In this document: in pieces, positions 1 through 44,671 of the stretch
How the letters are laid out: every line of letters starts with the position of its first letter
Numbering within the stretch: the stretch's first letter is position 1
NCBI GenBank assembly: GCA_017933995.1
Contig: JAGBKI010000025.1
Span: 1 to 44,671 of the forward strand
Source: Bacteroidaceae bacterium
Lineage (GTDB): Bacteria > Bacteroidota > Bacteroidia > Bacteroidales > Bacteroidaceae
Length of the DNA: 44,671 nt
Direction of reading: 5' to 3'
The notes under the pieces: model-generated
Databases searched by the model: none
The model's input: the letters and a program-made list of their open reading frames with translations, nothing else
Told to the model about the DNA's origin: nothing
Translations under genes and position numbers: made by a program

Positions 1-156
1 AAATCAAGAAACTCCTGCGCGTTCACAGTGGAATTTCAAGGGGACACCGAAAGGAACTCATTTGGCTGTTTATAAACGCTCAAAACACCTCTAAACAAAT
101 GGAGGTTCGCTGATTTCAGGTCTCCATTTGACTATTAGGGCAATAAATTAGAATAC
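1..156. other. Intergenic left edge, possible gene tail
   Basis: No supported gene. Frame 1 is open from the window edge to a TAA at 73-75 (24 codons), which could be the end of a gene lying outside the window, but nothing in those residues is recognisable. A 9-bp inverted repeat (CAAATGGAG at 96-104, CTCCATTTG at 122-130) follows. It could be a weak plus-strand terminator, though no T-run follows it. Confidence 0.25.
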
Positions 157-190
157 ACAAAGCCCGCGCCGGTTGTGGCGCGGGCTTTGT
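157..190 (-). terminator. Terminator of the phosphotransferase gene
   Basis: Perfect 14-bp stem (157-170 with 177-190) and a 6-nt loop. It lies 32 bp past the stop codon of the minus-strand kinase gene. The arms have the form ACAAAGCCCGCGCC, and the minus strand becomes AT-rich right after the stem, as expected for an intrinsic terminator. Confidence 0.75.
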
Positions 191-222
191 GGTGGTAAGG
201 GGGATATGATGGGGTTAAAAAG

Positions 223-1305
223 TCACTTGCCCAGTACCTCGGCGATGAAGGCTTCCATATCGGGGGTGCGGCGCTCGACGGCCTGCACGAGGGCGAACTG
301 GTTGCGCGAGCGGACGAGGTTGTGCTCGGGATACTGGATGCCGAAGTAGGTGTCGCCGTTGATGTAGTCGGCCAGGAAGCGCACCAGCTGCATGTAGGGG
401 AAGAGCAGGGCGGCGTAGGGCAGGTTCTCAATCTCGATGGGCGTGAGGAACTTGGCGGTGCTGAGGTAGCCCTTGGTGAACGCCTTGAAGATGTCCATAC
501 GGAAGTCCACCTTGTCGTACTCGGGGCTGTCCTCGCGCACGGGGTTGGCGGCGGAGCGCAGGTAGTCGCCGAAGTCGGAGAAGATGAAGGATGGCATCAC
601 GGTGTCGAGGTCGATGACGCAGAGCACGGAGCCGTCCTTGTTGAAGAGGATGTTGTCGACCTTGGTGTCGCAGTGGCAGATGCGCTTGGGCAGTTTGCCC
701 TCGCGGTAGAGGCGCTCGCTCTTGGTCATCACCTCGGCGCGCTTCTCGATTTCGTCGAGCAGGTCCTTGACCTCGGCTGCACGTCCCTTGGGGTCGGCGG
801 CCACAGCGTCCTTGAGCTGCCGGAGGCGGAACTCGATGTTGTGGAAGTCCTTGATGGTTTCGCCGAGCTGGGCGGGGATGTCGGCGAGCATGGCCTGGAA
901 GTCGCCGAACGTCTCGCCGACGATGGCTGCGCTCTCGGGCGTCACCTCGGTCATGGAGAGGGTGTCGGGGATGAAGACCATAATGCGCCAGTACTTCTCG
1001 CCGTCGAAGTAGTAGTACTTGGAGGCGTCGTCCTTGAGCGGCACGAACTGGAGCACCTTGCGGTCGATGTCCTCGGTGCCGCGCTCCAGAAGTTTCTTGC
1101 GGATGTGGCCGGTGACGGCAACGATGTTGCCCATCAGCACGTCGAGGTCGGGGAATACGGCGTTGTTGACGCTCTGTAGGACGTAGTCGGGCGCGTCGGC
1201 CTCGGCGGTGGTGGCCTTGTAGGTGGTGTTGATGAGTCCGTTGCCGAGGGGCTTCACCTCGGCGACGGTGCCACGGATGGCAAACTTTTCGACGATGTTT
1301 TTCAT
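223..1305 (-). CDS. Aminoglycoside-phosphotransferase-fold kinase, N-acetylhexosamine 1-kinase-like
   Basis: A 360-residue soluble protein with no signal peptide. The kinase catalytic loop is visible as H211-C-D213-T-K followed by DNILF, and the metal-binding segment as VIDLDTV with D232. This pattern belongs to the APH/choline-kinase fold, and the sequence resembles the NahK-type sugar kinases of Bacteroidetes and bifidobacteria, which make GlcNAc/GalNAc-1-phosphate. The substrate is inferred from the family. A role in amino-sugar salvage would fit the mucin-directed enzymes elsewhere in the window. The ATG is at 1305. Directly upstream is an 8-bp repeat array (1310-1349), so the leader is unusual. 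The DPP-IV gene lies upstream on the same strand, with 194 bp between them. Confidence 0.8.
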   Translation of the reverse strand: MKNIVEKFAIRGTVAEVKPLGNGLINTTYKATTAEADAPDYVLQSVNNAVFPDLDVLMGNIVAVTGHIRKKLLERGTEDIDRKVLQFVPLKDDASKYYYFDGEKYWRIMVFIPDTLSMTEVTPESAAIVGETFGDFQAMLADIPAQLGETIKDFHNIEFRLRQLKDAVAADPKGRAAEVKDLLDEIEKRAEVMTKSERLYREGKLPKRICHCDTKVDNILFNKDGSVLCVIDLDTVMPSFIFSDFGDYLRSAANPVREDSPEYDKVDFRMDIFKAFTKGYLSTAKFLTPIEIENLPYAALLFPYMQLVRFLADYINGDTYFGIQYPEHNLVRSRNQFALVQAVERRTPDMEAFIAEVLGK

Positions 1306-1309
1306 GGTG

Positions 1310-1349
1310 AGTTTATGAGTTTATAAGTTGATCAGTTTATCAGTTGGGT
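1310..1349 (-). repeat. Octamer array AACTNNNN fused to the kinase start codon
   Basis: Read on the coding (minus) strand, five consecutive 8-bp units begin with AACT except the most distal, which is ACCCAACT: then AACTGATA-type units, AACTGATC, AACTTATA, AACTCATA, AACTCACC. They end a few bases before the ATG at 1305. The plus strand reads AGTTTATG, AGTTTATA, AGTTGATC, AGTTTATC, AGTTGGGT. A matching array precedes ilvC (8402-8441). Confidence 0.8.
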
Positions 1350-1430
1350 GGGGTTGCTGCGATGCAGCAACAAACACAACGGGAGCGCGGGAGAGACGGA
1401 AGGGACACAAAGGGAGCGGCGGGGGGCAGC

Positions 1431-1507
1431 CAACGGTCAACGGTCAACGGTCAATGGCCAATGGTCAATGGTCAATGATCAATGATCAACGGTCAATGAT
1501 CAACGGT
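1431..1507. repeat. Eleven in-phase heptads (CAAYGRY)
   Basis: Eleven uninterrupted 7-bp units on the plus strand: CAACGGT x3, CAATGGC, CAATGGT x2, CAATGAT x2, CAACGGT, CAATGAT, CAACGGT. On the minus strand they read as ATTGACC/GTTGATC-type units. The array overlaps the last codons of the DPP-IV gene, and its stop codon (1500-1502) is part of a unit. The same heptad family overlaps the stop codon of ilvN. Confidence 0.9.
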
Positions 1508-3704
1508 TCACCAGTTTCTCGCGCCAGTAGTCGGTGATAGTGCGGAAGAGGTGGAGGCGGGTGTTGCCGCCGTAGATGCTGTGGTTGCGGTTGGTGTAGA
1601 CCTGCTGGCGGAAAGGTATGCCGGCCTGCACGAGGGCTTCGCTCATCTCGTAGAAGTTGCGCACGTGGACGTTGTCATCGGCTGTGCCGTGGACGAGGAG
1701 GAGGTCGCCCTTGAGCGCAGCGGCGCGGCTGATGGGGTTGGTGGCGTAGCCGGCGGCGTTCTCCTGCGGGGTGCGCATATAGCGCTCGGTGTAGATGGTG
1801 TCGTAGTACTTCCAGTTGCTGGGGGCTGCGACGGCCACGCCGCATTTGAACGTGAAGCCGCCCTGCGCCATAGACATCAGCGTGTTGAAGCCGCCGAACG
1901 ACCATCCCCAGATGGCGATGCGCGCGCCGTCGACGTAGGGCAGCGAGGCGAGGTAGCGCGCGGCGTGGCACTGGTCTTCGCTCTCCTGCACACCGAGGTT
2001 GAGGTAGGTGCTCTGCTCGAAGGCTATGCCGCGCCCGCCGGTGCCTCGGCCGTCGACGCAGGCCACGATGATGCCGTCCTGCGCCCACACGCTCTCAAGC
2101 AGGCCGCCCCCGTAGAAGCCGAGGTTCCACGAGTCGGTCACCTCCTGCGAACCGGGACCGCTGTACTGGTACATCACGACGGGGTATTTCTTTGCAGGGT
2201 CGAAGTCGCGCGGCTTGACCATCCAGCCGTTGAGCGTGACGCCCTGCGGGGTGGTGAAGGTGAAGAACTCCTTGGTGCCGACGCGGCCTTCGAGGCTGGC
2301 GCTCAACTCGGCGTTGTCGGCCAGCGTCGCGGTGGTCTTCGCACCCTCGTTGAGCGTGGTGACGGGCGGCACGGTGGCGCTGCTGTACACGTTGAGGAAG
2401 TAGCGGTAGTTGGCCGAGAAGGTGGCCTCGTTGGTGCCGTCCTGGGGCGTGAGGCGCGTCACGCGGCCTTTCTTGTCGGCCACGTAGACCTCCTGGCGCA
2501 GGGGGCTGGTGGCGCGTGCGGCGTAGTAGACGCTCTCGGTCTTGGGGTCGTAGCCGTAGAGTTCGGTGACGTCGAAGTCGCCCGACGTGGCCTGGCGCAC
2601 CAGCTGGCCGCCGAGGGTGTAGACGTAGACGTGGGCGTGGCCGGTGCGACTGCTGATGAAGAGCATACGGTCGCCGAAGAACTGCAGGCTTTCGTAGGCC
2701 GTCTCCTTGACGTACTTGTCGCTGGTTTCGCGCACGGCGAGGGTGGCGACGGTGCTGCGCGGGTTGACCATATAGATGTCCATGCGATCCTGGTGGCGGT
2801 TGAGCGTGACGACGGCAAGGCGGTCGGCATCGTCGGTGAACTTGATGCGCGGCACGTAGTCGTCCTCGGCCAGGGGGACGTCGAGGGTGCGCACGGCGTG
2901 GGAGGCGATGTCGTAGGACAGCACAGCGACGCGCGAGTTGTCGGCGCCTGCCACGGGATACTTGTAGTCATACGAGCCGGGATACTCGTCATTCTCCTCG
3001 TGGACGGGGGCGAGGCCCTTGAACATCTGCATGTGGTAGATGGGCACCTGGCTCTCGTCGTAGCGCACCCAGGCCAGCATCTTGGAGTCGGCGCTGAAGT
3101 CGAAACTGCGGGCGGTGGTGAACTCCTCCTCGTTCACCCAGTCGGGCAGGCCGTTGATGACCTCGTTGAACTTGCCGTCGGTGGTCACCTGCACCTCGGC
3201 GCCGTCGAAGAGGAGTTTGGAGATGAAGAGGTTGCCGTCGCGCACGAAGGCCACCATCGTGCCGTCGGTCGAGAAGAGGGGCTGTTGCTGCGGCCCGCCA
3301 GTGGAGAGGGGCTGCACGTGGCCGTTCTGCAGGTTGCAGACGTAGTATTCGGCAGTGAAGGAGTGGCGGTAGATGCCCTTGTGCTGCGTCTCGATGAGCA
3401 CGGTGCGCCCGTCGGGCGAGATGACGTAGCCCTCGACGCGGCGTATGCCAGCCTTGGCGCCGTGGGTGGCGCAGTCGAAGAGCACGCCGACCTGCTCGCC
3501 CGTGCGGAACGAGCGGCGCACAATCTGGCGCTGGTCGTCGGAAATCTGCGTGTAGGTCTCGCCGTCGGCGGCGGGTTCCACGCCATAGATGCGTTCGGGG
3601 TAGTAGCGGTACTGCACGACGTCGCGCAGTTCGAGGCCGCGCTGGGCGGATGCCGCAAAGGCGGCGAAAAGAAGCAGGAGGGAGAGAAGCGTTTTGCGGT
3701 ACAT
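1500..3704 (-). CDS. Dipeptidyl-peptidase IV family serine peptidase (S9)
   Basis: 734 residues from the ATG at 3704. I chose this start because it begins a clear signal peptide (MYRKTLL, a leucine/alanine-rich core, then ASAQ). An in-frame extension upstream is non-coding in character. An N-terminal beta-propeller (about residues 40-480) is followed by the alpha/beta-hydrolase domain. The catalytic serine is S602 in GWSFGG (the family usually has GWSYGG), the acid lies in HGTADDN (676-677), and the histidine is H708 in NRNHSIYGG. The family removes Xaa-Pro or Xaa-Ala dipeptides in the periplasm or at the surface, helping peptide use. The last codons and the stop lie inside a heptad repeat, so the extreme C-terminus could vary between strains. 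Confidence 0.93.
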   Translation of the reverse strand: MYRKTLLSLLLLFAAFAASAQRGLELRDVVQYRYYPERIYGVEPAADGETYTQISDDQRQIVRRSFRTGEQVGVLFDCATHGAKAGIRRVEGYVISPDGRTVLIETQHKGIYRHSFTAEYYVCNLQNGHVQPLSTGGPQQQPLFSTDGTMVAFVRDGNLFISKLLFDGAEVQVTTDGKFNEVINGLPDWVNEEEFTTARSFDFSADSKMLAWVRYDESQVPIYHMQMFKGLAPVHEENDEYPGSYDYKYPVAGADNSRVAVLSYDIASHAVRTLDVPLAEDDYVPRIKFTDDADRLAVVTLNRHQDRMDIYMVNPRSTVATLAVRETSDKYVKETAYESLQFFGDRMLFISSRTGHAHVYVYTLGGQLVRQATSGDFDVTELYGYDPKTESVYYAARATSPLRQEVYVADKKGRVTRLTPQDGTNEATFSANYRYFLNVYSSATVPPVTTLNEGAKTTATLADNAELSASLEGRVGTKEFFTFTTPQGVTLNGWMVKPRDFDPAKKYPVVMYQYSGPGSQEVTDSWNLGFYGGGLLESVWAQDGIIVACVDGRGTGGRGIAFEQSTYLNLGVQESEDQCHAARYLASLPYVDGARIAIWGWSFGGFNTLMSMAQGGFTFKCGVAVAAPSNWKYYDTIYTERYMRTPQENAAGYATNPISRAAALKGDLLLVHGTADDNVHVRNFYEMSEALVQAGIPFRQQVYTNRNHSIYGGNTRLHLFRTITDYWREKLVNR

Positions 3705-3720
3705 ATATATAATACGGAGT
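3702..3720 (-). promoter_or_regulatory. AT-island motif fused to the DPP-IV start codon
   Basis: On the coding strand the start codon is the end of ACTCCGTATTATATATATG. The same 19 nt, with an extra TATA inserted, precede and include the hflX start codon (21765-21787), and a near copy lies at 37121-37141. The function is unknown. It is not the known Bacteroidetes promoter sequence and is too close to the ATG to be one. Confidence 0.7.
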
Positions 3721-3770
3721 ATGTATACCTGTGGTTTGCGTTCCCGGCGGTACGTTTGCCGTCGTAGGGG

Positions 3771-3778
3771 CAAAAGTA
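3771..3778 (-). promoter_or_regulatory. Candidate -7 box for the DPP-IV gene
   Basis: TACTTTTG on the minus strand matches the Bacteroidetes TAnnTTTG -7 element, about 67 bp before the ATG. No good TTTG is seen at the expected -33 spacing, so support rests on one element. Confidence 0.45.
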
Positions 3779-3918
3779 GTGTTTTCGGGCGAATGGGCGC
3801 AGCGAAACGCCGAATTATTTTGCAAAGCACGTTTGTCGTTTTGGCCAAAAAGCGGGGCGGGCGGCGGCGGAAGAGGCTGAAAACGCGCGAAATGTAAGCG
3901 CGCACGGCGGATTTGCTT

Positions 3919-3926
3919 TATATTTG
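3919..3926 (+). promoter_or_regulatory. Candidate ilv operon promoter (-7 box)
   Basis: TATATTTG matches the TAnnTTTG -7 element. The -33 element is weak. The implied leader is about 150 nt long. It contains no leader peptide rich in Ile, Leu or Val, so classical attenuation is not supported. The rest of the 3705-4083 gap holds no gene. Confidence 0.5.
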
Positions 3927-4036
3927 CGCTATAAGCGAGGCAAAATTCGCACAAATTGTAATGTAAGCAGGAGTTTATACGAGATAAAGTACCGATAGCC
4001 GTAGCCGACGGAACTGCGGCGAACAGTAATGGCACT

Positions 4037-4080
4037 ATAACTCCCCCTAACTCCCATATAACTCCCTTATAACCCCCTTT
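4037..4080 (+). repeat. Degenerate ATAACTCCC repeats before ilvD
   Basis: Four imperfect units built around AACTCCC (ATAACTCCCC, CTAACTCCC, ATAACTCCCT, ATAACCCCCT) fill the last 45 bp before the ilvD ATG at 4084. They resemble, but are less regular than, the AACTNNNN arrays before ilvC and the kinase gene. Confidence 0.55.
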
Positions 4081-4083
4081 CCA

Positions 4084-5883
4084 ATGAAAATCCCCCTACA
4101 CAGCGCTCAGAGTACCGAGGGCCGCCGCATGGCCGGGGCGCGCGCGCTCTGGATAGCCGCCGGCATGAAGCGCGAGCAGTTCGGCAAACCCATCGTGGCC
4201 ATCGCCAACTCGTTCACGCAGTTCGTGCCGGGCCACACCCACCTCCACGAGGCCGGTCAGGTGGTCAAGCGCGAAATTGAGGCGCTGGGCTGCTATGCCG
4301 CCGAGTTCAACACCATAGCCGTCGACGACGGCATCGCCATGGGCCACGACGGGATGCTCTACTCCCTGCCCTCGCGCGACATCATTGCCGACAGCGTGGA
4401 GTATATGTGCCGCGCCCACAAGGCCGACGCCCTGGTGTGCATCAGCAACTGCGACAAGGTGACGCCCGGTATGCTTATGGCCGCGATGCGACTCAACATC
4501 CCCACCGTCTTCGTCAGCGGCGGGCCGATGGAGGCCGGACGCTGGCAGGGACAGAATGTCGACCTCATCACGGCGATGGTCAAGGGCGCGGATACCGGCG
4601 TCAGTGATGCTGACCTGACTGAAATCGAGAGCCGCGCCTGCCCGGGCTGCGGCTCGTGTTCGGGCATGTTCACAGCCAACTCGATGAACAGCCTCACCGA
4701 GGTCCTCGGCCTGTCGCTGCCCGGCAACGGCACCGTCGTGGCCACCCACACCGAGCGCACCGAACTGTTCAAGAAAGCCGCACGCCTCGTCGTCGGCAAC
4801 GCCTATAAATACTACCGCGACGGCGACGCTTCGCTCCTGCCACGGGCCATCGCCACGCGCCGCGCCCTGCTCAACGCCATGACGCTCGACATCGCCATGG
4901 GCGGCAGCACCAACACCGTGCTCCACCTCCTCGCCGTGGCGCAGGAGGCGGGCGCGGACTTCACGATGGCCGACATCGACGCCCTGAGCCGCCGCGTGCC
5001 GTGCATCTGCAAACTCTCGCCCAACACGATGCGCTACGCCGTGCAGGACTGCAACCGCGCGGGCGGCATCCTCGGCATTATGGGCGAACTGGCCAAGGGC
5101 GGCCTGCTCGACCTCGACGCGCCGCGCGTCACGGGCCGCACGCTGGGCGAGGACATCGCGGCCTACGACATCACCGCCACTGCCCCCGCCGACAACGCCC
5201 AAGCCGTCTACAGCGCAGCCCCCGGCGGCAGGTTCTCCACCGAGATGGGCAGCCAGTCGGAGCACTACGCCACGCTCGACACCGACCGCGCCACAGGCTG
5301 CATACGCGACCTGCAGCACGCCTACACCCGCGACGGCGGACTGGCCGTGCTCTTCGGCAATATTGCCGAGGACGGCTGCGTGGTCAAGACAGCCGGGGTG
5401 GACGAAAGTTGCTGGAAGTTCAGCGGCACAGCGCGCGTCTTCGACAGCCAGGAGGACGCCTGCGAGGGCATACTCGACGGCACGGTCAAGGCGGGCGACG
5501 TGGTGGTCATCACCCACGAGGGGCCCAAGGGCGGCCCCGGTATGCAGGAGATGCTCTACCCCACGAGTTACCTCAAGAGCCGCCACCTCGGCACGCAGTG
5601 CGCCCTCGTCACCGACGGGCGTTTCAGCGGCGGCACGTCGGGGCTGAGCATCGGCCACGTCTCGCCCGAGGCGGCCAGCGGCGGTGCCATTGGCAAAATC
5701 ATCGACGGCGACATCATCGACATCGACATCCCCGCCCGCTCCATCAACGTGCGCCTCAGCGCCAACGAACTCGCCGCCCGCCCGCAGCGCCCCCTCCGGC
5801 GCAAGCGCGAGGTCTCAAAGGCTCTCCGCGCCTACGCTTCCATGGTGGCCAGTGCCGACAAAGGCGGCGTGCGCGTGGTTTAA
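4084..5883 (+). CDS. ilvD: Dihydroxy-acid dehydratase
   Basis: 599 residues, a usual family length. It dehydrates 2,3-dihydroxy-isovalerate and -methylvalerate to the 2-oxo acids, the third step of valine/isoleucine synthesis. Family landmarks are visible: the [13 protein letters not shown] segment and the cysteine-rich [19 protein letters not shown] segment that carry Fe-S ligands, and the conserved [14 protein letters not shown] and [10 protein letters not shown] motifs near the C-terminus. It is the first gene of ilvD-ilvB-ilvN-ilvC. An 87-bp gap holding a 9-bp tandem repeat separates it from ilvB. Confidence 0.97.
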
Positions 5884-5900
5884 CAGAAATAGAAACACTG

Positions 5901-5963
5901 AAACTCTAGAAACACTAGAGACTCTAGAAACACTAGAGAAACTAGAATCACTAGAAACATTAG
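5901..5963 (+). repeat. Seven 9-bp repeats (AAACACTAG) between ilvD and ilvB
   Basis: Seven consecutive 9-bp units: AAACTCTAG, AAACACTAG, AGACTCTAG, AAACACTAG, AGAAACTAG, AATCACTAG, AAACATTAG. A decayed eighth unit lies in front. The array fills the gap between the ilvD stop and the ilvB ATG, ending 7 nt before the latter. Six copies of CTAG, a tetranucleotide usually scarce in bacteria, stand in 63 bp. Confidence 0.85.
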
Positions 5964-5970
5964 TCCCTTT

Positions 5971-7668
5971 ATGCAAAAGACCCTTTCCGGCAGCCGCATA
6001 CTGATGGAAGCCCTGCTGGCCGAGGGCGTCGACACGCTCTTCGGCTACCCCGGCGGCGCCATCATGCCCACCTACGACGCGCTCTACGACTACCGCGACC
6101 GCCTCAACCACATCCTCGTGCGCCACGAGCAGGGCGCCGCCCACGCAGCTGAGGGCTACGCCCGCGTCAGCGGACGGACGGGCGTCTGCCTTGTCACCAG
6201 CGGCCCGGGCGTCACCAACACCGTCACCGGCGTGGCCGACGCGATGATCGACAGCACGCCCATCGTCGTCATCGCGGGCCAGGTGGGGGCGGCGATGCTC
6301 GGCACCGACGCTTTCCAGGAGGTCGACGTCGTCGACATGATGCAGCCCGTCTGCAAGTGGGCCTACCAGATACGCCGCCCCGAGGACGTGGCGTGGGCCG
6401 TGAGCCGCGCCTTCTACATCGCCGGCAGCGGACGCCCCGGCCCCGTCGTGCTCGACTTCACCCGCAACGCGCAGGTTGAGGAGGCCGAATACCACGAGGA
6501 GCGCGTGCGCTTCATCCGCAGTTACGTCCCCGTGCCGTCCACGTCGGAGCAGAGCCTGCGCAACGCCGCCGCCCTCATCAACGCCGCCCGTCGCCCGCTG
6601 GTACTCGTGGGACAGGGCGTGGAACTGGGCGGCGCACAGGCCGAACTGCGCGCCTTCCTCGAAAAGGCCGACGCACCGGCGGGCTGCACCCTGCTGGGCC
6701 TCTCGGCACTGCCCACCGACCACCCGCTCAACATGGGTATGCTCGGTATGCACGGCGCGCTGGCCACCAACCGCATGACACAGCAGGCCGACCTCATCGT
6801 CGCCGTGGGTATGCGCTTCGACGACCGCATCACCGGACGCCTCGACACCTACGCCCGCCAGGCCAAGAAGATACACCTCGACATCGACCCCTCGGAAATC
6901 AACAAAAACGTGACGGTCGACGTGGCCGTGCTGGGCGACTGCAAAACCACGCTGCCCGCCCTCACCGCCCTCGTCAGCCAAGCCGACCGCGCGGCGTGGC
7001 GCGCGGCCTTCACGCCCCACCGCGACGAGGAGCGGCGCATCGTCATCGAGCCGCAAGTACACCCCGCCGACGGCCCGCTGAGGATGGGCGAGGTGGTGCG
7101 CCGCGTCACCGAACTCACCGCCGACCGCGCCGTGATGGTCACCGACGTGGGGCAGAACCAGATGATGGCCGCGCGCTACTTCCGCTTCACGCTCCCGCGC
7201 AGCGTCGTCACCTCGGGCGGCATGGGCACGATGGGCTACGGCCTGCCCGCCGCCATCGGCGCCACGTTCGGCGCGCCCGAGCGCACCGTCTGCCTCTTCA
7301 TCGGCGACGGCGGACTGCAGATGACCATCCAGGAACTCGGCACCATTATGGAGCAGGGCGCGCCCGTCAAAATCGTCCTGCTCAACAACAACTACCTCGG
7401 CAACGTGCGCCAGTGGCAACAACTCTTCTGGCAGCGGCGCTACTCGTTCACGCCGATGATGAACCCCGACTACGAGCAGGTGGCCACGGCCTACGGCATA
7501 GCCAGCCGCACCGTCACGCGCCGCGACGACCTCGACGACGCTATCCGCGAAATGCTCGGCACGCCCGGCGCTTTCCTCCTGCAATGCGCCGTCGAGGAGG
7601 AGGACAACGTGATGCCGATGTGCCCGCCGGGACACGACGTCGACGACATGATGCTCACCGTGCAGTAA
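5971..7668 (+). CDS. ilvB: Acetolactate synthase large (catalytic) subunit
   Basis: 565 residues. This ThDP-dependent enzyme condenses pyruvate with pyruvate or 2-oxobutyrate, the committed step of BCAA synthesis. The N-terminal ThDP Pyr domain has the RHEQGAAHAAEGYAR segment with the activating glutamate. The C-terminal PP domain has GDGGLQM followed by LLNNNYLG, the Mg-ThDP motif. A central FAD-type domain lies between them. ilvN, the regulatory subunit, starts 27 bp downstream, so the two are co-expressed. The only 5' leader inside the operon is the 9-bp repeat array and 7 further bases. Confidence 0.97.
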   Translation: MQKTLSGSRILMEALLAEGVDTLFGYPGGAIMPTYDALYDYRDRLNHILVRHEQGAAHAAEGYARVSGRTGVCLVTSGPGVTNTVTGVADAMIDSTPIVVIAGQVGAAMLGTDAFQEVDVVDMMQPVCKWAYQIRRPEDVAWAVSRAFYIAGSGRPGPVVLDFTRNAQVEEAEYHEERVRFIRSYVPVPSTSEQSLRNAAALINAARRPLVLVGQGVELGGAQAELRAFLEKADAPAGCTLLGLSALPTDHPLNMGMLGMHGALATNRMTQQADLIVAVGMRFDDRITGRLDTYARQAKKIHLDIDPSEINKNVTVDVAVLGDCKTTLPALTALVSQADRAAWRAAFTPHRDEERRIVIEPQVHPADGPLRMGEVVRRVTELTADRAVMVTDVGQNQMMAARYFRFTLPRSVVTSGGMGTMGYGLPAAIGATFGAPERTVCLFIGDGGLQMTIQELGTIMEQGAPVKIVLLNNNYLGNVRQWQQLFWQRRYSFTPMMNPDYEQVATAYGIASRTVTRRDDLDDAIREMLGTPGAFLLQCAVEEEDNVMPMCPPGHDVDDMMLTVQ

Positions 7669-7695
7669 TCCACTTCTCCCCTACCCTTTCAGCCA

Positions 7696-8325
7696 ATGAA
7701 CAGTAACACTTTCGCCTCCGAGATAGCCACGCCCGAGGCTATGCGCACCGCCTCGAAGTTTCCCGCGCTGGACGACGGCCTGACGTGGTACACGCTCATC
7801 ATCGTCAGCGAGAACCTCGCGGGCGTGCTCAACCAGATCACCAACGTCTTCACGCGCCGCCAGCTCAACATCGAGAGCCTCAACGTGTCGCCCTCCGGCT
7901 TCGAGGGGCTGCACCGCTACACCGTCACCTGCCGCACCGACGAGGCCACCGTGAAAAAGGTCGTCAAGCAGATTGAGAAGAAAATTGACGTTGTGCTGGC
8001 CCGCTTCTACACCGAGAACGAGGTCTACGTGATGGAGCAGGCGCTCTACAAGATTGCCACCGCCCGCCTCACCGAGAGCCACGACATTTCCAAGGCCATA
8101 CGCCAGCACGACGCAAAGATTGTGGAGGTGAACTCCGCCTTCAGCATCGTCAGCATCGAGGGTCTGCCCAACGACATCGTGGCACTGCGCCACAAGTTGC
8201 GCGAAGCTGGCGGTATGCTCCAGTTCGTCAGCAGCGGCATCGTCGCCGTCACCCGTTCCGCCAACGAGGAACTCGCCAACCTCCTCGAACGGCGGAAGCG
8301 CGAGGAATTGACCATTGAACATTGA
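7696..8325 (+). CDS. ilvN: Acetolactate synthase small (regulatory) subunit
   Basis: 209 residues. The N-terminal ACT domain (about residues 33-105; LIIVSENLAGVLNQI, RRQLNIESL) binds valine for feedback control. A second domain (about 115-195) is typical of the longer small subunits. It partners IlvB. The final residues (LTIEH) and the TGA stop are encoded inside a 7-bp ATTGACC-type repeat, so the true conserved C-terminus ends a few residues earlier and could vary with repeat number. The symbol ilvH is also used for this subunit. Confidence 0.94.
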   Translation: MNSNTFASEIATPEAMRTASKFPALDDGLTWYTLIIVSENLAGVLNQITNVFTRRQLNIESLNVSPSGFEGLHRYTVTCRTDEATVKKVVKQIEKKIDVVLARFYTENEVYVMEQALYKIATARLTESHDISKAIRQHDAKIVEVNSAFSIVSIEGLPNDIVALRHKLREAGGMLQFVSSGIVAVTRSANEELANLLERRKREELTIEH

Positions 8326-8392
8326 CCATTGCCATCCGGCATGGATTCGTCGCATAGCCAATGGTCAATGGCAATGTTCAATGTTCAATGCC
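8307..8392. repeat. Inverted heptad arrays over the ilvN stop codon
   Basis: Plus-strand units ATTGACC, ATTGAAC, ATTGACC, ATTGCCA (8307-8334) are followed, after a 24-bp unique spacer, by the inverted family CAATGGT, CAATGG, CAATGTT, CAATGTT, CAATGCC (8359-8392). The two arrays can pair over at least 11 bp (ATTGACCATTG with CAATGGTCAAT). The ilvN stop is in the first array. This is the same heptad family as at 1431-1507. Confidence 0.85.
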
Positions 8393-8401
8393 CCCCCCAC
8401 C

Positions 8402-8441
8402 AACTAAACAACTAAAAAACTAATAACCTAAACAACTATGG
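8402..8441 (+). repeat. Octamer array AACTNNNN running into the ilvC start codon
   Basis: Five consecutive 8-bp units: AACTAAAC, AACTAAAA, AACTAATA, ACCTAAAC, AACTATGG. The last one contains the ilvC ATG (8438-8440). The register, the unit start (AACT) and the position relative to the start codon are the same as in the array before the kinase gene at 1310-1349. The leader is A-rich and probably unstructured. Confidence 0.85.
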
Positions 8442-9481
8442 CACAAATCAATTTCGGCGGCGTCATCGAAGAGGTGGCCACCCGCGAAGAGTTCCCCCTT
8501 GAGAAGGCGCGCGACGTGCTCGCCGACGAAACCATCGCCGTCATCGGCTACGGCATCCAGGGTCCTGGCCAGGCATGCAACCTGCGCGACAACGGCTTCC
8601 GCGTCATCGTGGGCCAGCGCCCCGGCAAGACCTACGAAAAGGCCGTGGCCGACGGATGGGTGCCCGGCGAGACCCTCTTCGGCATCGAGGAGGCTTGCGA
8701 GCGCGCCACCATCGTCTGCATGCTGCTCAGCGACGCGGCGCAGATTGCCCAATGGCCCAACGTTAAGAAGCACCTCACCGCTGGCAAGGCTCTCTACTTC
8801 AGCCACGGCTTCGCCATCACCTACAAAGAGCGCACGGGCATCATTCCGCCCGCCGACATCGACGTCATTATGGTGGCCCCCAAGGGGAGCGGCACCAGCC
8901 TGCGCACCCTCTTCCTCGAAGGGCGCGGCCTGAACAGCAGCTACGCCGTGTTCCAGGACGCCACTGGGCGCGCCGAGGAGCGCACCCTCGCACTGGGCAT
9001 CGGCGTGGGCAGCGGCTACCTGTTCAAGACCGACTTCAAGCACGAGGTCTACAGCGACCTCACTGGCGAGCGCGGCGCACTGATGGGCGCCGTGCAGGGG
9101 CTGTTCCTCGCACAGTACGAGACGCTGCGCGAGCACGGACACACGCCCTCCGAAGCCTTCAACGAAACTGTCGAGGAGTTCACGCAGTCGCTCCTCCCCA
9201 TGGTGGGCAAGAACGGCATGGACTGGATGTACGCCAACTGCTCCACCACCGCCCAGCGCGGCGCGTTGGACTGGATGGGGCCGTTCCACGACGCCATCAA
9301 ACCCGTGATGGAACGCCTCTACCAGAGCGTGGCCAGCGGCGAAGAGGCACAGCGCAGCATCGACAGCAACTCGCAGCCCGACTACCGCGAGAAACTCGAA
9401 GAGGAACTGCGCCAGCTGCGTGAGAGCGAGATGTGGCGCACGGGCGAAACCGTCCGCCGCCTCCGCCCCGAAAACAACTGA
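8438..9481 (+). CDS. ilvC: Ketol-acid reductoisomerase (NADP+)
   Basis: 347 residues, class I (short) form. It isomerises and reduces acetolactate or acetohydroxybutyrate with Mg2+ and NADPH. The dinucleotide-binding turn GYGIQGPG is at about residues 33-40, followed by the [11 protein letters not shown] loop that sets cofactor preference. The C-terminal knotted helical domain holds the metal ligands ([12 protein letters not shown], then ESLR-like segments). It is the last gene of the ilv operon and is followed by a terminator. The 112-bp gap from ilvN is filled by heptad and octamer repeats. Confidence 0.97.
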
Positions 9482-9500
9482 CGCTGTTACTAACCATGCC

Positions 9501-9540
9501 AAGGAGCGCGGCCTCTGCAAAGGGGTTGCGCTCCTTTTGC
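9501..9540 (+). terminator. Terminator after ilvC
   Basis: Stem AAGGAGCGC (9501-9509) with GCGCTCCTT (9528-9536), followed by TT. It lies 20 bp past the ilvC stop and separates the ilv operon from the thioesterase gene, which has its own promoter. Confidence 0.65.
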
Positions 9541-9573
9541 GTGTAGAAACTTTTATGGCTGCTGGATTTGTAA

Positions 9574-9581
9574 TACTTTTG
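9574..9581 (+). promoter_or_regulatory. Promoter -7 box of the thioesterase gene
   Basis: TACTTTTG (TAnnTTTG) followed by C. A T-rich ACTTTTATGG lies about 20 bp upstream in place of the -33 element. The start site would fall about 15 nt before the ATG at 9602, giving a very short leader. Confidence 0.6.
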
Positions 9582-9601
9582 CAAGGCAACCTGAAACAAC
9601 C

Positions 9602-10348
9602 ATGGACACTTACACTTTCCGCGTTGAGCCTTTCTCTGAGGACGTAACGGGTCGGCTCGCTTGGGGCGTGCTGGGCAACACGTTGCTTCGCGTGGCCGAA
9701 TACAGCGCCATCACCCACGGCTTCGGCTTTGACACCGTACACAAAGACAACTGCGCCTGGGTGCTTTCGCGCTTGCTCATCGACGCGAAAGAAATGCCGC
9801 GCACGGGGCAGGAATACGTCATCCGAACATGGGTGGCGCGCATATACCGTCAGTTCACCGACCGTCTTTTCACCATATCCCTCGCCGACGGTACACCTGT
9901 GGGTCACGCCGCGAGCGTATGGGCACTCATCAACTTGGCGACGCGCCAGCCCGTGAACCTTGAAACCATAGACAATCCTGGTTTCCACGCAGCGATGGAC
10001 ACGGCCACTGTGTCCGACACCACCTTCACGCGCTGCCGCATCGCGGCCACGACACCCGCGCGCACCATTGACATCGTGCCGTCCGACCTCGACATCAACG
10101 GCCACGTCAATTCCATCCGCTATCTTCAGATGGCCACCGATACCGTTTATAATATATATAGGGAACACCTCGACCCGCGCCGCCATCGCCCCGTCCGCGT
10201 CGAGATGACCTATATGGCCGAGACGTTCTACGGCGACACGCTCCGCGCATTCGTGCAGCCGCAGGAGCAGCAACCCGATGCCTTTGCGCTCAGCCTCGTG
10301 CGCGGCGACGGCACACCAGCCACACGCGCCTTCATCCACTTCGCCTAA
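9602..10348 (+). CDS. Acyl-ACP thioesterase
   Basis: 248 residues, double hot-dog acyl-ACP thioesterase family (FatA/FatB-like, PF01643). It releases free fatty acids from acyl carrier protein in the cytoplasm. The N-terminal hot-dog (about 1-130) has the RVEPFSEDVTGRLAW opening. The second (about 150-245) has the DLDINGHVNSIRYL motif with the active-site Asn/His region. In Bacteroides the gene commonly sits inside the ilv cluster between ilvN and ilvC (from general knowledge). Here it follows ilvC behind a terminator with its own promoter. An AT island (TATATATA at 10153-10160) lies inside the coding sequence. Confidence 0.88.
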   Translation: MDTYTFRVEPFSEDVTGRLAWGVLGNTLLRVAEYSAITHGFGFDTVHKDNCAWVLSRLLIDAKEMPRTGQEYVIRTWVARIYRQFTDRLFTISLADGTPVGHAASVWALINLATRQPVNLETIDNPGFHAAMDTATVSDTTFTRCRIAATTPARTIDIVPSDLDINGHVNSIRYLQMATDTVYNIYREHLDPRRHRPVRVEMTYMAETFYGDTLRAFVQPQEQQPDAFALSLVRGDGTPATRAFIHFA

Positions 10349-10363
10349 GAGCGGGTGCACAAC

Positions 10364-10419
10364 ACGGCGGGCGGCAAGTCGGGATACCTCATAGGAAACC
10401 CTGGCTTGCCGCCCGCCGT
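10364..10419. terminator. Bidirectional terminator between convergent genes
   Basis: Perfect 15-bp stem, 10364-10378 with 10405-10419, with a 26-nt loop. It lies between the thioesterase (plus) and the DUF4488 gene (minus). The plus strand continues TTCTG. Confidence 0.7.
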
Positions 10420-10482
10420 TTCTGTGAAGCGTGCGATAGTGGTCTGCCACGCGGGAGGAACACCGCTGGAACCTTGCCGTTT

Positions 10483-11043
10483 TTACGGCTGCTCGCGCAG
10501 TTGCGACGGCACTTCAAGACGCACGCGGCGCCACACCTCGGTCTGCGGACGCTCGCTGTTGGGCATCATGAAGCGCAGGCGCATCTCGCCCTTTTCCTCG
10601 TCGAGTGTGTATTCCATCATCACCTCAACGCCCTGTAGTTCGGGGGCTACGACGCTGCGGCGCGTGCGCTCGCTGTAGTACTTGTCGCTCACCACGCGGA
10701 AATCACCCTCTTGCGTAATGAACGAAGGGGCTTTGTGGAAAGCCATCACGAAGTTGGTAAAATGGCCGTCCCCCTGCAACACTTTCCAGACGGGCAGGAA
10801 GACCTCGGTCTCCACGCCAGCGCTGTCGGTCACGACGTTCACCTGCTGCCACACACCCACCAGGCGGAAGTGAACTGGCAGGGCATCGGGCTGTCCCTGG
10901 GCTGCCATCTGGCGGCGGTGGCGTCCCTGTTGGCTTTGCTGGGGCTGGTTTTGCTGCTGTTGGGGTTGTTCGGGCGTCTGCGCCTGAAGCGTGAAGGGGA
11001 AGAGCAGTGCGGCGACTGCCAGAATCATTCCTATTCTTTTCAT
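10483..11043 (-). CDS. Secreted DUF4488 family protein
   Basis: 186 residues from the ATG at 11043, which begins a signal peptide (MKRIGMILAVAALLFPFTLQAQ). A glutamine/proline-rich linker (about 23-45) follows, then a lipocalin-like beta domain: LVGVWQQVNVV opening, GDGHFTNFVM, EYTLDEEKGEMRLRFMM, and WRRVRLE near the end. This pattern fits the DUF4488 proteins of Prevotella and Bacteroides, whose function is unknown. It probably acts in the periplasm or at the outer membrane. A longer open frame upstream is not used, because the signal peptide and a promoter at 11073-11105 mark the start. Confidence 0.75.
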   Translation of the reverse strand: MKRIGMILAVAALLFPFTLQAQTPEQPQQQQNQPQQSQQGRHRRQMAAQGQPDALPVHFRLVGVWQQVNVVTDSAGVETEVFLPVWKVLQGDGHFTNFVMAFHKAPSFITQEGDFRVVSDKYYSERTRRSVVAPELQGVEVMMEYTLDEEKGEMRLRFMMPNSERPQTEVWRRVRLEVPSQLREQP

Positions 11044-11072
11044 GGTACAATGGGGTTTTAACGTTTCACGGC

Positions 11073-11105
11073 GCAAGTTACGAACAAAAACCAAAGGCGT
11101 GCAAA
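11073..11105 (-). promoter_or_regulatory. Promoter of the DUF4488 gene
   Basis: Minus-strand TTTG (11102-11105), 21-nt spacer, TAACTTGC (11073-11080). This fits the Bacteroidetes -33/-7 arrangement with one deviation in the -7 box. It lies 30 bp upstream of the ATG. Confidence 0.6.
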
Positions 11106-11189
11106 ACTTTAACATTTTTCTTGCATTTTGCGCCTTTTCGACGCACTGTGGAATGGCCTCACGCGCGTTTTTCGCACCCATCGGCAACA

Positions 11190-11663
11190 TCACGACTGCC
11201 CGTGGTGCACAAAGCGCTCCTCGGCCAGACGCTCGTAGCGCGTGCCAGGCTGCCCGTAATTGGCAAAGGGGTGGATGGCAATCCCACCGCGCGGGGTGAA
11301 GAGACCCAGCACTTCGATGTACTTGGGCTTCATCAGTTCCGTAAGGTCGCGGCGGATGACGTTCACAGCGTCCTCGTGGAAACCGCCGTGGTTGCGGAAC
11401 GAAAAGAGATAGAGTTTGAGGCTCTTGCTCTCGACCATGCGCTGCGCGGGCACGTAGCGGATGATTATTTCGGCAAAGTCGGGCTGCCCGGTGATGGGGC
11501 AGAGCGTCGTGAACTCGGGACAGCGGAACGTGACCCAATAGTCAGCGTCCGGGTGGCGGTTCTCAAATGTTTCGAGCACCGTCGGATCGTAGTCCTGGCT
11601 GTATGCCGTCGGACGCCCCAGGGCTTGCAGTCCCTCGGCGGCGCGTGATGTCGTTTTTTCCAT
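11190..11663 (-). CDS. queF: NADPH-dependent 7-cyano-7-deazaguanine reductase (preQ1 synthase)
   Basis: 157 residues, the short type I QueF of the tunnelling fold. It reduces preQ0 to preQ1 for queuosine in tRNA. The nucleophilic cysteine is in [15 protein letters not shown]. The QueF signature [16 protein letters not shown] follows, then FHED with the catalytic aspartate region. It starts 12 bp after queC on the same strand, an operon whose product order matches the pathway (QueC makes preQ0, QueF reduces it). Confidence 0.96.
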
Positions 11664-11675
11664 GGGTTTAGGTTG

Positions 11676-12353
11676 TTAAGTATTGGGAACGTCGGCGTTC
11701 CTGGTTCGAAGGTATTTTTCCAACCCCTCGCGGCGCAGTTTGCAGGCGGGGCACTCGCCGCACCCGTCGCCCACCACGCCCCGATAGCACGTGAGCGTGC
11801 AGTGGCGTATGAGGTCGAACACACCGAGCCGGTCGGCCATGGCCCAGGTTTCGGCCTTGTCGAGCCACATCAGCGGCGTGTGGATGCGAAACTGCGCGTC
11901 CATCGCGAGGTTTAGCGTCACGTTGAGCGAGCGGACAAAGGTGTCGCGGCAGTCGGGATAGCCACTAAAATCGGTTTGGCCCACCCCAGTGACAAGGTCG
12001 AAGATGCCCCGCTCGCGGGCAAAGACGGCGGCGATGCTCAAAAAGAAGAGATTCCGCCCCGGCACGAACGTATTGGGCGGTCCGTCGGCGGGCTTCGTGG
12101 CGTCCATGGCCACAGTGCTGTCGGTGAGGGAGTTGCTGCCCAGCGTGCCAATCAGCGGCACGTCGAGCGCGGCAAACGGCACGTCGGCCTCGCGGCAGAT
12201 CGCTTCCGCGATGGCCACTTCCTGCACGTGCTGCTGGCCGTAGCGGAACGTGAGGGCGTGAACGCGGGCAAAGTGTGCCTTTGCCCAGAAAAGGCAGGTG
12301 GTGGAGTCCTGGCCGCCGCTAAGGACGACAAGGGCGCTTTGGGGTTCCAGCAT
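11676..12353 (-). CDS. queC: 7-cyano-7-deazaguanine synthase
   Basis: 225 residues from the ATG at 12353. I chose this start because the ATP-pyrophosphatase motif follows at once ([15 protein letters not shown]). A 57-residue upstream extension lacks family similarity and spans the promoter. The C-terminal zinc site is seen as CTLTCYRG...[11 protein letters not shown]. It converts carboxydeazaguanine to preQ0 with ATP and ammonia. A TTFVPGRN-like segment ([13 protein letters not shown]) is present. It forms an operon with queF. No queD/queE and no preQ1 riboswitch were seen here. Confidence 0.95.
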
Positions 12354-12441
12354 GTAAGTCTTGTTTTTAACGAGGTGTGTCAAGCACTCGGACGGCACGC
12401 CGCCCACACCGCAGGCGCACGGTGCGCCTGCAAATGCGCCG

Positions 12442-12478
12442 CAAAGGTAATGATTATTTGCCATTGCCAATGGCCAAA
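12442..12478 (-). promoter_or_regulatory. Candidate queC-queF promoter
   Basis: Minus-strand -7 box TACCTTTG at 12442-12449. A TTTG lies at 12475-12478, with a 25-nt spacer that is longer than the usual 19-21. The leader would be about 80 nt. The surrounding 12354-12634 gap holds no gene. Confidence 0.5.
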
Positions 12479-12605
12479 GTTCCTTTATCCGCACTGAAAC
12501 AGCGCAGATGCCCGCCGTCCACAAGCATCAAGCCCACAAAACGGGGCTAAACTCCGCAAGCACCATGCTTAAAGACGAAGCGGCGCGACGGAAAAGGCTC
12601 GGCAC

Positions 12606-12613
12606 TGTTTTTG
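12606..12613 (+). promoter_or_regulatory. Candidate promoter of the metallophosphoesterase gene
   Basis: TGTTTTTG followed by C resembles the -7 box TAnnTTTG with one mismatch. It lies 21 bp before the ATG chosen at 12635, so a TTG at 12611 inside the box is not a credible start. Confidence 0.4.
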
Positions 12614-12634
12614 CAATGGGACGGCGAAACACTT

Positions 12635-13753
12635 ATGCCAAACATAAAAACGCGAAATATGTGGATGATTCTGTTTTTGGCCATTCCGCTCGCCGGACTG
12701 GCCTATGTGGGCTGGCACGTCTGGACACTGCTGCCCCTCGCCGCCGTGTGGAAAGCGTCCGCCATCGCCCTGGGCGTGGCCTGCTTCCTGCTGCTGTTTC
12801 TTGATGTCACAGGACGTCTCGACAGCCTGCCTCTCGGTCTGGCCCGTCCGCTCTACGAAGTGGGCACGTCCTCCATCGTCGTGCTGCTCTACCTCGTGAT
12901 GCTGTTCCTGGCGCTCGACCTCCTGCGGCTCACGGGCATCGTGCCGCGCACGTGGCTTCACGCCAATGCCTACACGTCCGTAGCCGTGCTGGTGGCCATG
13001 CTTGCCATTTTTGTCTACGGCAACCTGCACTATCGTGACAAGCAACGGGTCGAGCTGTCGCTCACCACGTCGAAGCCACTCCCCCGCAGTTACAAAATAG
13101 TCATGGCCAGCGACCTCCACCTGGGCTACCACAACACGCGCCGCGAACTTGCGCGTTGGGTTGACCTTATCAACAAAGAGCAGCCCGACTTTGTGCTCAT
13201 CGCCGGCGACATCATCGACATCAGTGTGCGCCCCCTGCTCGAAGAGGACATGGCCAGTGAGTTCCGCCGACTGAACGCGCCGGTCTACGCTTGCCTTGGC
13301 AACCACGAATACTACAGCGGTTCGCCCCAGGCCCAGCGTTTTTACAACGAGGCTGGCATCCGCCTGCTGCGCGACGAAGCGGCGGTCATCGACAGTGCCA
13401 TCACAGTCATCGGGCGCGACGACCGCACCAACTTGCGCCGCAACAGCGTGGAGCGCCTTGTGGCCGGGACCGACCGCCACAACTACACCATTGTCCTCGA
13501 CCACCAGCCCTACGACTTGGAGCGCAGCGAGCACGCCGGGGTCGACTTTCAGCTGAGCGGCCATACGCACCGAGGCCAGGTGTGGCCCATTTCGTGGGTC
13601 ACCGACCGCCTCTACGAATGCTCGTGGGGGAGCCACCGGCGCGGGGCAACGGACTACTACGTTTCGAGCGGCCTCGGCATCTGGGGCGGAAAGTTCCGCA
13701 TCGGCACGCAGTCCGAATACGTCGTCGCCACGCTCACCAACGGACAACCTTGA
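12635..13753 (+). CDS. Membrane-anchored metallophosphoesterase (YaeI/YkuE-like)
   Basis: 372 residues from the ATG at 12635 (the ATG at 12659 is a possible alternative). Four hydrophobic segments fill roughly residues 10-135, then a calcineurin-like phosphoesterase domain faces one side of the membrane. Metal motifs appear in order: SDLHLGYHN, AGDIID, GNHEYY, LDHQPYDL, SGHTHRGQVWP. The closest known relatives act on phospholipid or lipid A-type substrates or UDP-diacylglucosamine. The substrate here is not determined from sequence. It is divergent from queC-queF and monocistronic. Confidence 0.9.
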   Translation: MPNIKTRNMWMILFLAIPLAGLAYVGWHVWTLLPLAAVWKASAIALGVACFLLLFLDVTGRLDSLPLGLARPLYEVGTSSIVVLLYLVMLFLALDLLRLTGIVPRTWLHANAYTSVAVLVAMLAIFVYGNLHYRDKQRVELSLTTSKPLPRSYKIVMASDLHLGYHNTRRELARWVDLINKEQPDFVLIAGDIIDISVRPLLEEDMASEFRRLNAPVYACLGNHEYYSGSPQAQRFYNEAGIRLLRDEAAVIDSAITVIGRDDRTNLRRNSVERLVAGTDRHNYTIVLDHQPYDLERSEHAGVDFQLSGHTHRGQVWPISWVTDRLYECSWGSHRRGATDYYVSSGLGIWGGKFRIGTQSEYVVATLTNGQP

Positions 13754-13838
13754 ATGCCCCCAGCACGCCACCTGGCGCAGCCACGTATTTTTTTTAACAG
13801 ACAAAAGAACACCCGTTAGGGGGATAATGCTTACCTTT

Positions 13839-13874
13839 GCCTCGGTTTCGGAAGAGAAATGCCGGAACCGAGGC
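13839..13874 (+). other. 13-bp hairpin just after a -7-like box
   Basis: GCCTCGGTTTCGG (13839-13851) pairs with CCGGAACCGAGGC (13862-13874) with one G-T pair and a 10-nt loop. TACCTTTG (13832-13839), a fair -7 box, ends at the hairpin's first base. It may be the 5' end of the RNA transcribed here, or a terminator of the upstream gene, whose stop is 85 bp before and is followed by a T8 run at 13788-13795. Confidence 0.5.
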
Positions 13875-13890
13875 ATCTGTCTATTATTTC

Positions 13891-14079
13891 GCGCTAAACT
13901 GAAAAGACGTAGGAAACCTTTTTAGGAATAGTTCGGAAGAACGACAGTGGGAACAAGCGTAGCGGTTTATGTTCCCCAGACTACACACAGTATGGATGCT
14001 CACGCCCAAATGGCGTAGTGCTGCCTTATTTGTAGTCAGGGGTTCCTATTATTCCTACGTCTGCCCCGAAGTTTAGCGC
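13891..14079 (+). ncRNA. Candidate structured non-coding RNA, possibly 6S-like
   Basis: About 190 nt closed by long-range pairing. GCGCTAAACT (13891-13900) pairs with AGTTTAGCGC (14070-14079), a 10-bp stem. After an internal loop, AGACGTAGGAA (13905-13915) pairs with TTCCTACGTCT (14052-14062), an 11-bp stem. Inside are a GNRA-capped hairpin (GTTC-GGAA-GAAC, 13931-13942), a 7-bp hairpin (13949-13955 with 13970-13976) and a terminal rod (CCCCAGACTAC 13974-13984 with GTAGTCAGGGG 14032-14042, one mismatch) tipped by ACGCC-CAAAT-GGCGT. No open frame fits. Length and rod shape recall 6S RNA or the Bacteroidales-1 class, but this is inference. The strand is chosen from the flanking -7 box and terminator. 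Confidence 0.6.
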
Positions 14080-14109
14080 ATAAGGCTGGCTCTACGCCTT
14101 TTTATGCGC
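14076..14109 (+). terminator. Terminator of the candidate RNA
   Basis: GCGCATAAGGC (14076-14086) pairs with GCCTTTTTATGCGC (14096-14109) with a small bulge. The 3' arm carries a T5 run. Its first 4 nt overlap the 3' closing arm of the RNA, so the two structures compete, which is usual for RNA terminators. Confidence 0.5.
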
Positions 14110-14199
14110 ATCTGTGAGGGCCAGGACAGCATCACTTCGGGCTACAGGCAAAAGCCGGTGCCACATGCGCAAGCCCCTCCTGCGCAACAAAACAAACGG

Positions 14200-14243
14200 C
14201 AGGCCGCACGGCGGCGGGACATATCCCCGCACCGTGCGGCCTG
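14200..14243. terminator. GC-rich hairpin in the 14.2 kb gap
   Basis: CAGGCCGCACGG (14200-14211) pairs with CCGTGCGGCCTG (14232-14243), a perfect 12-bp stem with further G-C pairing inside. On the plus strand a GAAAAAGTTTTTTT tract follows at 14251-14264, consistent with a plus-strand terminator. Confidence 0.55.
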
Positions 14244-14266
14244 TTGCCACGAAAAAGTTTTTTTAT

Positions 14267-14330
14267 AAGCCAAAGAAAAATTTATTTAAGCCAAAGAAAA
14301 AATTCTTTGGCTCAAAGAAAAATCCTTTTG
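14267..14330. repeat. A-rich AAGCCAAAGAAAAA repeats
   Basis: AAGCCAAAGAAAAA occurs at 14267-14280 and 14288-14301, and a related TCAAAGAAAAATCC follows. Copy two also forms a perfect 10-bp hairpin, AGCCAAAGAA (14289-14298) with TTCTTTGGCT (14303-14312). Period is 21 bp. Confidence 0.7.
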
Positions 14331-14371
14331 GCCTATGAAAAAGATTGCTTGCGGCAGGAAGTACGTTCAAT

Positions 14372-14605
14372 CCCAAAGGGGTTCCAGATAACAGGCCGGG
14401 GCAACGCCCCGGTTTCGGCGACTATTAAAACCAACCTCGGAGAGGTTGCACAAAATCTCATATAAAATTGTCCTTGTGCAACCCCGCTGGGGTTGGTTGT
14501 TGAATTACTGCTTACCCGGGGCGTTCTTTGCAGAGCAAAGCGGCAAAGCCGAGCGGCCCAGTCTATCTTCTGATACCCCCTCTGGGGGTAAGAGCTGTCG
14601 GCAGC
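14372..14605. repeat. Cluster of small palindromes with 3-nt loops
   Basis: Consecutive short hairpins, most with 7-bp arms and 3-nt loops: CCGGGGC-AAC-GCCCCGG (14396-14412), CAACCTC-GGA-GAGGTTG (14432-14448), CAACCCC-GCT-GGGGTTG (14479-14495), CTTTGC-AGA-GCAAAG (14526-14540), TACCCCC-TCT-GGGGGTA (14574-14590), plus shorter CCC-AAA-GGG (14372-14380) and GCTG-TCGG-CAGC (14594-14605). A longer alternative pairing joins GGTTGCACAA (14444-14453) to TTGTGCAACC (14474-14483). This is REP-like intergenic DNA with no gene. Confidence 0.75.
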
Positions 14606-14637
14606 CCCAAACAAAAAAAATAAAACAGCCTCCTCCC

Positions 14638-15783
14638 CTACTCCATCCGCAGGACGGCGGCGCGCTCCTGGCCGGTGCGGCGGTCGAGGTAGGTGACGGC
14701 GGTGCCGGAGGGGTCGAGGCCGGGCAGCCCCGTGGTGAGGGCGGCACGCGCGTCGGCTTCGGTGAGCCGCCGGCTGCCGATGGCCACAATGGGGTCGCCG
14801 CTCTGGATGCCGTCGGGGCGGGCATCCCACACCATCCCGGCCACAATGCGCCCGTCAAGCACGGTGAGCACGGCGTTCCATTCGGGTGTGTAGGCGTCGG
14901 GCACGGAAGCGGCGTCGCGCGGCAGGAAGTAGAAAAAGCCCTCCTCGAAGTCGAGCACCACGTCGCCGTAACCGAGCAGCGCGGAGCCGATGCGGGAGTC
15001 CGGCGCGTCGGTCGTGATGGTCGTCACGCGGGCGAAGGGCGCAGCACCGACGTAGAACTTGGGCAGCAGCAGCCGCCACTTTTGCGACATCTCCTCCACG
15101 CCCGCAGCACCGGCGGAGAGCGTGCCGACGCCCTGCGCCAGCAGGCGCACACTGGCAGTGTCGGCGGCGAGGCGGCGGTAGGTGGAGGCCGACATCTCGT
15201 AGAGCGCGTCGGCACCGCTGTCGAACATCACGGTGTCGACCTGCGTGCCCACCCTGACGGGGAGCATCGGTGCGCCGCCGTCGAGGAGCATTTCGGTGCA
15301 GTAGTTGTAGTCGAGCGACAGGCTGTCGCGCTCGTCGGTAAGGATGAAGAGGCGGCGCGAGCCGTCGAACTTGGTCACGCCCTGCGCCATAAGGTTCACG
15401 CCGATGATGCCGTCCACACCGAACATCTCCAGCGGGTTTCCCTCGGGCAGCACCATGGCCTGCAACTGCATGAAACTGAAGCCGCCCAGCACCAGGCGGT
15501 CGAGCATCGCCACGCGCACGGTGACGGGCTGCCCGTTGGAGTCCCAGAAACGCTGCGTCTGCCCGCCGCTCACCCCGGCGCGGCGCGCGAAGTCGGCGGT
15601 GAGGCTGCACGGCGCGCCCGTGTCGAGCAGAAACTTGCCCGTCTGCCCGCCAACGGTGGCGCGCACGTACATCTTTCCGCCCTCCATCACGTAAGGCGCG
15701 GACATATAGAACGCGCGCACGGGCAGAGCCGAGGCAAGGAGCAACAAGAGGGAAACGGAAAGAGTACGAAAGAAAAGGCGCAT
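14638..15783 (-). CDS. Secreted retropepsin-like aspartyl protease with PDZ domain
   Basis: 381 residues. A signal peptide (about 1-24) is followed by two retropepsin half-domains, each with an active-site loop: FLLDTGAPCSL (about residues 52-62) and VMFDSGADALYE (about 187-198, DSG instead of DTG). A C-terminal PDZ domain (about 300-375; DGIQSGDPIVAIGSRRL) probably binds peptide termini. The architecture matches Bacteroidetes periplasmic aspartyl-protease-family proteins of unknown substrate. The double-thioredoxin gene lies upstream on the same strand, 92 bp away. That spacer holds two repeat types. Confidence 0.88.
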   Translation of the reverse strand: MRLFFRTLSVSLLLLLASALPVRAFYMSAPYVMEGGKMYVRATVGGQTGKFLLDTGAPCSLTADFARRAGVSGGQTQRFWDSNGQPVTVRVAMLDRLVLGGFSFMQLQAMVLPEGNPLEMFGVDGIIGVNLMAQGVTKFDGSRRLFILTDERDSLSLDYNYCTEMLLDGGAPMLPVRVGTQVDTVMFDSGADALYEMSASTYRRLAADTASVRLLAQGVGTLSAGAAGVEEMSQKWRLLLPKFYVGAAPFARVTTITTDAPDSRIGSALLGYGDVVLDFEEGFFYFLPRDAASVPDAYTPEWNAVLTVLDGRIVAGMVWDARPDGIQSGDPIVAIGSRRLTEADARAALTTGLPGLDPSGTAVTYLDRRTGQERAAVLRME

Positions 15784-15875
15784 TGTTATGGGCTTTATGG
15801 GGGAACTGGGCTTTATGGGCGTCTGCCGGACGGATTTAACCTCTTAAACTTCTTAAACCTTATTAAACCTCGTAA
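15784..15875 (-). repeat. Two short repeat types in the leader of the protease gene
   Basis: On the coding (minus) strand, AGGTTTAAT-AAGGTTTAAG-AAGTTTAAG-AGGTTAAAT-type units (about 9-10 bp, 15834-15872) are followed by two copies of a CCCATAAAGCCCA-type unit near the ATG. This is another gene leader made of low-copy short repeats. No gene or clear promoter lies in the spacer. Confidence 0.55.
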
Positions 15876-17366
15876 CTACTCTCCCAGCACCTTCTTCACT
15901 TCCGCAATCAGGCCGGCGGGCGATTGGAAGCCGACCACCGTGCCCTTGACCTGGCCGTCGGCGTCGAGGATGACCATTGTGGGATAGGCGGACACGCCCC
16001 AGCGCTTGGCCAGTTCGATGCCCTCGCCCTTCTCCATGTCAATCTGCACGCTGACAAAGCGCGGGTTGAAGTAGGCGCCCACCTCGGCGTTGGGGAACGT
16101 CTGGCGCGCCAGCATCTTGCACGGGCCGCACCACGTCGTGTAGCAGTCCACGAAGACCATCTTGCCCTCTTTGCGGGCCTGCGCCAGGAGTTCGTCGAGC
16201 GAGCCGGTGGAGAACTGTATGCCCTCGGCGGCTGCGGCGGGACGCTCCAGCTGGTCGGCAATGTCCTGGTAGGCGCGCCCGTAACTGCTGCGCACAGCCT
16301 TGTAAGCCTGCTCGCGCTCGCGGTAGTAGTCGATGAGGGCGCGGCGCTCCTGCTCGGTGGGTTCCTCGAACTTCAGGGAAATCTCCACCATCGTGCGCAA
16401 CTGGATGTCGTCAATCTGCGGCAGCAGGCGCAGCACCTCCTCGTAGTGGTGGGGGCGGTAGGCACGCACGATGGCATAGAACGTATAGGCCGAAAGCGTG
16501 TCGGGCAGGCCGTCGCGCTGCATGGCCACGAACACGTCGGTCAGCGCCGAGGGGTTGAAAGGCTCGGTGTCGATCATCATCGTGTAGAGTTTCGACACGT
16601 ACATCTGGTTGAGCAGCGTGTTCACCTCCTCGGCGCCTACGGACTTCTCGAACTTGGCGCGGTTGTCCACCATAAAGCGGCACATCTCGCTGTCGAGGCC
16701 CTGGCTGGCGCGCTGCTTGACGATGAACCAGTTTTCCTTCTTCACATAGTCGGCGGGCGTGAGTTGGTCGAAGTACTGGGGCAGCACAAGCTTATAGAGG
16801 CTGTCCTCGCCCGCGTCGTAGAGGGCGGTGACGTAGGCGCCGAGCAGTTTCTTGGAGCGGTCGCCGCCCAGATAGGCCGCCGTCGTGCCGCGCAGCGACG
16901 TCTTGGGGCTGAGGGCCGCCGAGACTTTCTCCTGGAAAGTGGGCAGGGGCGCGCCGCCCACGATGCGGTGGATGACCTCACCCTGGCTGTCGAGCACCAG
17001 GTAGTGGGCGAACGACGTGATGCCGTAGCGCTCGGCTATGTAGCGGTTCTCGCGCTGCGTCACGTCGATGAACAGGCACACGAAGTTCTTGTCCATCCAA
17101 CGGCAGAAGGCGTCGTCACTGAACACCTGGCCGTTCATGCCGTGGCAGGGGCGGGCGAAGTCGGCGAAGGCGTTGAAGAAGATGGGCTTCTTCGACTTGC
17201 GCGACTGCACGAGGGCTTGCTCAAGCGTGTAGACGTAGTTCATCTTGACCAACGCGGCCAGCGAATCGCCGTCGGCGTAGGTGCTGGGGCCCTGCTGGGC
17301 GCGCAGCGAGGGCGTGGCGGAAAGGAAGAAAAGCGCACAGAGCGCGGCTGAAAGTGTACGTTTCAT
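15876..17366 (-). CDS. Periplasmic protein with two thioredoxin-like domains
   Basis: 496 residues from the ATG at 17366, which begins a signal peptide (MKRTLSAALCALFFLSATPSLRAQ). The first thioredoxin-like domain (about residues 45-160) has a degenerate site, ARPCHGMN, with one cysteine. A helical middle region (about 180-370) resembles the linker of Bacteroidetes thioredoxin-family proteins. The C-terminal thioredoxin domain (about 385-496) has the canonical WCGPCKM and the cis-proline in SAYPTMVI. The N-terminal half may bind substrate while the C-terminal half does redox work, probably disulfide reduction or isomerisation in the periplasm. It is transcribed from a promoter at 17448-17455 and followed by the protease gene. 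Confidence 0.87.
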   Translation of the reverse strand: MKRTLSAALCALFFLSATPSLRAQQGPSTYADGDSLAALVKMNYVYTLEQALVQSRKSKKPIFFNAFADFARPCHGMNGQVFSDDAFCRWMDKNFVCLFIDVTQRENRYIAERYGITSFAHYLVLDSQGEVIHRIVGGAPLPTFQEKVSAALSPKTSLRGTTAAYLGGDRSKKLLGAYVTALYDAGEDSLYKLVLPQYFDQLTPADYVKKENWFIVKQRASQGLDSEMCRFMVDNRAKFEKSVGAEEVNTLLNQMYVSKLYTMMIDTEPFNPSALTDVFVAMQRDGLPDTLSAYTFYAIVRAYRPHHYEEVLRLLPQIDDIQLRTMVEISLKFEEPTEQERRALIDYYREREQAYKAVRSSYGRAYQDIADQLERPAAAAEGIQFSTGSLDELLAQARKEGKMVFVDCYTTWCGPCKMLARQTFPNAEVGAYFNPRFVSVQIDMEKGEGIELAKRWGVSAYPTMVILDADGQVKGTVVGFQSPAGLIAEVKKVLGE

Positions 17367-17447
17367 AGGGATGTCTTGTTGTTTCCTAAGTGTTTTTGCA
17401 GGCCGCATCGGAGCGGCCACGTGCGGCTGCCGAAATAAGGCAGCGGG

Positions 17448-17455
17448 CAAAAGTA
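17448..17455 (-). promoter_or_regulatory. Promoter -7 box of the thioredoxin-like gene
   Basis: Minus-strand TACTTTTG, 81 bp before the ATG and immediately downstream of the T-run that ends the CotH gene's terminator. Confidence 0.55.
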
Positions 17456-17500
17456 CAAAAAAATCGCAAGGCCGGAAGCGCGCCACGCCCCGGCCTTGCG
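17456..17500 (-). terminator. Terminator of the CotH/dockerin gene
   Basis: Perfect 11-bp stem CGCAAGGCCGG (17465-17475) with CCGGCCTTGCG (17490-17500). On the minus strand it is followed by a T7 run (17457-17463). It lies 35 bp past the stop at 17535. Confidence 0.85.
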
Positions 17501-17534
17501 GTTTTATGCTTTTTTAAGCAGCGGTATATCAGGT

Positions 17535-20500
17535 TTACTTTACAATCACCTTGCGTCCGTTCACGATGTAGACGCCTCCGCTGACGGGCTTGGCCACGCG
17601 GCGGCCTTGCAGGTCGTAGACGGCGGAGCCGCCTGCCGTGGTGCCGTCGGCGTTCAGCCTTGCCACGCGGGTGGTCTCGTCGTCGAGGTAGAAGCGGACG
17701 GAGATGCCCGTGAGGCGGTTGTCGTCGGTTTCGTTGTCGACGAGCATGGCGTTGGTGATGCTGGCGATGCGCTTGGCCTCGTCCATAGCCTCGTCGGCGA
17801 TGACCGAGAGGGTGAAGGCGAGGGCGGCCTGGGGCATGGCGTTGCCCGTGGAGGAGTAGACGCTGACGCGCCAGTGGCGTTCGTCGAGGCGCGCCAGGCT
17901 GTGGCTGTAGCCCATCAGTTCGTCGGGCAGCGTGATGCCGGTGAGCTGCATACCCTCGGGCAGCGTCACGTCGAACTGCACGCCGCTGTAGTCGCCCTCA
18001 AGCACATTGAGCGTCAAAGGCATCTGCGCCTCTTCGCCCACTGTGCCCACGAACGACGTGGCTGAGAACTGGCCGTCGGCCACGGGCAAGTGGAGCTGGC
18101 GCAACTGCGTGTTCTGCTGCTCCATCACAAGGCGCACGATGGCCTGCACGTCGGCCTGCGTCACCTCGCCGTCGCCGTCCACGTCGGCCAGGGCGAGGTC
18201 GATGTGGGCGGGTGCGAAGCCCAAGACATGGCTGAGGGCGCATACAGCGTCGGCGGTGGTGATGTAGCCGTCGCCGTTGGCGTCGCCGAGGAGGTCGTCG
18301 GTGGCGACGGGCGTTTCGTCGTCGAGGTCGTAGGCCGTGAGGTTGCGGAAGATGTAGGCGGCGCGTTTGGCAAGCCACGTCTTGGCGTTGTTGGTCTGCG
18401 TGATGTAGCTGTCGCCGTCGCGCCACTTCGAGTAGTTGTGCACGAACGACGGGTTCACGTAGTCGTAGTAGTCGTCGCAGTATTCGATGAGTTCATCAAG
18501 GCCGCCGTCGTTGATGAAGTGGTACCACAGGGCGTAGTACGCCTTCTGCACCTCGTCGCTGCCGCGCAGCAGCTGGCGGAAGAAGGGGATGCCGGTGCCG
18601 CTGCCCGTGAGGAGGTCGCTCTCGGCGGAGTTGATGAAATACTGATAGGTGCCGTCGTAGCCGTAAGCCCAGTCGAAGTCCCACAGGGGGCCGAAGACGT
18701 AGGGCGACTCGTAGTTGAGCGTGAAGCCGTCCAAGATGTCGTAGGCCAGGGCGTTCTCGTTGTAGAGGAAGATGCTCTTGGGGTGTTTCAGCTCGCCGTT
18801 GCGCGAAAAGTCGGTGACGAACATATAGCGCGCAAAGGCGTCGATGTCGAGCCAGTCGTCGAAGTCGCCACCCCGCACGGCGTAGGTGAAGTCGCTCCAG
18901 TGTTGCAGGATGGCCTGCTTAGTGGCCAAGGCGAGTTCCTTGTCCTCGATGTCGTCAATGTCGGGCTCGTGGATTTTCGTGGCGATGCTGTAGGCGTTGT
19001 TGTTGTCGTAGGTTTCGCCGTAGAGTTGGTACGTGTCGAGTTCGAGCATAAAGGCGGCACTCTCGTCGAGGAGGTCGATGCTGTTGTTGCTGAAGCCTAC
19101 TTTCTCGGTGAAGTTGTAACTGCCCCGGTAGTCGCCGTTGATGTAGAGTTCCACCGGCACAATGTGGTTGGCGCCCGCTGCCTGCACCATGTCGGCCATC
19201 TTCATGGCGATGGCGTTGGTGGTCATCGAGCCGGTCTGCTTGTTGGCCAGCAGCACCCAGCTCTTGCCCTTTTTCAGGTTGAAGAGTTTTTGCTTGGTCT
19301 CGAACTTCAGGCGGTAGGGGTTCTTTGTGCTGCTGGTCTGCCCGCCCCACGAGCTGTTGCCTCGGCCTTTTATCTGCACGGCGGTTGCGGGGAAGTTGGG
19401 GTAGACGCCCGCACCGTCGACGCGGATGGTGGCGTTGAGGTACGTCTCGTGGGCGATGTCGGTCAGGGATGCGCCACCGTCGAGCGTGATGTAGACGGCG
19501 GGAACGTTGTACTCGCCGGTGGGGTGGTCGGTGAGCCAGTCGACGTGGACGGTATACTCACGCCCGAACGGATGCCAGGCGCCCGACTCGGCGGGAACGA
19601 GCACGACGGGCGCGTCGGGGTTGCTGATGTCGGAAATCTCGCCGCCAGCGGGCGCGTAGACCTGGTGGTCGGGCGAGCATACCATATATATAATGTCGCG
19701 GTCGAAGCGCTGGCGCGTCACCTTGCTCTGCTGCCGCACGCCGTCCACATAGACCGTGGCGGCGGGGTCGCTGGTGGTGAACGAGGCCGTGAGGCGCTTG
19801 CCGATGGCGCTGCCCACCTCAAGGTTGATGACCTCGGGCAGCACCATACCCACACCGATGATGGGTTCATCAATGGCCACGACGTCGGCGGGCAACTGGT
19901 CGTTGTACTTGTTGTTGAACTTGTAGGTCACGAAGCGCGGCAGGCTTGCGGGCGTTTCGTTGGAGAGGCTCACGATGTCGTCCTCGGGATAGTTGAACGC
20001 TTCGCCGGCAGTGGTGCGGACGGTGAAACTGCCCTCGGGCTGGCGCAGCGTATCGGCCACGAGCGAGACGGGGAAGACGTCAATCTGGCCGCTGCGGAGC
20101 GTGACGAAGAGTTTTTCGCCCGTGAGCAACGGCGCGCCCGAGGCGTCGTAGACCGTCACGCTGCACGTGGCCTGAACGCCAGAGCCGTCCTTGGCGCGGG
20201 CAGTGATGGTGGTCGTGCCCTCGGAGACAGCCGTCACGGTGCCGTCGGTCGTGACCGTGGCCACGCCCGTGTTGCTGCTCGACCAGGCGAGATCGGTCTT
20301 GGTGGCGTCGTCGGGGCTGATGGTGGCGGGCAGTTTGTAGGTATCGCCTGCGGGAATTTTCAGCGCCGTGCTGCCCAACGTGATGTCGCTCACCAGGACG
20401 CGCGCGGCTGTAACCTCGACCAGTTCGAACTGGCAACCGGGGTCGCTGATCTCGGTATAGTTGATGATGGTGGAGCCTGCGGCCTGCTGCGGAGCGGCGC

Positions 20501-21443
20501 AGAGGTAGACGGACGTGTAGTAATAGTAACTGTTCTCGTCGCGCTTGAAGGCGTAGACACCGCCGCCGCGCTCCACCGCCTCATAATAGACGGGCGTGTC
20601 GGAGAAGACGCTGTAGGTGGAATAGCCCGCAGCGTTGCCCAGATATTGCTCGCGCCCCACGTTGTAGAAACAGTAAAGGCCGTCGCTGTTGCGCGTCACC
20701 GTCCACTGCGCGTTGGGGTCGGTCTCGTCCACGTCGGCATAGTACAGTTCGGTGGCCACGCTGCGTGACTTCGAGGTCACACCGGCCACGACGGGAGCCG
20801 TTTCGGAAACGTCGGGGTTGTAGACAATGTAGCCGAACTCCTGCGTGTTGTGCAGCAGGTAGGTTTTCGACGCGTCCCACAGCCCGCCGTCCGAGGGTTC
20901 CGTGCCGCCGCCCGTGCCGTCGTCGTACTTCACCTCGTTGCCGTCCTCGTCATAGACGTGGAAATAGCCGTTGGCGCTGAAGTAACTGCTTTGGTACGTG
21001 CCCATCAGGTTCGTGCCAGTGCGCAGGTTGAAGTAGTAGCCGGTTTCCTCGGCGTTCTGGATGACCATATTGCCGCCCGACTGCACGAAGTTCCAGCGCG
21101 CGTAGCCGTCGATGGCCTCGTCGGTGAACGTGAGGTACTTGCAGTTGGTCTCATACGTGTCCACCCACGCCAGGTAGCGGCCGGTGACGGCGTTGCGTAT
21201 GGTGTAGGCGTCGCCGTCGGCCTCAAGGTACCAATAGCCGTCGGCGGCCACGGTGTAGTAGTCACGGACGTAGTAGATTTCATAGTCCACGCCGTGGTAA
21301 CTGCCGGGGGCGACGTAGCCCGTGGCGTAGTCGCACGAAATGTAGTAGCGCTTCCCGCTCTCGAAGTTGTAGCCGGGCGTGGCGGCCACAGCGGAGAGCA
21401 GCGCAGCGATTGACAAGGTTAGCGAAAGCAGAATTCTTTTCAT
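17535..21443 (-). CDS. Large secreted CotH-domain protein with Ig-like, dockerin-like and C-terminal sorting domains
   Basis: 1302 residues from the ATG at 21443, chosen for its signal peptide (MKRILLSLTLSIAALLSAVAA). The N-terminal ~330 residues are Tyr-rich and lectin-like. A BIG_2-type Ig domain follows (about 347-431; TVTAVSEGTTTITA). The CotH kinase-like domain spans about 640-1030, with IKGRGNSSW, NPYRLKF, YNFTEKVG and GPLWDFDWAYGYDG. A dockerin-like pair of Ca-binding loops lies at about 1048-1105 (DANGDGYITTADA, DVDGDGEVTQADV). A cohesin-like beta domain follows, and the tail (YDLQGRRV...GGVYIVNGRKVIVK) resembles type IX secretion sorting signals. It is likely a surface protein. The CotH domain is a spore-coat kinase fold in Bacillus, but its role in Bacteroidetes is unknown. 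TATATATA (19685-19692) lies within the gene. Confidence 0.88.
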   Translation of the reverse strand: MKRILLSLTLSIAALLSAVAATPGYNFESGKRYYISCDYATGYVAPGSYHGVDYEIYYVRDYYTVAADGYWYLEADGDAYTIRNAVTGRYLAWVDTYETNCKYLTFTDEAIDGYARWNFVQSGGNMVIQNAEETGYYFNLRTGTNLMGTYQSSYFSANGYFHVYDEDGNEVKYDDGTGGGTEPSDGGLWDASKTYLLHNTQEFGYIVYNPDVSETAPVVAGVTSKSRSVATELYYADVDETDPNAQWTVTRNSDGLYCFYNVGREQYLGNAAGYSTYSVFSDTPVYYEAVERGGGVYAFKRDENSYYYYTSVYLCAAPQQAAGSTIINYTEISDPGCQFELVEVTAARVLVSDITLGSTALKIPAGDTYKLPATISPDDATKTDLAWSSSNTGVATVTTDGTVTAVSEGTTTITARAKDGSGVQATCSVTVYDASGAPLLTGEKLFVTLRSGQIDVFPVSLVADTLRQPEGSFTVRTTAGEAFNYPEDDIVSLSNETPASLPRFVTYKFNNKYNDQLPADVVAIDEPIIGVGMVLPEVINLEVGSAIGKRLTASFTTSDPAATVYVDGVRQQSKVTRQRFDRDIIYMVCSPDHQVYAPAGGEISDISNPDAPVVLVPAESGAWHPFGREYTVHVDWLTDHPTGEYNVPAVYITLDGGASLTDIAHETYLNATIRVDGAGVYPNFPATAVQIKGRGNSSWGGQTSSTKNPYRLKFETKQKLFNLKKGKSWVLLANKQTGSMTTNAIAMKMADMVQAAGANHIVPVELYINGDYRGSYNFTEKVGFSNNSIDLLDESAAFMLELDTYQLYGETYDNNNAYSIATKIHEPDIDDIEDKELALATKQAILQHWSDFTYAVRGGDFDDWLDIDAFARYMFVTDFSRNGELKHPKSIFLYNENALAYDILDGFTLNYESPYVFGPLWDFDWAYGYDGTYQYFINSAESDLLTGSGTGIPFFRQLLRGSDEVQKAYYALWYHFINDGGLDELIEYCDDYYDYVNPSFVHNYSKWRDGDSYITQTNNAKTWLAKRAAYIFRNLTAYDLDDETPVATDDLLGDANGDGYITTADAVCALSHVLGFAPAHIDLALADVDGDGEVTQADVQAIVRLVMEQQNTQLRQLHLPVADGQFSATSFVGTVGEEAQMPLTLNVLEGDYSGVQFDVTLPEGMQLTGITLPDELMGYSHSLARLDERHWRVSVYSSTGNAMPQAALAFTLSVIADEAMDEAKRIASITNAMLVDNETDDNRLTGISVRFYLDDETTRVARLNADGTTAGGSAVYDLQGRRVAKPVSGGVYIVNGRKVIVK

Positions 21444-21532
21444 AGCGCGTAGTATTGCTTCTGAAATGTTATTTCCCAATTAAACGCGCCGCCGCGTGGA
21501 CATGCATCACGACAGGGCGGCGCAAATTTACG

Positions 21533-21540
21533 CAAGAATT
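21533..21540 (-). promoter_or_regulatory. Promoter -7 box of the CotH/dockerin gene
   Basis: Minus-strand TAAATTTG, an exact TAnnTTTG match, 90 bp upstream of the ATG. The -33 region offers GTTG with a 17-nt spacer. Confidence 0.55.
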
Positions 21541-21678
21541 TGACACAGACGCGATGCAACCGTTTCTTTTTCAACCCACTTGGCAAAAAGTGACAACGAA
21601 ATGGCCGTTTGAACCGCCCACAGTCCAGCTTTTGCCAGAAAAGCATGGTAACAGACGGCTTGCAAAGCAGTTTTTGCT

Positions 21679-21686
21679 TACTTTTG
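21679..21686 (+). promoter_or_regulatory. Promoter -7 box of hflX
   Basis: TACTTTTG followed by C matches TAnnTTTG, with a TTGC about 15 nt before it. The leader would be about 90 nt. The 21444-21784 gap holds the two divergent promoters and no gene. Confidence 0.5.
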
Positions 21687-21764
21687 CCCAAAACGAAAAG
21701 CAGAAGAACAAGGCGCAGTACAAACAAAACGCATTTGAAATCTTTTTCACCCCCTCACAGCACG

Positions 21765-21787
21765 ACTCCGTATTATATATATATATG
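21765..21787 (+). promoter_or_regulatory. AT-island motif fused to the hflX start codon
   Basis: ACTCCG (21765-21770) followed by an alternating TA run (21771-21785) whose last bases form the ATG of hflX (21785-21787). Apart from four extra bases in the TA run it is identical to the motif at the DPP-IV start codon (3702-3720). Confidence 0.7.
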
Positions 21788-23053
21788 AAAGCCCAAAACA
21801 TCAACACAGCCCCCCGCGCCGAACGCTGCGTGCTCGTGGCCCTCACCACGAAGCGCCAGGACGAGCGCAAGACGGAGGAATACCTTGACGAACTCGAATT
21901 TCTGGCACGCACGGCGGGCGCTGAGTGCCTGGCGCGCTTCATGCAGAAGGCCGACGGCCCCAGCGCCGTGACCTACGTGGGCACAGGCAAGTTGCAGGAG
22001 ATACGCGACTACATAGCCGCCCGCGAAGACGGCGACGAGGCCGTGGACCTGGCCATCTTCGACGACGAACTGACGGCCAAGCAACTGCAGAACATCGAGA
22101 AAGCCCTACAGGTGCGCGTGCTGGACCGCACGTCGCTCATCCTCGACATCTTCGCGATGCGCGCCCGCACGGCCAGCGCCAAGACGCAGGTGGAACTGGC
22201 GCAGAACCAGTACCTGCTGCCGCGCCTGCGCCGCATGTGGACGCACCTGGAACGCCAGGGCGGTGGCTCGGGCGGCGGGGGCGGCAAAGGCATGGTGGGG
22301 CTGCGCGGGCCGGGCGAGACGCAGCTCGAAATGGACCGCCGCATCATCCTCTCGCGCATGGCGCTGCTCAAGAAACGCCTGGCCGAAATCGACAAGCAGA
22401 AGACCACGCAGCGGCAGGGGCGAGGCCGGCTCATTCGCGTGGCCCTCGTGGGATACACCAACGTGGGCAAGAGCACGCTCATCAACCTGCTGTCGGGCAG
22501 CGACGTCTTCGCCGAGAACAAACTCTTCGCCACGCTCGACACAACCGTGCGCAAAATCATCGTGCAGAACCTGCCCTTCCTACTGAGCGACACGGTGGGC
22601 TTCATCCGCAAACTGCCCACCGAACTGGTCAGTTCCTTCAAGAGCACGCTCGACGAGGTGCGCGAGGCCGACCTGCTGCTGCACGTCGTCGATGTGTCGC
22701 ACCCCGACTTCGAGGAGCAGATTGACGTCGTGACGCGCACGCTCTCCGACCTGGGCTGTGCCGAAAGCCCCGTCATCACCATCTTCAACAAGATTGATGC
22801 CTACCGCTGGACGGAAAAGGAACCCGACGACCTCACACCGCCCGGGCGCGAGAACGTCTCGCTCTCCGACCTGCGCCGCACGTGGATGGCGCGCCTGGGC
22901 GACGACACCATATTTATAAGTGCGCGCGAGCGCACGGGCCTCGAAGACCTGCGCGCCATGCTCTACCGCCGCGTGCGCGAACTCCACGTACAGAAATACC
23001 CCTACAACGACTTCCTCTTCACCCAGTACGACGAGGCGGGAAATGCGTATTAG
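21785..23053 (+). CDS. hflX: Ribosome-associated GTPase HflX
   Basis: 422 residues from the ATG at 21785. The in-frame upstream extension has no family similarity and spans the promoter. The N-terminal HflX domain (about 10-190) contains YVGTGKLQEI and the glycine-rich loop before GPGETQLEMDRR. The G domain (about 215-375) has GYTNVGKST (G1), DTVGFIRKLP (G3) and FNKID (G4). HflX splits stalled 70S ribosomes after heat or antibiotic stress. It is transcribed alone or with the following glycosidase gene, 74 bp downstream. Confidence 0.96.
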   Translation: MKAQNINTAPRAERCVLVALTTKRQDERKTEEYLDELEFLARTAGAECLARFMQKADGPSAVTYVGTGKLQEIRDYIAAREDGDEAVDLAIFDDELTAKQLQNIEKALQVRVLDRTSLILDIFAMRARTASAKTQVELAQNQYLLPRLRRMWTHLERQGGGSGGGGGKGMVGLRGPGETQLEMDRRIILSRMALLKKRLAEIDKQKTTQRQGRGRLIRVALVGYTNVGKSTLINLLSGSDVFAENKLFATLDTTVRKIIVQNLPFLLSDTVGFIRKLPTELVSSFKSTLDEVREADLLLHVVDVSHPDFEEQIDVVTRTLSDLGCAESPVITIFNKIDAYRWTEKEPDDLTPPGRENVSLSDLRRTWMARLGDDTIFISARERTGLEDLRAMLYRRVRELHVQKYPYNDFLFTQYDEAGNAY

Positions 23054-23127
23054 ATAAGAATAAGGTTAGAGCGAAAAGTGTAGTTACGCCTTACCGTGGT
23101 TTTGACCCTTCGAAATCCTTTCTCCAC

Positions 23128-24873
23128 ATGTCCCGTTACATTTTATCCATTCTTACATTCCTTTTTCCCCTCTTTGCTTCCGCCCAGCCAGGCATCACAA
23201 CAGCTTACGACGAACCTGCCGACAACTACGCCTACGACCGTTCGGGCTGGGCGCGGGTAAATGACGGCCTGAACCTCACATGGACCACGCGCGACGAGCA
23301 CGCCCTGAAGTACGAAGCACCCGCCGCCCCGCTGGTGCGCGACACCACCGTGCGCGCCTGGCGCGGCGAGCGCATCGGTGTGGAGGCGCTTCTCTACACA
23401 ACTAAACCTATGCAGCCGCTGCGCGTGAGCCTCGGCACGTTGGCGGGGCCGGACGGCGGACGCCTCTCTGCGGAATGTGGGCAGGCGCGCTTCGTGCGCT
23501 ATGTCCTCAGCGACGAGAAAGAGGGCTGCGGTGCCAACCCGCGCACGTCGACCACGCGGTTGCGCCCCGACGTCATCGACCGCGACGAGCCGCTGTCGAT
23601 TGAGGCCAACTCCGTGCGCCCCGCGTGGGTCACGGTCGAGGTGCCGCGCGATGCCGCGCCCGGACGCTACACCGCCCCGCTCCTCGTCAGCGACGCCGCC
23701 ACGGGGCGTGCGCTCGCCGCCATCGTGCTGCGCGTGGAGGTGCTGGGACACACGCTGCCCGCCTCCGCCGACTACGCCTTCCGCCTCGACTACTGGCAGC
23801 AGCCGTTCAGCGTGGCGCGCTACTACGGCCTTGAGCCGTGGAGCCAGGAGCACTTCGACGCCCTGCGCCCCTTTATGGAGATGCTGCGCCGCGCGGGACA
23901 GCGGTGCGTCACGGCCACCCTCTTCTACGAGCCGTGGGGCGAGCAGAGCAACGACCCGCATGGTGCGATGGTGAAAACCGTCCGTCTCAGCGACGGCTCG
24001 TGGCAGTACGACTACACGGTCTTCGACCGCTGGGTGGAGTTCGCGGCGGGGTGTGGCATCACGGGCGAAATCAACTGCTACTCGATGATTCCCTGGAACA
24101 AGACGTTCCGCTACTACGATGAAGCCCTGCGCCGCGACACGGATTTGGTCTGCGAGGTGGGAAGCCCCGAGTACGAAGCGTTGTGGACGCCGTTCCTCAA
24201 AGCCTTTGCCAAACACCTCCGCACGAAAGGCTGGTTCGACCGCACGGCCATCGCCATGGACGAGCGCGGGCTGGAGGACATGCTGCGCGCCTACGACTTG
24301 TTGCAGCGCACCGTGCCGGGAATGAAGATGGTGCTGGCCGGCAACCGCCACGAGGAACTCGTCGACAAACTCTCGGACTACAGCATCGCTTCCGGCCAGC
24401 GTTTCACGCCCGAGGAAATCAGCCGCCGCCGTGCGCGCGGCTGGCACAGCACGGCCTATTATTGCTGCTCCGAACCCGCCCCCAACACCCTCACGCACAG
24501 CCTCCCCGCCGAGAACGCCTACTGGCCGCTCTTCTGTTTCGCAAACGGCTTCGACGGCCTCCTGCATTGGTCGTTCATTGACTGGACGGACGACCCGCTG
24601 CGCGACTCGCGCTTCAAACTGTTCCCCGCCGGCGACACCTATCTGGTTTATCCCGGCCCGCGCAGCAGCGTGCGCTACGAACGCCTGCTCGAAGGCATCC
24701 AGGCCGCCGAGAAGGCGCGCATCCTGCGCGAGCGGTACACCGCCGACGGCGACACCGCAGCCTTGCAGCGTCTCGCCGCCGCTCTCGATCCTTTTGCCGA
24801 GGGTGTGCCAAACCCGAAAAAGCCCGTGGCCGAGAGCCTGAATGAGTTGGAAGCGCTCCTCAATAACTACTGA
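23128..24873 (+). CDS. Secreted GH123-like glycosidase (DUF4091)
   Basis: 581 residues from the ATG at 23128, chosen for its signal peptide (MSRYILSILTFLFPLFASAQ). An N-terminal beta-sandwich (about 25-210) is followed by a TIM-barrel-like catalytic domain. The adjacent acidic pair D378-E379 in AIAMDERGLEDM matches the Asp-Glu pair used by GH123 beta-N-acetylgalactosaminidases for substrate-assisted catalysis. The C-terminal segment (FDGLLHWSFIDWTDDP, then YPGPRSSVRYERLLEGIQ) is the usual DUF4091 ending. The probable substrates are GalNAc-containing host glycans, inferred from the family. It would complement the N-acetylhexosamine-kinase-like gene at 223-1305. Confidence 0.82.
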   Translation: MSRYILSILTFLFPLFASAQPGITTAYDEPADNYAYDRSGWARVNDGLNLTWTTRDEHALKYEAPAAPLVRDTTVRAWRGERIGVEALLYTTKPMQPLRVSLGTLAGPDGGRLSAECGQARFVRYVLSDEKEGCGANPRTSTTRLRPDVIDRDEPLSIEANSVRPAWVTVEVPRDAAPGRYTAPLLVSDAATGRALAAIVLRVEVLGHTLPASADYAFRLDYWQQPFSVARYYGLEPWSQEHFDALRPFMEMLRRAGQRCVTATLFYEPWGEQSNDPHGAMVKTVRLSDGSWQYDYTVFDRWVEFAAGCGITGEINCYSMIPWNKTFRYYDEALRRDTDLVCEVGSPEYEALWTPFLKAFAKHLRTKGWFDRTAIAMDERGLEDMLRAYDLLQRTVPGMKMVLAGNRHEELVDKLSDYSIASGQRFTPEEISRRRARGWHSTAYYCCSEPAPNTLTHSLPAENAYWPLFCFANGFDGLLHWSFIDWTDDPLRDSRFKLFPAGDTYLVYPGPRSSVRYERLLEGIQAAEKARILRERYTADGDTAALQRLAAALDPFAEGVPNPKKPVAESLNELEALLNNY

Positions 24874-24893
24874 TAGCGCAGAAGCCCTACTAA

Positions 24894-24928
24894 AACAGGC
24901 AGACGGCGTTTTGCGCTGTCTGCCTGTT
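24894..24928. terminator. Terminator after the GH123-like gene
   Basis: Perfect 11-bp stem AACAGGCAGAC (24894-24904) with GTCTGCCTGTT (24918-24928), with extra GCG/CGC pairing in the loop. It is followed by CCTTTGTTTT on the plus strand. It lies between convergent genes. Confidence 0.75.
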
Positions 24929-24971
24929 CCTTTGTTTTCAACGGGAAAACTATAACGATCCGTTTGCGTGC

Positions 24972-25595
24972 TCAATCGCCTACGCCCTCAAGGTCGAAGG
25001 TGATGGAAACACCTTTATAGTTAGTGAATTTGCCCCGATAGCCATAGCCGTCAAGTGTACCGACAAATTTGCCGATGTACTTGCCCGTGCCACGCTCAAG
25101 TGCATTAACGACGAGGTTGCCGCTGGCAGCATCGTAAGAAACGACGCGGATGTCGCGGGTGTAGTTGAGGAAACTGTAATAGCCCGTGCGCCCATTGATA
25201 TCGAGCACACAGTCATTGTCGCCCCCAATGCGCCCCATCAGTGTGCAATAAAGTTGTACAGAAGGCTTTGACGGAGTTGGGGCGGGCGCCTCAACTTTGG
25301 GTCGGGCTGGTTCAACCACTGGCGTCGCAGTTTTAACCACAACAGTGTCCACCACAGTCGTAACCGCTGTGGTGACATGCTGCGTCGAATTGCTCAGCGC
25401 GAAGTATAGCGCCACGCCAATAGCGACACAAAGCAACACGCACAAGGTGGCAATGATGGCACGGCTGCGATTGCCCGATGCGGGTGTTTCTCTCACGGGT
25501 TGCGCAGCGCGCGTGATCGGTCGCCCGCAATTTGGGCAAAAAGAGTCGGTGATGGCAACCGGATTACCGCAGTGGTTGCAAAGGAATTGAGGCAT
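24972..25595 (-). CDS. Zinc-ribbon single-pass membrane protein
   Basis: 207 residues. An N-terminal zinc ribbon (CNHCG at residues 6-10, CPNCG at 20-24) is followed by one membrane segment (about 45-67), a Thr/Val/Pro-rich stalk (about 70-115) and a C-terminal beta-rich domain (about 118-207; MGRIGGDNDCVLDINGRTGYYSF) without recognised family. The ribbon would be cytoplasmic and the C-terminal domain periplasmic. Function unknown. It starts 32 bp after a second zinc-ribbon membrane protein, so the two probably form an operon. Confidence 0.75.
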   Translation of the reverse strand: MPQFLCNHCGNPVAITDSFCPNCGRPITRAAQPVRETPASGNRSRAIIATLCVLLCVAIGVALYFALSNSTQHVTTAVTTVVDTVVVKTATPVVEPARPKVEAPAPTPSKPSVQLYCTLMGRIGGDNDCVLDINGRTGYYSFLNYTRDIRVVSYDAASGNLVVNALERGTGKYIGKFVGTLDGYGYRGKFTNYKGVSITFDLEGVGD

Positions 25596-25627
25596 TGTTG
25601 TGTACTTTTATGTTTGGACGGAAAAGG

Positions 25628-26332
25628 TCAGCGGATAAACGTCACTGCGATGACAATGAGCGTGATGAACAGCACGACGCCGAGGAAGGCCAACCAGGCG
25701 AGCGCAATTTCGCGGCTCTTGTCGGCAGGTTTATGCGAGAAGGCTTCGGGCTGGTACTTAGGCGAGGGGCCATAGTCGTTCGTACCAGGGTCGGAGTCTT
25801 TGAAGAACCAGAAGAACGACATGGGATGGAGGCACCACCAGCCACAACGCCCAATGTCGTGCAGGCGACGCACCACTGGGGCTATCCACAGGATGAGGAA
25901 CACGATGGCTCCCACGACGGGCAGAAAGCCACAGAGCAGCAGGGCAAAAGGCGGCAACATCACCATGTAAGGGAAAAACTCGGAGCGGCGCGAACGCCCA
26001 GAGATGGTGAACGTTTTGCGGAACATGCTGTCAAACACAGCATCGCCCAAATCCATCGGGGCAGCAATCTTTGCGCCACAATGCGGACAGCGCCATGCAT
26101 CGCGCGCCACCGCCTCCCCGCAGGCGGGACAGGCTTTGAGGTTCTTGGAAGTGCGGGCTGGGGCGCTCGCACTTGGAGGTTCGGCCACATGCGTGTCCTC
26201 TTCCGAAGCACTTATGCGCGTGGCTTCATCATCGGGGCGGCAGTCGCTGGCGGGACGGCCACAGCACGAACAAAAGTTGTAGGAGTCGGGAAACATGTTC
26301 CCGCAGTCGGGGCATTGAAGAAGCTGTGACAT
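25628..26332 (-). CDS. DUF805 membrane protein with two N-terminal zinc ribbons
   Basis: 234 residues from the ATG at 26332, chosen because the first zinc ribbon follows at once (CPDCGNMFPDSYNFCSCCG). A second ribbon lies at about 53-75 (CPACGEAVARDAWRCPHCG). The DUF805 part (about 88-234) has several membrane segments and the RRSEFFPYM opening and RRLHDIGRCGWW motif of the family. Function unknown. Multi-ribbon DUF805 proteins are common in Bacteroidetes. It is co-transcribed with the following zinc-ribbon gene. Confidence 0.85.
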   Translation of the reverse strand: MSQLLQCPDCGNMFPDSYNFCSCCGRPASDCRPDDEATRISASEEDTHVAEPPSASAPARTSKNLKACPACGEAVARDAWRCPHCGAKIAAPMDLGDAVFDSMFRKTFTISGRSRRSEFFPYMVMLPPFALLLCGFLPVVGAIVFLILWIAPVVRRLHDIGRCGWWCLHPMSFFWFFKDSDPGTNDYGPSPKYQPEAFSHKPADKSREIALAWLAFLGVVLFITLIVIAVTFIR

Positions 26333-26389
26333 GGTGTTGATATGGGGGGTAGGTTTCCTAAAGTTAGCAACTGCGTGCGGTTGCAGTGG

Positions 26390-26397
26390 CAAAGGTA
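26390..26397 (-). promoter_or_regulatory. Promoter -7 box of the zinc-ribbon operon
   Basis: Minus-strand TACCTTTG, an exact TAnnTTTG match, 57 bp before the ATG at 26332. The -33 region has only TTGCCC. Confidence 0.5.
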
Positions 26398-26577
26398 AGG
26401 CAAAGCCATGGACGGGCAAGCCCGGAAACGATTTTTCTCTTTCATAGCAAGGCGAAGGCTGGCTGTGGCAGCGTGCCCAGATGCACAGCGTCCACAAAAT
26501 AAACACCCCGCTGCGTCGCATTCACATGGGTTTTGCGTATTTTCGCGGCGGAAACAACAACAAAAACAACTATACCC

Positions 26578-27189
26578 ATGAAAAAGACGCTCATTCTCCT
26601 TATGCTCGTCCTCCCTTTGCTGGCCGTCGCTCAGCACAACGACGAAAGCAAATACCTCAAAGGCGCTGTGCCAGTCGAAAACGGCTTCGTCGTGTTCCGC
26701 CACCACTTCAACTGCACTGGCAAGTCGCAAGAGGAAATCCGCGCAGCCTTGGTGCAATACGTCAAGGACAACGTGGTGAAAGGCCCGAACGCACTGCCGC
26801 AGGCACGTCTCACTGACAGCGGCGACAGCACGGGCTACATTGCCGCCAGCATTGAAGAGACGCTCTACTTCCGCCGCAGCGCGCTTGTCACCCACAGCAC
26901 CCGCTTTTACTATCAACTTGTGCTGACACCCCAGGACGGCGGTTTCGACATCGAGATGCGCCGCCTGCACTACCTCTACGAGGAAGCGGCCAACGCGGGC
27001 TACCACATCAGCGACTTTCCCGCCGAGGAGTGGATCACCGACGAGGAAGCGCTCAATCGCAAAGGCCAACTGACGCAGCTGGCAGGCAAGAAGTTCCGTC
27101 GCTTCACCATTGACCGCAAGGACGAAATCTTCCAAGGCGCTGCCCGAGCCGCCGGAGCCGATGCCCGACGCGTAATAGAGGAATACTGA
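26578..27189 (+). CDS. Secreted DUF4468 family protein
   Basis: 203 residues from the ATG at 26578, which begins a signal peptide (MKKTLILLMLVLPLLAVAQ). The rest matches the DUF4468 pattern of Bacteroidetes with a TBP-like fold: KGAVPVENGFVVF opening, SIEETLYFRR, FYYQLVLTPQDGGFDIEM, then a C-terminal EEWITDEEALN and a helix. Its role is unknown; it is presumably periplasmic. An AT-rich TATTTTCG (26539-26546) just upstream may be the -7 box. The lipoprotein gene follows after 69 bp, containing a hairpin. Confidence 0.78.
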   Translation: MKKTLILLMLVLPLLAVAQHNDESKYLKGAVPVENGFVVFRHHFNCTGKSQEEIRAALVQYVKDNVVKGPNALPQARLTDSGDSTGYIAASIEETLYFRRSALVTHSTRFYYQLVLTPQDGGFDIEMRRLHYLYEEAANAGYHISDFPAEEWITDEEALNRKGQLTQLAGKKFRRFTIDRKDEIFQGAARAAGADARRVIEEY

Positions 27190-27194
27190 CCTGA

Positions 27195-27232
27195 TATAAA
27201 TCCTCTCATCCCCAGGAGCGATAGGATTTATA
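27195..27232 (+). terminator. Hairpin between the DUF4468 and lipoprotein genes
   Basis: TATAAATCCT (27195-27204) pairs with AGGATTTATA (27223-27232), 10 bp, 18-nt loop. It is AT-rich with no T-run, so it may be a weak terminator or an mRNA-stabilising structure. Confidence 0.4.
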
Positions 27233-27258
27233 GGTTCTTAAATTCACCCAACCCCACC

Positions 27259-28851
27259 ATGAAGCCCTCATTCCTTTTGTTCCTCGCCGTCTTTGCCCTC
27301 TCCGCCTGCAAGCCCAGCACGCCAGGCAGCGAGGGAAAGGCCGACGGCGATGTAACGATCGACAGCGCTGAAGCCGCCACCACTGCGCTCACAACTTTCC
27401 CCGACACGGCCTATGCCTCCGTAGATCGGCTGCAATTTGTCGTCGAGATACTCGACACCGCTACCGATGCCACGCTTTCCGACCTCGCCGACCGCTATGC
27501 CAACGTGCCTGGCAACCTCACTTTCCGTGGCGGCCCGCTGCGCAATGAGCCGACGGCAGGAAGCGTCAGCGGCACGCCGACAAAAATTGTGCGCGACTGG
27601 ACGTTCCACACTGGGCGCGACGACACCCCCACCTCGGTTGGCTCTTTCGGCGGAGGCAGCGGCTGGACAGGGCAGCCTGTCTACATCCGCTGGACGGACG
27701 AGCAGGTGGCTTCGCAACGTGCCTCGGCCAGCGGCTTGACCGCCGACTTCGGCGCAGAGGAGATTATCGTCGGCTCACTCTGCGGCAAAGTGTATTGCAT
27801 CAACTTTGCCAACGGCCTCGCCTCGCGCGAAGCACTTGACGCAGGCAATCCCATCAAGGGCAGCGTGAGCCTCGACCCGTCGCTTAGCGGCGGCCTCTAT
27901 GCCGGACAGGGCATACCTGCTCACCCACCCATTGGCCAAGTAGCCTTCAACCTTTTCAGCCACGCGCGCACCTTCTTCTATGGCCCTGACCCCAAGGCCG
28001 AGCGCCATTGGGGCGCGTTCGACTCGTCGCCCGTGGCCGTTGGACAGTTCCTCTTCTGGCCTGGCGAAAACGGTACCATATATAAATACGCGCGCGCGGG
28101 AGACGGAAACCTCAAAATCCACACCAAACTGCGCTACCACGTCCGTGGGATGCCTGCCGCCGGGGTTGAGAACAGCCTATGCGCCTACCGCAACTACGGC
28201 TGGTTCGGCGACAACCACGGCAACATCGTCTGCGTGAATCTCAATACGATGCGCCCCGTGTGGCACTACGACAACCACGACGACATCGACGGTTCCATTG
28301 TCTGCGAGGTGGACAGCGCCACCGGCACACCCTACCTCTACACCGCCTGCGAGGTCGATCGTCAGGGCGCGCAAGGCATCTGCCACTTCGTCAAACTCAA
28401 CGGTCTGACGGGCGAACTTGTCTGGGAACAGCAGTTCCCCTGCCTGCAACTCCACCTGGGCGGCAAACATTTCGACGGCGGCCTCTACTGTACGCCGCTG
28501 CTTGGCCACGGCGACTGCGAAGGCTTGCTCTTCGCCAGCATCTGCCAACCGGGCACGAGCCACCATGCCGATTTCGTCTGCCTGCGCCGCACGACGGGCG
28601 AGGTGGTCTACCGCAAGCCATTGGAGTTCTTTGCATGGTCCAGCCCCGTGCCTTTCTACAACGCTGAAGGCCAGCTGTTCATCGTCACGGGCGACAGCGC
28701 AGGCCGCCTCTACTTGTTCCGCGCCGCCACGGGCGAACTCCTCTTCAAAGAGGTGCTGGGCAACAACTTCGAGAGCACCCCCGTGCCCATAGGCAACGCC
28801 CTCGTGGTCGGCTCGCGCGGCCAGGAAATACACAAGTTCCACTTGGAGTGA
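27259..28851 (+). CDS. Lipoprotein with PQQ-like beta-propeller
   Basis: 530 residues. A lipoprotein signal with lipobox LSAC (Cys at about 17) is followed by a low-complexity Asp/Thr-rich linker. A beta-propeller domain with repeated segments runs from about 150 to the end: EEIIVGSLCGKVYCIN, FLFWPGENGTIYKYA, NHGNIVCVNLNTMRPVWHYD, LNGLTGELVWEQQFP, GDSAGRLYLFRAATGELLF. These are PQQ/BamB-type blades, usually a protein- or ligand-binding scaffold. A catalytic quinoprotein role is not supported. It is probably on the outer membrane. An AT island (28077-28090) lies in the coding sequence. Confidence 0.75.
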   Translation: MKPSFLLFLAVFALSACKPSTPGSEGKADGDVTIDSAEAATTALTTFPDTAYASVDRLQFVVEILDTATDATLSDLADRYANVPGNLTFRGGPLRNEPTAGSVSGTPTKIVRDWTFHTGRDDTPTSVGSFGGGSGWTGQPVYIRWTDEQVASQRASASGLTADFGAEEIIVGSLCGKVYCINFANGLASREALDAGNPIKGSVSLDPSLSGGLYAGQGIPAHPPIGQVAFNLFSHARTFFYGPDPKAERHWGAFDSSPVAVGQFLFWPGENGTIYKYARAGDGNLKIHTKLRYHVRGMPAAGVENSLCAYRNYGWFGDNHGNIVCVNLNTMRPVWHYDNHDDIDGSIVCEVDSATGTPYLYTACEVDRQGAQGICHFVKLNGLTGELVWEQQFPCLQLHLGGKHFDGGLYCTPLLGHGDCEGLLFASICQPGTSHHADFVCLRRTTGEVVYRKPLEFFAWSSPVPFYNAEGQLFIVTGDSAGRLYLFRAATGELLFKEVLGNNFESTPVPIGNALVVGSRGQEIHKFHLE

Positions 28852-28886
28852 ATGCGCAGTCGGCGTAGAACCGCCATTCCCCAAAC

Positions 28887-28923
28887 ACAAAGCGGCAGCC
28901 ATTGATGATGGCTGCCGCTTTGT
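28887..28923. terminator. Bidirectional terminator
   Basis: Perfect 16-bp stem, 28887-28902 with 28908-28923, and a 5-nt loop. The arms begin ACAAAGCGGCAGCC. It lies between the lipoprotein gene (plus) and the DHH gene (minus). Confidence 0.85.
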
Positions 28924-28939
28924 GTGCAACAAGAGCACG

Positions 28940-30016
28940 TCAGTCCGCTGCGCGCAGTTCTTCCTCGTAGGCAGCGATGGCCTCGGTGGCTGTGGCCACG
29001 GCGGCTTCGAGGGGAAAAGGCAGTTTGCCGCCTGCCGCATCATCGTGGCCGCCGCCGTTGAAGAAACGCTCGGCCATCTCGCGGCAGTGGAAGCCGCCAG
29101 TGGAGCGCAGCGACACGCGCACGATGTCCTCCTCGGTGTCCTCGCGCAGGGATATGGAAAGGCGCATACCGCGCACCTTGAGCGGTTCGTTCACCAAACC
29201 CTCGGCGTCGCCGCGTATGAACTTGTGCGACTTCATTTCCTCGCGCGAGAGGGTGAAGACGCTGGCGCGCCCGTCGGCGTGGAACGTGAGGTTCTGCGAC
29301 AGGACGTCGCTCCACAGTTTGAACTTGCCCTGCGTCCAGCTGTGGTATACCTTTTTATATATGCTCTCCTTGTCCACGCGCTTGCGCATCAGCAGGGCGA
29401 CGGCGAGGTAGAGCGCGGGGGCGTCGGAGTTGTAGGCGAAGTTGCCCGTGTCGGTCATGATGCCGGCGTAGAGGCAGGCGGCGGTGCTGCGCGTCATTTC
29501 GCCGTAGCCGCCGAGCTGCCACACGAGGCGCAGCACCACTTCGCAGGTGCTGCTCATCCGTGGGCGCGACACGGTGAAAGCGAACTTGTCGGTATCGGGA
29601 CGCTCGTGGTGGTCAATCATCAGGCGCGGGGCTTTCGCGGCCTCGACGTCGGCCTGCATCTGGTTGAGGCGCGAGAGTTCGTTGAGGTCGAGGCAGCACA
29701 CGAGGTCGGCTTCTTGCAGGGCGCGGCGCACCTGGGCGGGGCGGTCGCGGTGGATGAGTATTTCGCGGCTGCCGGGCATCCAGCGCAGGAAGTCGGGATA
29801 CCAGCTGGGCAGGGCTATGGTGACCTGCTTGCCCAGCGTGCGCAGGTAGGCCGCCCAAGCCAGGCACGAGCCTACGGCGTCGCCGTCGGGACCGTGGTGG
29901 GCGGTGACGACGATGCGCTGCACGCCGCGCAGCAGTTCCACAAGGCGCAGCAGGTCGGGCGCTTCGAGCAGGTCGGGCAGTTCTATGCGGGGAAGCGAGG
30001 TGCGTTCGTTCTTCAT
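28940..30016 (-). CDS. DHH/DHHA1 phosphoesterase, NrnA-like
   Basis: 358 residues. The DHH domain has HHGPDGDAVGS (residues 40-50), CLDLNEL (108-113), IDHHERPD (134-141) and MTDTGNF, which bind two metals. The DHHA1 domain ends with GGGHDDAAGG. NrnA-type enzymes degrade short RNA oligonucleotides and/or 3'-phosphoadenosine phosphate in the cytoplasm; the preference cannot be told from sequence. Its ATG overlaps the rpe stop by 4 nt (ATGA), so the two are translationally coupled. Confidence 0.92.
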   Translation of the reverse strand: MKNERTSLPRIELPDLLEAPDLLRLVELLRGVQRIVVTAHHGPDGDAVGSCLAWAAYLRTLGKQVTIALPSWYPDFLRWMPGSREILIHRDRPAQVRRALQEADLVCCLDLNELSRLNQMQADVEAAKAPRLMIDHHERPDTDKFAFTVSRPRMSSTCEVVLRLVWQLGGYGEMTRSTAACLYAGIMTDTGNFAYNSDAPALYLAVALLMRKRVDKESIYKKVYHSWTQGKFKLWSDVLSQNLTFHADGRASVFTLSREEMKSHKFIRGDAEGLVNEPLKVRGMRLSISLREDTEEDIVRVSLRSTGGFHCREMAERFFNGGGHDDAAGGKLPFPLEAAVATATEAIAAYEEELRAAD

Positions 30017-30678
30017 ACGTCTTGGTTGTTCGGACTAAGGGCTTTGAGTGCGGCAATTTCGGCGCGCGGGTCTTCGGCGCGGAACACGCTGCTGCCTGCC
30101 ACCAGCACGTCTGCTCCGGCACGGGCAAGGCGTGCGCCCGTCTCGCGGTTCACGCCGCCGTCAACCTCGATGAGGGCGCGGCTGCCGCGTCGCAGCAGCA
30201 AGTCCTTGAGGCGCGCCACCTTCTCGACTGTGCCTTCAATGAACGCCTGGCCGCCGAAGCCGGGGTTCACGCTCATCAGCATCACGACGTCCACGTCGCA
30301 GACAATCTCTTCGAGCGTGCCGACGGACGTGGCGGGATTGAGCGTCACGCCTGCCAGCATCCCGGCCTCGCGTATGGCGCCGACGACGCGGTGCAGGTGG
30401 GGACACGCCTCCTGGTGGACGTTCATCACGCGGGCGCCGAGGGCGGCCACGCGGGCGGTGAACTTTTCGGGCCGCTCGGTCATCAGGTGGACGTCGAGGG
30501 GCTTGCGGGCGGCGCGCGCCATAGCCTCCATCACGGGAAAGCCGAAGGAGATGTTTGGCACGAACACGCCGTCCATCACGTCGAGGTGAAGCCAGTCGGC
30601 CTGGCTGTCGTTGAGCATCGCGATGTCGTCGGCCAGGTGGCCGAAGTCGGCGGAAAGCAGGGAGGGGGCGATGAGCAT
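30013..30678 (-). CDS. rpe: Ribulose-phosphate 3-epimerase
   Basis: 221 residues, TIM barrel. It interconverts ribulose-5-phosphate and xylulose-5-phosphate in the pentose phosphate pathway. Signatures: IAPSLLSADFGHL, WLHLDVMDGVFVPNISFG, DVHLMTERPE, MSVNPGFGGQAFI and IEVDGGVNRET; the metal and acid/base residues are all present. It overlaps the DHH gene by 4 nt and follows the GH25 gene by 84 bp on the same strand. The start is the ATG at 30678. Confidence 0.97.
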   Translation of the reverse strand: MLIAPSLLSADFGHLADDIAMLNDSQADWLHLDVMDGVFVPNISFGFPVMEAMARAARKPLDVHLMTERPEKFTARVAALGARVMNVHQEACPHLHRVVGAIREAGMLAGVTLNPATSVGTLEEIVCDVDVVMLMSVNPGFGGQAFIEGTVEKVARLKDLLLRRGSRALIEVDGGVNRETGARLARAGADVLVAGSSVFRAEDPRAEIAALKALSPNNQDV

Positions 30679-30762
30679 TGGAGAGAGGTGGGAATGCAGA
30701 GTTTTTGGGAGCGGGGATGCTTTGTGTTCCTTTCGCCCTTAGGAGTTTCTTAGAAAATGTTT

Positions 30763-31554
30763 TTATCGCGGCAAGCACAACTGCTTGAGCGCATACATGG
30801 AGCCGTTGAACACGTCGAGGTCTACGAAACCGCGAATGCCCGTCAGGCGCCCACGATCGGTGTGTTGCCAAAAGAACCACTCGACATAGGACACGGGGCT
30901 GTCCACGTAGTAATGGGCCACCCAATAGGGGAAGCGATCGAAGTCGGGCGTGTTGAGATAGCGGCGGCGAAACTTAGGATTCGCGTAGAGGATGGGCGTC
31001 TTTCCGTAGTGGTCTTCAACAATGAGCAACCACGTCAGTGCTGCCTCGCGCAGGTCGGTGGTGTCGAGCGCGCCCGCTTCCTCAATGTCGAGCACGGGGG
31101 CCAGGTCGCCTGGTTCGAGACGCACGTGGCTGATGTAGTTCGCAGCCTGGTCGGCAGCCGGGACATTGGGCTTGAAATAGTGGTACGCACCGACGGTGAG
31201 GCCGAAGCGACGGGCGGTGGGCAGGTTGAAATCGAGGTTGGCGTCGTCCATTTCACGCCCCTCCGTACCCTTGATGATGCAGAAAGCCACGGGGTCGCCC
31301 TTGATGGTAGCGTGGCTCACGCGCTCCCAGTCGATGTCGCCCTGATAGTGGCTCACGTCGATGCCGCGTATGCCGTAGCCGTCGGGGATGCCGCCGTTGC
31401 TGTAGATGGCCTGCCAGCGCTTGCTGAGCGGCAGCACCTCGGTGGCATACAGCCCCGCATACGCCACGGCCAGCAAGCACCCGGCCAGCCACAGCCACGG
31501 ACGCGCCGCACGGCTGTTGAGGCGGGAGGCCAGTCGGTGACGGGAGGCAGACAT
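30763..31554 (-). CDS. GH25 lysozyme-like muramidase, membrane-anchored
   Basis: 263 residues. A basic N-terminus and one membrane segment (about 20-40) anchor the catalytic barrel in the periplasm. GH25 landmarks: GIDVSHYQGDIDW with D66, IKGTEG, GAYHYF, VLDIEEAG with D156 and E158, FFWQHTDRGRLTGI and DLDVFNG. It hydrolyses peptidoglycan beta-1,4 bonds. It follows the pfp terminator and may be read with rpe and the DHH gene. Cell-wall remodelling is likely, rather than phage lysis, because there is no phage context. Confidence 0.93.
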   Translation of the reverse strand: MSASRHRLASRLNSRAARPWLWLAGCLLAVAYAGLYATEVLPLSKRWQAIYSNGGIPDGYGIRGIDVSHYQGDIDWERVSHATIKGDPVAFCIIKGTEGREMDDANLDFNLPTARRFGLTVGAYHYFKPNVPAADQAANYISHVRLEPGDLAPVLDIEEAGALDTTDLREAALTWLLIVEDHYGKTPILYANPKFRRRYLNTPDFDRFPYWVAHYYVDSPVSYVEWFFWQHTDRGRLTGIRGFVDLDVFNGSMYALKQLCLPR

Positions 31555-31589
31555 CGGGGAGGCGGTGAGTCGGTGGACGAAAATGGCCT

Positions 31590-31624
31590 AAAAACGGCGG
31601 GCGGGAGCTGTAAGCCCCCGCCCG
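31590..31624 (-). terminator. Terminator of the PPi-phosphofructokinase gene
   Basis: CGGGCGGG (31598-31605) pairs with CCCGCCCG (31617-31624). On the minus strand it is followed by CCGTTTTTAGG, a T5 run. It lies just after the pfp stop at 31631. Confidence 0.75.
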
Positions 31625-31630
31625 CGTGGT

Positions 31631-33280
31631 TTAGGCTTGTTCGAGCTTCAGCGTGGCGGTGCACTGGTCGCACACCTCGGTGGGGCCGAAGTACTGGATG
31701 GGGCCGGGGTACATATAGCAGGTCTCCTCGGCCCACTTCTCGCGCTGCGCGGCAAACGCCTGGAAGGGCGCGCCGTCGAGGCGGACAAGGGCTTTGCGGA
31801 TGACAGGCTTCATCGCACCGCTGCGGCGCTCCATGTTGAGCATCATCGTGATGGGCACACCGCCTGCCTTCCATTCGGCAGCGGGGGCGGTGGTGTTCTT
31901 GACGATGGCCATGTAGCCCGTCTTGCCGTTGGCGATGAGCTGGGCGGCGCTGGTGCCGAGCGCGTAGCAGTAGTCGGCATCGTAGTTCGACGGTGCGGCG
32001 CAGCGGCCCTCGTAGCCGAAGAAGTGGTGCAGCGGGGCGAACTTTCCCGTGTACTGTCCGGCGGCTTTCATCTCGGCGAGTTTCTTGCCCACCATCTCGC
32101 TGAGCAGTTTCTCGGTCTCGATGAGCGACACCTGTACGTTGCCGTGCGGGTCGCGGTCGAGGGCGAGCTGCTTCTGCACGCCTGCGGGGAGGCTTTCGAG
32201 CGTGGCGCGGTTGGCGGCCTGGAGGTGGGCCTTGACCCACTCCACAACCTCGGCGCCGCTCTTGCCGTCGGTGGCGGCAACGGCCTCGTCGGTGGCCAGC
32301 AGGTCGTTCAGCTCCTTGATGAGTTTCTTGATGGCCGGTACGAACTCGATGAGGCCCTCGGGGATGAGCACGGTGCCGAAGTTCTGGCCCTTGGCGGCGC
32401 GGCGGGCCACGACACCTGCGATGTAGGCCACGATGTCGTCGAGCGACTGCTCCTTGGCCTCGACCTCCTCGGAGATGATGGCCACGTTGGGCTGCGTCTG
32501 CAGGGCGCACTCCAGCGCGATGTGGCTGGCCGAGCGACCCATCAGCTTGATGAAGTGCCAGTACTTGCGTGCGCTGTTGGCATCGCGCTGTATGTTGCCG
32601 ATAACCTCGGCATAGGTCTTACAAGCGGTGTCGAAGCCGAAACTGGTCTCGATCTGGTCGTTCTTCAGGTCGCCGTCAATCGTCTTGGGACAGCCGATGA
32701 CCTGCACGCCGGCCTCTTTGGCGGCGTAGTACTCGGCCAGGACGCAGGCGTTGGTGTTGCTGTCGTCGCCGCCGATGATGACCAGTGCCTTGATGTCCAG
32801 TTTGCGCAGGATTTCAAGGCCGCTCTCGAATTGTGCAGGCTCTTCCAGTTTGGTGCGGCCCGAGCCAATCATGTCGAAACCGCCCGTGTTGCGATATTCA
32901 TCAATGATGTCGGCGGTCAGTTCCACATATTTGTGGTCGACAAGGCCGCCGGGACCCATCAGGAAGCCATAGAAACGGCTTGCGGGGTTCTGGCGTTTCA
33001 ACTCGTCGAAGATGCCGCAGATGACGTTGTGGCCGCCGGGGGCCTGACCACCGCTGAGGATAACGCCGACGTTCATGGCGGCATACTCACGCTGCTCCGT
33101 GGCCGGCACGAACTCCACGAGGGGCAGGCCGTAGGTGTTGGGGAACAGTGCCTTAATCTCTGCCTGGTCGGCCACGCTCTCGGTGGGCGCGCCTTCCTTG
33201 ACGCTCACGGCGCCGCGCAGACCCAGGGGAAGTTTGGGCTGGTAGGCGGCGCGCGCTTTTTGCAATGCGCTCTTTTCCAT
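31631..33280 (-). CDS. pfp: Diphosphate--fructose-6-phosphate 1-phosphotransferase (PPi-PFK, long type)
   Basis: 549 residues, the long form found in plants, spirochetes and Bacteroidetes. It phosphorylates fructose-6-phosphate with pyrophosphate, reversibly, in glycolysis. [11 protein letters not shown] is at about 76-86. GGDDS at 170-174 and [10 protein letters not shown] at 198-207 are the PPi-type versions: the second Asp replaces the Gly of GGDGT in ATP-dependent enzymes, and Lys precedes [19 protein letters not shown] (MGRSAS region) and the C-terminal GYEGRC region bind the sugar phosphate. It has its own promoter (33367-33398). Confidence 0.95.
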
Positions 33281-33366
33281 AAGTGCTTGTATTGTTTTTA
33301 TTTAGGTTTGTTTGCGTGCATTCTCCACAGGGCCTCACCCTACGAGGGAAGCCCCGCTTCGCGGCG

Positions 33367-33398
33367 CAAAGTTAGCACTCTTCCCGCAAACGGCCAAA
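33367..33398 (-). promoter_or_regulatory. Promoter of the PPi-phosphofructokinase gene
   Basis: Minus-strand TTTG (33395-33398, followed by GCC), 20-nt spacer, TAACTTTG (33367-33374). This is a full match to the Bacteroidetes -33/-7 pattern, giving a leader of about 80 nt. Confidence 0.75.
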
Positions 33399-33533
33399 CG
33401 TCCCGCCCTAAACAAGCCAAGCGTCCCGCCGCCTGCCCTATTGCAAACGGACGGAAACGGCTCGGCCAGCTTCTAAGCCCACAGAAAAACCGCCCGCAAG
33501 CGTCCAAAAAGCGGCAGAACCCACCTAATTCTC

Positions 33534-33617
33534 CAAATTAAGGCTTAATTTGTGCAAACTTAGGCTTAGTTTGTACAAACTTAGGCTTAATTTGGCGAAA
33601 CTTAGGCTTAATTTGCA
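33534..33617. repeat. Four 21-bp tandem repeats, palindromic core, locus A
   Basis: Four contiguous 21-bp units (33534-33554, 33555-33575, 33576-33596, 33597-33617) of the form CAAACTTAGGCTTAATTTGTA. The first unit's core AAATTAAG-G-CTTAATTT is a perfect 8-bp-arm palindrome; in the others one or two bases differ. The sequence after the last unit is GATTT. Four units of the same repeat lie at 44143-44226. The flanking 33281-33932 gap holds no gene. Confidence 0.9.
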
Positions 33618-33733
33618 GATTTAGTCCGCTGTAGATAAGATTTGTGTGCCAGCGGATACGAATTGGTGTGGGCACGGTTACTTTTTTATTGGCATCCGCT
33701 AAAAACTTCCGGGACGGCAAGCCAAGGTCATGA

Positions 33734-33832
33734 CGCTGGAAGCGCCCCCCCTCTGTAACCGCTGGTACGCGGAATGAAATGAAGCGCACCTGCGGCTGGC
33801 GGCACACCACCGAATGCACGCTGGAAGCGTGC
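33734..33832. repeat. ACGCTGGAAGCG palindromes
   Basis: CGCT-GGA-AGCG at 33734-33744 and GCACGCT-GGA-AGCGTGC (7-bp arms, 3-nt loop) at 33816-33832 share the core ACGCTGGAAGCG. Between them is CCGC-TGGTAC-GCGG. The hairpin geometry is that of the cluster at 14372-14605, so this may be a second site of the same REP-like class. Confidence 0.55.
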
Positions 33833-33894
33833 CCCAGAAGCGCTGAAAGTGACATTTTGCCCGCACTTACGGGCGCTGTTCCTGCGCAACGCCG

Positions 33895-33902
33895 TATATT
33901 TG
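33895..33902 (+). promoter_or_regulatory. Promoter -7 box of the TerB-DnaJ gene
   Basis: TATATTTG followed by C, an exact TAnnTTTG match, 31 bp before the ATG at 33933. The -33 element is weak. Confidence 0.55.
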
Positions 33903-33932
33903 CATCACGTTTAACCGAAAAGCAACTACACA

Positions 33933-34700
33933 ATGGGAATAATCGGATGGTTCACCGGTGCGATAGGCTGGATGGTGGGCGGACCGCTCGGCGGGCTGCT
34001 GGGCTACATACTGGGTTCGCTCTTCGACACAAAGGTCATTGAAAACCATGGCAGCACAGCGGGCGGCTACAACTTTGCAGGCGACACTCCTGGCGAGCCA
34101 CAGCGCGACACCCGCAGCGACCGCGACAACTTTATCTTTTCGCTGCTCGTGCTCTCGTCCTGTGTAATCAAGGCCGACGGGCGGATAATGCACAGCGAAA
34201 TGGAGTACGTGCGCCGCTTCTTCCGCCAAAACTTCAACGACGCGGCCGCAGCCCAGGCCAACGACATCCTGCTGCAACTCTTCAAGGCCCCGGTCGACCT
34301 CGAAGGCTGTGGGCGGCAGATTGCACAACACATGGACTACGCCGGACGCCTGCAACTGCTCGACTACCTCGCTGGCATCGCGAAGGCCGACGGACAGGTG
34401 ACCGCCGACGAGGTAGACGTGTTGCGCCGTGCCGCTAACGCGATGGGGCTTAATGCCAGCGAGGTCGACGCAATGCTTAACCTCGGCGGCCAAACCCTCG
34501 ACGCGGCCTACAAGGTGCTTGAAGTGGACCCCGCTTGCAGCGACGCGGAGCTCAAACGTGCCTACAAGCGCCTTGTGCTCAACAACCATCCCGACCGTGT
34601 GGCCGCGCTGGGCGACGACATACGCCTCAAGGCCGAAGAAAAGCTCAAACAGATTAACGAAGCCTACGAGCGCGTGAAAAAGGCGCGCGGCATAAACTGA
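33933..34700 (+). CDS. TerB-DnaJ domain protein (DjlA-like)
   Basis: 255 residues. The N-terminus (1-30) is a glycine-rich hydrophobic segment (GWFTGAIGWMVGGPLGGLLGYILG) that can insert in the membrane. A TerB-like helical domain (about 65-175) has the acidic metal-binding pattern ADGRIMHSEM and ADGQVTADEV. A C-terminal J domain (about 188-255) keeps the HPD motif (NNHPDRV) needed to stimulate DnaK. The order matches E. coli DjlA, a membrane co-chaperone tied to envelope stress. Its position before EF-G2 does not imply an operon, since EF-G2 has its own promoter. Confidence 0.9.
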   Translation: MGIIGWFTGAIGWMVGGPLGGLLGYILGSLFDTKVIENHGSTAGGYNFAGDTPGEPQRDTRSDRDNFIFSLLVLSSCVIKADGRIMHSEMEYVRRFFRQNFNDAAAAQANDILLQLFKAPVDLEGCGRQIAQHMDYAGRLQLLDYLAGIAKADGQVTADEVDVLRRAANAMGLNASEVDAMLNLGGQTLDAAYKVLEVDPACSDAELKRAYKRLVLNNHPDRVAALGDDIRLKAEEKLKQINEAYERVKKARGIN

Positions 34701-34789
34701 CCATCAAGACACAAGAAAAAAATCAGCCGACTTTGCAGACACGCCGCAAACCACCGCAGGCCGTTTTTTCACGATTATGGCCACAAGCG

Positions 34790-34821
34790 TTTGGCCGTTC
34801 CGCCAACTTTTACTAACTTGC
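34790..34821 (+). promoter_or_regulatory. Promoter of the EF-G2 gene
   Basis: TTTG (34790-34793, followed by GCC), 20-nt spacer, TAACTTGC (34814-34821). It fits the -33/-7 pattern with one deviation in the -7 box. The leader is about 55 nt and strongly A-rich before the ATG at 34885. In Bacteroides the homologue is activated by the Cur regulator during carbon starvation (literature knowledge). No Cur site is identified here. Confidence 0.6.
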
Positions 34822-34884
34822 GCCCTGTTTTGAGACCAAACACGCAAAAAAGCGAAACAACAAACCAATATAACCGCTAACACC

Positions 34885-37041
34885 ATGAAGGTTTACCAGT
34901 CAAACGAAATCAAAAACATCGCCCTCTTGGGCAACGACGGGTCGGGCAAGACGACCCTCACGGAAGCCTTTATCTTCCAGAGCGGCCAAATCAAACGACG
35001 CGGCCGCATCACCCAGAAAAACACCGTCAGCGACTACTTCCCCGTGGAGCAGGACTACGGATATTCCGTGTTCAGCACCGTCTTCCACGTGGAGCGCAAC
35101 GGCAAGAAACTCAACATCATCGACTGCCCGGGCAGCGACGACTTTGTGGGCGCAGCCCTCACCGCGCTCAACGTCACCGACACCGCCCTGCTGCTCATCA
35201 ACGGCAGCGTCGGCCTGGAGGTAGGCACGCAGAACCACTTCCGCTACACCGAAAAACTCAAAAAGCCCGTCATCTTCCTCGTGAACCAGCTGGACGACGA
35301 GAAGACCGACTTCGACAACGTCGTAGAGCAGATACAGAGCGCTTACGGCACCAAGGCCGTGCCTGTACAGTATCCCGTCAAGACTGGTCCCGACTTCAAC
35401 AGCGTTATCGACGTGTTGCTGATGAAGAAACTCACGTGGGGTCCCGACGGCGGCGAAGCAACCGTGGAGGAAATCCCCGCAGACGAACTCGACAAGGCTA
35501 CAGAATGGCACAAGACCCTTGTGGAAGCCGCTGCCGAGAACGACGAAGCACTGATGGAGAAGTTCTTCGAGACCGAACAGCTCACCGAGGACGAGATGCG
35601 CGAGGGTATCCGCAAGGGTATGGTCACGCGCAGCATCTACCCCATCTTCTGCGTCTGCGCATATAAGAACATGGGCGTGGGCCGACTGATGGAGTTCCTC
35701 GGCAACGTGGTTCCCTTCGTCGACGAAATGCCCGCCGTCCACAACACACGCGGCGAAGAAGTGGCCCTCGACCCCGCAGGCCCCACCAGCATCTACTTCT
35801 ACAAGACTGGCGTGGAACCCCACATCGGCGAAGTGCAGTACTTCAAGGTGATGAGCGGCACTGTGAAACCCGGCGACGAACTCCAGAACGCCGACCGTGG
35901 TTCCAAGGAGCGCATCGGCCAGATTTACGTCTGCTCGGGTGCTAACCGCGAGAGCGTTGACCAACTCAGCGCGGGCGACCTTGGCTGCACCGTCAAGCTC
36001 AAGGACGTGCGCACTGGCAACACCCTCAACCAGAAGGACTGTGACAACAAGTTTAACTTCATTGAGTACCCCAATCCGAAATATACCCGCGCCATTAAGG
36101 CCGTTGAGGAGAGCAACACGGAGAAGATGATGACCGCGCTCACCCGTATGCGCCAGGAAGACCCGACGTGGGTAGTGGAGCAGAGCAAGGAACTGCGTCA
36201 GATTCTCGTGCACGGCCAAGGTGAGTTCCACCTGCGCACGCTGAAGTGGCGTCTGGAAAACCTCGACAAGATACCCATCGAGTTCAGCGAGCAGCGCATC
36301 CCCTACCGCGAGACCATCACCAAGAGCGCACGTGCCGACTACCGCCACAAGAAGCAGAGCGGCGGCGCAGGCCAGTTCGGCGAAGTGCACCTCATCGTCG
36401 AGCCCTATCAGGACGGCATGGAAGATCCCACGGTATACCGTTTCGGCAACCAGGAAATCCGCGTGAACCTCAAGGGACGTGAGGAAATCGACCTCGAATG
36501 GGGCGGCAAACTTGTGTTCATCAACAGCGTGGTGGGCGGCGCCATCGACGCGCGCTTCATGCCCGCCATCCTCAAGGGCATCATGAGCCGCCTGGAGCAA
36601 GGCCCGCTCACCGGCAGCTACGCCCGCGACGTACGCGTCGTGGTCTACGACGGCAAGATGCACCCCGTGGACAGCAACGAACTCTCCTTCATGCTGGCAG
36701 GCCGCAATGCCTTCAGCGCAGCCTTCAAGAACGCTGGTCCCAAACTGCTTGAACCCATCTACGACGTAGAGGTGTTCGTGCCCAGCGACGCTATGGGCGA
36801 CGTAATGAGCGACCTGCAAGGCCGCCGTGGCATGATCATCGGTATGGGCAGCGAAAGCGGCTACGAGAAGATTCAGGCCAAGGTACCCCTCAAGGAAATG
36901 GCCAACTACAGCACGTCGCTGAGCAGCCTCAGCGGCGGACGCGCCAGCTTCATTATGAAGTTCGCCAGCTACGAACCCGTGCCCGGCGACCTCCAGAACC
37001 AGCTCGTCGCCGAGTTCGAGGCGCAGAACAAGGAGGAATAA
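34885..37041 (+). CDS. EF-G paralogue (EF-G2) with degraded GTPase motifs
   Basis: 718 residues with the five-domain EF-G layout. The P-loop G16-NDGSGKT is kept but differs from the usual AHIDAGKT. The switch I RGITI motif is replaced by DYGYSV. The G3 motif DTPGHVDF reads DCPGSDDF (80-87), so the catalytic histidine is S84. G4 is NQLD instead of NKMD. Domain IV and V segments (GAGQFGEV, SFMLAGRNAF, PLKEMANYSTSLSSLSGGRA) are intact. It matches the Bacteroides thetaiotaomicron EF-G2 class, reported to support translocation without GTP hydrolysis and to be needed for gut colonisation. The housekeeping EF-G must be elsewhere. It is monocistronic, with its own promoter and terminator. Confidence 0.93.
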   Translation: MKVYQSNEIKNIALLGNDGSGKTTLTEAFIFQSGQIKRRGRITQKNTVSDYFPVEQDYGYSVFSTVFHVERNGKKLNIIDCPGSDDFVGAALTALNVTDTALLLINGSVGLEVGTQNHFRYTEKLKKPVIFLVNQLDDEKTDFDNVVEQIQSAYGTKAVPVQYPVKTGPDFNSVIDVLLMKKLTWGPDGGEATVEEIPADELDKATEWHKTLVEAAAENDEALMEKFFETEQLTEDEMREGIRKGMVTRSIYPIFCVCAYKNMGVGRLMEFLGNVVPFVDEMPAVHNTRGEEVALDPAGPTSIYFYKTGVEPHIGEVQYFKVMSGTVKPGDELQNADRGSKERIGQIYVCSGANRESVDQLSAGDLGCTVKLKDVRTGNTLNQKDCDNKFNFIEYPNPKYTRAIKAVEESNTEKMMTALTRMRQEDPTWVVEQSKELRQILVHGQGEFHLRTLKWRLENLDKIPIEFSEQRIPYRETITKSARADYRHKKQSGGAGQFGEVHLIVEPYQDGMEDPTVYRFGNQEIRVNLKGREEIDLEWGGKLVFINSVVGGAIDARFMPAILKGIMSRLEQGPLTGSYARDVRVVVYDGKMHPVDSNELSFMLAGRNAFSAAFKNAGPKLLEPIYDVEVFVPSDAMGDVMSDLQGRRGMIIGMGSESGYEKIQAKVPLKEMANYSTSLSSLSGGRASFIMKFASYEPVPGDLQNQLVAEFEAQNKEE

Positions 37042-37070
37042 GCCAACGTTTCTCCCCCACCCTACTCAAC

Positions 37071-37108
37071 ACCGCTCCCCCTTCTGGCGCGACAGACGGG
37101 GGAGCGGT
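37071..37108 (+). terminator. Terminator of the EF-G2 gene
   Basis: Perfect 11-bp stem ACCGCTCCCCC (37071-37081) with GGGGGAGCGGT (37098-37108), followed by TGCGTTTT. It lies 30 bp past the stop. Confidence 0.8.
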
Positions 37109-37120
37109 TGCGTTTTCCCC

Positions 37121-37141
37121 CTATATATATAAATACGGAGT
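37121..37141 (-). promoter_or_regulatory. AT-island motif, intergenic copy
   Basis: On the minus strand this reads ACTCCGTATTTATATATATA followed by G, differing from the motif at the DPP-IV and hflX starts by one extra T and by lacking the ATG. It lies between the EF-G2 and manA terminators and is not attached to any gene. Confidence 0.6.
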
Positions 37142-37180
37142 CGGGTGGGAAAAGAGCGGCGGGGCACACCGTCGCCAACC

Positions 37181-37230
37181 ACAAAGCCCAAGCGCCTTTG
37201 CATCGTGGTACAAAGGCGCTTGGGCTTTGT
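37181..37230 (-). terminator. Terminator of manA, 20-bp perfect stem
   Basis: ACAAAGCCCAAGCGCCTTTG (37181-37200) pairs perfectly with 37211-37230, with a 10-nt loop. It lies 28 bp past the manA stop. It has the same ACAAAGC-type arms as the terminators at 157-190 and 28887-28923. Confidence 0.8.
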
Positions 37231-37258
37231 GTTACAGAATCTTTCTTTGTGCCTTGCC

Positions 37259-38230
37259 TCAAACGTATGCGGCCAGGCAAGCGAAGCCTTCCGCACTGGG
37301 AATGAAACGCAAAGCCTGCGTGGAAGCGGGGATAAGCACGGTTTCGCCGGCTGTAAGCGTGACAGGATTGCCCTCGTTGTCGGTGAGCGACGCGCTGCCT
37401 TGATAGCACACGAGGGCAACGAAGGAGTCGATGTCGCACAGGGAGAGGGAAAAATCTGAAACGAGACGCAGCACCTCCGTCGTGAAATACGGCGTGCGGC
37501 AGACGGAGACCGGTCGGCCAGTGTCCTTGCCCACGCTGACGAAACAGTCTGTGCGACGCTGGAAGTCCAGTGCGCGCCGTGCTTGGTCAATATGCAGCTC
37601 GCGCCGCCTGCCACGCTCGTCAGTGCGGTTGAAGTCGTAGACGCGATAGGTGGCACCACTGCTCTGCTGAACCTCGACAATGAGATTCCCAGCACCAATG
37701 CTGTGGAGCGTACCAGCGGGAATGTAAAACGCATCGCCAGGATGGGTGTCATAGTGGCAAGCCTTGTCGACCAGCGTGCCGTCGGCCACCATCCTCTCGT
37801 AGTCAGCCGCATCCACATCCTCGGAAAAGCCCGCCATAAGCGAAGCACCGGGCTGCGTACCGACCACATACCACATCTCGCTCTTGCCATAGGGCATCCC
37901 CTCCTCGCGCGCCATCGCATCGTCGGGGTGCACCTGCACACTGAGCGCCTCGCGCGCGTCGATAAACTTGATGAGCAGCGGAAACGACGTGCCGTAACGC
38001 TGGAAGTTGGCGCTTCCCAGCAGTTCCGCACCGTACTTGGCAATGAGGGCGGGCAGTGTAAGCCCCACGAAACCCTCCGTGGAACAATACGTCTCCTGTC
38101 CCGGCAAGGCCGAAATCTCAAAACTTTCGCCCACCAAGGCCGGGGCGCGTTTCAATCCCTTGAGCGCGGCAATGGCATCACCGCCCCAAATCTTGGGAAC
38201 AAGCAGCGAATGGAACTTCAATGGCTTCAT
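37259..38230 (-). CDS. manA: Mannose-6-phosphate isomerase, class I
   Basis: 323 residues from the ATG at 38230. The in-frame upstream extension crosses the promoter and is rejected. It is a zinc cupin enzyme interconverting mannose-6-phosphate and fructose-6-phosphate. Zinc-binding segments are SVQVHPDDAMA and KSEMWYVV, followed by GDAFYIPAGTLHSIG and EVQQSSGATYRVYDFNR. The short Bacteroidetes form lacks the long helical insertion. It channels mannose from host or plant glycans to glycolysis, where PPi-PFK of this window acts next. Confidence 0.95.
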   Translation of the reverse strand: MKPLKFHSLLVPKIWGGDAIAALKGLKRAPALVGESFEISALPGQETYCSTEGFVGLTLPALIAKYGAELLGSANFQRYGTSFPLLIKFIDAREALSVQVHPDDAMAREEGMPYGKSEMWYVVGTQPGASLMAGFSEDVDAADYERMVADGTLVDKACHYDTHPGDAFYIPAGTLHSIGAGNLIVEVQQSSGATYRVYDFNRTDERGRRRELHIDQARRALDFQRRTDCFVSVGKDTGRPVSVCRTPYFTTEVLRLVSDFSLSLCDIDSFVALVCYQGSASLTDNEGNPVTLTAGETVLIPASTQALRFIPSAEGFACLAAYV

Positions 38231-38237
38231 ACACGGG

Positions 38238-38245
38238 CAAAAGTA
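38238..38245 (-). promoter_or_regulatory. Promoter -7 box of manA
   Basis: Minus-strand TACTTTTG, an exact TAnnTTTG match, only 7 bp before the ATG at 38230. The transcript would be almost leaderless, unless a further upstream promoter is used. The -33 region offers GTTG with a 16-nt spacer. Confidence 0.5.
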
Positions 38246-38329
38246 CAATAACTTTCCCATACAACGCTCCCACAAAAGCCTGAAAACCATAAAAGAATGC
38301 CCGCAGCGGTGTTAAAAAAACACACGGTG

Positions 38330-38360
38330 TTTCCCTTTCTGTAGAAAACCGTTATTTTTG
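38330..38360 (+). promoter_or_regulatory. Promoter of the LRR-M60 operon
   Basis: TTTC (38330-38333), 19-nt spacer, TATTTTTG followed by C (38353-38360). This is a good Bacteroidetes promoter, giving a leader of about 55 nt before the ATG at 38422. Confidence 0.7.
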
Positions 38361-38421
38361 CGCACAAACCCAGGAAAAGGGTCTGCAAACCGAAATCAGT
38401 TAAACCCCGATCTAACCACCT

Positions 38422-39903
38422 ATGAAAAAGATCTACACCGCCTTGGTGGCCTTGGTGCTGTTGCCGCTCGCTATGTCGGCGCAAGACCAGACCATCACCA
38501 TGACCACTTCGCGTGCTGCGGGCGAAACGCTCTCGTTCACCGTGAACCGCACCGCCGAAGACATCACCGTGGACTGGGGCGACGGCACGGCCGTAGCCTA
38601 CACGCCCGTCAGCGGCGCCCTGCGCGAAATCAGTGGCACGCTGAAGGGTTCGACCGTCACCGTCGGTGCCTCCAGCAACCTCCAGACCCTCATCTGCGAG
38701 GGCTGCGACCTCACCGCGCTCGACGTGACCAAAGCTGCGCAGCTCAAGTCGCTCTATTGCAGCCACAACGCCATTACCGCACTCAACGTGCGCAACCTCA
38801 AGCAGTTGCAAGACCTTGACGTGTCCTACAACGCCCTTAGCGCACTGGCCGTGACAGTAGGCAACAACCCTCTGTTGCAGACGCTCAACATCGCCCACAA
38901 CAACCTGGGCGGCATCTCTGGCACCACCACCGGAACCAACTACACCGGCGCTTTCACCAACCTGCAATACCTCGATATGAGCGGCAACGGCAAGGTGAAG
39001 CAAGTCACCGTCACGTCGTGCCAGGAGCTTGACTACCTCGACATTTCCGACAACGCGGTGACGCGCCTCAACCTCCCGACCACGGGACGTTTCACTGTGA
39101 TTGACGCTGCGGGCAACCAGCTCACCGCGCTCGACCCCACGCCCTACACCGGCCTTTTGCAGATTGACGTAACGGGCAACCAGCTCGCCACGCTCGACCT
39201 CAGCCAGACCAAGGTAGTCAAGGACGTCTTCGCTGCCGACAACGAGCTGACCTACGTCCCCTTCACCTCCCGCGCCTCCCGCGACACGCTCAACATCTGC
39301 GACCTGCGGAACAACCGCGTCTTTTTCAGTTCGCTGCCTCGCAGCACGTCTAAGGTGCGCTACCTCAATGTGAATCCCCAGCGCCCCTTCCCGCTCACTG
39401 AGGACATGGGCTTTAAGACGGGTAGTGTTGAGGTGGACGGCGTAACCTACACCATGCCCTACGTAACCCAGAACCCGTCCTACGAAACCCGTTCCAACAC
39501 AGACTACATCGTTGACCTTTCGGCGCTTCGCACCGATGGTAACGGCAATGCTCGCAACGTGATCAGCTTCTTAGCAGGCGGCGAGGACGGCACTGTGCTC
39601 ACGCAGTACGCCAACGCCACCAAGACGGGCGACTTCACCCTTGTGGGCTCGCGCTACACGTTCCTGACCGAGTATCCCCGCATTGTAGTCCGCCTCACCC
39701 ACTCGACGGGCTTCTATGCCAACTACACCTTCTACTCCGAGCCGTTCACCATTAACGAGCCTACCGCTACGGGCATTGCTACACTCGAAGTCGCACCCGC
39801 CGATGCCAATGCCGCCGTCTACGACCTGCAAGGCCGCCGCGTCAGCAACCCCGCCAAGGGAGGCGTATATATAATAGGAGGCCGCAAGGTGCTTGTCAAA
39901 TAA
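38422..39903 (+). CDS. Secreted leucine-rich-repeat protein with C-terminal sorting tail
   Basis: 493 residues. A signal peptide (MKKIYTALVALVLLPLAMSAQ) is followed by a short beta domain (about 22-80). Leucine-rich repeats of about 21-23 residues then run from about 88 to 320 (LICEGCDLTALDVTK, LYCSHNAITALNVRN, LDVSYNALSAL, LDISDNAVTRLNLP, IDVTGNQLATLDLS). A beta domain (about 340-455) and the tail YDLQGRRVSNPAKGGVYIIG then RKVLVK end the protein. The tail is the same type as in the CotH protein, so both probably use one export and anchoring route. Host or protein binding is an inference from LRRs. The M60 gene follows 36 bp downstream. An AT island (39866-39873) encodes part of the tail. Confidence 0.87.
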   Translation: MKKIYTALVALVLLPLAMSAQDQTITMTTSRAAGETLSFTVNRTAEDITVDWGDGTAVAYTPVSGALREISGTLKGSTVTVGASSNLQTLICEGCDLTALDVTKAAQLKSLYCSHNAITALNVRNLKQLQDLDVSYNALSALAVTVGNNPLLQTLNIAHNNLGGISGTTTGTNYTGAFTNLQYLDMSGNGKVKQVTVTSCQELDYLDISDNAVTRLNLPTTGRFTVIDAAGNQLTALDPTPYTGLLQIDVTGNQLATLDLSQTKVVKDVFAADNELTYVPFTSRASRDTLNICDLRNNRVFFSSLPRSTSKVRYLNVNPQRPFPLTEDMGFKTGSVEVDGVTYTMPYVTQNPSYETRSNTDYIVDLSALRTDGNGNARNVISFLAGGEDGTVLTQYANATKTGDFTLVGSRYTFLTEYPRIVVRLTHSTGFYANYTFYSEPFTINEPTATGIATLEVAPADANAAVYDLQGRRVSNPAKGGVYIIGGRKVLVK

Positions 39904-39939
39904 AATAAGTCCGTAGACAACCCCTATAAAGAAACAGCA

Positions 39940-42660
39940 ATGAAAACCATCAAGCAATACATAGCCGCCGCAGCCCTGCTGCTCGCGCTCGGCGGCACAA
40001 CGGCCCAGGCACAGACGGAGTACACTGCCGACACGCCCGTACTCATCACGCCCCACGCCCAGACCATCGGCGCGCTGGCCCACACCCTGTGCTACACCAT
40101 CCAGGCCAACTGCGACTTCAGCGTCAAGAGCGACGCCGACTGGCTCACCGTCTACCGCGTCAGTGGCAAGACCGTCTACCTTCACGCCACCGACAACTAC
40201 GACGAGGGCGACCGCACCGCCAACGTCACTTTCACCAGTGCCGACGGCACCAACACGCAGACGCTGGCCATCACCCAGCTCTTTGACAATTACGCCGACT
40301 CTGCTCCCGTAGACGTCGAAATCAAGCCCAGCTCCGCCTCAGCCTCCAACAACCAAAGCGGCGAAGGCATTGAGCGCACCTACGACGGCTCCACCAGCAC
40401 GCTCTACCACTCGCAGTACAGCACCACCGTCAATGCCAGCAACCCCGTCACGCTCATCTACAACTTCCGCAACGTAGCGCAGATTGACTACATCACCTAC
40501 GTGCCCCGTCAGGACGGCAACACCAACGGCAACTTCGGGCAGTTCGACCTCTACGTCACCGAGAACGGCCAAAGCGAGCGCCTTTACGGCACCTACGACT
40601 TCGGCTACAACTCCACGCCCGGCACCATCACCTTCAGCACACCGCTTGTCAACCCCACGCGCATCCGCTTCGTCGTCAAAACCGGCGCCAACAACAACGC
40701 CAGCTGCGCCGAGATGCAGTTCCGCGTCATTGACAACAGCGTGCGCTCGCAGCTCGCCATCTTCACCGACGAGGCCCTCACCGACCTCCGCCCCGACGTC
40801 ACCCAGGACGACATCGACGCCCTGACCAACCCCTTCATCAAGTCCGTGGGCTACAAACTGCTCAACGGCAGTTATAAGCGCGAGTACCGCATCGGCACCT
40901 ACGGCTGCTTCTCCTCGCCCGAGTACATCTCCGACCAGCTCAACGCCCCCGGAAAATATTACGACCACTGCGAGGGTGTCACTGGCATACAGATTTCAAA
41001 AGGCAAGCATGCCATCGCCGTCAGCGGCATACCCGACGACCTCGGCACTGTCACGCTGCGCGTCGTGGCCTGGTACGCCCAGGAACTCAACAGCGCGGGC
41101 GAAGGCGGCGGCCCGGCCAGTGTAACCTATCCCCTGCACAACGGCCTGAACACCATCGAGTACACCAACGACTTCCCCGGCCTGGCCTACATCAACTACT
41201 TTGTCTACGGCGAACCCAATGAGGCCGCCCATCCCGACATTAAGGTACACTTCATCAACGGCGAGGTGAACGGCTACCTCTCCAAGGACAAGACCAACGA
41301 CGAGATGCACGCCATCCTCGCCGCCGCGCCCAACCGCTGCATCGATGTCGTGGGACGCCGCGTCCACTCTGTTTGGGAGGTGGGCTACAACACCACCTAC
41401 GGCCTCTACAAGAACTGCAAGACCAGCACCAACGCCGCCAAGGGCTACCTGCAGTACATGAACGTGCTCGACAGCCTCATTGTGTGGGAACACCGCCTCC
41501 TCGGTCTTGAGAAGTACAACCGCATTCCCAAGAACCACACGATGGCCTATGTGAACTACACGTACTACATGTTCCAGGGCTATTGGGGCGTCTCGTTCAT
41601 CTATTCCCAGCAGGCGCGTGTGCTCAACTGCCAGACGCTGATGAAGAACGACAACGACGCCATCTGGGGCCTCTCCCACGAGTGGGGCCACCAGCACCAG
41701 ATGCTCCCCTACTACTGCTGGGGCAGCCTCGGCGAGGTGTCCAACAACATCTTCTCCTACTATAACATCCAGGCCATGGGCTACCACGGCGAGAGCGACA
41801 AGATACGCGACTACTGGCCTACCGGGCGCGCCAAAATGATCAACGACTCGCCCTACAGCGCCGGCAAGACCTACAGCACCAACCGCCGCGACATCGTCAG
41901 CGTACCTACCTCCCTACAGTTCAACGCCGACTTCCGCAAGATGTGCGGCTTTATGACCGACAGCCTCGTACACCCTGCCACCGACGACGTTGTGGCCACA
42001 TGGTCGATGGCTGGAGGCGACTACCAGATTACCAGCCGTATGCTCGGCATCAGCCACAGCGAACTCGGCGGCGAAGCGCTCACGCCTTTCGTGATGCTCA
42101 ACCTCTATGCCACGCGCAACTGGAACCCCACCTATCCGCAAGACCTCTTCGAGAGCCTGCGCATGACCGACGACGAGAATGGCTCCTACCTCCCCCTCGT
42201 TGAAAAGAACAAGACCTCCATCGACAAGTACGAGCTTATCGCCTCGTCGCAGAACGGCAACAAGAACGGCAAGTACGCCGTCCTGCAACGCCTCTTCCCC
42301 AACAGTTGCTGGGTGAAGCGCGGCTACCTCAGCAAGAGCGGCATCTCGCGCCAGGACAACACCGCCCCGTTCATCCTCAACTTCATCCGCAAGGCCTCGC
42401 GAGCCACGGGCTATAACCTCGTGCCCTACTTCGAGCGCTGGGGATTCCTGCGCACCATCTGCATGACCGTCGGCGACTACGGCACGTACTACTACGTCCT
42501 CACGCCCGAGGCATACCAAGAGTTCAAGGCCGACATGCAGGCACTTGTGGACGACGGCACTTTGCAGGAAATCGACGAAGCCACCGTTCTGGCCATTTCC
42601 AACAGTAAGGACATGTGGGAAGTTGAGTTCGGCACCACGCCCAACATTCCCAACAACTGA
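39940..42660 (+). CDS. BACON - F5/8C - M60-like (enhancin-type) metallopeptidase
   Basis: 906 residues. A signal peptide (about 1-26) is followed by a BACON domain (about 28-117; FSVKSDADWLTV, TANVTFTSADG). An F5/8 type C carbohydrate-binding domain (about 120-268) comes next, and then the M60-like peptidase (about 330-800). The zinc site is H580-E-W-G-H584, with E599 in GSLGEVSNN as third ligand candidate. Relatives such as Bacteroides BT4244 cut mucin-type O-glycosylated proteins, and BACON is thought to bind mucin. It lacks the C-terminal sorting tail of its LRR neighbour, with which it forms a two-gene operon. Confidence 0.92.
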   Translation: MKTIKQYIAAAALLLALGGTTAQAQTEYTADTPVLITPHAQTIGALAHTLCYTIQANCDFSVKSDADWLTVYRVSGKTVYLHATDNYDEGDRTANVTFTSADGTNTQTLAITQLFDNYADSAPVDVEIKPSSASASNNQSGEGIERTYDGSTSTLYHSQYSTTVNASNPVTLIYNFRNVAQIDYITYVPRQDGNTNGNFGQFDLYVTENGQSERLYGTYDFGYNSTPGTITFSTPLVNPTRIRFVVKTGANNNASCAEMQFRVIDNSVRSQLAIFTDEALTDLRPDVTQDDIDALTNPFIKSVGYKLLNGSYKREYRIGTYGCFSSPEYISDQLNAPGKYYDHCEGVTGIQISKGKHAIAVSGIPDDLGTVTLRVVAWYAQELNSAGEGGGPASVTYPLHNGLNTIEYTNDFPGLAYINYFVYGEPNEAAHPDIKVHFINGEVNGYLSKDKTNDEMHAILAAAPNRCIDVVGRRVHSVWEVGYNTTYGLYKNCKTSTNAAKGYLQYMNVLDSLIVWEHRLLGLEKYNRIPKNHTMAYVNYTYYMFQGYWGVSFIYSQQARVLNCQTLMKNDNDAIWGLSHEWGHQHQMLPYYCWGSLGEVSNNIFSYYNIQAMGYHGESDKIRDYWPTGRAKMINDSPYSAGKTYSTNRRDIVSVPTSLQFNADFRKMCGFMTDSLVHPATDDVVATWSMAGGDYQITSRMLGISHSELGGEALTPFVMLNLYATRNWNPTYPQDLFESLRMTDDENGSYLPLVEKNKTSIDKYELIASSQNGNKNGKYAVLQRLFPNSCWVKRGYLSKSGISRQDNTAPFILNFIRKASRATGYNLVPYFERWGFLRTICMTVGDYGTYYYVLTPEAYQEFKADMQALVDDGTLQEIDEATVLAISNSKDMWEVEFGTTPNIPNN

Positions 42661-42686
42661 TTCCCGAACCACAATTTCAATAAACG

Positions 42687-42723
42687 ACGCTCCCCGGATG
42701 CCTCTACGCCATCCGGGGAGCGT
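42687..42723 (+). terminator. Terminator of the LRR-M60 operon
   Basis: Perfect 14-bp stem ACGCTCCCCGGATG (42687-42700) with 42710-42723, 9-nt loop, followed by TGTTTTA. It lies 26 bp past the stop. Confidence 0.88.
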
Positions 42724-42746
42724 TGTTTTAGCATCGGTTGTAGGAA

Positions 42747-42791
42747 CAAAAAAATCACCGGTCGGTATCCGCATTGCGAAATACCGACCGG
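42747..42791 (-). terminator. Terminator of rpmE2
   Basis: Perfect 11-bp stem CCGGTCGGTAT (42758-42768) with ATACCGACCGG (42781-42791). On the minus strand TGATTTTTTTG follows, a T7 run. It lies 26 bp past the rpmE2 stop. Confidence 0.88.
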
Positions 42792-42817
42792 CGTTATTCC
42801 TAAAACCGGGACGGCGC

Positions 42818-43069
42818 TTATTTGCGAGCCTTGGCGTAGCGGCTGAGGAACTTGTCCACGCGGCCAGCGGTGTCCACGAGCTTCGCCTTGCCCGTGTAGA
42901 ACGGGTGGGACGTGTTGGAGATTTCAATCTTAACGAGCGGATAGGTTTCGCCCTCGAATTCCACCGTCTCGTTGGAGCGGCAAGTGGAACGCGAAAGGAA
43001 CATGTCGCCGTTGCTCATGTCTTTGAAAACCACGGGACGGTAGTTCTCGGGATGCAGTCCTTGTTTCAT
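42818..43069 (-). CDS. rpmE2: Ribosomal protein L31, type B
   Basis: 83 residues from the ATG at 43069 ([15 protein letters not shown]). The longer in-frame extension is non-coding repeat. The conserved [24 protein letters not shown] block identifies L31. It has a single cysteine (STCRS) and so lacks the CxxC zinc pairs: this is the zinc-independent (C-minus) form. It is usually the sole L31 of Bacteroidales. It has its own promoter and a leader of about 70 nt. Confidence 0.96.
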
Positions 43070-43148
43070 TATCGTTTGATGTGTTTTTATTGTTTCGTTA
43101 ATATGGTTTTGGTAACTATTAACGTGTAATGGTCGCAGTTTTTCGGCG

Positions 43149-43179
43149 CAAAAGTAACACATTCTTTTGTTCCGGCAAA
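43149..43179 (-). promoter_or_regulatory. Promoter of rpmE2
   Basis: Minus-strand TTTG (43176-43179), 19-nt spacer, TACTTTTG followed by C (43149-43156). This is a full match to the Bacteroidetes consensus and the best promoter in the window. The leader is about 70 nt and AT-rich. Confidence 0.8.
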
Positions 43180-43262
43180 TACCCGCCGCAATTTTAAGGC
43201 CGAAAATCCTTGCTTTCGTGTGTTTTACAGCCCTTTCCGCAATATTTCTCACACCAATCCGC

Positions 43263-43592
43263 GCACCAACTACCACAACGGCACCACCACTCGCCGCTGC
43301 CAAGCCATCCCACATCCACGAACGACACGCACCAACTACCACAACGACACCACCACTCGCCGCTGCCGAGCCATCCCACATCTACGAACGACACGCACCA
43401 ACTACCACAACGACACCACCACTCGCCGCTGCCGAGCCATCCCACATCCACGAACGACACGCACCAACTACCACAACGACACCACCACTCGCCGCTGCCG
43501 AGCCATCCCACATCCACGAACGACACGCACCAACTACCACAACGACACCACCACTCGCCGCTGCTGAACCATCCCACACCCACGAACGACAC
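43263..43592. repeat. Five 66-bp tandem repeats
   Basis: Units start at 43263, 43329, 43395, 43461 and 43527, each 66 bp, and a sixth begins at 43593 and diverges after a few bases. Differences between units are few (e.g. CGGCACC/CGACACC, CCAAGCC/CCGAGCC, ATCCACG/ATCTACG). Since 66 is a multiple of 3, several frames on both strands stay open (22-residue units such as [19 protein letters not shown]), but no start with a leader, signal peptide or known fold supports translation. There are no spacers, so it is not CRISPR. Confidence 0.92.
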
Positions 43593-43659
43593 GCACCAGT
43601 CCCTCTGCGGCTCTCCGCACGCCTTGCCGTTTCATTTTGCCACGCCCGAAAACCCAAGA

Positions 43660-44142
43660 AACTCGTACCATTCTCTACCACACCAACTGCATTCTTCCCC
43701 TTCCCCACACCATTCTCTACCACTCCCACACCGTTCTCCCCCACAACCGCACCATTCTTCCTCATCCCCGTAGCATTCTCCCCTACAACCGCACCATTCT
43801 CCCCCACTCCCACACCGTTCTCCCCTACTCCCACACCGTTCTCCCCTCATCCCCACAGCGTTCTCCCCCACAACTGCACCATTCTTCCCCATCCCCGTAC
43901 CATTCTCCCCCACAACAGCACCATTCTCCCCCACAACAGCACCATTCTCCCCCACTCCCACACCGTTCTCCCCTCATCCCCCACACCGTTCTCCCCTCAT
44001 CCCCACACCGTTCTCCCCTCATCCCCACACCGTTCTCCCCAAATCCCACATCATTCTCCCCAAATCCCACATCATTCTCCCCAAATCCCACATCATTCTC
44101 CCCAAATCCCACATCATTCTCCCCAAATCCCACAAGAATCCG
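43660..44142. repeat. C-rich CACCATTCTCCC minisatellite
   Basis: Degenerate 18-22 bp units built on CACC(A/G)TTCTCCCC fill about 480 bp. Towards the end they become perfect 21-bp copies of CATTCTCCCCAAATCCCACAT (from about 44030 to 44130). The plus strand is almost without G over long stretches. No gene is supported. Confidence 0.85.
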
Positions 44143-44226
44143 CAAACTAAGCCTTAATTTCTACAAACTAAGGCTTAATTTGTACAAACATAGGCTTAGT
44201 TTCTACAAATTAAGGCTTAATTTGCA
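44143..44226. repeat. Four 21-bp tandem repeats, palindromic core, locus B
   Basis: Units 44143-44163, 44164-44184, 44185-44205 and 44206-44226 match the repeat of locus A (33534-33617), e.g. CAAACTAAGGCTTAATTTGTA and CAAATTAAGGCTTAATTTGCA. Both loci have exactly four units and both are followed by GA(A/T)TT. Here the array is joined to another 21-bp repeat. Confidence 0.9.
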
Positions 44227-44289
44227 GAATTGAAAGGCACAAGAAAGTTTTAAACCCAAACGCGCGAAGATTTGTGTAGGCTTACTCTG

Positions 44290-44671
44290 AACAGGGAATG
44301 GTGGAAGCGAGCGAAAAGACGGGGGGAAGTAAACGGGGAGGCGGGGGAAGAGAGCGGAAAGGCAAGGAAAGCGGGCGGAGAGGCGGGGGAAGAGAGCGGA
44401 AAGGCGGGGGAAGGAAATGGGGAGGCGGGGAAGAGCAGGCGAAAAGGCGTTGAAGAGCAGGCAGAGCGGCGGGGAAAATGGGTGGAGATGCGAGGGGGGA
44501 AGCGGGCGCGGAGGCAAGGAAAGCAGGCGGCGCGGTGGGGAAAGTGAGCGGGGAAGCGGGGGAAGGGAACGGGGAGGCGGGGGAGGAGAGCGGAAAGGCA
44601 AGAAAAGTGAGCGGAGAGGCGGTGAAGAGCAGGCGGCGCGGCGAGGAAGTAAACGGGGAGGCGGGGGAGGG
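44290..44671. repeat. Polypurine G/A-rich repeat to the window edge
   Basis: About 380 bp in which the plus strand is almost only G and A. It is built of shuffled units such as GGGGAGGCGGGGGAAGAGAGC and GGAAAGGCAAGGAAAGC. It continues beyond the window. No gene, promoter or terminator is visible. Such tracts can form triplex DNA and are prone to replication slippage. Confidence 0.8.

Follow-up and report, generated by a model that had tools for sequence, protein, structure and literature searches.

Tandem repeats at two gene junctions of the window (the whole stretch of 44,671 nucleotides that was analysed) look like pieces of a family of palindromes with tandem-repeat arms, located between genes and inside some genes of this Bacteroidales-type bacterium. 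One gene often appears to take its stop codon, and the next its leader, from such a repeat. We consider it moderately probable that these arrays derive from insertable palindromic repeats, as whole arms or as what remains of them, and that coding constraint has sorted the repeats; in this reading we infer both mobility and function.

Results

The first junction lies on the minus strand, between a DPP-IV (S9) peptidase gene (1500-3704 from the called start, the ORF being open to 3905) and a downstream APH/choline-kinase-like gene (223-1305). The second lies on the plus strand, between ilvN (acetolactate synthase small subunit, 7696-8325) and ilvC (ketol-acid reductoisomerase, 8438-9481). The sequence-only reading had placed a 7-bp array at the upstream stop codon and an 8-bp array at the downstream start codon; both are present at the two junctions, and its gene identities (APH/choline-kinase-like, DPP-IV/S9 peptidase, ilvD, ilvB, ilvN, ilvC) are correct. 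It had also called the spacer between the arrays unique, which is wrong at both places.

At the first junction a TTGACCA-type 7-bp array (1431-1507, minus strand, 11 copies by TRF), a left arm without an inverted partner, provides the last codons and the TGA stop (1500-1502, minus) of the DPP-IV-type gene. An 8-bp AACTNATN array (1310-1345, minus strand, 4.5 copies by TRF) forms the leader of the kinase gene and stops 4 nt short of its ATG (1305-1303). The spacer contains a 29-bp segment with a small hairpin at its end (1356-1384, minus strand), which is also found in L143:15399-15533, a junction that likewise has a heptad-type stop and octamers at the start. A full palindrome related to this segment was located, by reading and pattern scan, in the convergent junction L144:3930-4221. 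On the insertion reading, the first junction is a mosaic of a heptad left arm, part of another palindrome and an octamer right arm.

At the second junction the last residues of IlvN and its TGA stop (8323-8325) are encoded by a heptad arm (TTGACCATTGAACATTGACCATTG, 8307-8335, plus strand; TRF and RNA fold). This is followed by a core (CATTGCCATCCGGC...TCGTCGCATAGCCAATG, 8327-8363, plus strand), which occurs in both orientations elsewhere in the genome sample, and by an inverted second heptad arm (8359-8390, minus strand; TRF) that pairs with the first in the RNA fold. An 8-bp AACT array (8401-8437, plus strand; 8401-8438 by TRF), the leader of ilvC, then directly adjoins the ilvC ATG (8438). 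The predicted RNA hairpin (-43.1 kcal/mol, z=-5.4) leaves the octamer leader and the ATG unpaired. The window contains no Rfam family above the gathering score. A phage origin of 1306-1507 was rejected, there being no match in 50,697 phage records at E 1e-5, with a low-complexity filter that may hide repeats.

Relative to congeners with short spacers, the arrays are gains. The kinase junction measures 194 bp here vs 55 bp in G019 and 64 bp in G012, and the ilvN/ilvC spacer 112 bp vs 29 bp in G019, the short versions being free of arrays; the kinase and IlvC proteins of these congeners are 92-96% identical. At the kinase junction the repeats take the place of the whole native spacer, and the DPP-IV protein ends at an equal position with a repeat-derived stop (by eye). 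Sequence before ilvC was viewed in 25 of 80 loci (L031-L110). No such arrays were seen by eye at ilvN/ilvC of G019, G051 and G004. The G012 ilvN/ilvC junction has its own heptad hairpin, then an octamer array of different sequence, ACCTTAAA, as leader. The idea of an insertable intergenic cassette survives in that the arrays were gained and their layout recurs in G012, but not in that they form one module. Of 25 neighbouring gene pairs conserved with G019, 11 have arrays in the own genome (G000), 10 of these having none in G019; of 17 conserved with G012, 9 have arrays, 7 of them with none in G012. Arrays present only in the relative number 2 of 25 (G019) and 2 of 17 (G012). A hairpin conserved at orthologous junctions was mostly not found.

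The own-genome sample comprised 20 stretches plus the window (427,856 of 2,476,762 bases, G+C 60.5%), in which 328 genes were called with a codon-usage script written for this analysis, used in place of a standard caller. Most of the genomes are draft assemblies, and the own species is represented by one strain. At each junction the post-stop sequence was matched against the reverse complement of the stretch preceding the next start codon. The test excluded junctions of less than 70 bases (as tested) and spacers of more than 500 bp. As control the arms were exchanged between junctions, which keeps composition and dialect. An inverted repeat (score of at least 12) was found at 28 of 130 co-directional junctions, against 3.0 expected from the swapped arms, with one arm at the upstream stop codon and the other at the downstream start codon. 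The stretches were mostly picked where arrays had been listed, and such frequencies may be overstated, although the control uses identical regions. Convergent junctions gave 7 of 29 (0.1 expected), several being ordinary short terminator-like palindromes without tandem arms, and divergent junctions 0 of 22 (0.6 expected). With slightly wider limits, an inverted repeat and a tandem array coexist in 32 of 233 spacers (30 co-directional, 2 convergent).

Most arms are tandem arrays of 7-10 bp units, in several "dialects": TTGACCA, AACTNATN, GTTTAAGAG-type 9-10-mers, ACTTTTA, AACCTAAA, AATTAGG, AGTAGTTA and GAGTACTCT. When the order of units was shuffled within one arm, the match dropped with p<=0.05 in 36 and p<=0.01 in 20 of 49 hairpins from five genomes, p-values that may be too small since the shuffle also moves the non-array flanks of the arm. 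In most hairpins, then, one arm repeats the other unit by unit, which goes beyond two arrays with a unit in common. In samples of the relatives, also partly picked at array hits, inverted arms exceeded expectation in G012 (10/74, 1.5 expected), G050 (5/32, 0.3) and G034 (3/35, 0.2). The excess was small in G023 (2/13, 0.5), G004 (2/26, 0.2) and G019 (2/51, 0.0), and G032 had 1/34 (0.1 expected). None were found in the samples of G040 (0/11), G057 (0/5), G033 (0/16) and G037 (0/8).

The heptad hairpins have a common core, found in both orientations. Its 13-bp end TCGTSGCGYAGCC (at most one mismatch) occurs at 13 intergenic places in the own-genome sample, where 3.8 are expected from the genic rate, and at 12 in a 339-kb sample of G012, where 0.2 are expected. 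By reading, it lies beside at least one tandem arm at 11 of the 13 and 11 of the 12 places, respectively. The arms around it are TTGACCA, GTTTAAGAG, AATTAGG or GTTTATT in the own genome and AGGTTTTG-type 8-mers in G012. Neither the G019 sample nor the smaller ones from nine further congeners contain an intergenic copy. Genome-wide, the exact core shows a mild excess in G000 (13 vs 7 reversed), a larger one in G012 (17 vs 3), and no clear excess over the reversed control in the other 56 congeners. The AACT octamer hairpins are without this core in a pattern scan of the sample. A mobile palindrome may possibly keep its core while its arms are rewritten, lineage by lineage, with a new tandem unit, copied arm-to-arm through the hairpin and extended to the stop or start codon; we put this forward tentatively, as a rather doubtful extension. 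If it is true, operon spacers would be replaced by species-specific dialects, and genes would take their stops and leaders from the element.

The repeats also enter genes. An AddA-like UvrD helicase (L141:5516-8857) contains three in-frame heptad-coded insertions (NGQWSMVNGQ-type). The inserted peptide is absent at all three sites in 6 aligned congeners, the linker at the third site being of variable length in all of them. The AddA-like gene of G012 has one in-frame insertion, with the core and both arms, which is absent from the other 6 aligned sequences including G000. Under the strict pattern all in-gene heptads, 7 in G000 and 3 in G023, read in the TGGTCAA sense, and the G012 sample has no such heptads. 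A looser one-mismatch scan of G000 gave 8 of 9, the exception being a 14-bp match in the window (27103-27116, up to one mismatch) in the TTGACC sense. In-frame copies thus also add peptide segments to conserved proteins.

The peptidoglycan editing factor PgeF (L156:6947-7702) contains an in-frame MVNGQWSTVN segment. In L155:7253-10546, L158:4602-7958 and L160:12510-13550, heptad-coded residues directly precede a C-terminal IYDLQGR-type tail, which may be a type IX secretion tail; an NCBIfam scan found no such tail on these proteins.

The unit sequences themselves account for this sorting. TTGACCA contains a stop in each of its three frames and its complement TGGTCAA in none, and the three AACT-type octamers tested from the own genome contain stops in all frames of both strands. 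The distribution of heptads and octamers relative to genes can therefore be explained without special recognition of gene boundaries. A TTGA stop context was seen (by eye) in 8 of 9 heptad-at-stop junctions vs 20 of 320 genes overall, those included. Octamer arrays are intergenic in 25 of 26 cases and heptad arrays in 18 of 28; 15 of the 26 octamer arrays, with AACT in sense, have their end 1-18 nt upstream of a called start codon. Of the intergenic heptad arrays, 16 of 18 have outward-pointing units, and of the octamer arrays 23 of 26; the two exceptional heptad arrays are arms of hairpins that lie off-centre in long spacers. The shared polarity relative to the genes, which the sequence-only reading had counted against coincidence, is largely a consequence of palindromic symmetry, because inverted arms point outward whatever the directions of the genes. 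Stand-alone arms are common in the sample.

Own-genome arrays near gene ends, read into the gene, have more C than G in 88 of 109 cases and more G than C in 19 (2 ties), the exceptions being largely heptads. The balance is reversed in the heptad-rich G012 (6 vs 11) and G023 (1 vs 7), and no single composition rule covers all dialects, as heptads run opposite. Ordinary leaders are G-poor (C 0.29, G 0.16), and ordinary post-stop sequence is not G-rich. The non-heptad start side thus obeys a general demand of leaders, and the stop side results from being its inverted partner. Prevotella leaders are described in PMC3155529 as low in G+C, unstructured and without functional Shine-Dalgarno interaction.

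Discussion

If the palindromes are insertable, an element would consist of tandem units, a core and the same units inverted. Copies would be placed by some insertion process. Slippage would then alter the number of units, and template switching within the hairpin, or inverted duplication, would copy one arm onto the other. Purifying selection would retain the arrays where coding permits. Because TTGACCA has a stop in all three frames, its sense orientation would be acceptable at the 3' end of a gene and would there provide the stop codon. TGGTCAA, stop-free in any frame, is the orientation found inside genes, and the AACT-type octamers, with stops in all frames of both strands, would be confined to intergenic sequence. 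Except for heptads, the arm kept beside a start codon would be the G-poor strand, in agreement with the initiation of translation in Bacteroidota, which does without Shine-Dalgarno pairing.

The main rival is growth in place without mobility. Seeds at gene ends would expand by replication slippage, palindrome correction would copy the arms, and the dialect would reflect slippage history together with selection for AT-rich, G-poor leaders. Several observations suit it: unit copy number varies between sites, the dialect differs between species at one and the same junction (L156:12224 vs its G012 counterpart), and ordinary leaders are G-poor as well. However, one unit is present at dozens of unrelated sites, the heptad unit occurs three times in one gene, the AddA-like helicase, whose aligned orthologues lack the insertions, and a common core lies between different arms. 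We think growth in place rather unlikely.

Against the insertion reading, no transposase, target-site duplication or clean empty site was found; the native spacer has been lost outright and is not merely interrupted. The mild genome-wide excess of the exact core, its absence from the AACT octamer hairpins, the frequency of stand-alone arms, the TTGACC-sense match inside a gene and the lack of one composition rule for all dialects also count against it. Compared with MITEs, the arms vary in unit and length, and no target-site duplication can be read because spacers are replaced boundary to boundary. The genome has five Y1_Tnp (Y1 transposase) matches. None of the five fetched Y1 loci contains the core sequence TCGTCGCGTAGCC (at most two mismatches) or the heptad pair; one of them (L204) has a GGTTTAAGAGGTTTAA match. 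On this basis Y1/RAYT mobilisation was rejected. The Y1 genes of L201 and L203 are flanked, by eye, by other repeated palindromes (CGCTGAAAGCG; GGCCTGAAAGGCC/CCCAGGGC...GCCCTGGG types), and these are perhaps a separate REP-transposase pair. Long spacers made of GGCCTGAAAGGCC and CAGGGC-type palindromes were observed at L144:18319-18572 and L158:4206-4601.

Coupling of translation by the hairpin, which would hide the downstream start region until a ribosome ending at the arm-1 stop codon melts it, is physically possible. When the final 40 nt of the upstream gene, together with the 15 nt that follow its stop, are held open in a model, the mean unpaired probability of the start region is predicted to rise from 0.54 to 0.67 at 28 hairpin junctions and to stay unchanged (0.59 vs 0.59) at 53 array-free ones. 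However, this gain follows from geometry alone, and tandem-arm palindromes also lie between convergent genes and inside a gene, with no start codon to regulate. Moreover, the ilvN/ilvC hairpin does not include the start codon, and the modelled accessibility there falls from 0.88 to 0.68 when the stop region is open. We regard such coupling as an improbable reason for the arrays. A separate idea, that array leaders are less structured than ordinary ones, was dropped: the difference is not significant (0.63 vs 0.59, p=0.30; any dialect, 26 junctions vs 53).

The sequence-only reading had suggested a single composite cassette that joins heptads at the stop to octamers at the start and is inserted or maintained as one piece to tune expression, and it had judged coincidence unlikely. 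The latter is right for each array by itself: in the 2,476,762-base draft genome the heptad pattern TCAAYGRTCAAYGR has 51 matches vs 0 reversed and the octamer pattern AACTNNNNAACTNNNNAACT 169 vs 0. As to their pairing, octamers stand at the start in 4 of 9 heptad-at-stop junctions vs 10 of 107 others (p=0.012, own-genome sample). The first window junction (1305) and L143:15398, both of this kind, have the 29-bp spacer in common, and the G012 ilvN/ilvC junction has a similar order in another dialect. However, without the window's own two junctions, from which the idea came, the figures are 2 of 7 vs 10 of 107 (p=0.16), in stretches chosen around array hits. Both units recur across the genome, but in congeners the two families occur apart. 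In a scan of 101 genomes, heptads number 330 in G012, 73 in the own genome, 65 in G023 and 27 in G032, with a reversed control of 0 in all. Octamers in the heptad-rich congeners number 0 (G012), 1 (G023) and 0 (G032), and they occur without heptads in G034 (24, control 19), G050 (18, control 11) and G039 (14, control 5). These congener octamer counts are less certain because the reversed pattern itself matches (G032 31, G037 74, G034 19). The single-module reading is thus very improbable.

That the hairpins are intrinsic transcription terminators or stabilisers of mRNA 3' ends is more improbable still: their occurrence where genes are co-directional or convergent, and their absence from 22 tested divergent junctions, would suit this, but of 28 co-directional hairpins 1 has a U-tract, scored as a run of T5 or longer close to the start codon, no terminator-like site was called at either window junction, and an in-gene copy exists.

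Cyanobacterial short tandemly repeated repetitive (STRR) heptamers form heptamer arrays between genes. They belong to another phylum and have other units than the present arrays, and they are not known to carry inverted arms or a core. Rickettsia palindromic elements are palindromic repeats kept in frame inside protein genes. The in-gene copies described here are like them in being in frame, and one case, the AddA-like gene of G012, has a whole palindrome in frame. The arms of the Rickettsia elements are not known to be tandem arrays.

The closest description to the present repeats is that of the TAACTGA start-codon repeats. That report (MacGregor 2015, PMC4679880) describes short tandem units just before start codons in fixed orientation, in five Bacteroidetes, with close relatives of some being without them. 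It also describes one reversed set just after a stop codon in Flexibacter litoralis, other heptamers within the spacers, some repeats within ORFs and a suggested translational role. The present arrays are similar in being tandem units in forward orientation close upstream of start codons, in being missing from relatives and in having some copies within genes. In contrast to a single heptamer, they comprise the octamer AACTNATN, the heptad TTGACCA and other dialects, with inverted partner arms and a common core. Exact TAACTGA units were not found as such; among the matches listed, TAACTGA occurs only within AACTGATT-type units.

According to PMC3733652 (2013), the GTAG- and CGTC-tagged REPs are palindromes with a length of 20-40 bp, a stem of 5-13 bp and a tag at the terminus. 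They lie between genes in unidirectional or convergent arrangement, mostly downstream of coding sequence, and some are inside genes. The CGTC type, with an 8-9 bp stem and a 4-5 nt loop, is found in Bacteroidetes without a dedicated transposase, and the same paper names the Rickettsia elements RPE-4 and RPE-6. The present repeats resemble these REPs in their placement between genes and in their in-gene copies. Compared by description, they differ in having long tandem arrays, about 90 bp at most, for arms, with CGTC in the loop between them and not as a terminal tag next to a short stem-loop. Nor do copies flank the Y1 (RAYT) transposase gene in the five Y1 loci, as they would in a GTAG REP/RAYT pair. 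In the open-licence literature searched (titles and starts of abstracts, with most subscription journals outside), no work on these units or on tandem-armed palindromes in Bacteroidota was found; the sequence TTGACCATTGACC occurs in one paper, on a secretion transporter.

If the insertion reading is true, spacers in essential biosynthetic operons have been overwritten by repeats that donate stop codons and leaders, and the unit content, as stops per frame, decides where each repeat can live. This would amount to a simple orientation rule for tandem repeats near genes, and it would offer a possible explanation for start-codon repeats in Beggiatoaceae, cyanobacteria and a few Bacteroidetes.

Other arrays were observed in the window. 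An 11-bp TATAACTCCCT array precedes ilvD (4036-4079), and a 9-bp TAGAAACAC array lies between ilvD and ilvB (5890-5963), where G019 has a 70-bp spacer without an array. Three 21-bp arrays are located at 14266-14323, 33534-33615 and 44143-44223, two of them with similar units (CAAACTTAGGCTTAATTTGTG, CAAACTAAGGCTTAATTTCTA). Near the contig end, 43262-43598 and 43667-44134 contain about 5 copies, at 97%, of a 66-bp unit and a C-rich array of 21/42 bp.
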